Assembly: GCF_024171865.1 (NCBI RefSeq)
Contig: NZ_JAMTCN010000037.1
Span: 1-39,079 of the forward strand
Length of the DNA: 39,079 nucleotides
Reading direction: 5' to 3'
From: Prauserella aidingensis
GTDB taxonomy: Bacteria > Actinomycetota > Actinomycetes > Mycobacteriales > Pseudonocardiaceae
The notes beneath the pieces were generated by a model that saw nothing but the letters and a program-made list of their open reading frames with translations, was not told the DNA's origin and searched no databases. Positions 1 to 39,079 of the stretch are shown here, in pieces. Position numbers and translations under genes: made by a program. Each line of letters begins with the position of its first letter. Positions within the stretch are counted from its first letter, which is position 1.

Positions 1-165
<165 letters not shown>

Positions 166-480
166 TGCATCAGAGAAAAATCATCCAAGCAAAAAACACA
201 CAACCACAACCAACACAACATCAGCCATGGCCACGCGCTAGCTCAAAGAAACCCCAAAAAAGGGGCACAAAGCAACAAAACAAAGCTCACAAACACACTG
301 TTGAGTTCTCAAACAACACGCAGTTGGTTTTTGTCAGGGCCGCGTCGAGCCCCACTTGAATCTATCAGATCCGAGTTCGGGGCAGAGCGCCACCCTGGGG
401 ATCTCTCCCCTGCCTGGTAACCCGGGGCTTCCGACTTGGCCTTTCGGCTTCCGTCTGCCCGGTCTCCCTGGCGACGAAGA
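166..480 (-). other. Pre-16S rRNA leader
   Basis: This stretch lies between the rRNA promoter and the 16S gene and holds no protein gene. On the minus strand it contains TTGTTTGAGAACTCAACAG (about 297-316), the motif found in actinobacterial rrn leaders and linked to antitermination (boxA-like) and RNase III processing. A short CCCC-T6-GGGG hairpin and U-rich segments follow towards the 16S end, unlike the GC-rich surroundings. The role is inferred from position and from known actinobacterial leaders. Confidence 0.75.
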
Positions 481-482
481 GA

Positions 483-511
483 ACATTACACGGCGCGAGT
501 ACCCCCTGAAA
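483..511 (-). promoter_or_regulatory. Probable rRNA operon promoter
   Basis: On the minus strand TTTCAG (506-511) and TAATGT (483-488) are 17 bp apart, close to vegetative sigma-factor spacing. They sit upstream of the rRNA leader, and the GTGTAATGTT context resembles -10 regions of other actinobacterial rrn operons. The -35 lies inside a 7-bp inverted repeat (CCCCCTG/CAGGGGG, 502-518). Other rrn promoters may exist in the leader but none is convincing. Confidence 0.5.
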
Positions 512-560
512 CAGGGGGGTCCCCTTTTTGCGAAATCGCAGGTCAGGAGTCGATCAAGGC

Positions 561-1184
561 TCACACGGTCCCGTACTGGCGATCGCCGGCATCGCCGAGG
601 CCCGGCACGATGAACCCGGATTCGTTCAACCGCTCGTCCACCGAGGCCGTCACGACGCGCACGGGAAGGTCGGCCGTCCGGAGGTGTTCCAGACCTTCGG
701 GCGCGGCGAGCGCGCACACCGCCGTCACGTCCGTGGCGCCGCGTTCGGTCAACATGCGGATCGTGTGCTCCATCGAGCCGCCCGTGGCGAGCATCGGGTC
801 GAGCACGAACACGGGCCTGCCCGCGAGCGACTCCGGCAGCGACTCCATGTACGGCGTCGGCTGTAGCGTCTCCTCGTCACGCGCGAGGCCCACGAATCCC
901 ATCTGCGCGTCCGGGATCAGCTTGTGGGCCTGGTCCGCCATCCCCAGTCCCGCCCGCAGCACGGGGACGAGCAACGGCGGCGACTCCAACCGGTAGCCGT
1001 CCGTGAGGGCGACCGGAGTGTGGATGCGGTCCGTGACGAGCGGTGCCTCCCGCATCGCCTCGTAGACGAGCATCACCGTCAGCTCGTGGAGCGCGGCACG
1101 GAAAGCCGCGCTGTCGGTACGGGCGTCGCGCATGGTGGACAGGCGCGCGCGGGCAAGCGGGTGTTCGACGACTTGGACGTCCAT
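561..1184 (-). CDS. upp: Uracil phosphoribosyltransferase
   Basis: This cytoplasmic salvage enzyme makes UMP from uracil and PRPP. The 207-residue protein has the family's usual length. It carries the PRPP-binding loop (DPMLATGGS, about residues 123-131) and ends with the uracil-binding [12 protein letters not shown] signature. The frame stays open for another 50 codons upstream, but homology begins at [11 protein letters not shown], so I take the ATG at 1184. No Shine-Dalgarno precedes it; a TACGCT hexamer ends 7 nt before the ATG, which suggests a leaderless mRNA. It is divergent from the DUF1707 gene. Downstream, on the same strand, the rRNA promoter begins only about 50 nt after the stop codon. 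Uracil released by nucleoside breakdown (cdd and deoA in this window) is its likely substrate. Confidence 0.95.
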
Positions 1185-1191
1185 GGGCGTC

Positions 1192-1197
1192 AGCGTA
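1192..1197 (-). promoter_or_regulatory. Leaderless -10 element of upp
   Basis: TACGCT (TANNNT) on the minus strand ends 7 nt before the upp ATG and there is no Shine-Dalgarno. This spacing puts transcription start at or next to the start codon. The same hexamer with the same 7-nt spacing precedes deoC. No good -35 was seen. Confidence 0.45.
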
Positions 1198-1252
1198 ACG
1201 AGGAGGTCCCCGCGGACCGCTCGAAAGTGCGGCCGGCGGCGGGTCGGGCCAC

Positions 1253-1258
1253 TAAGGT
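1253..1258 (+). promoter_or_regulatory. Leaderless -10 element of the DUF1707 gene
   Basis: TAAGGT lies 8 nt before the ATG at 1267 with no Shine-Dalgarno between. Together with the upp hexamer it makes a compact divergent promoter region of 82 bp. Confidence 0.45.
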
Positions 1259-1266
1259 GACCGACC

Positions 1267-1959
1267 ATGACCGACGAGTCCGGATCAGCTGAACCCCACC
1301 GCATCGAACCGGCCCGGCTGCGCGCCTCCGACACCGACCGGGAGCAGGTCGCTCAGCAGCTGCACCGGGCCATGGGTGACGGCCGGATCACCATGTCCGA
1401 GCTCGAGGAGCGCCTCGGCATCGTGTACGCGGCCAAGACGCTGGGCGAACTCGAACCGGTGCTGACCGACATCCCCGGGGCCGTCACCCCGACGAACGCG
1501 GCCGGGCCGCCTGCCACGCAACCGTCGCCGCGGACGCCCGAGAACCGGATCGGCGGCACGCCCGGTTCGGCGACGTCGATCGCGATCATGTCCGGCACCG
1601 ACCGCAAGGGCCGCTGGGTCGTCCCGCGGCAGCACAACAGCTTCGCGTTCTGGGGTGGTGTCGACATCGACCTGCGGCAGGCGCGGTTCGCCGAACGCGA
1701 GGTGACGATCACCGCGGTGGCGATCATGGGCGGGATCGAGGTGACCGTCCCGGACGACGTCCACGTGCGCGTGACCGGGATCGGCGTGATGGGTGCGTTC
1801 GAGCGGGTCGACAAGAAGGACCCCCGGCCCGAGGACGAGGTGCCCGAGGGCGCCCCGGTGGTGACCGTGAACGGGCTGGCCTTCTGGGCCGGCGTCGAGG
1901 TGCGCAGGATGCCGCGCACGAAGAAGGTGGAGGGGCGCGGCGACAAGCGCCTCGAGTAG
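1267..1959 (+). CDS. DUF1707 domain protein with LiaF-like C-terminal domain
   Basis: The 230-residue protein has an N-terminal DUF1707 (SHOCT-like) domain at about residues 17-68, recognisable from RASDTDREQ and [14 protein letters not shown] Pro/Ala/Thr-rich linker follows. The C-terminal domain, about 110-210, resembles the 'cell wall-active antibiotics response' domain (DUF2154, LiaF C-terminus) with repeated short beta elements such as FWGGVDIDL and [11 protein letters not shown]. There is no membrane segment or signal peptide, so it should be cytosolic or peripheral. The family is widespread in actinobacteria without an assigned biochemical role; a link to cell-envelope stress is suggested only by the LiaF-like domain. 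The gene is divergent from upp and ends 72 bp before deoC, which has its own promoter-like hexamer. Confidence 0.85.
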
Positions 1960-2018
1960 CCGCGTCCGGCGGAGAGGCCGGCATCGCCGACTCGGGCCCG
2001 GCGGCCCGCACCAGCAGC

Positions 2019-2024
2019 TACGCT
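2019..2024 (+). promoter_or_regulatory. Leaderless -10 element of deoC
   Basis: TACGCT is followed by 7 nt and then the deoC ATG at 2032, with no purine-rich Shine-Dalgarno. It is the same hexamer and spacing as at upp, which belongs to the same salvage pathway. Confidence 0.45.
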
Positions 2025-2031
2025 CACGGGC

Positions 2032-2985
2032 ATGGCAACAGCTAGTTCGCCGGCAGTGCTCGCCGACGCCACCCGCGACGAGACGAGCCTGTCCCGGTTC
2101 CTGCACGGTTTGCCCGGGGTCGATCAGGTCGGCGTGGAGGCCAGGGCCGCGAGCCTCGGCACCCGCAGCATCAAGAAGGCCGCGAAGCTCTGGGCGATCG
2201 ACACGGCGATCTCCATGGTCGACCTGACCACGCTCGAGGGCGCCGACACCCGCGGCAAGGTGCGTTCGCTGGCGGCGAAGGCGCGCAGGCCCGATCCGGA
2301 CCGGCCGGACACTCCTCCGGTCGCGGCCGTGTGCGTCTACCCGGACATGGCGGCCACCGCCGTCGAGGCCCTGGCGGGCACGGGCATCGGCGTGGCGAGC
2401 GTGGCGACGGCGTTTCCGTCCGGCCGGTCGAGCCGCGAGGTGAAGCTGGCGGACGTCCGCCTGGCCGTCGAGGCGGGGGCCACCGAGGTCGACATGGTCA
2501 TCGACCGGGGCGCGTTCCTCGAAGGCCGGTACGGCCACGTGTTCGACGAGATCCGCGCGGTCAAGCAGGCCTGTGGGGACGCGCACCTGAAGGTGATCCT
2601 GGAGACCGGCGAACTGGCGACGTACGACAACGTGCGGCGGGCGTCGTGGCTCGGCCTGCTGGCGGGCGGTGACTTCATCAAGACGTCGACGGGCAAGGTC
2701 TCCCCCGCGGCGACGTTGCCGGTGACGCACGTGATGCTGCAGGCCGTCCGCGACTGGTACGACGTGACCGGGCAGCTGCGCGGGGTCAAGCCCGCGGGCG
2801 GTATCCGGTCCACGAAGGACGCGCTGCGGTACCTCGTCGCCGTCCGCGAGGTGGCGGGCGAGGAATGGCTCACCCCGGAACTGTTCCGGTTCGGCGCGTC
2901 CAGCCTGCTCGGCGACCTGGTGCTGCAGCGGCGCACCCAGCACGACGGCCACTACAGTGGCCCCGACTACGTGGCGGTGGATTGA
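2032..2985 (+). CDS. deoC: Deoxyribose-phosphate aldolase
   Basis: It cleaves 2-deoxyribose-5-phosphate into glyceraldehyde-3-phosphate and acetaldehyde, the last step of deoxynucleoside breakdown. The protein is 317 residues, in the range of the longer actinobacterial/animal-type enzymes. Visible active-site elements are EVDMVID with the catalytic Asp at about 154, FIKTSTGK with the Schiff-base Lys at about 217, and VKPAGGIR with the second Lys at about 253. The start is the ATG after the TACGCT hexamer. The next gene, an aldehyde dehydrogenase, begins 4 nt after the stop, so the acetaldehyde product probably passes to a co-expressed dehydrogenase. It fits with deoA, cdd, add and upp elsewhere in the window. 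Confidence 0.95.
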   Translation: MATASSPAVLADATRDETSLSRFLHGLPGVDQVGVEARAASLGTRSIKKAAKLWAIDTAISMVDLTTLEGADTRGKVRSLAAKARRPDPDRPDTPPVAAVCVYPDMAATAVEALAGTGIGVASVATAFPSGRSSREVKLADVRLAVEAGATEVDMVIDRGAFLEGRYGHVFDEIRAVKQACGDAHLKVILETGELATYDNVRRASWLGLLAGGDFIKTSTGKVSPAATLPVTHVMLQAVRDWYDVTGQLRGVKPAGGIRSTKDALRYLVAVREVAGEEWLTPELFRFGASSLLGDLVLQRRTQHDGHYSGPDYVAVD

Positions 2986-2989
2986 TCCG

Positions 2990-4423
2990 ATGAGCGTGTG
3001 GGAATACGCGCCCGCGCCGGAGTCTCGCGACCTGGCGAACCTGCAACCGAAGTACCGGCCGTTCGTCGACGGCGAGTTCGTCGACGGCGGCGGCGAGCCA
3101 CTCACGTCGATCAACCCGGCGACCGAGGAGCCCCTCGCCGAGGTCGGCACCGCCTCGGAGTCCGACGTGGACACCGCCGTGCGAGCCGCGCGGCGCGCCT
3201 TCGAGCAGGTGTGGGGGCCGATGCCGGGCGCCGAGCGCGCCAAGTACCTGTTCCGCATCGCCCGGCTGCTCCAGGAACGCGCACGCGAACTCGCCGTGCT
3301 GGAGACCCTGGACAACGGCAAGCCGATCAAGGAGTCGCGCGACTCGGACGTCCCGACGGCCGCGGCGCACTTCTTCTACCACGCGGGCTGGGCCGACAAG
3401 CTGGACTACGCCGGCTACGGTCCCGACCCGCAGCCGCTCGGTGTCGCGGGGCAGATCATCCCGTGGAACTTCCCGCTGCTCATGCTGGCGTGGAAGATCG
3501 CGCCCGCGCTCGCGACCGGCAACACGGTGGTGCTCAAGCCCGCCGAGACCACGCCGTTGAGCGCACTGGTGTTCGCCGAGATCTGCCAGCAGGCGGGGCT
3601 GCCCGCGGGCGTGGTGAACATCGTGCCGGGTGCGGGCGACGTCGGTTCGCTGCTGGTGCGCCATCCCGGCATCGACAAGATCGCCTTCACCGGGTCGACC
3701 GCCGTGGGCAAGGAGATCCAGTACGCGGTGGCGGGCACGCCGAAGCGGCTGACCCTGGAACTCGGCGGCAAGGCGGCCAACGTCGTGTTCGACGACGCCC
3801 CGCTCGACCAGGCCGTCGAGGGCATCGTGAACGGCATCTTCTTCAACCAGGGACACGTCTGCTGTGCCGGTTCGCGCCTGCTGGTGCAGGAGTCGGTGGC
3901 CGAGGAGCTGCTGGGCAAGCTGCGCGCGAGGGTGTCGACGTTGCGGCTCGGCGACCCGCTCGACAAGAACACCGACATCGGCGCGATCAACTCCGCCGAG
4001 CAGCTGGCGAAGATCCGTGAGCTGACCGCGGCAGGCGAGGACGAGGGCGCCGAGCGCTGGACGAGCCCGTGCGCACTGCCCGAGCGCGGTTTCTTCTTCG
4101 CCCCCACCGTGCTGTCCGGCGTCGAGCAGTCGATGCGGGTCGCGCGCGAGGAGATCTTCGGACCGGTGCTCTCGGTGCTGACGTTCCGCACCCCGGAGGA
4201 GGCCGTGGCGAAGGCCAACAACACGCCGTACGGCCTGTCCGCGGGCCTGTGGACCGAGAAGGGCTCGCGCATCCTGTGGCTGGCCGACCGGATGCGCGCC
4301 GGCGTGGTCTGGGCCAACACGTTCAACCGCTTCGACCCCGCCGCCCCGTTCGGCGGCTACCAGGAGTCGGGTTTCGGCCGCGAGGGCGGCCGCACCGGAC
4401 TGGAGGCGTACCTGCATGTCTGA
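2990..4423 (+). CDS. Aldehyde dehydrogenase, catalytic member of a split pair (ALDH16-like)
   Basis: An NAD(P)-dependent aldehyde dehydrogenase of 477 residues. It has the usual landmarks: PWNFPLL, KPAETTPL, the FTGSTAVGK cofactor loop, ELGGK with the general-base Glu, and the catalytic Cys in GHVCCAGSR. It ends with GFGREGG and only a short tail (EAYLHV), so the last oligomerisation strand of typical enzymes looks short. The start at 2990, 4 nt after deoC, is preferred to an upstream in-frame ATG that lies inside deoC. The stop overlaps the next gene by 8 nt. From context the substrate is probably acetaldehyde from DeoC, but this is inference. Domain order with the following truncated paralogue matches that of two-domain ALDH16 proteins. 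Confidence 0.9.
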   Translation: MSVWEYAPAPESRDLANLQPKYRPFVDGEFVDGGGEPLTSINPATEEPLAEVGTASESDVDTAVRAARRAFEQVWGPMPGAERAKYLFRIARLLQERARELAVLETLDNGKPIKESRDSDVPTAAAHFFYHAGWADKLDYAGYGPDPQPLGVAGQIIPWNFPLLMLAWKIAPALATGNTVVLKPAETTPLSALVFAEICQQAGLPAGVVNIVPGAGDVGSLLVRHPGIDKIAFTGSTAVGKEIQYAVAGTPKRLTLELGGKAANVVFDDAPLDQAVEGIVNGIFFNQGHVCCAGSRLLVQESVAEELLGKLRARVSTLRLGDPLDKNTDIGAINSAEQLAKIRELTAAGEDEGAERWTSPCALPERGFFFAPTVLSGVEQSMRVAREEIFGPVLSVLTFRTPEEAVAKANNTPYGLSAGLWTEKGSRILWLADRMRAGVVWANTFNRFDPAAPFGGYQESGFGREGGRTGLEAYLHV

Positions 4424-5282
4424 CCGTCTGAGCGTCGCGAAGACCTACAAGCTCTACATCGACGGGAAATTCCCCCGTTCCGAGTCCGGGCGGACGTACC
4501 CGGTGACCGACGCCGAGGGCGAGTTCCTCGCCAACGCCTCGCACGCCTCGCGCAAGGACGTGCGTGACGCGGTGTCGGCCGCGCGGAAGGCGTTCGGCGG
4601 ATGGTCGGGCGCGACCGCCTACAACCGCGGGCAGGTGTTGTACCGCGTCGCCGAAATGCTCGAGGGCAGGCGGGAACAGTTCGCCGCCGAGGTCGCGGCG
4701 TGCGAAGGCGTGCCCACCGCGGAAGCCATGTCCACTGTGGACGCGGCCGTCGACAGGTGGGTGTGGTACGCCGGGTGGACCGACAAGATCGCCAGCGTGC
4801 TGGGCGCGGCGAACCCCGTCGCCGGGCCGTACTTCTCGTTCACGGTTCCGGAGCCGACCGGGGTCGTCGGGGTGCTGGCGCCGCAGTCGTCGTCCCTGCT
4901 CGGACTGGTGAGCGTGCTCGCACCCGTCGTGGCGACGGGCTGCACCGCGGTCGTGGTGAGCAGCGCCGACCGGCCGCTGCCCGCGATCACACTGTCCGAG
5001 GTGCTGGCGACCTCCGATGTGCCCGGCGGGGTGGTGAACGTGCTGACCGGCCGCGCCGACGAACTCGGGCCGTGGCTCGCCTCGCACGCCGACGTCAACG
5101 CGGTCGACCCGACCGGCGCGAGCGCCGAGTCGCGCGTCGACATCGCACAACAGGCGTCGGGCACCGTGAAGCGGGTACTGACGGTGCCGGGCGACGATCC
5201 CGACTGGACCCGCCGCCCCGACATCTCCCGCCTGCGGCGCTACCTCGAGGCCAAGACCGTCTGGCACCCCAAGGGCACCTGA
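4416..5282 (+). CDS. Truncated aldehyde dehydrogenase-like protein without catalytic domain
   Basis: The 288-residue protein starts like an aldehyde dehydrogenase (KLYIDGKF, then AARKAFGGW) and continues through the NAD-binding fold (PEPTGVVGVLAPQ). At the position of the conserved ELGG it reads VPGDDPDW and passes directly to a C-terminal strand-like tail (YLEAKTVWHP). The whole catalytic domain, including the nucleophilic Cys, is missing, so it cannot be an active dehydrogenase. It overlaps the upstream catalytic gene by 8 nt, so the two are translationally coupled. Two-domain ALDH16 proteins carry a comparable non-catalytic second domain; here it would be a separate subunit, perhaps structural. 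That role is inferred. The frame is intact with normal codon use, so I do not call it a pseudogene. Confidence 0.85.
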   Translation: MSDRLSVAKTYKLYIDGKFPRSESGRTYPVTDAEGEFLANASHASRKDVRDAVSAARKAFGGWSGATAYNRGQVLYRVAEMLEGRREQFAAEVAACEGVPTAEAMSTVDAAVDRWVWYAGWTDKIASVLGAANPVAGPYFSFTVPEPTGVVGVLAPQSSSLLGLVSVLAPVVATGCTAVVVSSADRPLPAITLSEVLATSDVPGGVVNVLTGRADELGPWLASHADVNAVDPTGASAESRVDIAQQASGTVKRVLTVPGDDPDWTRRPDISRLRRYLEAKTVWHPKGT

Positions 5283-5289
5283 GGCGCCA

Positions 5290-5925
5290 CTACGGGGCTG
5301 CGACGGTGACGTGCCGGTCGATGCCCGGATTCTCGAGCTCGTCGAGCGCGGCGACAGCGAGGTCCTCGACGCTGATGCGGGACGTCCCGTCGCTCCCGGT
5401 GAGCAGGGTGGTCGTGCCGCGCCGGTAGCGGCCGGTGCGTACGCCGGGTTCGAGGATCGCGGGCGGACTGAGGTACGTCCACGCAGCGGCGGGGTGAGCC
5501 CGGCAGGCGTGCAGCTGTGCGGTGCTCGCGGCGGCGAGGCCGCGCCACTCCTCGGGCACGTACGCCGGGGCGTCGGCCACCAGCCACGCCGGGTCGCCGG
5601 GCGACCGCAGCGGCCCGGCACCACCGACGACCAGCAGCGGCGCACGCGCGGCCGCGGCGGCGTCGAGCACGCGGGTCGTGGCAGCGGCGAGCCGGTCCTC
5701 GTGGCCCGCCCCCGCGCGGACGGTCAGCACGACGGCGTCGGCGCCCGCGACGGCGGTGTCGAGGCTGCGGCCGGTGCCCACGTCGACCGCGACGGTCGAC
5801 ACCCCGTTCCGCCCCGCCTGCCGCGGCTCGCGGGAGGCGGCCGTGACGGGGTGTCCGCGGTGCAGTGCTTCGGCGGTGAGCCGGGTGCCGACCATGCCGG
5901 TCGCACCGATGATCGTCAGGTTCAC
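5290..5925 (-). CDS. NAD(P)-binding NmrA/SDR-like protein
   Basis: The protein is 211 residues and begins with a Rossmann motif (IIGATGMVG, residues 4-12). An acidic strand-end DV and the VVGGAG strand typical of NmrA-like and atypical short-chain dehydrogenases follow (about residue 100). It probably acts as a soluble NAD(P)-dependent reductase or redox sensor; the substrate is unknown. The start is a GTG at 5925 whose GTGA overlaps the stop of the upstream EamA transporter gene, so the two are coupled. The gene ends 8 bp from the convergent dehydrogenase-like gene. Transporter plus reductase facing a LysR gene is a common arrangement for LysR-controlled export or detoxification units. Confidence 0.8.
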   Translation of the reverse strand: MNLTIIGATGMVGTRLTAEALHRGHPVTAASREPRQAGRNGVSTVAVDVGTGRSLDTAVAGADAVVLTVRAGAGHEDRLAAATTRVLDAAAAARAPLLVVGGAGPLRSPGDPAWLVADAPAYVPEEWRGLAAASTAQLHACRAHPAAAWTYLSPPAILEPGVRTGRYRRGTTTLLTGSDGTSRISVEDLAVAALDELENPGIDRHVTVAAP

Positions 5926-6938
5926 GGGGTTCCTCGCAGTACGGTGTCGTCGGTCGATGGGCGGTCCGGGGAGGACGGTCGCGACGGCGCGGTGGCCTGC
6001 GCTGTGGGTGGTGTTCCGGAGGGTCGGGACGGCCTCCGTGGCTGCTCGGCGGGTCCGAGTTGCCCCGCGACCATCGCCGTCAGCGCCAGTGCGAAGCCCG
6101 CGAGTTGCACGATCCCGAGGTTCTCGCCCAGCAGCAGCGCACCGAGCGCGGCCGCCACCAGCGGGGACAACAGGCCGAGCAGCGCGGTGGCGGTCGCGGG
6201 CAGGCTGCGCAGCCCGTTGAACCACAGGGTGTAGGCCAGCAGTCCACCGACGATGCCGAGCCACGCGTACCCGGCCAGCGCCGCTCCGTCGACCCGAGCG
6301 GGCACGCCGTCGATCAGCAGCGTGGGCACGAGCAGGACGCAGCCGCCTGCGGTCAGCTGCCAGCCGGCGAAGGCAGGGGCGCTCACCCCGTCCGGGCGAC
6401 CCCAGCGTTTCGTCAGCGTGACGCCGAGCGCCATCGTCACGGCGCCGCCGATGCCCGCCGCGAGCCCGAGCGGGTCCATCGCGGCCTCCGGGCCGAGCAC
6501 GACGAGCGCGACCCCGGCCACCCCCACGGCGCCCCAGCCGATGCGCCTGCCGGACAGTCGTTCGCCCAGCACCCCCACCGCCGCGACCGCCACGACGATC
6601 GGCTGGGTCGCGTTCAGGGTGGCGGCGACCCCGCCGGGCAGCCGCTCGGCCGCGACGAACAGCAGCGGGAAGAACGCGCCGATGTTGAGGGTGCCGAGGA
6701 CGGCCGCCTTCCACAGCCACGGTCCGCGCGGGACCACGCGAGTGAGGAGCAACGCCGCCAGTCCCGCGGGCAACGCCCGGACGAGCGCCGCGAACAGCGG
6801 ATGCCCCGGCGGCAGGAGCTCCGTGGTCACGACATACGTCGTTCCCCACACGGCGGGAGCGAGCGCGGTCAGTGCGGTGAGCGTCACGCGGCCGGTCGCC
6901 GCGGAGGATGTTGCTGCGGTGGGTGCTGCGGTCTTCAC
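5922..6938 (-). CDS. EamA/DMT-family transporter
   Basis: A 338-residue inner-membrane protein with about ten hydrophobic segments in two EamA halves, the drug/metabolite transporter architecture. The first half begins with the family-typical PAVWGTTYVV and contains NATQPIVVAVAAV; the second has LLGLLSPLVAAALGALLLGE. A hydrophilic Pro/Ser/Thr-rich tail of about 45 residues follows. The start chosen is the GTG at 6938, which gives a short cytoplasmic N-terminus; an upstream in-frame ATG would run into the divergent LysR gene. It overlaps the reductase gene by 4 nt. The substrate (amino acid, drug or metabolite) cannot be read from sequence. Confidence 0.85.
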   Translation of the reverse strand: MKTAAPTAATSSAATGRVTLTALTALAPAVWGTTYVVTTELLPPGHPLFAALVRALPAGLAALLLTRVVPRGPWLWKAAVLGTLNIGAFFPLLFVAAERLPGGVAATLNATQPIVVAVAAVGVLGERLSGRRIGWGAVGVAGVALVVLGPEAAMDPLGLAAGIGGAVTMALGVTLTKRWGRPDGVSAPAFAGWQLTAGGCVLLVPTLLIDGVPARVDGAALAGYAWLGIVGGLLAYTLWFNGLRSLPATATALLGLLSPLVAAALGALLLGENLGIVQLAGFALALTAMVAGQLGPAEQPRRPSRPSGTPPTAQATAPSRPSSPDRPSTDDTVLRGTP

Positions 6939-6963
6939 CCGTTCAGCATCGACCCGCCGGTAT

Positions 6964-6982
6964 CGATGAGTCCAACACATCG
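6964..6982. promoter_or_regulatory. Candidate LysR operator
   Basis: CGATG and CATCG (6964-6968 and 6978-6982) form a 5-9-5 inverted repeat in the 79-bp region between the divergent EamA and LysR genes. LysR regulators usually bind imperfect dyads of about this size in such regions. Binding is inferred from position. Confidence 0.4.
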
Positions 6983-7017
6983 TTTGCATGCCAGCGATCG
7001 CGTGTGACCATGGATCG

Positions 7018-7883
7018 ATGGAACTGCAGCAGCTGCGGTACGTCCTCGCCGTGGCCGACACCATGAGCTTCACCCGCGCCGCACAACGCTGTTTCGTCGT
7101 CCAGTCGTCCCTGAGTCACCAGGTCAAAGCACTGGAGGGCGAGTTGGGCGTTCGGCTGTTCGCGCGCACCAGCCGACGCGTCGAACTCACCGAGGCGGGC
7201 GCCGCATTCCTCCCGGGCGCACGGGCGGCACTCGAATCCGCGGACCGCGCCGCTCAGGAGGCCGCGGCCGCCACGGGTGAGGTGCGCGGGCAGGTGACGA
7301 TCGGCACCATCCCGACGCTCACCGCCGTCGACCTTCCCGGCGTGCTCCGGCGCTTCTGCGGCAGGCACCCGCACGTCGGCGTGACCTCGCGCACCGGCAA
7401 CAGCGACGACCTCGCCGCGGCCGTCCGCGCGGGCGAGATCGACGTCGCCTTCCTCGGGCTGCCGGACACGACCGAGCCCCGCGGCGGCTCGCCCGGGAAC
7501 GCCTCGTCGCGGTCGTGCCCCGCGACCACCGGCTCGCCGACCGGCGCCGCGTCCACCTCCGGGACCTGGCCGACGAACCGTTCGCCGACTTCCCTGCCAG
7601 GAGTCCGGGCCGCACCCAGAGCGACAACGCGTTCGCCGCCGCCGACCTGACCCGTCGGGTCGCGTTCGAGGCGATGGATGCGGCGCTGATCCTCGACCTC
7701 GTCGGCAACGGCCTCGCCGTGGCGCTCCTGCCCGCAGGCGTCGTTCCCGAGCCTGCGGAGCTGTCGACCGTGCCGGTCGTCGACGGCCCGCAGCGGACCG
7801 AGTATCTGATGTGGAACGACTTCAACCCCACACCTGCGGCGACGGCGTTCCTCGCGGAGCTGGACGATGCCGCACCCGAATGA
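7018..7883 (+). pseudogene. LysR-family regulator, frameshifted
   Basis: The gene starts at ATG 7018 with a typical LysR helix-turn-helix (MELQQLRYVLAVADTMSFTR, then FARTSRRVELTEAG). It runs in frame into the effector domain as far as about 7485 (VAFLGLPDTTEPRG). From there this frame becomes nonsense and stops at 7650. The next frame (positions divisible by 3) continues the family without a gap: LARERLVAVVPRDHRLADR, then DLVGNGLAVALLPAGVVP, ending at 7883. The change fits loss of one base, or gain of two, between about 7475 and 7495 in a GC-rich run. It may be a real mutation or a sequencing error. If real, the divergent EamA/reductase unit has lost its regulator. Confidence 0.8.
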
Positions 7884-7935
7884 TCCGGTCCTGGTCGTGG
7901 TCGGGCCCTTGCGGGGCGGTGGTTGGGTGACCGGC

Positions 7936-8114
7936 GAGCACAGCCGCGCGACAGCGCGCCCGTGGGGGCGGTGGTTGGGCGACGGGCGGGCACAACACGA
8001 CCCCCCGAATCCGCAACACGATCCCCCGAATCCACAACACGACCCCCTGGAACCGCAACACGACCCCCTGGAACCGCAACACGGTCCCTTCGAGCACAGC
8101 GGCGCGGCAGCGCG
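7936..8114. repeat. Imperfect direct repeats flanking the 21-bp array
   Basis: A 23-bp segment beginning GAGCACAGC at 7936-7958 recurs at 8092-8114 with two mismatches, on either side of the 21-bp array. A second direct pair, GGGGCGGTGGTTGGG, is at 7913-7927 and 7965-7979. The array is therefore embedded in locally duplicated sequence, which suggests slippage or unequal recombination. Confidence 0.7.
7979..8083 (-). repeat. 21-bp tandem repeat array A (about 5 units)
   Basis: On the minus strand the core CGTGTTG recurs exactly every 21 bp (start bases 8083, 8062, 8041, 8020 and 7999). Each of the first four units continues with a TTC-GGGG-type half; the first two are identical and the fifth keeps only the core. 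The array lies in the 288-bp gap between the LysR remnant and the convergent helicase gene, downstream of the helicase stop on the helicase strand. The same unit family occurs at 30358-30504. Twenty-one base pairs equal two helical turns. Confidence 0.9.
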
Positions 8115-8171
8115 TCGATGAGGGGTGGCGGTCGGGTGACGGGAGGGGGCGACACGGGGCCCGGAGGGTGA

Positions 8172-10694
8172 TCAGGCGGTGGGGAGGGGGCCCACGTCGG
8201 TGAGGCGGATCACCGGGGCGCCTGCGTCGTCGGAGGCGTCGAGGTCGACCTCGGCGCTGATGCCCCAGTCGCGGTCGCCCTCGGGGTCGTCGAAGATCTG
8301 CCGCACCTTCCAGATCCCCGGTTGCTGGTCGATGATCAGCATCGCGGGCCCGCGGGCGTCCGGGCCGGTGCGGATCTCCTCGTACTCCTCGAAGTACTCG
8401 TCGAGCGCGTCGGCCCAGTCGTCGGCGTCCCAGTCGTCGTCGAGTTCGCCGAGCTCGTCGTAGGCCTCGCGGGCGGCGAGTTCGACCCGGCGGAACATCT
8501 CGTTGCGCACGAGCACGCGGAACGCGCGCTCGTTGCGCGTCACCGGCGGCGGCCCCTCGGGCAGCGCCCGCTCCGGGTGGGTCGCGGCGATCTCCTCGTC
8601 CGGGTGCCGCAGCGCCTCCCATTCGTCCAGCAGGCTCGAGTCGACCTGGCGCACGAGTTCGCCGAGCCATTCGATGAGGTCGCTCAGCGGTTCGGTCTTC
8701 GCGTCGTCGGGCACGGTGCGGCGCAGCGTGTCGTAGGCGTCGGCGAGGTACCGCAGCAGCACACCCTCGGAGCGAGCGAGGTTGTAGTGCCCGATGTACT
8801 CGACGAAGTTCATGGCCCGCTCGTACATGTCGCGCACGACCGACTTGGGCGAGAGTTCGTAGTCGGCGACCCACGGGTGTCCCTGCCGGTACGTCGCGTA
8901 CGCGGCCTCGAGCAGTTCGGCCAGCGGCTTCGGGTAGTCGATCTCCTCGAGCAGCTCCATGCGCTCGTCGTACTCGATCCCCTCGGCCTTCATCTCCGCG
9001 ACCGCCTCGCCGCGCGCCTTGAACCGTTGCTGCGACAGGATCTGCTTCGGATCGTCCACCGTGGACTCGATGATGGACACGACGTCGAGCGCGTAACTGG
9101 GCGATTCCGGGTCGAGCAGGTCGATCGCGGCGAGCGCGAGCGGCGACAGCGGCTGGTTCAGGGCGAAGTCGAACTGCAGGTCCACGGTCAGCCGCACGCG
9201 GCGGCCGTCGGCGTCGGGCTCGTCGAGCCGTTCGACGACGCCCGCCGCCAGCAACGCGCGGAAGATCGCGATCGCCCGCAGGATGTGCCTGCGCTGCGCG
9301 GCACGGTCCTCGTGGTTGTCGGTGAGTAGACGGCGCATGTGGGCGAACGCGTCGCCGGGGCGCGAGATGACGTTGAGCAGCATCGAGTGCGTCACCGTGA
9401 AACTCGACGTCAACGGTTCCGGCTCGGCGGCGATGAGCTTCTCGAACGTCGTCTCGGTCCAGTTGACGAAGCCCTCCGGCGCCTTCTTGCGCGTGATCTT
9501 GCGCTTCTTCTTGGCGTCGTCGCCCGCCTTCTCGAGGGCCTTGGCGTTCTCGATGACGTGGTCGGGCGCCTGCACCACGACGTAACCGTCGGTGTCGTAG
9601 CCCGCCCGGCCCGCGCGGCCCGCGATCTGGTGGAACTCGCGTGCCTTCAGGTGCCGCTGGCGGGTGCCGTCGAACTTCGTGAGCGCCGACAGCACCACGG
9701 TGCGGATGGGCACGTTGATGCCGACGCCGAGCGTGTCCGTGCCGCAGATCAGCTTCAGCAGGCCTGCCTGCGCGAGCTGTTCGACCAGCCGCCGGTACTT
9801 CGGCAGCATTCCCGCGTGGTGCACCCCGATGCCCGCGCGCACGAGCCGCGAGAGCGTCTTGCCGAACCCGGCCGAGAACCGGAAGTCGCCGATGGCCTCG
9901 GCGATGGCGTCCTTCTCCGCCCGCGTCGTGACGTTGATGCTCACCAGCGCCTGCGCACTCTCCACGGCCGCCGCCTGCGAGAAGTGCACGATGTAGATCG
10001 GCGCCTGTCCCCCGGACAGCAGCTCGGTGACGGTCTCGTGCATCGGTGTCATCGCGTAGCGGAACGTCAGGGGCACGGGACGTTCGGCCGAGGTGACCAC
10101 GGCGGTCGACCGGCCGGTGCGCCGCGTCAGGTCCTTCTCGAAGAACGAGACGTCGCCCAGCGTGGCCGACATGAGCACGAACTGTGCCTGGGGCAGTTCG
10201 ATCAGCGGCACCTGCCAGGCCCAGCCGCGGTCCGGTTCGGAGTAGAAGTGGAACTCGTCGGCGACGACCTGGCCGACGTCGGCGTCCGCGCCGTCGCGCA
10301 GCGCGATGTTGGCGAGGATCTCCGCGGTGCAGCAGATGATCGGGGCGTCCGGGTTGACCGACGAGTCGCCGGTGACCATCCCGACGTTGTCCGCACCGAA
10401 GGTCTCGACGAGCGAGAAGAACTTCTCGGACACCAGGGCCTTGATCGGCGCCGTGTAGTAGCTCCGGCGGCCGTCGGCGAGCGCCGCGAAGTGGGCCCCC
10501 ACCGCGACCAGGCTCTTGCCCGAGCCCGTCGGCGTGGACAGGATGACGTTCGCGCCCGAGACCGCCTCGATCAGGGCTTCCTCCTGGGCGGGATACAGCT
10601 CGATGCCGCGTTCGAGAGTCCAGGTGGAGAACGCGTCGAACAGCGTGTCCGGGTCGGAGTCGCCGGGTACCAGGTCGGCAAGGGAGTCAGTCAT
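8172..10694 (-). CDS. Ski2-like DEAD/DEAH-box helicase with DUF3516 region
   Basis: An 840-residue superfamily 2 helicase, probably acting on RNA in the cytoplasm. It has Walker A TPTGSGKS (about 54-61), motif II DEFH (146-149), motif III SAT (176-178) and motif VI QIAGRAGRAGYD (about 353-364). A basic KKKRKITRKK patch follows, then a long C-terminal region of the DUF3516 type found in actinobacterial members. A very acidic stretch (ELDDDWDADDWADAL) lies near the C-terminus. The ATG at 10694 has only a weak AGGT in front. The gene stands alone, divergent from the acidic protein gene; array A follows its stop codon. The substrate and physiological role of this subfamily are not known to me. 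Confidence 0.9.
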   Translation of the reverse strand: MTDSLADLVPGDSDPDTLFDAFSTWTLERGIELYPAQEEALIEAVSGANVILSTPTGSGKSLVAVGAHFAALADGRRSYYTAPIKALVSEKFFSLVETFGADNVGMVTGDSSVNPDAPIICCTAEILANIALRDGADADVGQVVADEFHFYSEPDRGWAWQVPLIELPQAQFVLMSATLGDVSFFEKDLTRRTGRSTAVVTSAERPVPLTFRYAMTPMHETVTELLSGGQAPIYIVHFSQAAAVESAQALVSINVTTRAEKDAIAEAIGDFRFSAGFGKTLSRLVRAGIGVHHAGMLPKYRRLVEQLAQAGLLKLICGTDTLGVGINVPIRTVVLSALTKFDGTRQRHLKAREFHQIAGRAGRAGYDTDGYVVVQAPDHVIENAKALEKAGDDAKKKRKITRKKAPEGFVNWTETTFEKLIAAEPEPLTSSFTVTHSMLLNVISRPGDAFAHMRRLLTDNHEDRAAQRRHILRAIAIFRALLAAGVVERLDEPDADGRRVRLTVDLQFDFALNQPLSPLALAAIDLLDPESPSYALDVVSIIESTVDDPKQILSQQRFKARGEAVAEMKAEGIEYDERMELLEEIDYPKPLAELLEAAYATYRQGHPWVADYELSPKSVVRDMYERAMNFVEYIGHYNLARSEGVLLRYLADAYDTLRRTVPDDAKTEPLSDLIEWLGELVRQVDSSLLDEWEALRHPDEEIAATHPERALPEGPPPVTRNERAFRVLVRNEMFRRVELAAREAYDELGELDDDWDADDWADALDEYFEEYEEIRTGPDARGPAMLIIDQQPGIWKVRQIFDDPEGDRDWGISAEVDLDASDDAGAPVIRLTDVGPLPTA

Positions 10695-10840
10695 CGTGAC
10701 CTAGATGGTGTCATCGCGACTTTCGGCCGGTGAGGGGTGATCGCGGGAACCGGGAGGAACCCGTACGCTTCGAGGGCGCGCCCCGGCTGAGTGAATCACC
10801 CTGCCGAGCTGGGCGTATCAGGTGTGTGGCGGAGGAAGTA

Positions 10841-12106
10841 ATGGCACAGGACATCATCCCGATCGAACTCGGGCTGCCGCAGGGCGACCTCGTCACCCTG
10901 TGGGCCCCGCGCTGGCGGGAGGACGGCGAGGAGTGGGAAGCCTTCCTCGGCGATGAGGAGGACCTGTACGCCTTCCCCGACGCTGCACACCTCGCCGCCT
11001 ACGTGCGCACGGCCGAGCAGCACGATCTGGTCGACCACCCGGCGTGGCACACCGTGCCCGCGCTGAACGCGCCCGAGCTGATCCCGGACGACGACCACTC
11101 GTACGACCTGGTCGGCGTGCCGGAGATGGTCGCCGAGACGCCCGACTCGTGGACGCTGTCCGAGCTGGCCGAGATCGTCGGCATCGTGCGCTCGCTGGCC
11201 GACGTGTGCGAGCTCGACGACGTGCACGAGGTCCTCGACAGCTGCGAGGGCTTCTCGCTGCTCGACCAGGGGACGCTCCCGTTCAGCGGCCGCGAGGGCG
11301 GCAAGCTGTGGACCGACCTGTCGGAGACGGTGTCCGAGAAGTGGGACACGATCCTCGACGCGGTGGACGACCTCGTGACCGTGCCCGACGTCGACGCCGC
11401 CACGCTCGAGACCACGGCCGAGGAGCTCGCCGCGTTCCACGAGGAGTCGGCCGAGTCCGGGGCGGGCGTGGACGCCGAGAACGAGGAGATCGACTCCGTC
11501 GGCGGTTCGGACTCCGAGGACGAGGACACCGGCGACACCGAGGAAGAACTCGGCTTCTGGGGCGAGGTCGGCATCGACCCGATCAAGATCGTCACCTCGA
11601 GCAGCGAGTACTACACGCTGCGGTGCTACCTCGACGACGACCCGGTGTTCCTCGGCTCGAACGGCACCATCGAGGTCTTCACCTCCCCGAAGGCGCTGGC
11701 CCGCAGGCTCGCCGAGCCGGGCGATCTGGCCGACAACGAGCTCGCCGACGTGTCCACGTGGGACGAGGTGCTGACGGCGGCGACCGCGGGCGAACTCGAG
11801 GTCGAGGTCGAGGCGGCCAACACCTACGTGCTGGCATCGCTGGACTCCGACCTCGGTGAAGGGCCCGACGCGGTCGACCCCAACCAGCTCGAACTGGCCG
11901 TCGAACTGCTCACCGACGCCGCGGACTGGTCCGGCGACGACAGTGTGGGCGAGGCGCTCGCGACGTCGGAGCGGCTCGGCTGGCTCGTGTCCTACATCCT
12001 CAAGCCCGACCCCACGCGGTTGGCGCCGAGCGGCCCGTTCGACGACGAGCAGAAGACCTGGCGCGGCCTGGTCGACGTCTTCGAGGACCGCCTCCACGTC
12101 AACTGA
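10841..12106 (+). CDS. Acidic hypothetical protein with internal duplication
   Basis: The 421-residue protein is strongly acidic and has no signal peptide or membrane segment. I do not recognise a named domain; relatives in actinobacteria are sometimes labelled 'primosomal protein' without good reason. Two halves look duplicated: residues 15-70 (EAFLGDEEDLYAF, AAHLAAYV) resemble 252-307 (PVFLGSNGTIEVF, PKALARRL), and 140-175 resemble 390-419 around LPFSGREGGKLW and GPFDDEQKTW. An acidic linker (about 200-240) joins them. The start at 10841 has a strong Shine-Dalgarno, GGAGGA, 4 nt upstream. A possible -10 (TACGCT, 10764-10769) lies about 70 bp upstream, in the region divergent from the helicase. 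The acidity could mean nucleic-acid mimicry or a binding platform; this is speculation. Confidence 0.8.
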   Translation: MAQDIIPIELGLPQGDLVTLWAPRWREDGEEWEAFLGDEEDLYAFPDAAHLAAYVRTAEQHDLVDHPAWHTVPALNAPELIPDDDHSYDLVGVPEMVAETPDSWTLSELAEIVGIVRSLADVCELDDVHEVLDSCEGFSLLDQGTLPFSGREGGKLWTDLSETVSEKWDTILDAVDDLVTVPDVDAATLETTAEELAAFHEESAESGAGVDAENEEIDSVGGSDSEDEDTGDTEEELGFWGEVGIDPIKIVTSSSEYYTLRCYLDDDPVFLGSNGTIEVFTSPKALARRLAEPGDLADNELADVSTWDEVLTAATAGELEVEVEAANTYVLASLDSDLGEGPDAVDPNQLELAVELLTDAADWSGDDSVGEALATSERLGWLVSYILKPDPTRLAPSGPFDDEQKTWRGLVDVFEDRLHVN

Positions 12107-12187
12107 CGCCGACGCGGCCCACATGTCCGCAGAGGTCGTCACCCCGCGATTCGTCTCCAGCACGTGACGCCGGCACGGGCGCGGTGT

Positions 12188-13519
12188 TCACCAGCGTTCG
12201 CTGCGCACCGGGGTGAGCCAGACGGCCAGCACGGGGAAGAGCGCCGCGACGCAGAACGCCAGTGCGTAGCGGGTGTCGCCGATCACGAGGCCGAGCAGCG
12301 GCGGGGTCAGCACGGCGGCGAGGTTCTGCGTCGTGTTCTGCACCCCCATCGCACGGCCCGCCCAGCTGATCCCGGCGAGTTCGGCCGACGCGGTGAAGCC
12401 GAGTCCGTTGTCGCTGACGGTGATGACGGCCGCCAGGGTCAGGGCGCCGACCGCCAGCCACGACCACGTCGCGTCGCCGCCCGCCAGCAGCAGCATCACC
12501 AGCGCGCTCGCCACGGCCAGTGTCCGCATCGGACGGAGCCTGCTGCGGACCCGGTCGGACCAGTACCCGGCCGCGAGCCTGCCCAGCGCGCCGAGGCCCT
12601 GCAGCACGGCGAGGAACGCGCCCGCGGCGAGCGCGCTCCAGTCGTGCATCGTCACCAGGTACACGGGCGCGAACGCCGACACCGCGAACTGCGGGACGAC
12701 CAGCAACGCGCTGGAGCCGTGCACCCGCCACAGTGTCGTGCCGCGATACGGAGACCGGTCGCGGTGGGGGCTGCCGCCGTCTCCGTCGGATTCCGGCCGC
12801 GGCGGGTCGACCACGAACCACGCCACCAGCAGCGCAACGGTCAGCGCCAGCGCGGCGGGCAGCAGCATCGCGCCGCGGTACCCGGCGTGTTCGGCCAGCA
12901 GCGGCAGCGCCAGCGCGGCGACGCCGACGCCGAGCGGCTGCGCGGTCTGCCGGATACCCATGGCGACGCCGCGTTCGGCGGCCGAGAACCAGCCCATGAC
13001 GACGCGGCCGCTGGCGGCGTTGACCGACGCCGTGCACGCTCCCGCGGCGACGAGCAGGGCGAACAGCGCGGGCAGCGACGGGCCGGTGAGGCCCGCGACG
13101 AGCAGGAGCAGTCCGGAGGCGCCGAGGCCGAGCGCCATGACGAGGCGTTCGCCGTAGCGGTCGGCGGCCGCGCCCCACAGGATCAGCGTGAGCAGCAATC
13201 CGATGCTCGGTGCGACGACCACCGTGCCCGCCTGGCTGAGCGTGAGGTTCTCCGCCCGTTGCATCGCCGGGACGAGGAACGGGATGCCGAACAGGAACGC
13301 GCAGCTCGCGGTCTGGGCGCCCAGGCCGAGCGCGAGGATCCGCCACCGGAACCAGCGGGATCGACGTCCCCCGTGACCGTCGGCGGACTCGACGGCGACG
13401 TCACCGCTCCCCCGCGACGTGCCGTCGGGACCGCCGCCGGAGGCGTCCGGGCGGCCGGCGTCACCGCCGTCGCCGGGGCCTTGGCCCTCACCGCGGCCCG
13501 GAGGCCCCGTCCGCGTCAT
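12188..13519 (-). CDS. MFS transporter
   Basis: An inner-membrane major facilitator protein of 443 residues with about 12 hydrophobic segments. After a Gly/Asp-rich cytoplasmic N-terminus of about 50 residues, the first helices are followed by the MFS loop motif GAAADRYGERLV, and the matching second-half loop is AAGYWSDRVRSR. A hydrophilic central loop (PPRPESDGDGG) separates the halves. The start is probably ATG 13519; an ATG four codons upstream (13531) lies inside the operator-like repeat. The GGGAG before 13519 is only about 2 nt away, so the start is uncertain. A promoter and a 10-bp dyad sit just upstream, which suggests control by a repressor. Substrate unknown. Confidence 0.88.
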   Translation of the reverse strand: MTRTGPPGRGEGQGPGDGGDAGRPDASGGGPDGTSRGSGDVAVESADGHGGRRSRWFRWRILALGLGAQTASCAFLFGIPFLVPAMQRAENLTLSQAGTVVVAPSIGLLLTLILWGAAADRYGERLVMALGLGASGLLLLVAGLTGPSLPALFALLVAAGACTASVNAASGRVVMGWFSAAERGVAMGIRQTAQPLGVGVAALALPLLAEHAGYRGAMLLPAALALTVALLVAWFVVDPPRPESDGDGGSPHRDRSPYRGTTLWRVHGSSALLVVPQFAVSAFAPVYLVTMHDWSALAAGAFLAVLQGLGALGRLAAGYWSDRVRSRLRPMRTLAVASALVMLLLAGGDATWSWLAVGALTLAAVITVSDNGLGFTASAELAGISWAGRAMGVQNTTQNLAAVLTPPLLGLVIGDTRYALAFCVAALFPVLAVWLTPVRSERW

Positions 13520-13524
13520 TGCTC

Positions 13525-13556
13525 CCACCATTCAAGACGACGATCCTGAATGGTGG
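13525..13556. promoter_or_regulatory. Operator-like inverted repeat of the MFS gene
   Basis: CCACCATTCA (13525-13534) and TGAATGGTGG (13547-13556) are perfect 10-bp arms with a 12-bp spacer, extended inward by two more pairs after one mismatch. Centre-to-centre distance is 22 bp, about two turns. The dyad begins directly after the -10 of the MFS promoter and covers the expected transcription start. That is the classic place for a repressor site. A hairpin in the mRNA leader is the alternative. Confidence 0.6.
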
Positions 13557-13585
13557 ACTTTAGTTCGCGTGGCTAACCGTCACAA
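13557..13585 (-). promoter_or_regulatory. Promoter of the MFS gene
   Basis: On the minus strand TTGTGA (13580-13585), a 17-bp spacer and TAAAGT (13557-13562) form a good vegetative promoter. It overlaps the last codons of the HAD phosphatase gene, so the MFS gene can be transcribed separately from it. Confidence 0.6.
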
Positions 13586-14202
13586 GCGAGCGAATGGGCC
13601 TCACGGAGATCACGGCCGCTGTAGGCGTGGGTGGCGAGGTCGCCGACGTGGTGGTCGGCGTTGACGGCCACCGAGACCGGCACGGCACCGAACAGGGCGA
13701 CGTCGGACGACGAGTCGCCGTAGGCCACGCAGTCGGCGCGGGTCACGCCGAACGCCGCGCACAGCTCGTCGGCGATGCGCACCTTGGAATCGGGCGTATG
13801 GATGAGCGCCGGATCGACGGGTTCGGCGAACGGCACCGCGGGCCACGGCGAGCCGTGTGCTGCGTGCGCTCCCCAGGGCACCAGCCGTTCGACGAAGAAG
13901 CTCGGCGAGATCGAGATGACGGCGCAGTGCTCGCCGCGCGCCCGGATGTCGGCCCACGTCTCGCGGATGCCGTCCAGCCACGGCGCGCCGTCGAACGCCG
14001 CGGCGACGTGCGCCTCGGTGAGCTCGCCCCACAGCGCCTGTGCACGCCGCGCGAACTCGCCGGTGGTCAGCAGCCCGTCGGCGAAGGCCCGTTCCAGCTC
14101 GACGATCTCCCCCTCGACGCCGATCTGCTTCGACAGTTCGATCGCCGCGGCCGAGTCGTGGATGAGGGTGCCGTCCATGTCGAACAAGTGCAGTCGCGTC
14201 AT
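13573..14202 (-). CDS. HAD-family phosphatase (phosphoserine phosphatase-like, HAD-IB)
   Basis: The 209-residue cytosolic protein has all HAD motifs: FDMDGTL with the nucleophilic Asp (motif I, residues 8-14), ISISPS (motif II), the Lys of DSKVRIADE (motif III) and YGDSSSDVALF (motif IV). The helical cap between motifs I and II and the order of motifs fit the HAD-IB (SerB-like) group. The substrate is not certain; phosphoserine or another small phosphomonoester is possible. A TACAGT hexamer ends 8 nt before the ATG without a Shine-Dalgarno, suggesting a leaderless transcript. It is on the same strand as the MFS gene (53-nt gap) and as add upstream. Confidence 0.85.
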   Translation of the reverse strand: MTRLHLFDMDGTLIHDSAAAIELSKQIGVEGEIVELERAFADGLLTTGEFARRAQALWGELTEAHVAAAFDGAPWLDGIRETWADIRARGEHCAVISISPSFFVERLVPWGAHAAHGSPWPAVPFAEPVDPALIHTPDSKVRIADELCAAFGVTRADCVAYGDSSSDVALFGAVPVSVAVNADHHVGDLATHAYSGRDLREAHSLACDG

Positions 14203-14210
14203 CGCGACGC

Positions 14211-14216
14211 ACTGTA
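14211..14216 (-). promoter_or_regulatory. Leaderless -10 element of the HAD gene
   Basis: TACAGT on the minus strand ends 8 nt before the ATG at 14202. No Shine-Dalgarno is present. Confidence 0.4.
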
Positions 14217-14301
14217 GCCGCCGGGGCCGCGGGGACCCGAACGAGTTTCCGCCGACCGTGAGACGCGCGTGCCGCCCGGGACGGCGGCGCGCCCCGGGGC
14301 C

Positions 14302-14355
14302 GATGCCCGCGCGACCGGTGCACCGCCCGTGGCGGCCGGTCGCGATGCGGGCATC
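14302..14355 (-). terminator. Long hairpin downstream of add
   Basis: GATGCCCGC (14302-14310) pairs with GCGGGCATC (14347-14355), and GCGACCGG (14311-14318) with CCGGTCGC (14336-14343), with a 3-nt bulge and a 17-nt loop. It starts 20 nt after the add stop codon. There is no U-tract, so it may be a U-less terminator or an RNA-stabilising end. Confidence 0.55.
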
Positions 14356-14374
14356 CGGGCCCCTGTCGCGTCGC

Positions 14375-15469
14375 TCAGGACATCAACTCGGCGTATCCCG
14401 GCTTGATGACGTTGTTGATCACGTCGAGCCGCTGGTCGAAATCCAGGAACGCGGATTTCATCGCGTTGATCGTGAACCACTGGAGATCGGCCCAGTCGTA
14501 GCCGAAGGCATCGACCAGAGCCGCGAACTCCGACGACATGGAGCAGCCGCTCATCAACCGGTTGTCGGTGTTGACCGTGACCCGGAAACGCAGCTTCGCG
14601 AGCAGACCGAACGGGTGCTCCGCGATCGACGGCGCAGCACCGGTCTGGACGTTCGACGACGGGCACAGTTCGAGCGGGATGCGCGTGTCACGAACGAACG
14701 AGGCGAGCCTGCCCAATTGCACCTCGCCGTCGGCGGAAATCTTCAGGTCGTCGGCGATCCGAACGCCGTGCCCGAGCCTTTCCGCGCCGCAATGCTGAAT
14801 CGCCTCCCAAATGGAGGCGAGCCCGAAAGCCTCACCCGCGTGAATGGTGAAATGACCATTGTTGGAACGCATGTACTCGAATGCGTCGAGATTTCGCGTC
14901 GGGGGATATCCCGCCTCCGGTCCGGCGATGTCGAAACCGGCCACGCCGGTGTCGCGGTGCCGGACGGTCAGCTCGGCGATCTCGGATGCGCGCGCGTGCT
15001 GGCGCATCGCGCACAGCAGCTGCCGGGCCAGGATGCCGTGACCCTTGGCCTTCGCCTTCCGTTCACCCTCCGTGACGCCGTCCGAGACGGCCTTGACCAC
15101 CGCATCGAGTGACAATCCGCGTTCGACGAACAGTTCGGGGGCGTAGCGCAGTTCGGCGTAGACGACGCCGTCGTCGGCCAGGTCCTCGACCGCCTCGGCG
15201 GCGACCCTGGCCAGCGCGTCCTCGGTCTGCATGACGCCGCAGGTGTGGGCGAACGTCTCCAGGTACTTCTCCAGCGAACCGGAGTCCGCCGCGTCGGCGA
15301 ACCAGCGGCCGAGTTCGTCGACGTCGGTGGTCGGCAGCCCGTCGTAACCGGTGCTGTCGGCCAGCTCGACGACCGTGCGGGGACGCAATCCGCCGTCGAG
15401 GTGGTCGTGAAGCAGGACCTTGGGGGCCTGACGTAGTTGTTCCCGAGTCGGGGCACTTGTGGTGTCCAT
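14375..15469 (-). CDS. add: Adenosine deaminase
   Basis: A zinc enzyme converting adenosine and deoxyadenosine to the inosine forms. The 364-residue protein has the metal-binding HDHLDGG near the N-terminus (about 21-27), HAGEAFG, GHGVRI, the ELCPSSN strand and VNTDNRLMS, which supplies the catalytic Asp. Length and motif order fit standard bacterial adenosine deaminase rather than AMP or adenine deaminase. The ATG at 15469 is preceded at 6 nt by TAGTGT with no Shine-Dalgarno, so a leaderless mRNA is likely. It belongs functionally with deoA, cdd and the nucleoside transporter further right but is separated from deoA by a coiled-coil gene on the other strand. Confidence 0.95.
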
Positions 15470-15475
15470 GTACTG

Positions 15476-15481
15476 ACACTA
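15476..15481 (-). promoter_or_regulatory. Leaderless -10 element of add
   Basis: TAGTGT on the minus strand ends 6 nt before the add ATG. The same hexamer, at 7 nt, precedes fbiC. Confidence 0.45.
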
Positions 15482-15744
15482 CTCGCCTCGCCCCCTCGGC
15501 GTCCTGCTCCACGCCGGTGACTCCGTACGGACGGCCGGGATCGGGGACGCGCAGGCGGGCCGGGCGGCAAGACGGGCGGGCAATATGTTGACCCGTTCGT
15601 TATTCCGGCGGTCGCGGCCCGCCGTATGCCGTCCTATGCCACAGCCGTCACACACAATTTCCCGGGGGCACTGGCCGCCCCATTTCCGGAGTGGATAGGC
15701 TGCCGATCACGTCCCATCCTTTCCCCGCCGATGAAGGACTCGCA

Positions 15745-16809
15745 GTGACGACTGACAACCAACTCGCAGCTCCGTCCTTCGACCGGATGCGCAACATGCT
15801 GGTGCGCGCGGCCGAGGTCCGAGAGAGCGAACAGCAGCAGATCTTCGACGCGCTGGACGACATCTACGCCCGGCTCGCCCCGATCGACTCCCTCGGCGCG
15901 GTGCGCAAACGGCTCGGCGAGCTGCCCGACCGCACCGAGGTCGGCGTCCTCGCGGAGCGCCTCGACGAGGCGATGACCCGCATGGAGGCGCAGGACAACG
16001 CGATCGCCGAGCTGGGCAAGAACATCGAGGCGGTCGTCGACAAGCTCGCGAAGCCGTTCGCGCAGCTGGACGGGCGGCTCGACAGCATGGCCGCCAAGTT
16101 CGAGGCGGTCGCGGGCCGGATGGACGGGCTCGAGGACAAGCTCGAGAACATCCACCGCCGCATCGACGAGCTCGGCGGGCACCTCGACAAGCAGGACGAC
16201 AAGCTCGAGGCCATGCCGCAGACGGTCGGCAACCCGGTGCGCGAGCGCATCGACACCATGGAGAGCGGGCTCAAGGAGCGCGTCGAGCGGCTCGACACCG
16301 ACGCCAAGGAGCGGCTCAGCACCTCCACCGACGCGGTGAAGACCTCGGTCACCGAGGCGGCCGAGACGATCGACCCGACCGCGCGGCTCGAGAAGGTCAC
16401 CGACAAGCTCGAGCAGGTCACGAGCAAGCTCGACGACCTGGGCACGCGGGTCGACAAGGTCGAGGACGACCTCACCGGGCGGCTGGGCGACCTGGACGGG
16501 TCGGTGCGGTCCGGCTTCGCGGGTGTCGAGGGCACGCTGTCGAAGCAGCCCGAGTCCGACGACGTCGAGGCCGTCGTGCAGAAGAACCACGAGGAGTCGG
16601 TGCGGCGCATCGGCGGTCAGCTGGACGAGGCGATGGCCACGTTCGCGGAGCTGATGCTCGGCGGCGGCGGTGGCGGGCCGGCGCAGCAGACCGTGGCGGT
16701 GCAGCCGCCCGCGCCGCGGCAGCCGCGCCGCCGCAACGGCGGGAACCGGCAGAAGGCCGACGCCAAGGCCAAGAACAACGGCTCGGCCGACGCCGACGCC
16801 GAGGACTGA
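15745..16809 (+). CDS. Long coiled-coil hypothetical protein
   Basis: The 354-residue protein has no signal peptide or membrane helix. Residues about 15-290 are almost wholly predicted amphipathic helix, with repeating units such as LDGRLDSMAAKFEAV, MDGLEDKLENIHRRIDEL and LEKVTDKLEQVTSKLDDL, which points to a long rod or apolipoprotein-like fold. A six-Gly hinge follows at about residue 305, then a Pro-rich part and a basic tail (RQPRRRNGGNRQK) ending acidic. The GTG start at 15745 is chosen because GAAGGA lies 6 nt upstream. A possible -10 (TAGGCT) is at 15696-15701. It lies between add and deoA on the opposite strand and ends at a strong terminator. Function unknown; the basic tail could touch nucleic acid or membrane. 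Confidence 0.8.
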   Translation: MTTDNQLAAPSFDRMRNMLVRAAEVRESEQQQIFDALDDIYARLAPIDSLGAVRKRLGELPDRTEVGVLAERLDEAMTRMEAQDNAIAELGKNIEAVVDKLAKPFAQLDGRLDSMAAKFEAVAGRMDGLEDKLENIHRRIDELGGHLDKQDDKLEAMPQTVGNPVRERIDTMESGLKERVERLDTDAKERLSTSTDAVKTSVTEAAETIDPTARLEKVTDKLEQVTSKLDDLGTRVDKVEDDLTGRLGDLDGSVRSGFAGVEGTLSKQPESDDVEAVVQKNHEESVRRIGGQLDEAMATFAELMLGGGGGGPAQQTVAVQPPAPRQPRRRNGGNRQKADAKAKNNGSADADAED

Positions 16810-16831
16810 GCCGCAGCGCCACAGCGCGACG

Positions 16832-16870
16832 AAGCCCCGGGACACCTGGTCGAGGTGTCCCGGGGCTTTT
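16832..16870 (+). terminator. Intrinsic terminator of the coiled-coil gene
   Basis: A perfect 14-bp stem (GCCCCGGGACACCT, 16834-16847, with its complement at 16853-16866) and a 5-nt loop is followed by TTTT. It lies 22 nt after the stop. It also separates this gene from the convergent deoA, though the minus-strand side has only two T. Confidence 0.9.
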
Positions 16871-16896
16871 CGCTGTCCGGACGGTCACGCCCGGCG

Positions 16897-18192
16897 CTAC
16901 GAGCGGACGGTGTCGAGGACGGTGGTGGACGGCCACGGCGCGCGTTCGGGTGCCGAGTCCGACACCTCGATGCCGCCGTCCAGCGCCGCCAGGGCGGACG
17001 GCACCGCGTCGGGGGTGTCGGTGTGCAGTTCGAGCAGCGGGCTGCCCGCCTCGACCCGCTCGCCCGGCTTCGCCAGGCAGCGCACGCCCGCCGCGGCCTG
17101 CACCGGGTCCTCCTTCCGCGCCCTGCCGGCTCCGAGCCGCCACGCGGCCACGCCGACGGCACGGGCGTCGAGCGTCGTCAGCACGCCACTCTCGGGCGCC
17201 TCGACGACGTGGACGTGCTCGGGTTTCGGCAGCGGCGCGTCCGGGTCGCCGCCCTGGGCGCTGATCATGCGGCACCAGGTTTCGTACGCCTCGCCGGAGG
17301 CCAACACCGGGCCGGGGTCGACGTCGCCGTGCCCGGCGAGCGCGAGCATCTCGCGGGCCAGCGCCAGGGTGAGCGCCACGACGTCGTCCGGACCTCCGCC
17401 GCGGAGCACGTCGACGGCCTCGGCCACCTCGACGGCGTTGCCGACGGCCGCGCCGAGCGGGGTCGACATGTCGGTCAGCAGCGCGCGCGTGGGCAGTCCG
17501 TGTGCCGTGCCGATGTCGACGAGGGTCTTGGCCAGTACGCGCGCCTCGTCGAGTGAGCCCATGAACGCGCCGGAGCCGACCTTGACGTCGAGCACCAGGC
17601 CACCCGCGCCCTCGGCGATCTTCTTGCTCATGATCGAGCTGGCGATCAGCGGCACCGATTCGACGGTGGACGTGACGTCCCGCAGCGCGTACAACTTCCG
17701 GTCGGCGGGGGCGAGCGTGTCGGTCGCGGCGCAGACCACCGCGCCGATCTCCTCGAGCTGCCTGCCGATGGCGTGCGCCGACAGCTGCGCCCGCCAGCCG
17801 GGGATCGATTCGAGTTTGTCGAGCGTGCCGCCGGTGTGCCCGAGTCCGCGGCCGGACAGCTGCGGCACCGCGGCGCCGCACGTGGCGACCAGCGGCGCCA
17901 GCGGCAGGGTGATCTTGTCGCCGACGCCGCCGGTGGAGTGCTTGTCGACGGTCGGGCGCGAGACGTGCAGCGCGAGCCGCTCCCCCGAGTCGATCATCGC
18001 GCCGGTCCACCGGGCCGTCTCGGCCGTGTCCATGCCGCGCAGGAACACGGCCATCGCCAGCGCCGCCATCTGCTCCTCGGAGACGACGCCGCGCGTGTAG
18101 GCGTCGACGACCCAGTCGATCTGCTCCGGGGTCAGCGCCCCGCCGTCGCGCTTGGCCCGGATGACGTCGACTGCCGCGAACGGTTCGTGCAT
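16897..18192 (-). CDS. deoA: Thymidine phosphorylase
   Basis: A cytosolic enzyme that phosphorolyses thymidine, and in related enzymes other pyrimidine nucleosides, to the base and (deoxy)ribose-1-phosphate. The 431-residue protein has the family's normal length and its signature, VDKHSTGGVGDK (about residues 82-93). The glycine-rich SGRGLGHTGGTLDKLE and SSIMSKKIAEGA segments also fit. It ends with the usual small alpha/beta domain. Phosphopentomutase, needed to link its product to DeoC, is not in the window. The ATG at 18192 is preceded at 7 nt by TAGGGT without a Shine-Dalgarno. In many actinobacteria deoA directly follows cdd; here four foreign-looking genes lie between them. Confidence 0.95.
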   Translation of the reverse strand: MHEPFAAVDVIRAKRDGGALTPEQIDWVVDAYTRGVVSEEQMAALAMAVFLRGMDTAETARWTGAMIDSGERLALHVSRPTVDKHSTGGVGDKITLPLAPLVATCGAAVPQLSGRGLGHTGGTLDKLESIPGWRAQLSAHAIGRQLEEIGAVVCAATDTLAPADRKLYALRDVTSTVESVPLIASSIMSKKIAEGAGGLVLDVKVGSGAFMGSLDEARVLAKTLVDIGTAHGLPTRALLTDMSTPLGAAVGNAVEVAEAVDVLRGGGPDDVVALTLALAREMLALAGHGDVDPGPVLASGEAYETWCRMISAQGGDPDAPLPKPEHVHVVEAPESGVLTTLDARAVGVAAWRLGAGRARKEDPVQAAAGVRCLAKPGERVEAGSPLLELHTDTPDAVPSALAALDGGIEVSDSAPERAPWPSTTVLDTVRS

Positions 18193-18199
18193 GACGACA

Positions 18200-18205
18200 A
18201 CCCTA
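18200..18205 (-). promoter_or_regulatory. Leaderless -10 element of deoA
   Basis: TAGGGT on the minus strand ends 7 nt before the deoA ATG. It overlaps the stop codon of the small open frame at 18203-18355. Confidence 0.45.
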
Positions 18206-18355
18206 TGTCCGATCCGGCCCGCTCGGCGCGCTTACGCGTCGACTCGCGCGCCTCTTCACCCGCGCTTCCGCCTGCGTCACCGTGACCGGGTCCGTCGCCG
18301 CCACCGGCCCGGCCGAGGCGTCCACACCCGATTCCTTCACCTCCGCGACGTCCAC
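18203..18355 (-). CDS. Possible small ORF upstream of deoA
   Basis: A 50-codon frame starting at GTG 18355 (VDVAEVKESG) and ending in a basic Arg-rich tail. Third codon positions are mostly G or C and the composition looks like a protein rather than a shadow frame. It stops 10 bp before deoA on the same strand. No homologue is recognised, the Shine-Dalgarno is weak, and random GC-rich sequence can look similar. It could be a small regulatory protein or the remnant of a gene disrupted when the neighbouring cassette arrived. Confidence 0.25.
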   Translation of the reverse strand: MDVAEVKESGVDASAGPVAATDPVTVTQAEARVKRRASRRVSAPSGPDRT

Positions 18356-18423
18356 GCCCCGTCCGCCCCGTCGGCACGCGGGTCGCTTGCGTCGCAGGGC
18401 ACCCGGGCGCAATACTTAGCCGC

Positions 18424-18765
18424 GTGGCACAGTATTCGGCGCAGTTGGACGGCATCTTCGTCGCACTCGCCGACCCGACCCGGCGTGAAGTCGTGCGACG
18501 CCTCGGGCACGGGCCGACGAGCGTCGGGGACCTCGCAAGCGAGTTCCCGATGACCCTCCCCTCGTTCATGAAGCACGTACGCACCCTCGAGTCGAACGGG
18601 CTCATCCGCACGGTCAAGCACGGCCGAGTCCGCACCTGCGTGCTCAGCAGAGAGCGGCTCTCCCTGCTCGACGACTGGCTCGCCGAGCAACGCGCCGTCT
18701 GGGAGCACCGCACCGACCGTCTCGAACAGTTCGTCACCGACCAGGAGGACACCCGTGAACCCTGA
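18424..18765 (+). CDS. ArsR-family transcriptional regulator
   Basis: The 113-residue winged-helix protein starts with IFVALADPTRREVVRRLGHG, the typical ArsR N-terminal helix. The recognition region is PMTLPSFMKHVRTLESNGLIRT, and the wing VKHGRVRTCVL. No metal-binding Cys pair of the ArsR/SmtB kind is visible, so it probably belongs to the non-metal group that travels with SRPBCC proteins. The GTG start at 18424 is the first in frame. Its end overlaps the SRPBCC gene by 11 nt, so regulator and target are co-translated and autoregulation is likely. First gene of a three-gene operon. Confidence 0.9.
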   Translation: MAQYSAQLDGIFVALADPTRREVVRRLGHGPTSVGDLASEFPMTLPSFMKHVRTLESNGLIRTVKHGRVRTCVLSRERLSLLDDWLAEQRAVWEHRTDRLEQFVTDQEDTREP

Positions 18766-19231
18766 TCTCGACCTCGACCTGCAACGGGTCATCCGCGCTC
18801 CCCTCGCGGCCGTGTGGAACGCCTGGACCGATCCGGCCCGGCTCGCGCAGTGGTGGCTCCCGGCACCGGCGCTGTGCCGTGTGGACCACCTCGACGTCCG
18901 GCCCGGTGGAGCATTCGTCACGCGCATGAGCGAGGACGGCGACGCCTTCGTCCCCCACCTCGACGCGTGCTTCCTGCTCGTCGAGGACATGGAGCGGATC
19001 GTGTTCACCAACGCGGTCGACAGCACGTGGCGCCCGGCGAGTCCCGAACCGGTGACGATGACCGCCATGGTCACCTTCGGCGAGCACGCCGACGGCACCG
19101 ACTACCGGATCGTCGTCCGTCACGGCGATCCGGAATCCCGTGCCCTGCACCGGAAACTGGGCTTCGCGGACGGCTGGGGCACGGTCGCCGCGCAACTGGC
19201 CGCGTTCGCCGAGAGCGAGGCCGCACGATGA
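18755..19231 (+). CDS. SRPBCC (AHSA1-like) domain protein
   Basis: A 158-residue single-domain protein of the START/Bet v1-like SRPBCC fold. VIRAPLAAVWNAWTDPARLAQWW is the family's N-terminal strand-helix signature (here residues 12-34), and GWGTVAAQLAAF is the C-terminal helix. Such proteins bind hydrophobic ligands in a central cavity and are very often encoded next to an ArsR regulator, as here. The GTG start at 18755 has AGGAGG 6 nt upstream. The stop overlaps the next start (ATGA). Ligand unknown. Confidence 0.9.
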   Translation: MNPDLDLDLQRVIRAPLAAVWNAWTDPARLAQWWLPAPALCRVDHLDVRPGGAFVTRMSEDGDAFVPHLDACFLLVEDMERIVFTNAVDSTWRPASPEPVTMTAMVTFGEHADGTDYRIVVRHGDPESRALHRKLGFADGWGTVAAQLAAFAESEAAR

Positions 19232-19860
19232 AGATCGCTCTCACGGAGTTCGTCACGCTCGACGGCGTCAGCCAGGGACCGGGTTCGCCCGACGAGGACA
19301 CCACCGACGGTTTCACTCGTGGCGGCTGGCTCGTGCCCTTCCTCGACGAGACCTTCGTCCGGCGCACCTCCGAGTGGCTCGACCTCGCCGACGGCCTGCT
19401 GCTCGGCCGCCGCACCTACGAGGCGTTCGCGCGCGACTGGCCGCAGATCACGGATCCGGACGATCCCTTCACCGGGCGGATGAACGCGCTCCCGAAGTAC
19501 GTCGTGACCAACACCCTCACGGCCGGAACCTGGCACCCCACCACCGTGCTCGCAGGAGATCCGGTCCAGGCCGTGTCCGAGCTCAGGTCCCGGCCGGGGC
19601 GGGAACTCCAGATCCACGGCAGCGCCCGCCTCGGCGACACGCTGTTGTCGGCGGGCCTGGTCGACGTGCTTCGCCTCGCGGTCGCACCCACGGTTCTCCG
19701 GACGGGCAGGCGCTTCATGTCCGGACACGGCGCGGCGTGCGGTCTCCGCCTCGTCCGGCACGAGGCGACGCCGAAGGGCCTGCTGCTGCTCGAGTACGAG
19801 CCGACGGATCAGGTACCCCAGGGCGACTACGAGGGCGTCGCCGAGTTCGTCGGCAGCTGA
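19228..19860 (+). CDS. RibD C-terminal/dihydrofolate reductase-like protein
   Basis: The 210-residue cytosolic protein resembles the 'dihydrofolate reductase family' with a RibD C-terminal fold. It begins MKIALTEFVTLDGV and has LLLGRRTYEAFARDWP (NADPH-site region), LPKYVVTNTL and IHGSARLGDTLL. These proteins are NADPH-dependent reductases by fold, but most have no known substrate and are not true folate enzymes. The start ATG overlaps the SRPBCC stop by 4 nt, so it is the third member of the ArsR operon. It ends 4 bp before the convergent VOC gene. Confidence 0.88.
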   Translation: MKIALTEFVTLDGVSQGPGSPDEDTTDGFTRGGWLVPFLDETFVRRTSEWLDLADGLLLGRRTYEAFARDWPQITDPDDPFTGRMNALPKYVVTNTLTAGTWHPTTVLAGDPVQAVSELRSRPGRELQIHGSARLGDTLLSAGLVDVLRLAVAPTVLRTGRRFMSGHGAACGLRLVRHEATPKGLLLLEYEPTDQVPQGDYEGVAEFVGS

Positions 19861-19864
19861 GCGA

Positions 19865-20566
19865 TTACGCGTCGAGGACGCAGAACTCGTTGCCGGACGG
19901 GTCGGCCAGCACCAGCCAAGGAAGACCGTCGCCACCCAGCAGGCTCGCCCCCATGCCGACGAGCCGGTCGGTGACGTCGGCCTCCCCCACGTCGCGGCGC
20001 ACGTCGAGGTGGAGGCCGTTCTTGCCCTGTTTCGGCTCCGGCTCGGGGCACAGTTCGAGCAGCGGCCCCACCCCGTCGGGGTGGCGCAGCGACGTGCCGG
20101 CTGCCGGGCCCTCAGCGGGAACCCAGCCGGTGATCGCAGCCCAGAACTCGGCGTCGCGTTCGGGGTCCACGCTGTCCAACGGCAACGCCGCGATCGGTCC
20201 CGTGCCCGTGTAGCTCGCACGGTCTTCCATCACGCAGAACGCGTTGCCCTCCGGGTCGGCGAGCACCACCCACGGCACATCGCCCTGACCGACGTCGGCG
20301 TGCACTGCGCCCAGTCCGAGCAGCTTCTCGACGACGGCTTGTTGCCGCGGCCCGCCCACCAGGTCGGGGTGGAGCCGCGGTGGCGACGACGACTTCGCCG
20401 GCACCCGCGGGAAACACAGGTCGAGGAAGACGTCGTCGGTCAGCTGAACGCGCGCCTCGAACAGGTCCGGCCGATCGGTCAGGGGCTCGGCGTCGAGGGC
20501 CGCGGCCCAGAACGAACCGAGCCGGTGCGGGTCGAGGGCGTCCCACACGATGTTCTCCAGGCGCAT
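19865..20566 (-). CDS. Double VOC/glyoxalase-like domain protein
   Basis: The 233-residue protein is two similar VOC (glyoxalase-like) modules. Module one has FWAAALDAEPL and closes with PWVVLADPEGNAFCVME; module two has FWAAITGWVPAE and closes with PWLVLADPSGNEFCVLD. The repeats lie at about residues 1-115 and 120-233. Such proteins act as small-molecule binding or resistance proteins, or metal-dependent enzymes; substrate unknown. The ATG at 20566 has GGAGG 4 nt upstream. It is convergent with the ArsR operon and lies 34 bp downstream of cdd on the same strand, so it may be cotranscribed with cdd. Confidence 0.88.
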   Translation of the reverse strand: MRLENIVWDALDPHRLGSFWAAALDAEPLTDRPDLFEARVQLTDDVFLDLCFPRVPAKSSSPPRLHPDLVGGPRQQAVVEKLLGLGAVHADVGQGDVPWVVLADPEGNAFCVMEDRASYTGTGPIAALPLDSVDPERDAEFWAAITGWVPAEGPAAGTSLRHPDGVGPLLELCPEPEPKQGKNGLHLDVRRDVGEADVTDRLVGMGASLLGGDGLPWLVLADPSGNEFCVLDA

Positions 20567-20600
20567 GCGGCCTCCGGGTCACTGGGCCCGCCCGCGGGTG

Positions 20601-21011
20601 TCAGGCGGGCAGGTCGGTCGGGCCGAAGGCGTCCGGCAGCACGTCCGACATCGGCAGCACGCCGCTCGGGGTGTCGAGCAGGCAGTCGGGGCCGCCGAGT
20701 TCGTACAGGATCTGCCGGCACCGCCCGCACGGCATGAGCAGCTCGCCGGAGCCGCCACGGCACGCCACGGCCGTCAGCCTGCCGCCACCGGTGAGGCGCA
20801 GTTGGCCCGCCATGGCGCACTCGGCGCACAGGCCGACGCCGTAGGACGCGTTCTCGACGTTGCAGCCGGTCACCACGCGCCCGTCGGACACCAGCCCGGC
20901 CACGCCGACGTGCAGGCCCGAGTACGGCGCGTACGCCAGCGCGGCCGCTGCGACGGCCTCGGCGCGCAGCGACTCCCAGTCCGGGGGCTGCCCCCGCTCC
21001 TGAGCCGTCAC
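20601..21011 (-). CDS. cdd: Cytidine deaminase
   Basis: A zinc-dependent cytosolic enzyme deaminating cytidine and deoxycytidine to uridine and deoxyuridine. The 136-residue protein is standard for the tetrameric type. Zinc and proton-shuttle residues are visible in LCAECAM (Cys-Ala-Glu) and PCGRCRQ, and CNVENASYG binds the ribose. The GTG start at 21011 overlaps the stop of the upstream permease gene (GTGA), so it is the last gene of the nucleoside transporter operon. Longer in-frame starts would lie inside the permease gene. Confidence 0.95.
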   Translation of the reverse strand: MTAQERGQPPDWESLRAEAVAAAALAYAPYSGLHVGVAGLVSDGRVVTGCNVENASYGVGLCAECAMAGQLRLTGGGRLTAVACRGGSGELLMPCGRCRQILYELGGPDCLLDTPSGVLPMSDVLPDAFGPTDLPA

Positions 21012-22267
21012 GTGTCCTCCCCACGCCGGTACTGCTGGCCGATCGCCTTCGGCACCCGCAGTCGCTGCGCCGCGACCGCCAGCACGATGATCGTCACGAA
21101 GTGCGGGGTGTACGGGATCAGGTCGCTCGGCAGCTCGTCGTTCGTCCAGTAGATCCAGTACAGCACCGCCGCACCGGCGACACCGCCCGCCGCGGCCCAC
21201 CAGTGACGCCGGACCAGCTGCAACACCACGATGACCGCCAGCAGCAACACCGCGCCGTAGCAGAGCGCCAGCACCGCCGCGCCGCCGCCGGACAGCTGCA
21301 GCCCGTCGGCGTAGCCGAACAGCGCGGCACCACCCAACAGCCCGCTGGGCCGGTAGTTACCGAAGATCATCGCGGCGAGGCCGATGTACCCGCGGCCGTT
21401 GACCTGGTTCTCGAGGTAGTCCGCGCCACCTTCCAACAGCACCAGCGACGCACCGCCCATGCCCGCGAACCCGCCGGATGCGGCCACGGCGATGTACTTG
21501 TGCAGGTACACGTTCACACCGAGGGACTCGGCCGCCACCGGACTCTCACCGCACGACCGCAGCCGCAGCCCGAACCTCGTGCGCCACAGGACGAAGTAGC
21601 TCGCGGGCACCAGCAGCAACGCGATCATCGCCAACGGCGACACGTGCGTGACGAGTCCCCGCAGCAGACCGGCCACATCGGACAGCACCACGCGTTGCTC
21701 GTCCTCGAGGGCGCCGAGCCAGTCGGACAGGAACGTCGCCGAATAGGTGTCGAACTTCTCCACCGGCGGCGATTCGCGCGGGTTGCCGGAGATCGGCTCG
21801 AACACGAGGTTCGCCAGGTACTTCGCGACACCGAGCCCGAGCAGGTTGATCGCCACACCGGAGACGATGTGGTTGACGTTGAACGTCACGACCGCCACGG
21901 CGTGCAGCAGGCCGCCCAGCAGTCCGAACAGGATGCCCGCGGCCAGTCCGACCCAGACGCCGCCGTAGTAGGCACCCCAGGCCGAGCCCCACGTACCGAG
22001 GATCATCATGCCTTCGAGGCCGATGTTCATCACGCCCGCGCGCTCGGCCCACAACCCGCCGATCGCCGCCAGCAGGATCGGCAAGCCCAGCCGCAGCGCC
22101 GTCTGCGACGTGTCGCTCGAGGTGAGGATCGGCATGTCGGTCAGGTACGACGCCGTCGACAGCACACCGATCGCCACGACCGCCCACAGCGCGCCGCGTG
22201 CCCAGCCGGGCAGCCTGCGCGCCGACGTCGTCGCCGTCGGGTCCGGTTTCTCCATCACCGTGCTCAC
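21008..22267 (-). CDS. Nucleoside ABC transporter permease (second subunit)
   Basis: A 419-residue inner-membrane permease of the branched-chain/nucleoside type (BPD_transp_2). About ten hydrophobic segments are visible. The family motif GVMNIGLEGMMILG follows the second helix, and GESPVAAESLGVNV is the cytoplasmic coupling loop. The GTG start at 22267 overlaps the preceding permease stop (GTGA); upstream open frame lies within that gene. It forms the membrane channel with the other permease, is energised by the ATPase encoded further upstream and is fed by the BMP lipoprotein. Nucleoside specificity is inferred from the BMP gene and cdd. Confidence 0.92.
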   Translation of the reverse strand: MSTVMEKPDPTATTSARRLPGWARGALWAVVAIGVLSTASYLTDMPILTSSDTSQTALRLGLPILLAAIGGLWAERAGVMNIGLEGMMILGTWGSAWGAYYGGVWVGLAAGILFGLLGGLLHAVAVVTFNVNHIVSGVAINLLGLGVAKYLANLVFEPISGNPRESPPVEKFDTYSATFLSDWLGALEDEQRVVLSDVAGLLRGLVTHVSPLAMIALLLVPASYFVLWRTRFGLRLRSCGESPVAAESLGVNVYLHKYIAVAASGGFAGMGGASLVLLEGGADYLENQVNGRGYIGLAAMIFGNYRPSGLLGGAALFGYADGLQLSGGGAAVLALCYGAVLLLAVIVVLQLVRRHWWAAAGGVAGAAVLYWIYWTNDELPSDLIPYTPHFVTIIVLAVAAQRLRVPKAIGQQYRRGEDT

Positions 22268-23355
22268 ACCGCACCGCCTTCCGCGACGCTCGCAGGCCGA
22301 CCGTTTCCGGCGCGGCCGACGCGGCGCTGCTCGGCGGCCAGGTCGGCGCGGCGAACGATCTCGTACGCCACCACGACGGACAGGACGATCGTGCCCTGCA
22401 TGATCGTGGCGATCTCGCTGGGAATGCCGATCGACTCGAGCGAGACCGCCGACCGGTCGAGGAACGCCCACAGCAGCGCGCCGAACGCGATGCCCGCCGG
22501 GTGGTTCCTGCCCAGCAGCGCGACCGCCAGGCCCGTGAACCCGTAGCCCTGCGTCGCCGTCATGGCGTAGACGTAGTCGCGGCCCAGCAGCTCGGGCATC
22601 GCGACCAGCCCGGCGACACCGCCGGAGATCAGCATCGCGGCGAGCGTCATCTTCCTCGCGCTCACCCCGCCCGCGGCGGCCGCGGTCTTCGACTCGCCAC
22701 TGGCCTTGAGCTCGAACCCGAACCGCGTCCGGTTCAGCATGAACCAGTAGCCGTAGCCCAGCGCCGCCGCGATGACGACGAAGCCGAACAGCGTGCCCGC
22801 CTCACCGAGCGGAATGCCCGGGATCCGGCCCGACGGCGCGATCTCCTCGGTGGAGAGGTTGTTGCCGTGCAGCACGCCGAACTGTTCCGGATTGATCAGG
22901 AACGCCACGATGCCGAACACGATCGAGTTCAGCATGATCGTCGTGATGACCTCGCTGACACCGCGGTAGACCTTCAGCAGCGCGGGCAGCAACGCGTACA
23001 GCGCGCCGGAGGCCACCGCGACCACCAGGATCGCGACCACGTGCAGCACCGGCGGCAGCTGCATCCAACCACCGACGATCGCCGCGACCACCGCGGCGAA
23101 CCGGTACTGGCCCTCCACGCCGATGTTGAACACGTTCATCTGGAAGCCGATCGCCGCGGCCAGGCCCGCCAGGTAGTAGACGATCGCGAGGTTCACCGTC
23201 GAGACGGCCGTGTTGCCGTGGAACAGCTGCGCGCCCATCGTGGCGAACGCGTCCAGGGGATTCGCGCCCGAGATCAGCAGCGCCACCGACGACAGCAGCA
23301 TCGCGAAAACGATCGCGAGCGCCGGCGGCAGCAGCGCGGTACGCCAGTTGATCAC
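22264..23355 (-). CDS. Nucleoside ABC transporter permease (first subunit)
   Basis: A 363-residue inner-membrane permease with about nine hydrophobic segments. It has the FNIGVEGQY motif corresponding to NIGLEG in its partner, the VSEVITTIMLNSI helix, and a coupling loop ELKASGESKTAAAAGGV. It starts at ATG 23355, which overlaps the ATPase stop (ATGA), and its own stop overlaps the second permease. The tight overlaps across four genes show one translation unit: ATPase, permease, permease, cdd. Confidence 0.92.
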   Translation of the reverse strand: MINWRTALLPPALAIVFAMLLSSVALLISGANPLDAFATMGAQLFHGNTAVSTVNLAIVYYLAGLAAAIGFQMNVFNIGVEGQYRFAAVVAAIVGGWMQLPPVLHVVAILVVAVASGALYALLPALLKVYRGVSEVITTIMLNSIVFGIVAFLINPEQFGVLHGNNLSTEEIAPSGRIPGIPLGEAGTLFGFVVIAAALGYGYWFMLNRTRFGFELKASGESKTAAAAGGVSARKMTLAAMLISGGVAGLVAMPELLGRDYVYAMTATQGYGFTGLAVALLGRNHPAGIAFGALLWAFLDRSAVSLESIGIPSEIATIMQGTIVLSVVVAYEIVRRADLAAEQRRVGRAGNGRPASVAEGGAV

Positions 23356-24887
23356 GCGGCCTCCTCCCCTGCACCCGTCATGGCGGAACCGAGCTCGGTC
23401 GGCGTCACCGTCGCCGGGTCGGCCTCACTGACGAGGCGGCCGCGGAGCATCACGCGGATCGTGTCGGACAGCCCGATCAGCTCGTCCAGGTCCGCCGACA
23501 CCAGCAGCACCGCGAGCCCGTCGTGGCGGGCCGCGCGCATCTGCTCCCAGATCAACGCCTGCGCACCGACGTCCACACCGCGGGTCGGATGCGCCGCGAT
23601 CAGCAGCACCGGCTCGCCCGACAACTCCCTGCCCACGATGAGTTTCTGCTGGTTCCCGCCGGACAGCGCACCCGCCAGCACCTCGACACCCGGCGTGCGG
23701 ACGTCGTACTCCTCGACGACGCGTTCGGTGTCCCGCCGCGCCGCGGCCGGATCGATCAGCCTGCCGTTCGACACGGGTGGGCGGGTCTGATAGCCGAGGA
23801 TGCGGTTGCTCCACAGCGGCTGCCGCAACAGCAGCCCGTGCCGGTGCCGGTCCTCGGCGATGTAGCCGATCCCGGCCTCCCGTCGGGCCAACGTCCCCAG
23901 TCGCGTGATGTCGCGCAGATCACCGCCTGCGGAGGCCAGCTCGACCGTGCCCGCCGACGCCTTGCGCATGCCCATGATGGTCTCGACCAGCTCGGTCTGA
24001 CCGTTGCCCTCGACGCCCGCGATCCCGACGATCTCGCCCGCGCGCACGGTCAGCGACACGTCGTCGAGCACCGCCCGCTCGCTGTCCTCGGCATCCAGCC
24101 GCAGGTCGCTCACCCGCAGCACAGGGCGGTCGGTCACCGTCGACTCGCGGGTCTCCGGACTCGGCAGCTCCGACCCGACCATCATCTCGGCGAGCTCACG
24201 CGAGGTGACCTCCTTCGGGTCGACCGTGCCGACGGTCGTGCCCCGGCGGATGACCGTCACCTCGTCGGCGATCGCCCGCACCTCGTCGAGTTTGTGGGAG
24301 ATGAACAGGAACGTGTAGCCGTCCGCCTGCATACTGCGGACGGTCTCGAACAGCGCGTCGACCTCCTGCGGCACCAGCACCGCCGTCGGTTCGTCGAGGA
24401 TGACGATGCGCGCGCCGCGGTACAGCACCTTGACGATCTCGACGCGCTGCCGGTCGGCGACGCCGAGGTTCTCCACGAGCGTGTCGGGGTCGACGCGCAG
24501 GCCCGTCCGCTCGGCGAGTTCGGCCAACGTGGCGCGAGCCTTGCGACCCATGCCGTACAGGCCCTCGGCGCCGAGCAGCACGTTCTCCCGCACCGTCAGG
24601 TTGTCGGCGAGCATGAAGTGCTGGTGCACCATCCCGATGCCTGCCTTGATCGCGTCCTGCGGGTTACGCAGCTCCACGACCTCGCCGCCGACGGAAATGG
24701 TGCCCTCGTCCGGCTGCTGCATCCCGTAGAGGATCTTCATCAGCGTGGACTTGCCCGCGCCGTTCTCGCCGCACACGGCGTGGACCTCGCCGGCGCGCAC
24801 GGTCAGGTGCACGTCCGAATTGGCCACCACGCCCGGGAAGCGCTTGGTGATACCGGTGAGTTCGACCACCGGCTCCGGTTCGGTCAT
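23352..24887 (-). CDS. Nucleoside ABC transporter ATPase (two nucleotide-binding domains)
   Basis: The 511-residue cytosolic protein has two ATPase domains. Domain one has Walker A GENGAGKST (residues 40-48), Q-loop HQHFM and Walker B ILDEPTAVL. Domain two has a poor P-loop region (GVEGNGQTELV), signature LSGGNQQK and a Walker B reading LLIAAHPTRGVD, which lacks the catalytic Glu. Such asymmetry is usual in BMP-linked and sugar-type ATPases, so I take it as normal. The start is ATG 24887 (MTEPEPVVELTG); the longer open frame upstream crosses hairpin-rich spacer. The Shine-Dalgarno (GAAAGAA) is weak. It lies 270 nt downstream of the BMP gene, with two hairpins between. Confidence 0.92.
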   Translation of the reverse strand: MTEPEPVVELTGITKRFPGVVANSDVHLTVRAGEVHAVCGENGAGKSTLMKILYGMQQPDEGTISVGGEVVELRNPQDAIKAGIGMVHQHFMLADNLTVRENVLLGAEGLYGMGRKARATLAELAERTGLRVDPDTLVENLGVADRQRVEIVKVLYRGARIVILDEPTAVLVPQEVDALFETVRSMQADGYTFLFISHKLDEVRAIADEVTVIRRGTTVGTVDPKEVTSRELAEMMVGSELPSPETRESTVTDRPVLRVSDLRLDAEDSERAVLDDVSLTVRAGEIVGIAGVEGNGQTELVETIMGMRKASAGTVELASAGGDLRDITRLGTLARREAGIGYIAEDRHRHGLLLRQPLWSNRILGYQTRPPVSNGRLIDPAAARRDTERVVEEYDVRTPGVEVLAGALSGGNQQKLIVGRELSGEPVLLIAAHPTRGVDVGAQALIWEQMRAARHDGLAVLLVSADLDELIGLSDTIRVMLRGRLVSEADPATVTPTELGSAMTGAGEEAA

Positions 24888-24956
24888 CTGTTCTTTCGCC
24901 TTGTTCGAGCGGGCTGGTGTGAGAGCGGACTGGGTTGAGCGGGCCGGATCGACGGG

Positions 24957-24994
24957 TGCTCCACGGCGGACCGGGTTCGCCGCCCCGTGGAGCA
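24957..24994 (-). terminator. Hairpin between BMP and ATPase genes (distal)
   Basis: TGCTCCACGG (24957-24966) pairs with CCGTGGAGCA (24985-24994), loop 18 nt. It lies about 70 nt upstream of the ATPase start. GGAGCATCCAC is also directly repeated at 24989-24999 and 25009-25019. It may be an attenuator or a stabiliser; no U-tract. Confidence 0.45.
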
Positions 24995-25085
24995 TCCACC
25001 ATCCGAGCGGAGCATCCACGACCGGAGTGGACCGATCAAAGCAGACACCCGCGCTCCGGTGCGGAAACGGCGCCGGAATGCAGCG

Positions 25086-25129
25086 CGTGGGGCTCGCGAG
25101 CGGCGCAGTCACCGCCCGCGAGCCCCACG
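25086..25129 (-). terminator. Strong hairpin just after the BMP gene
   Basis: CGTGGGGCTCGCG (25086-25098) pairs with CGCGAGCCCCACG (25117-25129); GCGG/CCGC continues the stem after a 1-nt bulge on each side. It begins 28 nt after the BMP stop and has no U-tract. Such hairpins after a binding-protein gene usually partly terminate or protect the 3' end, so that more binding protein than transporter is made. Confidence 0.6.
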
Positions 25130-25157
25130 TGGCCGTCGGACCTGGTCCGGTCCGGTG

Positions 25158-26315
25158 TCAGCTCTGGGGAGTGTCGGACACCTCGATGTCACCGTCCACG
25201 ATGGCCTTCTTGTAGCCCTCGAGCTCGTCGGTGATGTCCTCGATGGCCGGGTTGGACTTCGAGTAGCCCACGCCGTCGACCGACAGGTCGAACCGCTCCG
25301 GCAGGTCGTCCGGGTCACCCTCGGCGACGGCCGCCACGTAGTCGTACACCGCGACGTCGACCTTCTTGAGCATCGACGTGACGATGACGTCCTTCACGTC
25401 GGCGAGGGTCTTCTGCTTGTACTGGTCGGAGTCGACCCCGATGCCGAGCGCGTCGTTCGCGGCGGCCGCCTCGAACACGCCCTGACCGGAGGCGCCGGCG
25501 GCGTGGAACAGCACGTCGGAGCCCTGGCTGATCATCGACTTCGACTTGACGTTGGCCTTGGCCGGGTCGTTGAAGCCGCTGATGTCGCCCGCGGGCGTGA
25601 GGTACTCGCTCTTGACCTCGATGTTGTCGCCGCCCGCGGCCTTCACGCCCTGCTCGAAGCCCGCCTGGAACTTCTTGATCAGCGGCGTCTTCACGCCGCC
25701 GACGAAGCCGACCTGGCACTCGGACGTCTTGTACGCCGCGGCCACGCCCGCGAGGAAGGAGCCCTCCTCCTCGGCGAACACCAGCGGGGTCACGTTCTCC
25801 GCGTCGACGGAGTTGTCGTCGACGAGTGCGAACTCGGTGTCCGGGTACTGCGGAGCGACCTTGCGGACCGCCTCGGCGTAGGCGAAGCCGACCGCGATGA
25901 TCGGGTTGTTGCCCTGCTCGGCCATCTGCCGCAGGCGCTGTTCCTTCGCGGCCTCGGACTCGCTGCCCGCGGCGGGGCTCTCGTTGCCCTTCTCGGCGCC
26001 GAACTCCTCGACGGCCCTGTCGACACCCGCGGCGGCGGCGTCGTTGAACGACGCGTCACCCCGGCCGCCGACGTCGAAGGCGAGACCGATCTTCAGGTCG
26101 CTCGCATCGACGTCGCCGTGCTCGGTCGTCTGCTCCTGCTGGGTGTTCTCGGGCGCGGCGGGAGCCTCGTTGGTGACGCAGCTGCCCGGTTCACCGCCGC
26201 CGCCGTCACCCGCGGCCTGGTTCCCGTCCCCACCGGAATCCTTGGCGCAGCCCGCCATTGCCAGCACGCCGGCCATGGCTATTGCCGCCAGCGCTCCACC
26301 ACGCTTTCGACGCAC
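25158..26315 (-). CDS. BMP-family nucleoside-binding lipoprotein
   Basis: A 385-residue secreted lipoprotein, the substrate-binding component of the ABC transporter. The N-terminus has basic residues (MRRKRGG), a hydrophobic stretch and a lipobox (AMAGC), giving lipidated Cys23. A Gly/Glu-rich linker follows. The mature domain starts at about residue 74 with LKIGLAFDVGGRGDASFND, characteristic of the BMP (PnrA/TmpC) family, which binds purine nucleosides in characterised members. VGFVGGVKTPLIKKFQAGF is the inter-lobe signature. The GTG start at 26315 has GGGAGGGAG 7 nt upstream, right next to a small CCGCC/GGCGG hairpin. A 100-bp nested inverted repeat lies 75 bp upstream. First gene of the transporter-cdd operon. 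Confidence 0.93.
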   Translation of the reverse strand: MRRKRGGALAAIAMAGVLAMAGCAKDSGGDGNQAAGDGGGGEPGSCVTNEAPAAPENTQQEQTTEHGDVDASDLKIGLAFDVGGRGDASFNDAAAAGVDRAVEEFGAEKGNESPAAGSESEAAKEQRLRQMAEQGNNPIIAVGFAYAEAVRKVAPQYPDTEFALVDDNSVDAENVTPLVFAEEEGSFLAGVAAAYKTSECQVGFVGGVKTPLIKKFQAGFEQGVKAAGGDNIEVKSEYLTPAGDISGFNDPAKANVKSKSMISQGSDVLFHAAGASGQGVFEAAAANDALGIGVDSDQYKQKTLADVKDVIVTSMLKKVDVAVYDYVAAVAEGDPDDLPERFDLSVDGVGYSKSNPAIEDITDELEGYKKAIVDGDIEVSDTPQS

Positions 26316-26389
26316 GGTGTCACTCCCTCCCCGCCTTGCGGGCGGACGAACTGAAGATGTGCCCGGTTTCTCGGGCGGACTGGCGAACC

Positions 26390-26489
26390 GTACCGCTCCG
26401 TGACCTACACGGCAGCCATACGGAACCCCGCGTAACCCAAATGTTTAAGTTCCGGTTGATTCTGCCGCGTACAGCTCACGGAGCGTTAC
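26390..26489 (-). promoter_or_regulatory. Nested inverted repeat between the BMP and sdh operons
   Basis: Three pairs of arms are nested: 26390-26403 with 26476-26489 (13 of 14 match), 26406-26415 with 26462-26471 (9 of 10), and 26421-26426 with 26449-26454 (6 of 6), around a 22-nt loop. Unpaired gaps are 2/4 and 5/7 nt. In the 481-bp gap between the divergent operons it starts 75 bp upstream of the BMP GTG. Either it is the structured 5' leader of the transporter mRNA, or it is paired DNA sites around a promoter (a weak TATGGC -10-like hexamer lies inside). I saw nothing else distinct in the gap apart from the sdh promoter. Confidence 0.6.
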
Positions 26490-26669
26490 CCCCGAACGTC
26501 GCGAACCCAGCGCCCCGCGCTCCCCGGCCGTGTGGGTAGCCGTGGAAGCGGAAGGCGCAGGGATGCGACATACCCGCGATGGTGTGACGCCCGCGACGCC
26601 ACGGGAAGCGCTGCCTACGGTAGGCCGCACGCGTGCGATGTCTGGTCGATCACAGCTGGGAACCCGAGG

Positions 26670-26700
26670 TTGAGCCGGTTACACGGGACAGGTCTAGCAT
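26670..26700 (+). promoter_or_regulatory. Probable sdh operon promoter
   Basis: TTGAGC (26670-26675) and TAGCAT (26695-26700) are separated by 19 bp, slightly long for a vegetative promoter. They lie about 97 bp upstream of sdhC. No better pair was seen in the intergenic region. Confidence 0.4.
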
Positions 26701-26796
26701 TCGGCGCGTATATGACGCTCGGGACACCATGACCTCGGAAAAGACGCGGTCCTGCCGGGCGGAGAAGTCCATCGTGACGTTGGAGGCCGTACACCG

Positions 26797-27243
26797 ATGT
26801 CCACCACTGCGAGCACTGCCGCCGAGGCCGGTGCGAGTGATCGGGCGGGCGCCTCACGCCGGAGCGGAACGTTCTACCGCGGCGACCCCGGCATGTGGTC
26901 CTGGGTAGCGCATCGCGTTACCGGGGTGCTCACCTTTTTCTTCCTGTTCGTGCACGTGCTCGACACGGCACTCGTCCGGGTTTCCCCGAACGCCTACGAC
27001 GAGGTCATCGAGACCTACAAGACGCCCTTCGTCAACCTCCTCGAGGTGGGTCTCGTCGGCGCCGTGCTCTACCACGCGCTGAACGGCCTCCGGGTCATCC
27101 TGGTCGACTTCTGGGAGAAGGGACCCCAGTACCAGCGCCCGATGTTGTGGACGACCCTCGGCATCTGGGTCCTCGTAATGATCCCGGGCACCTACTTCAT
27201 GCTCGCGCGCACGGTGAGCGAAATGTTCGGAGGCGGCCACTGA
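26797..27243 (+). CDS. sdhC: Succinate dehydrogenase cytochrome b subunit
   Basis: A membrane-anchor subunit of respiratory complex II, carrying haem b and part of the quinone site. The 148-residue protein has three membrane helices, beginning at about residues 39, 83 and 118. The conserved N-terminal part is GMWSWVAHRVTGVLTFFFLFVHVLDT, whose second His may ligate haem; LYHALNGLRVIL carries the other conserved His. The ATG at 26797 is preceded by GGAGG about 10 nt upstream. The stop codon overlaps the sdhD start (TGATG). Confidence 0.95.
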   Translation: MSTTASTAAEAGASDRAGASRRSGTFYRGDPGMWSWVAHRVTGVLTFFFLFVHVLDTALVRVSPNAYDEVIETYKTPFVNLLEVGLVGAVLYHALNGLRVILVDFWEKGPQYQRPMLWTTLGIWVLVMIPGTYFMLARTVSEMFGGGH

Positions 27244-27656
27244 TGAGCGAATCGCTGACTCTCGACAAGCCGCGTTCCCCGCGGCGCCCCGCAGCCCGCC
27301 GGAACAACTTCGAGCTCTACAGCTGGGCGTTCATGCGGATCTCCGGCCTCGCGCTGGTGATCCTGGTTCTGGGCCACCTGTTCATCATGAACATCCTGGA
27401 CGGCGGCGTGCACCGCATCAACTTCGCCTTCGTCGCGGGCCGCTGGGCCTCGCCGTTCTGGCAGTTCTGGGACCTGGCGATGCTGTGGCTGGCTCAGCTG
27501 CACGGCGGCAACGGCCTGCGCACGATCATCGACGACTACGCGCGTAAGGACACCACGCGCTTCTGGCTGAAGATGCTGCTGTACGCCTCGATGGCCGTCA
27601 TCCTCGTGCTCGGCACGCTGGTGATCTTCACGTTCGACCCGAACATCACGGCCTGA
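27243..27656 (+). CDS. sdhD: Succinate dehydrogenase membrane anchor subunit
   Basis: The second membrane anchor of complex II, 137 residues with three hydrophobic helices. The first helix contains the conserved WAFMRISGLALVILVLGHLF, with a candidate haem-ligand His; LHGGNGLRTIIDDY is the loop conserved in actinobacterial SdhD. Its ATG shares one base with the sdhC stop (TGATG), so the two anchors are translated in tandem. The sdhA gene follows after 23 nt. Confidence 0.94.
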   Translation: MSESLTLDKPRSPRRPAARRNNFELYSWAFMRISGLALVILVLGHLFIMNILDGGVHRINFAFVAGRWASPFWQFWDLAMLWLAQLHGGNGLRTIIDDYARKDTTRFWLKMLLYASMAVILVLGTLVIFTFDPNITA

Positions 27657-27679
27657 CCCCCACCACACGGAGACTTCTC

Positions 27680-29470
27680 ATGCAGTTCCACAAGTACGAC
27701 GTGGTGATCGTCGGGGCTGGTGGCGCCGGCATGCGCGCGGCCATCGAGGCCGGTCAGCGCTCCCGCACGGCCGTGCTCACCAAGCTGTACCCGACGCGCT
27801 CCCACACCGGCGCGGCGCAGGGCGGCATGTGTGCCGCGCTGGCGAACGTCGAAGAGGACAACTGGGAGTGGCACACCTTCGACACCGTCAAGGGTGGCGA
27901 CTACCTGACCGACCAGGACGCCGCGGAGATCATGGCCAAGGAGGCCATCGACGCGGTGCTGGACCTGGAGAAGATGGGCCTTCCGTTCAACCGCACGGAG
28001 GAAGGCAAGATCGACCAGCGGCGCTTCGGCGGTCACACGCGTGACCACGGCAAGGCCGCCGTGCGCCGGGCCTGCTACGCGGCCGACCGCACCGGTCACA
28101 TGATCCTGCAGACGCTGTACCAGAACTGCGTCAAGCACGGCATCGAGTTCTACAACGAGTTCTACGTCCTCGACGTGACCATGTCGACGAACGAGAACGG
28201 CGAGCAGGTCGCGTCCGGCGCGATCGCCTACGAACTCGCGACCGGCGAGATCCACGTCTTCCAGGCCAAGTCGATCGTGTTCGCCACGGGCGGCTTCGGC
28301 AAGGTCTTCAAGACCACCTCCAACGCGCACACCCTGACCGGCGACGGCATGGGCATCTACGCGCGCAAGGGCCTGCCGCTCGAGGACATGGAGTTCTACC
28401 AGTTCCACCCGACCGGCCTGGCCGGGCTGGGCATCCTGCTCACCGAGGGTGCCCGCGGCGAGGGTGCGATCCTGCGGAACGAGTCGGGCGAGCGGTTCAT
28501 GGAGCGCTACGCTCCGACGATCAAGGACCTCGCCCCGCGCGACATCGTCGCCCGGTCGATGGTGCTCGAGGTGCTCGAGGGTCGGGGCGCGGGCCCGCAC
28601 AAGGACTACGTGTTCCTCGACTGCACGCACCTCGGCGAGGAGGTCCTCGAGACCAAGCTGCCGGACATCACCGAGTTCGCCCGCACGTACCTGGGTGTCG
28701 ACCCGGTGCACGAGCCGGTGCCGGTGTACCCGACGGCGCACTACGCCATGGGCGGCATCCCGACGAACGTCAAGGGCGAGGCGCTCAAGGACAACGACAC
28801 CGTCATCGGCGGCCTGTACGCGGCGGGCGAGGCGGCGTGCGTGTCCGTCCACGGGTCGAACCGGCTGGGCACCAACTCGCTGCTCGACATCAACGTGTTC
28901 GGCCGTCGCGCGGGCATCGCGGCCGCGGAGTACGCGAACGACATCGACCACGTCGAGCTGCCCGAGAACCCGGCCAAGATGGTGCAGGGCATGGTCGACC
29001 ACCTGCGGACCGCCTCCGGCGGCGAGCGGGTGGCCGACATCCGCAACGAACTGCAGCAGACGATGGACACCAACGCGGCCGTGTACCGCACCGAGGACAC
29101 GCTGAAGCAGGCGTTGTCCGACGTGCAGGCGCTCAAGGAGCGCTACGGCCGCATCGCCGTCCACGACAAGGGCAAGCGGTACAACACCGACCTGCTCGAA
29201 GCCGTCGAGCTGGGCTTCCTGCTGGATCTGGCCGAGATGCTCGTGAACGCGGCGCTCGCGCGCAAGGAGTCCCGCGGCGGCCATGCCCGCGAGGACTACC
29301 CGGACCGCGACGACACCAACTTCATGCGGCACTCGATGTCGTACAAGATCCTGCCGGAGAAGGAGGACCCGGACGCGCCGCTGGGCCTCACCGGGTTCAC
29401 GGCCGACCTGCGGCTGGATTACAAGCCGGTCGTCTTCACCCGGTACGAGCCCATGGAGCGGAAGTACTGA
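27680..29470 (+). CDS. sdhA: Succinate dehydrogenase flavoprotein subunit
   Basis: The catalytic subunit oxidising succinate to fumarate, on the inner face of the membrane. The 596-residue protein has the FAD-binding GAGGAG motif (12-17) and RSHTGAAQGG with His42 as the covalent FAD attachment site. It also has EFYQFHPTGL with an active-site His, the RGEGAIL loop with the catalytic Arg region, and AHYAMGGIPTN. Length and motifs are typical of SdhA rather than L-aspartate oxidase. GGAGA lies 6-7 nt before the ATG. Third gene of the operon. Confidence 0.97.
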   Translation: MQFHKYDVVIVGAGGAGMRAAIEAGQRSRTAVLTKLYPTRSHTGAAQGGMCAALANVEEDNWEWHTFDTVKGGDYLTDQDAAEIMAKEAIDAVLDLEKMGLPFNRTEEGKIDQRRFGGHTRDHGKAAVRRACYAADRTGHMILQTLYQNCVKHGIEFYNEFYVLDVTMSTNENGEQVASGAIAYELATGEIHVFQAKSIVFATGGFGKVFKTTSNAHTLTGDGMGIYARKGLPLEDMEFYQFHPTGLAGLGILLTEGARGEGAILRNESGERFMERYAPTIKDLAPRDIVARSMVLEVLEGRGAGPHKDYVFLDCTHLGEEVLETKLPDITEFARTYLGVDPVHEPVPVYPTAHYAMGGIPTNVKGEALKDNDTVIGGLYAAGEAACVSVHGSNRLGTNSLLDINVFGRRAGIAAAEYANDIDHVELPENPAKMVQGMVDHLRTASGGERVADIRNELQQTMDTNAAVYRTEDTLKQALSDVQALKERYGRIAVHDKGKRYNTDLLEAVELGFLLDLAEMLVNAALARKESRGGHAREDYPDRDDTNFMRHSMSYKILPEKEDPDAPLGLTGFTADLRLDYKPVVFTRYEPMERKY

Positions 29471-29504
29471 TGCGTACTGCCGCACCGCACGCGGAGGATG
29501 TGAA

Positions 29505-30281
29505 ATGACAGCGGTAGCTGAACCCACGAACGACACGTCGCAGATCCCGGCTCCGGAAGGCTCCGTCACCATCACGGTGAAGATCCTGCGGTTCAACCCG
29601 GAGATCGACAACGAGCCGCACTGGGAGTCCTACGACGTCCCGGCGCTGCCGACCGACCGTGTGCTGAACCTGCTGATGAACATCAAGAACTACGCGGACG
29701 GCACGCTGTCGTTCCGTCGTAGTTGCGCTCACGGCATCTGCGGTTCGGACGCGATGCAGATCAACGGCATCAACCGGCTGGCCTGCAAGGTCCTGGTCAA
29801 GGACCTGCTGGCGAAGGAAGGCAAGCAGACCACGGTCACGGTGGCGCCGATCAAGGGCCTGCCGACGATGAAGGACCTCTATGTCGACATGGAGCCGTTC
29901 TTCGAGGCGTTCCGTGCGGTCAAGCCGTACCTGATCGCCTACGGCAACGAGCCGACCAACGAGCGTTACCAGTCGGCCGCAGACCGCGAGCGGTTCGACG
30001 ACACGACCAAGTGCATCCTGTGCGCCTGCTGCACCTCGTCGTGCCCGGTGTACTGGGCGGACGGCTCGTACTTCGGCCCGGCCGCGATCGTCAACGCGCA
30101 CCGGTTCATCTTCGACTCCCGTGACGAGGCGGCCGAGGAGCGGCTGGACATCCTCAACGACACCGAGGGCGTGTGGCGCTGCCGCACGACGTTCAACTGC
30201 ACCGACGCCTGCCCGCGCGGGATCCAGGTGACGAAGGCGATCCAGGAGGTCAAGCGCGCGCTGCTGTTCAAGCGCACCTGA
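29505..30281 (+). CDS. sdhB: Succinate dehydrogenase iron-sulfur subunit
   Basis: It transfers electrons from SdhA to quinone through three iron-sulfur centres. The 258-residue protein shows the [2Fe-2S] site SCAHGICGSD, where Asp replaces the third Cys as in E. coli SdhB, plus the later Cys of RLACK. The [4Fe-4S] and [3Fe-4S] sites are CILCACCTSSCP and CRTTFNCTDACP. The ATG at 29505 is chosen because GGAGG lies 7 nt upstream and the frame before it overlaps sdhA. A strong terminator follows 22 nt after the stop, ending the operon. Confidence 0.96.
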   Translation: MTAVAEPTNDTSQIPAPEGSVTITVKILRFNPEIDNEPHWESYDVPALPTDRVLNLLMNIKNYADGTLSFRRSCAHGICGSDAMQINGINRLACKVLVKDLLAKEGKQTTVTVAPIKGLPTMKDLYVDMEPFFEAFRAVKPYLIAYGNEPTNERYQSAADRERFDDTTKCILCACCTSSCPVYWADGSYFGPAAIVNAHRFIFDSRDEAAEERLDILNDTEGVWRCRTTFNCTDACPRGIQVTKAIQEVKRALLFKRT

Positions 30282-30303
30282 CCGGCCCGATCACGACAGC
30301 GAA

Positions 30304-30342
30304 GGGCGTCCCGGCTCACGACGAGCCGGGACGCCCTTTTTT
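30304..30342 (+). terminator. Intrinsic terminator of sdhCDAB
   Basis: A perfect 14-bp stem (GGGCGTCCCGGCTC, 30304-30317, with its complement at 30323-30336), a 5-nt loop and then six T. Textbook rho-independent terminator. Confidence 0.95.
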
Positions 30343-30357
30343 CGCGAGCCCAGCACC

Positions 30358-30504
30358 CGTGTTGCGCCTTCCGGAGCCCGTGTTGCAGATTCCGGAGCTC
30401 GTGTTGCGGATTCGGGGGACCGTGTTGCAGGTTCCGGGGAGCGTGTTGCGCCTTCCGGAGCCCGTGTTGCGGGCTCCGGGGAGCGTGTTGCGTCCTCAGG
30501 ACGA
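30358..30504 (+). repeat. 21-bp tandem repeat array B (7 units)
   Basis: CGTGTTGC recurs exactly every 21 bp at 30358, 30379, 30400, 30421, 30442, 30463 and 30484. Most units continue with a TTCCGG/TTCGGG half; units 1 and 5 are identical and unit 7 is degenerate. It lies just beyond the sdh terminator, on the same strand. Unit 3 matches a unit of array A (8000-8020) at 19 of 21 positions. The units can be read as heptapeptide repeats (VLRLPEP-type), but there is no start or Shine-Dalgarno, so I take it as non-coding. Confidence 0.92.
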
Positions 30505-30532
30505 GGACGGGCCGCCGGCACCGACCCGTCGA

Positions 30533-30735
30533 TCACAGGTCGTCGCAGGCCGCCCGCACTTCGACGACCGCCCCACGAGCTTCGGGACTGTCGAACTCCA
30601 GCCGTTGAGCAAGGATCGGGTCGTCGACCTTCTCGGAGCAGGCCCACACCACCGCCGCCGCCGAGCACGAGTCCGGCCACGGCCGCGAGCACGAGCGGAA
30701 GCCGGCGCCGACGCCCGGCCTGCGACGCGTGCTCA
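30533..30735 (-). pseudogene. Possible frameshifted small exported protein
   Basis: Directly after the SCO4848-like gene, one minus-strand frame reads a signal- or membrane-like stretch (RRRRLPLVLAAVAGLVLGGG). A second frame continues with a natural-looking acidic C-terminus (ACSEKVDDPILAQRLEF, ending in ACDDL). Joining them needs a frame change in the GGC/GGT run near 30650. The place where a coupled GTGA start would be reads CTGA. This may be a decayed gene, a sequencing error or chance. Confidence 0.3.
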
Positions 30736-30978
30736 GGACTCCGGGCTCGACCGGCGCAATGCGCGCAGACCGCGCCAGCCGATGACGCCGATGACGGTGC
30801 CCAGCACGAACGACACGATCGCCAGCACCAGGTGCACCCAGAAGAACGGCGTCGGCGAGCCGTCGGCCGCCCACGCGTTGTCGCTGCTCCACAGGTTGCG
30901 GGCGAAGGTGATCCAGATGACCCAGGACCACACGCCGAAGGCCAGCAGAAACGCCGAGACACCGCGAGACATGCGCAT
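30733..30978 (-). CDS. SCO4848-like small membrane protein
   Basis: A protein of 81 residues with two hydrophobic helices: FLLAFGVWSWVIWITFARNL and a second from FFWVHLVLAIVSFVLG to IGWRGL. The sequence and its place next to a D-Ala-D-Ala carboxypeptidase and sdh match the SCO4848 family of Streptomyces, whose function is unknown. I chose ATG 30978 (MRMSRGVS) because the family begins at this point. A GTG six bases upstream (30984) is nearer to the GGAG and is the alternative. It is divergent from the carboxypeptidase gene with 88 bp between. Confidence 0.8.
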   Translation of the reverse strand: MRMSRGVSAFLLAFGVWSWVIWITFARNLWSSDNAWAADGSPTPFFWVHLVLAIVSFVLGTVIGVIGWRGLRALRRSSPES

Positions 30979-31033
30979 GCGCACCAGTCTCCTCACATGA
31001 CGGCCGTCACCCCACATCGGGGGATCAACCCGC

Positions 31034-31060
31034 TTGACGGGGCCGATCCCTGGCTAACCT
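31034..31060 (+). promoter_or_regulatory. Promoter of the carboxypeptidase gene (leaderless)
   Basis: TTGACG (31034-31039), a 15-bp spacer and TAACCT (31055-31060), followed by 6 nt and the GTG start at 31067. The spacer is short but both hexamers are good. There is no Shine-Dalgarno. Confidence 0.5.
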
Positions 31061-31066
31061 TCACAG

Positions 31067-32335
31067 GTGCATACAGCTCGGATCCGGGTTCTGGTGATCG
31101 CCGCGCTCGCGGCTCTGGTCGTGACGAGTGCGCCACTGGTGCCCTCGGCGACGCCCTCCGCGCGGGCCCAGTCGAACTGCCCGAACGCGACGTTGCCGCC
31201 ACCTCCGGTCGACGAGTCGGAGGAACCGAAGCCCGGCCGGCAGGCGCCCGCACCGCTGCCCGTGCCCGCGGAGACGCCGGGTGGCGGCAGGCTCGGCGAG
31301 TGCGGACTCGTGCTGCCTCCCGGCGCGCCGAGACCACCGCAGCCGCTGACGGCGAAGAACTGGCTCATCCAGGATCTCGACAGCGGGCAGGTGCTGGCCG
31401 CGCGGCACCCCCACGGCAGGCAGCGGCCCGCCTCGCTGATCAAGACGCTGCTCGCGCTCGTGGTGATCGACGAGCTCGACCCCAACCGCGTCGTCCGGCC
31501 GACGAAGGAGGACGCCTCGCAGGAGTGTTCCTGCGTCGGCATCGAGGCGGGGTCGCCGTACACGGTGCACGACCTGTTGATGGGCCTGATGATGGAGTCC
31601 GGCAACGACGCCGCGCACGCGCTCGCCACCGCGCTCGGCGGGGTGCCGACGGCGCTGCGGAAGATGAACCGGCTGGCCCGCAAACTCGGCGCGACCGACA
31701 CCCGTGCCGCCACGCCGTCGGGCCTGGACGGGCCCGGCATGGTGACGTCGGCGTACGACCAGGCCCTGCTGTATCGGCACGCCCTGTCGAAACCGCGGTA
31801 CGTCGAGGCCGTCAGTACGCGGGAGATCGCGTTCCCCGGCCCGCACGGCAAGCCGTCGTATCCGGTGGTCAACGACGACCGGCTGCACACCGAGTACGCC
31901 GGGTTCCTCGGCGGCAAGACGGGCTTCACGAGCGACGCGCGGCACACCTACGTCGGCGGTGCGATGCGGGGCGGGAGGCGCATCGCCGTCGTGCTGCTGC
32001 GTGCGGAGCAGAGGCCCATCCGGGTCAGCGAGCAGGCGATGAACATGCTCGACTACGGCTTCCAGCTCGCCGCCGCGGGAACCCCGGCGGTCGGCCGCGT
32101 CACGACCGCGCCGCCGCCTCCTCCGGCCGCGCCCCCTCGGACGGAGGAGGCCGGCGAGAACGGCACCGACGCGGGCAGCCGGAGCGCCGCCGCGGGCGGC
32201 CCGCAGGACACCGCTGCGCGTGCGGCCGACCAGCAGGAGCCGACGACGGGCGTCGGCTGGATCATCGGGATCGTGATCCTCGTGGCGGTCGCCACGGGCG
32301 TCGGCATCGCGCTCACACGGGACGAGCAGATCTGA
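31067..32335 (+). CDS. D-alanyl-D-alanine carboxypeptidase (DacA/S11 type)
   Basis: A penicillin-binding protein that trims pentapeptides of peptidoglycan outside the membrane. The 422-residue protein has an N-terminal signal sequence (VLVIAALAALVVTSAP) ending near ARAQS. A Pro-rich segment follows, then the S11 domain. All three active-site motifs are present: ASLIKT with Ser123 and Lys126 (SxxK), SGN at 178-180 and KTG at 284-286. A Pro/Ala/Glu-rich stretch leads to one C-terminal membrane helix (GVGWIIGIVILVAVATGVGI) that anchors it. The GTG start follows a leaderless promoter. Two Cys before the domain and a CSC motif near 154-156 may form disulfides. Confidence 0.92.
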   Translation: MHTARIRVLVIAALAALVVTSAPLVPSATPSARAQSNCPNATLPPPPVDESEEPKPGRQAPAPLPVPAETPGGGRLGECGLVLPPGAPRPPQPLTAKNWLIQDLDSGQVLAARHPHGRQRPASLIKTLLALVVIDELDPNRVVRPTKEDASQECSCVGIEAGSPYTVHDLLMGLMMESGNDAAHALATALGGVPTALRKMNRLARKLGATDTRAATPSGLDGPGMVTSAYDQALLYRHALSKPRYVEAVSTREIAFPGPHGKPSYPVVNDDRLHTEYAGFLGGKTGFTSDARHTYVGGAMRGGRRIAVVLLRAEQRPIRVSEQAMNMLDYGFQLAAAGTPAVGRVTTAPPPPPAAPPRTEEAGENGTDAGSRSAAAGGPQDTAARAADQQEPTTGVGWIIGIVILVAVATGVGIALTRDEQI

Positions 32336-32378
32336 CCCGCCGGCATCCGGCTCGCCCGCCCGCGACGCAGGCGCACAC

Positions 32379-32399
32379 GCGGCACCGATCACGTGCCGC
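32379..32399. terminator. Weak hairpin between convergent genes
   Basis: GCGGCAC (32379-32385) and GTGCCGC (32393-32399), 7-nt loop, in the 76-bp gap between the convergent carboxypeptidase and MFS genes. No T-run on either side, so only a weak candidate. Confidence 0.3.
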
Positions 32400-32411
32400 C
32401 CGTGCCGCCGT

Positions 32412-33815
32412 TCAGTCGTCGTCGCCCGCCGCGCCGTCGCCGGAACGGGCCGGCGCACCGCGGCGCTCGGCGGGAGACGCCTCGGCCGGTGCGGCGCCCT
32501 CGGGGTCGTCCTCGGCCGCGGCGACCTTCGACGGCAACGTCTCCTTGGCCAGCAGCCACAGGACGAACCCGGCCGCGGCGACGACCCCGGTGACCGCGAA
32601 CGCCGCGCTGAACGACCACTCCTCGGCGATCGCGCCCGCGGCCAGCGGGCCGACGACGGCGCCGACGTCGGCGGCCATCTGGAAACCGGCGAGCACGGAA
32701 CCGCCGCGCGCCTTCGACCCGAGGACGTCGGCGAGCGCCGCGTTGTGCGACGGGTTGAGGAAGCCCGCGCCGACGCCCGTGACCACGGTTGCGGCGAGGA
32801 ACAGCCACATGTTCTCGGTGAGGCCCAGGGAGACGGTGCCGACGGCGAGCAGCGCCAGCCCGGCCAGCGCGGGCGGCTTGCGGCCGTGGGTGTCGGCGAA
32901 GCGGCCCGAGCCGAGCAGTACGAGCGCGTTGGCCCCGGCGAACAACGCGAGCGCGAGCCCGGTGAACGTCTCGTCCTTCGCCAGCACGGCGGACACGAAC
33001 AGCGGGATCAACGACATGCGCACGCCGAGCACGACCCAGCCGTTGGTGAGGTTGGACGTCAGTGCGGCACGATAGGTGGGGTGGCGCAGTGCCTGGCGGA
33101 ACGTCATCGTCGGCGCTTCGTCGTCGTCGGCGCGGGAGGCCAGGTCGGACCGGCGCAGCTGCCAGAACACGAGCACGGTCGCCGCGACGAGCGCCACGCC
33201 GTACACGAGGAACGGGGCGCGCAGCGACACCGCGACGAGGCCGCTGCCGAGCACGGGACCCGCGACGCCACCGAGCAGGAAGCTGGTGCCCCACAGGCCG
33301 GAGGCCCGGCCCCGCAACTGCGGCGGCGAGATGCGGATGAGCAGGCCGATCGCCGACACGGTGAACATCGTCGACCCGACACCGCCGATGGCGCGGAACA
33401 GCAGCAGTTGCCAGTACTCGGCCGCGAAGGCGCACAGGATCGTCGAGGCGGCCACGATGGACACGCCCCACAGGTACGTGGGCCGTTCGCCGAACCGCGT
33501 CACCAGCCGCCCACTCACCGGGGCGAACAGCAGCCGCACCAGAGCGAACGCACTGACCACGAACGACGCCGCGGTCAGGCCGACGTCGAAGCTGTGGGCG
33601 AAGTTCGGCAGTGCCGGCCCGATGATGCCGTAGCCGATCGCGATGAGGAAGCTCGCGCAGACCAGGACGTACACCTCACGCGGCAGGCGCGCGGGGGCGT
33701 CGGCGCCGTCTCCACCGTTGTCGCCGGCGTCGGTGCCGTCCCGGGGGTCACGCGCGGTGCCGGTGTGGGTCTCGGACGCGTCGTCGGAACCGTGTCCCGG
33801 AGCTGGATTGGTCAC
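32412..33815 (-). CDS. MFS transporter (multidrug-type)
   Basis: A 467-residue inner-membrane protein with about 12 hydrophobic segments. The Asp/Gly-rich cytoplasmic N-terminus (about 45 residues) and Glu/Ala-rich C-terminus are unstructured. Helix one has GYGIIGPALPNFA. The loop motif between helices 2 and 3 is SGRLVTRFGERP, and helix 5 carries GPVLGSGL, typical of drug:H+ antiporters. The second-half loop is SGRFADTHGRKPP. The GTG start at 33815 has AAGGAG 6 nt upstream. It lies 54 nt downstream of the YihY gene on the same strand and may be cotranscribed with it. Substrate unknown. Confidence 0.88.
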   Translation of the reverse strand: MTNPAPGHGSDDASETHTGTARDPRDGTDAGDNGGDGADAPARLPREVYVLVCASFLIAIGYGIIGPALPNFAHSFDVGLTAASFVVSAFALVRLLFAPVSGRLVTRFGERPTYLWGVSIVAASTILCAFAAEYWQLLLFRAIGGVGSTMFTVSAIGLLIRISPPQLRGRASGLWGTSFLLGGVAGPVLGSGLVAVSLRAPFLVYGVALVAATVLVFWQLRRSDLASRADDDEAPTMTFRQALRHPTYRAALTSNLTNGWVVLGVRMSLIPLFVSAVLAKDETFTGLALALFAGANALVLLGSGRFADTHGRKPPALAGLALLAVGTVSLGLTENMWLFLAATVVTGVGAGFLNPSHNAALADVLGSKARGGSVLAGFQMAADVGAVVGPLAAGAIAEEWSFSAAFAVTGVVAAAGFVLWLLAKETLPSKVAAAEDDPEGAAPAEASPAERRGAPARSGDGAAGDDD

Positions 33816-33869
33816 TGCACACTCCTTCCGGAGCGAGCCTAATGACCTTCGCGCGGAAACGGCCCCGGG

Positions 33870-34883
33870 TCAGCGCCGCTTGCGGCCGAGCCAGCCGAGC
33901 AGCGCGCCGACGCCGAACGCCCCCGCGGCCGTGCCCATGCCCGGGCCGCGGCGGACGGTGACGTTCGGGCGCACGATCGTCGCGGCGGGCGGCTCGACGA
34001 CCCGGACCTGGTTCTCGCGCGCCGTCGCGGTCCAGGCGGTGACGAACAGCAGGAAGCGCGACACCAGGTTGGCGAACACGAGCAGACCGATGATCGGACC
34101 GAACAGGGCGCCGCTGGGCGAGCTCGTCACGCTGACCAGGTAGAACGAGGCCACGTTCTTGAGCAGTTCGAACCCGAGCGCGGCGAGGACCGCGCCCTTG
34201 ACGGCACTGCGGGCGTTGACCCGCTCACGCGGCAGTTGGGCGATCACCCACGTGAACACCAGCACGTTCGCGCCGAGCGACAGCACGACCGTCGCGGCGC
34301 GGAGGGCATACTGGGCCCAGACGAACTCGTCGAGGCCGACGAGTTCGAGCAGCCACGAGCCGGCGGCGCCGCCCACGGCGGTCAGCCCGAACGACACCAC
34401 GAGCGCCGCGCCCAGGCCGACCAGTGCCAGCAGGTCCTTGAGTTTCGTGGACAGGAACGGCTTCTTGGGTGGTTCCTGCGCCCACTGCGCGGTGAGGGCG
34501 TCGCGCAGGTTGCCCATCCAGCCGAGCCCGGAGTACAGGGCACCGAGCAGACCGATGACACCGAGCCCGGCGCGGGCGTCGGTGACGGATTCGAGGATCT
34601 CGCGCAGGAAATTGCGCAGCCCCTCGGGCGCAGAGGTCACGATGCCCTGCCGGAGTTCGTCCATCAGCTCCTGATTGCCCGCCAGCACGAAGCCCGCGAC
34701 CGAGAAGGCAACCATGAGCAGCGGGAACAGTGACAGCACCGAGAAGTAGGTGATGGCGGCGGCGTAGTGGTTGCCGTGCCGCGAGGTGAAGGCGTCGCCC
34801 GCTCTGACCAGGTGATCCAGCCACGGATACTTGCGCCGCATCCGCGGCAGGAACCCCTCTTTTTCCGCCTTCTGCTCTGTCAC
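33870..34883 (-). CDS. YihY/BrkB-family membrane protein
   Basis: The 337-residue inner-membrane protein begins with a basic amphipathic region. The family hallmark HGNHYAAAITYFSVLSLFPLL follows at about residues 38-58, with five or six membrane helices after it. The C-terminus is a Gly-rich helix ending in RKRR. These proteins were once called ribonuclease BN, which is wrong; their role is unknown, perhaps lipid or solute transport. I chose GTG 34883 because TAGCTT lies 7 nt upstream with a -35-like TTGCGC 18 bp further. An ATG at 34910 is the alternative. The frame stays open far upstream only as an artefact of GC content. Confidence 0.88.
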   Translation of the reverse strand: MTEQKAEKEGFLPRMRRKYPWLDHLVRAGDAFTSRHGNHYAAAITYFSVLSLFPLLMVAFSVAGFVLAGNQELMDELRQGIVTSAPEGLRNFLREILESVTDARAGLGVIGLLGALYSGLGWMGNLRDALTAQWAQEPPKKPFLSTKLKDLLALVGLGAALVVSFGLTAVGGAAGSWLLELVGLDEFVWAQYALRAATVVLSLGANVLVFTWVIAQLPRERVNARSAVKGAVLAALGFELLKNVASFYLVSVTSSPSGALFGPIIGLLVFANLVSRFLLFVTAWTATARENQVRVVEPPAATIVRPNVTVRRGPGMGTAAGAFGVGALLGWLGRKRR

Positions 34884-34890
34884 GCGCTGG

Positions 34891-34920
34891 AAGCTAACCG
34901 CGCGGGACATACCGGCGCAA
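34891..34920 (-). promoter_or_regulatory. Leaderless promoter of the YihY gene
   Basis: On the minus strand TTGCGC (34915-34920), an 18-bp spacer and TAGCTT (34891-34896), then 7 nt to the GTG start. This favours the GTG over the ATG at 34910, which would lie between the two hexamers. Confidence 0.5.
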
Positions 34921-34974
34921 ACCGACGCGCACGGGCGCCGACCCCTCACCGCCCGATCGTGACCGGGCCTTTCA

Positions 34975-35023
34975 CCCCAAGGGCACTGTGGTTGCGTTGA
35001 GTGCAACCACAGTGCCCTTGGGG
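34975..35023 (-). terminator. Perfect 21-bp hairpin downstream of fbiC
   Basis: Arms 34975-34995 and 35003-35023 are perfectly complementary over 21 bp, with a 7-nt loop (GTTGAGT). It starts 15 nt after the fbiC stop on the minus strand. There is no clear U-tract on either side. It is probably the fbiC transcript end, but such perfection also fits a recently inserted small repeat element. Confidence 0.7.
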
Positions 35024-35038
35024 GCACTCCCGAGCCGC

Positions 35039-37570
35039 CTACAGGGCGGGCTGCAGGGTGCGGCCGTAGGTGGTGCCGCGCTGGCGGGCAGGCCGGCCAG
35101 CCAGGTCGGCGAGCATGCCGAGTTCGTCCGCGGTGCGCGACGAGCCGTGTTCCGAACCGGCCATCCGGGAGATGGTCTCCTCCATCAGCGTGCCGCCGAT
35201 GTCGTTGGCACCGCCGCGGAGGATCTGCGCCGTGCCCTCGTCGCCGAGCTTGACCCACGAGCACTGCACGTTGTCGATCAGCCCGTGCAACGCCAGCCTG
35301 GCGACGGCGTGGACGGCCCGGTTGTCCCGGACGGTCGGCCCGGGACGCGCCACACCGGCGAGGTAGATCGGCGCGTTGTGGTGCACGAAGGGCAGCGCGA
35401 CGAACTCGGTGAACCCGCCCGTCTCGCGTGCGATGCCTCCGAGCACCCGCAGGTGGCCGAGCCAGTGGCCGGGGTGGTCGACGTGGCCGTACATCATCGT
35501 GCTCGACGACGGGATGCCCACACGGTGCGCGGTCGTGACGACGTCGATCCACGTCTTCGCGGGCAGTTTCCCCTTGGTGAGCACCCAGCGGACGTCGTCG
35601 TCGAGGATCTCGGCGGCCGTGCCGGGGATGGAGTCGAGCCCGGCGTCGCGCAGCTCGGTGAGCCACTCCTGGATGCTCACGCCCGCCTTCGACGCCGCCG
35701 ACACGACCTCCATCGGCGAGAACGCGTGGACGTGCATGTCCGGCACGGCCTTCTTGATGGCGCGCACGATGTCGGCGTAGTAGCTGACCGGCAGTTTCGG
35801 GTCGATACCGCCCTGCATGCACACCTCGGTGGCACCGGCCTCGGAGGCCTCGACGGCCCGTGCGGCCACCTCGTCGGTGGACAATCGGAACGCGTCGGCG
35901 TCCCGCTCCCGTTGGGCGAACGCACAGAACCGGCAGCCGACGTAACAGACGTTGGAGAAGTTGATGTTGCGGTTGACGACGTAGGTGATGTCGTCGCCCA
36001 CCACGTCGGCGCGCAGGTCGTCGGCGAGCCGCGTCAGCGTCTCCAGCGCGGGCCCGTCGGCGGTGAGCAGCGCCATGGCGGCCTCGGCGTTGGATTCCTC
36101 CAACAGTGCGGCCGGGTTCTCCTCGGCGAGCCGGAGTCCCTCGCGCGCCTCGGTGTCCAGCCGCTGCGGTCCGTTGTGGACGCTGTCCCGCAGGGCGTCC
36201 CAGTCGCCGTAGACGCTGTCGAAGTCGCCGCGCCGGTCCGACGTGCGGCCCTCGGTGTCGATGGTGGAGTTCAGGTCGGCACGCCCGATGGTGTCGAGAC
36301 CGCCGTCCGGCTCCTGCCATTCGCGGCCCACCACCTCGGCGGACTCGTCGGCGAGACCGTCCTCGGTGGACAGTGCGCGGACGTGGCCGTGCAGCCGGAT
36401 GTCGATCCACTTCTCCGCGTCGCGGACGTACTTCGGATACGCCGTCAACCGCTCGTGCAGGTCGAATCCGGCGTCGGCCGTCCACCGGGTGAGCTCGTCG
36501 ACGTGCGGCCACGGCGCCTCGGGGTTGACGTGGTCGGGCGTGACCGGCGAGACGCCGCCCCAGTCGTCGATGCCGGCACGCAGGATGAGCGCGTGCTCGT
36601 CGCCGACGAGGTTCGGCGGAGCCTGCACGCTGACACCCGTCGGCATCAGCAGCCGCGCCACGGCGACGGTGGCGGCGAGTTCGGCCAGGTCGGCGTCCTC
36701 GTGGGAGCGCATCGCGGTGTCCGGTTTGGACCGGAAGTTCTGAACGATGACCTCCTGCACGTTGCGGTACTGCCGCGCGCGCTTGCGGATCTCGTGCAGC
36801 GACTCGGCGCGTTCGGTGATCGTCTCGCCGATACCCACGAGGATGCCCGTGGTGAACGGAACGCCGACCCGGCCCGCGTCGTCGAGCACACGCAGCCGCA
36901 CGGCGGGTTCCTTGTCGGGGCTGCCGTAGTGCGGCCCGCCCTTCTCCGACCACAGTCGCTCGGCCGTGGTCTCCAGCATCATGCCCATGCTCGGCGCGAC
37001 GGGCTTCAGTCGCTGCAGTTCCTCCCAGCTCATGACGCCGGGGTTCAGGTGCGGCAGCAGGCCGGTCTCCTCGAGCACGGCGACCGCACACGACCGCACG
37101 TAGTCCAATGTGGAGTCGTAGCCGCGTTCGTCCAGCCACTGCCGGGCCTCCGGCCACCGCTCCTCGGGCCGGTCGCCGAGCGTGAACAGTGCCTCCTTGC
37201 ACCCGGCGGCCGCACCGGCGCGCGCGATGTCGAGCACCTCGTCCCGTTCGAGGTAGATCGACTCCGCCTTGCCGGGAACCGTGACGAACGTGCAGTAGTG
37301 ACACCGGTCCCGGCACAGGTGGGTCAGCGGGATGAAGACCTTGCGACTGTAGGTGACGACGCCGGTCCTGCCCTGATCGGCCAGGTGGGCCTCGCGGACG
37401 CGGCTCGCGATGTCCAGCAGCGCGTTCAGGTCGTCACCGCGGGCATGCAGCAAGACGGCGGACTCGGTGACGTCGAGCGTGGAGCCGTCGGCCGCCCGTT
37501 TCAGAGCGCGGCGCATGGCCGAGGCGGACGGGGCGGGTTCGGGCGGCGGAAGCGAGATCTGGCGAGCCAT
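35039..37570 (-). CDS. fbiC: FO synthase (F420 biosynthesis, CofG-CofH fusion)
   Basis: A bifunctional radical-SAM enzyme that makes the deazaflavin FO from tyrosine and 5-amino-6-ribitylamino-uracil, the chromophore of coenzyme F420. The 843-residue protein has two radical-SAM modules. The CofG half has CRDRCHYC (Cys86, 90, 93); the CofH half has CYVGCRFC near residue 540. Further family segments are [10 protein letters not shown] in the first half and MQGGIDPKL and MMYGHVDHP in the second. Fused FbiC is the actinobacterial form. The ATG at 37570 is preceded at 7 nt by TAGTGT, and a GGGAG close to it could also serve as Shine-Dalgarno. A 10-bp dyad overlaps this promoter. No other F420 gene is in the window. 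Confidence 0.97.
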
Positions 37571-37577
37571 GCTCCCG

Positions 37578-37608
37578 ACACTAAGCGTCGGCTCACCGCG
37601 ACGCTAAG
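37578..37608 (-). promoter_or_regulatory. fbiC -10 element overlapped by an inverted repeat
   Basis: On the minus strand TAGTGT (37578-37583) lies 7 nt before the fbiC ATG. On the plus strand CTAAGCGTCG (37581-37590) and CGACGCTAAG (37599-37608) form a dyad matching at 9 of 10 positions with an 8-bp spacer. It overlaps the -10 and the spacer to the -35, where a repressor would block transcription. Confidence 0.45.
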
Positions 37609-37667
37609 CCTGAGAACTCACACTCGACCGGAGGACGAACGCGAGTAGCGTGCGCCCGGCTCGCGCA

Positions 37668-38135
37668 TCAGTCGACCGTGACGCTCGCCCTGGAGGCGTC
37701 CGCCGCGGCACGGGGACCGGGCGGCCGGACAGCGGCGGGGTCGAGATCGGTGACGACGGTCGCGACCTCGGACACCGCAGCCTCGGACGCCGGGATGTCG
37801 GACGTCGCGGCGTCGGCGGTGGGCGCGTCCGGGGTCGTCTCCGCGGCCGCGGCGTCGGCTGCGGCCGCTTGACGTGCCTTCGTGCGCCGCTGCCGGACGA
37901 CGCCGGCCACCATGCCGAGGACGCCGAGGACGATCGCGGCCAGCCCGACCGGCCCGAGGACGCCCAGCGTCATGGCGTTCGGAGTGGGTTGGGCCACCGT
38001 CTCGACGGCCGGGGCCGCCGTCGCGGGGGTGCTCGCGAGCGTCGTCGCACCGAGGGTCGCCAGCGTGGTCACAGCCACCGCCGACACACGCACCGCGCGC
38101 GCCGGATGAGCCGGCTCCCGGTCAGAACTGCCCAC
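37668..38135 (-). CDS. Hypothetical exported/membrane protein with Ala-rich tail
   Basis: The 155-residue protein has an N-terminal Sec signal sequence (VRVSAVAVTTLATLGATTLAS) with an Ala-x-Ala cleavage region near TPATAA. A short segment follows, then a membrane helix (LGVLGPVGLAAIVLGVLGMVAG), a positive stop-transfer patch (RQRRTKARQ) and a low-complexity Ala/Asp/Thr tail of about 65 residues. The positive-inside rule puts the tail in the cytoplasm. The GTG start at 38135 is chosen because AGGAGGA lies 6 nt upstream. No known domain is recognised. Its neighbour upstream on the same strand is a secreted cell-wall protein, so an envelope role is possible but unproved. Confidence 0.7.
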   Translation of the reverse strand: MGSSDREPAHPARAVRVSAVAVTTLATLGATTLASTPATAAPAVETVAQPTPNAMTLGVLGPVGLAAIVLGVLGMVAGVVRQRRTKARQAAAADAAAAETTPDAPTADAATSDIPASEAAVSEVATVVTDLDPAAVRPPGPRAAADASRASVTVD

Positions 38136-38339
38136 CGCACGTCCTCCTGCATCACCCGCACCGACCGTCACCCTGGACGGTGAGATCGGCGACGACGAGA
38201 CTACTGACAGTGTCGAAAGCACCCGCCGGTGCCACGACGCGGGTGAGACTAGCGACCCGCACGGACCAACATATGCGCGGGGCCCGTGGCTGTTGTGTAA
38301 AACCCGCCCGGCCACGACGAACGCCCCGGCGTCCCGCAC

Positions 38340-38379
38340 GGGTCTCGTCCCGTGACCACGTGGTCACGGGAGGAGACCC
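38340..38379 (-). terminator. 40-bp palindrome downstream of the C39-like gene
   Basis: GGGTCTC and TCCCGTGACCAC (38340-38359) pair with GTGGTCACGGGA and GAGACCC (38360-38379), with a single G/G mismatch in each arm and no loop. It starts 8 nt after the stop codon of the C39-like gene. There is no U-tract. It may end the transcript or be a protein-binding palindrome centred on CACGTG. Confidence 0.6.
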
Positions 38380-38387
38380 GGCCACGG

Positions 38388-39079
38388 TCAGCCGACGATG
38401 ATGCCGCGGTCGTACCGCGCGGCCGCTTCGAGGCGGCTGCGGCTGTAGGCCTTGACGCCGAGGCTGGCGCGGCCCGGGTCCGACACGTAGAACTCACCGG
38501 CCGAGTTGGTGCCCCGGGCGACGACGTAGTGCCCGTAGCTCGGGGCACCGCCCAGCAGGACGCCGTGGTTCACGTTGAGGATCACCGGCTTGCCGTCCTG
38601 CGCGGCGGCGAGTGCGTTGGCGTAGTTCACCTTCCGCGCGTTCGTGTCGTACGCGGCGAGTCCGTTGATCAGGTGACTGACGTCGGAACCCCACGTGTCG
38701 GCCGGGATCTTGCAGGCCTCGCGCATGTTCATCACCTGCTGCTTGTGCGAGCCCGCCGGGGGCTTACCCAGGGCGTACAACGTGATGACCGCCGACGTCG
38801 GGCCGCAGTTCTCGGAGCTGTACGGGCCCGTGGCCATCTGGTTGATGACGACGAGGTCGCCCGAGCCGCCGGGGTCGGGCTCGGGGTCGGGGTCGGAGCC
38901 CTTCGTGCGGCTGACGCCGAGGGCGGCCATCGTCTGCGCGCCCGCGTAGCCGTCGACGGTGAGTCCCTGCTTGCGCTGGAAACTCTTCACGGCCGACTTG
39001 GTGACGGAGCCGTAGTCACCGTCGACGACCACCCCGACGGCCGACTGCACAGCCTTGACGACACTGGTGAGCTCACCCT
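38388..39079 (-). CDS. Peptidoglycan-binding domain plus C39-like peptidase (partial)
   Basis: Only the C-terminal 229 codons are in the window; the frame continues past the right edge. The visible protein has a PG_binding_1 repeat (ending DGDYGSVTKSAVKSFQRKQGL, then DGYAGAQTMAALG). An Asp/Pro-rich linker follows, then a C39-like papain-fold domain. Its Cys is in SSENCGPTSAVI, the His in SYGHYVVARG and the polar residue in FYVSDP, in the order Cys-His-Asp expected of this fold. Such proteins are secreted and attach to the cell wall; the domain may be a peptidase or amidase. A signal peptide would lie outside the window. The GTG at 39050 lies inside the binding repeat, so it is not the start. 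Confidence 0.85.
   Translation of the reverse strand, partial: GELTSVVKAVQSAVGVVVDGDYGSVTKSAVKSFQRKQGLTVDGYAGAQTMAALGVSRTKGSDPDPEPDPGGSGDLVVINQMATGPYSSENCGPTSAVITLYALGKPPAGSHKQQVMNMREACKIPADTWGSDVSHLINGLAAYDTNARKVNYANALAAAQDGKPVILNVNHGVLLGGAPSYGHYVVARGTNSAGEFYVSDPGRASLGVKAYSRSRLEAAARYDRGIIVG

Follow-up and report, generated by a model that had tools for sequence, protein, structure and literature searches.

Phased arrays of a 21-bp repeat at gene ends in Prauserella and other Pseudonocardiaceae

Introduction

Why does a row of seven similar 21-bp units stand just past sdhB in Prauserella aidingensis, on the far side of a terminator? How transcription stops at gene ends in GC-rich actinobacteria is, to our knowledge, poorly understood. 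The initial annotation of the 39,079-nt stretch analysed here (the window) had noticed this array (array B) and another of the same unit (array A), and had proposed a dispersed family with a role, or mobility, at gene ends. Our preferred reading, which we hold tentatively and rate somewhat below an even chance, is that the arrays are helically phased sites for a putative protein and form a polar barrier where genes end. Phased arrays in the hundreds, many of them where convergent genes end, are a concrete candidate for a gene-end element.

Results and discussion

Array B and the sdhB 3' flank

Array B occupies 30358–30504 on the + strand. Its seven units, beginning CGTGTTGC, follow one another in exact 21-bp steps, as had been described from the sequence alone. 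Units 1 and 5 are identical and unit 7 is the most diverged. Tandem Repeats Finder reports the same repeat at 30356–30492 (period 21, 6.5 copies, 78% match). The gene upstream is sdhB (29505–30281, +), which encodes the succinate dehydrogenase iron-sulfur subunit; the start is that of our own gene caller, and the NCBIfam assignment was made on the longer ORF 29283–30281. The sdh intrinsic terminator noted earlier is present at 30304–30342 (+), read by eye and by terminator scan. It is composed of a hairpin with a 14-bp stem and a 5-nt loop (30304–30336) and a run of six T (30337–30342), and array B starts 15 nt after the T-run. Convergent with sdhB, the gene caller predicted a short ORF of 83 aa (30733–30984, −), which matched no Pfam family at 0.001.

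The sdhAB region of six other genomes of the genus is 94–98% identical to the window. In five sister species a hairpin followed by an array lies past sdhB, all on the sdhB strand; the hairpin of P. halophila is without a T-run. The strict finder counted four units in P. isguenensis, three in P. salsuginis, two in P. alba and seven each in P. halophila and P. rugosa. The initial annotation had named a lack of conservation at this flank as evidence against its proposal; the array is there in 5/5 of the other species that have this unit. The text of the unit differs by species: six of the seven P. halophila units are CGTGTTGCGCCTTCCGGGCGC or one base off, and most P. rugosa units are CGTGTTGCGCCCTCCGGAGCC. 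Thus, the array keeps its place and direction, and its text is exchanged and made uniform locally. At the sdhB flank of G001, the seventh genome of the genus, the hairpin is kept and the strict finder found no array. A lone CGTGTTTCGGGGGCT lies in the first bases past the sdh terminator of G001 (L174), at the position of the sisters' array; it may be a remnant of a unit or due to chance.

Array A and the rest of the window

Array A (7979–8083, −) has five units, four good and one decayed, and is flanked by a LysR-type gene and a helicase-like gene (8172–10694, −). The latter, which the array follows in the direction of transcription, matches Hel308-type NCBIfam models below their cut-offs. Unit 3 of array B and one unit of array A are identical at 19 of 21 positions, and each array lies past the 3' end of a gene whose orientation it shares (the helicase-like gene for A, sdhB for B), both as first noticed. 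By our gene calls both arrays also lie between convergent genes, a point absent from the initial annotation. Gene models came from our own codon-model caller, trained on contig C3 and also applied to genomes G213 and G009 of the family.

The array finder returned A and B as the two arrays of the window. Unit-like matches with up to 3 mismatches numbered 10, compared with a mean of 1.64 and a maximum of 6 in 100 dinucleotide-preserving shuffles. Rfam covariance models run on the window at gathering thresholds matched a 16S rRNA fragment only, so the arrays match no structured RNA family there. This fragment (1–165, −) is a contig end inside a 16S rRNA gene, an ordinary assembly break. The LysR-type regulator gene (6988–7883, +) is split over two reading frames, with the HTH and the first part of the substrate domain in one frame and the remainder in the other; in the P. 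alba orthologue (L089) a single frame reads through.

A dispersed family in Prauserella

A two-unit pattern (adjacent units, no more than 2 mismatches) had 465 matches in the 5.65-Mb P. aidingensis genome (211 on the + strand and 254 on the − strand) and its reversed control had 0, in agreement with the dispersed family proposed from the window. Among 41 genomes searched as relatives, P. aidingensis included, the pattern was present in six, all of its own genus, and absent from all 34 genomes of other genera and from G001 of the same genus. A scan of named genomes gave at least 91 stretches; among the matches listed all were from Prauserella (P. isguenensis, P. rugosa, P. halophila, P. alba and P. 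salsuginis), a genus placed in the Pseudonocardiaceae. A second unit type, CGTGTCCTGCNNTC, occurs in 30 exact copies. Unchanged runs of the unit CGTGTTGCGGATTCCGGGGGT fill positions 39049–39161 of contig C37 and 203–315 of contig C23. The C23 run is close to the contig start and the C37 run, going by contig order, close to the contig end; perhaps one long array broke the assembly there. A literature search by title and abstract start, with most subscription journals outside its scope, gave no description of the repeat among the matches listed.

The proposed mobility fared less well. PF01797 (Y1_Tnp), the family of REP-type transposases, had 0 matches in the P. aidingensis genome (two of the seven genomes of the genus have one match each), and REP/RAYT mobilisation was rejected on this ground. 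The strict two-unit pattern had 0 exact matches in viral contigs in a search that covered this core only, and viral spread of the arrays was rejected. What stands of the earlier interpretation is the dispersed family, the preference for 3' ends, the same-strand bias and the array at the sdhB flank of the sister species; neither a REP-type transposase nor viruses gained support as a means of mobility.

REPs are 20–40 bp palindromes with GTAG or CGTC tags, and RAYTs are presumed to move the GTAG kind, according to the accessible part of PMC3733652. As described in the same part, short copies of REP/BIME elements are numerous between genes, mainly convergent or unidirectional ones, and near 3' ends, a placement that the Prauserella arrays share (PMC3733652). 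Unlike REP/BIME elements, the Prauserella units are neither palindromes nor stem-loops of 20–40 bp, show no pairing covariation and run head-to-tail at 21 bp, in a genome without a Y1 transposase match.

Anatomy of the unit and the 21-bp period

Unit anatomy was read from 227 distinct arrays with 856 units, from which units with more than 3 mismatches had been dropped. Positions 2–7 and 17 are 98–99.8% fixed, that is, GTGTTG and one G are nearly invariant. Positions 10, 11, 13, 15, 20 and 21 are variable, and 11 and 20 are nearly free. In 460 internal units (first and last units and arrays of fewer than 4 units dropped), the mean number of mismatches was 0.167 in the 8-bp 5' half and 1.093 in the 8-bp 3' half. 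This contrast is not made by the filter, because the finder scores its 16 defined positions alike, except that C or G is allowed at position 15. Between neighbouring units within an array, 38.4% of the variable positions and 3.1% of the first eight differ; between units from different arrays the values are 43.6% and 3.8%, respectively. Freely drifting copies would not show such constraint, which argues that a word is being read, either by a host factor or by machinery that copies the arrays.

The second alternative leads to the main rival of our reading, in which the arrays are selfish or mutation-driven repeats with no host role; amplification that requires the core would spread and homogenise them, and they would survive where insertion is least harmful. 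We consider this possible but on the whole doubtful. A fixed core is expected here as well, if copying needs the core.

Spacing between CGTGT words in the spacers of 400 kb of contig C3 was 21, 42 and 63 bp in 88, 62 and 37 cases, and 22, 43 and 64 bp in 2, 3 and 4. The finder's own count (696 of 708 spacings at 21) is partly built in, since the finder extends at exactly 21 bp; the CGTGT count is free of that. A period of two helical turns puts all sites on the same face of the helix, so that a protein could assemble on them cooperatively. The iterons of plasmid origins are direct repeats about two helical turns long, to which one protein binds on one face. Both helical phase (the 21/42/63 lock) and an invariant core (at least 98%) are found in the Prauserella arrays, which are likewise direct repeats about two helical turns long in strict phase but, unlike iterons, number hundreds and are dispersed at gene ends.

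Returning to the protein-site reading, each array may line up sites of one orientation for a single sequence-specific DNA-binding protein. In Prauserella, the protein would contact a 5' word, CGTGTTG, and a second block (YYC and the G at position 17) about one helical turn apart. A fixed word, a second block one turn on, a two-turn period and a tolerant middle are the features that such a one-protein row would show. Our analysis found no candidate gene for a cognate protein. A looser parallel is the TAACTGA heptamer, a direct repeat in intergenic regions of Beggiatoaceae, Cyanobacteria and Bacteroidetes, which, in the accessible part of PMC4679880, also forms many sets and has a proposed binding factor. 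Its units are 7 bp long and, in the Beggiatoaceae genome studied, lie mostly just upstream of start codons, where they were read as translational signals (PMC4679880, same part), whereas the Prauserella units are 21 bp long, lie at gene ends and have cores that differ by lineage.

Placement and orientation relative to genes

Placement was counted in an 825-kb sample made up of an entire 400-kb stretch of contig C3, the window, and pieces chosen for arrays already seen in them. It holds 79 arrays: 38 in convergent spacers, 19 in co-directional spacers running with the genes, 8 in co-directional spacers running against them, 9 in divergent spacers, 4 inside a predicted gene and 1 at an edge. On the C3 stretch, of which 86% is coding, arrays occupy 14 of 51 convergent, 10 of 108 co-directional and 1 of 60 divergent spacers of at least 63 bp (Fisher p = 1.7e-4). 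The syntenic stretch of P. isguenensis, which is not independent of C3, gave 6/32, 5/78 and 0/42, respectively. A further 100 kb, from contig C4, has three arrays close together, with 0/12 convergent, 1/26 co-directional and 0/14 divergent spacers occupied. At the 91 named loci, which were picked only for one exact two-unit match and are partly orthologous to one another, 61 arrays are convergent, 22 run with and 6 against co-directional genes, 9 are divergent, 7 lie inside genes and 24 at an edge. The enrichment at gene 3' ends that had been suspected from two arrays is thus seen in the 825-kb sample, in the C3 spacers and at the 91 loci. The same-strand bias holds as well: in co-directional spacers, 19 of 27 arrays in the 825-kb sample and 22 of 28 at the 91 loci run with the upstream gene.

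Placement past stop codons, often between convergent genes, together with the bias to run with the gene, suggests a polar barrier or insulator. Past the stop codon, a protein filament would hold back polymerases that overrun the gene, keeping them out of the next gene and preventing antisense transcription. Of the roles offered in the initial annotation, a protein-binding array and a transcription-end barrier are those that we infer. The sdhB array follows a hairpin and a T-run, and one C3 array is placed after an SRP RNA gene (RF00169, 69.7 bits) and its T-run, so the arrays there need not be the primary terminator. Points against the barrier reading are the divergent arrays (9/79), those inside genes (4/79) and the absence of arrays from the 12 convergent spacers of C4.

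The selfish-repeat alternative accounts for part of the same data. Enrichment between convergent genes is the expected residue of selection against harmful insertions, and REPs, which have been proposed to be selfish, share this placement (PMC3733652, accessible part). The bias to run with the upstream gene, however, is not expected of a pure passenger.

Supercoiling offers another account, in which the arrays are topological elements and gyrase or an architectural protein handles positive supercoils between convergent genes on them. BIME-2 elements, to which gyrase binds, are the model. The convergent enrichment and the length of the commonest arrays (4–7 units, 84–147 bp) agree with this idea, but lineage-specific cores would be odd for a conserved enzyme and the orientation bias is left unexplained, and we regard it as unlikely.

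The sense bias in co-directional spacers might instead point to an element in the 3' UTR, where the transcribed array folds, is bound as RNA or itself terminates. The sense strands of 20 arrays do fold better than shuffles (mean z −1.83, compared with −0.74 for the antisense). When the first 150 nt past the stop were scanned for terminators under loose settings, matches turned up in 21 of the 95 convergent flanks whose array is co-directional, in 4 of 73 whose array is opposing and in 10 of 154 that have no array; among array-free co-directional 3' flanks, 16 of 239 had a terminator-like hairpin. Only 4 of 25 loose-scan matches in flanks with a co-directional array end before the array, so the others overlap the array or lie past it. 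Under a stricter scan of the stretch from stop to array, intrinsic terminators were rare, with 3 in 140 flanks whose array is co-directional and none in 120 whose array is opposing. In 584 distinct dimers, the strongest mutual information was between neighbouring positions and with the next unit, and complementary covariation was absent from the 18 strongest among all column pairs. RNA pairing was rejected on this basis, and the residual folding of the sense strands is supposed to come from repetition. Because the sdhB array also lies beyond the T-run, and a convergent partner gene would carry the array as antisense, we judge a role at the RNA level very unlikely.

Gain and loss of arrays

Turnover was followed in spacers whose flanking orthologues stay together. 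Arrays of P. aidingensis were also present at 8 of 16 comparable sites in P. isguenensis, 5 of 7 in P. alba and 4 of 7 in P. salsuginis, and at 0 of 2 in P. halophila, 0 of 6 in P. rugosa and 0 of 2 in G001. P. rugosa has 211 two-unit matches elsewhere in its genome despite sharing none of these sites. Array direction agrees in all 17 shared comparisons, in one of which P. aidingensis has an additional array of opposite direction. Only one spacer, in P. halophila, has an array in the relative and not in P. aidingensis. At site 221646 of C3, where P. aidingensis has an extra gene, an array of the same direction is found in all five named species and none in G001. Array-free orthologous spacers are as short as 4–18 bp between stop codons, and decayed remnants of arrays were seen by eye at several P. 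isguenensis sites.

Since 8 of 16 sites are array-free in P. isguenensis and all six in P. rugosa, single arrays are dispensable. Such fast turnover is a point against the barrier reading. Under that reading, slippage may homogenise the units of an array, sites would be gained and lost quickly, and the recognised word would shift between lineages. A selfish repeat explains the turnover, including the decayed copies, at least as well as the barrier does but is weaker on the orientation bias; the lack of a Y1 transposase match in P. aidingensis also speaks against it. The sister species without single arrays are natural controls.

Pairs of arrays and the genes between them

Of the neighbouring arrays less than 3.1 kb apart at the 91 loci, 25 pairs are face to face, none is back to back and 5 share a strand. 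The corresponding counts are 5, 1 and 1 on the whole 400 kb of C3, and 1, 0 and 1 on the 100 kb of C4. Over all pieces of the P. aidingensis genome they are 18, 1 and 11, a sample biased in that the pieces other than C3 and the window were chosen where arrays had been seen. Some face-to-face pairs enclose genes, which by eye look ordinary and mixed.

The face-to-face pairs (25 of 30) may also be taken as borders of exchangeable cassettes, bracketing genes that are gained and lost. Some enclosed genes do come and go. A TetR-SDR pair enclosed in P. aidingensis is intact in P. salsuginis and present as remnants in P. isguenensis and P. alba. In P. isguenensis a second inner gene is also reduced to a remnant, and a third, of 182 aa in P. 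aidingensis, has no match in the stretch L103 of that species. At 4418–4475 of L103, two arrays meet head-on in a clean perfect palindrome, CGTGTTGCGCAACACG, and the inner gene is absent. However, neighbours of arrays are no less conserved in P. isguenensis than other genes (35/42 vs 201/230, p = 0.46), and the ordinary, mixed look of the inner genes is a further point against cassettes. Cassette borders were rejected on this conservation and on the back-to-back pairs of G213; we hold this account to be highly improbable. The opposite pairing in Prauserella and G213 is likewise a point against the barrier reading, and we have no good account at hand of the face-to-face geometry.

A wider family with other cores in the Pseudonocardiaceae

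G001 has 21-bp arrays of its own, and in the spacers sampled from it (100 kb) no 8-mer is more over-represented than CGTGTCAG. We searched 297 family genomes with a generic pattern, CGTGT-N6-YYC-N2-G-N4-CGTGT-N6-YYC. At least one match was found in 66 of them, covering 23 of 46 genera, and at least 10 matches in 29 genomes with 8 genus codes (counted by eye). The reversed control reaches one match in seven family genomes and never more, so single matches elsewhere may be due to chance. A search of 394 genomes from the class found three matching genomes outside the family, each with one match, and the reversed control matched 7 genomes with up to 2; outside the family the pattern is at chance level within the class.

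Among the matches listed, read from the first places in each genome, the middle of the unit is CAGCA in G001, a mixture of CCCCC and TCGTC/TCGCC in G101, TTGCC/TGGCC in G213, CGTCC in G254 and CCCCG in G224. The layout is thus kept with other cores in other genera. Judging from these patterns, the unit that the initial annotation saw in one window belongs to a wider family with lineage-specific cores, which its reader could not have seen. If one protein reads the arrays, the drift of its specificity against many sites would show unusually clearly how a DNA-binding protein and its sites change together in bacteria. Lineage-specific cores also resemble successive waves of repeat families, as expected of selfish repeats. 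A bolder proposal, which we offer as speculation and think rather unlikely, is that part of the Pseudonocardiaceae marks gene ends with a site-and-reader system. The word of the reader, between the fixed CGTGT and YYC, would have shifted by lineage and hundreds of sites followed, yielding directional insulators between convergent genes that replace hairpin terminators.

In 120 kb of G009 there are two arrays only and no clear k-mer signal, a further point against the barrier reading. In G213, a pattern-free k-mer count gave CGTGTTTG and CGTGTTGG, spaced by 21, 42 and 63 bp in 29, 15 and 6 cases. Over 400 kb of this genome, 8 of 12 arrays lie in convergent spacers and four pairs are back to back. 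The spacers of G213 (L256–L275) also contain other long repeated modules beside the 21-bp arrays, with copies of a stretch similar to GGCCTACATTGCCGGACGCCGGAGG.
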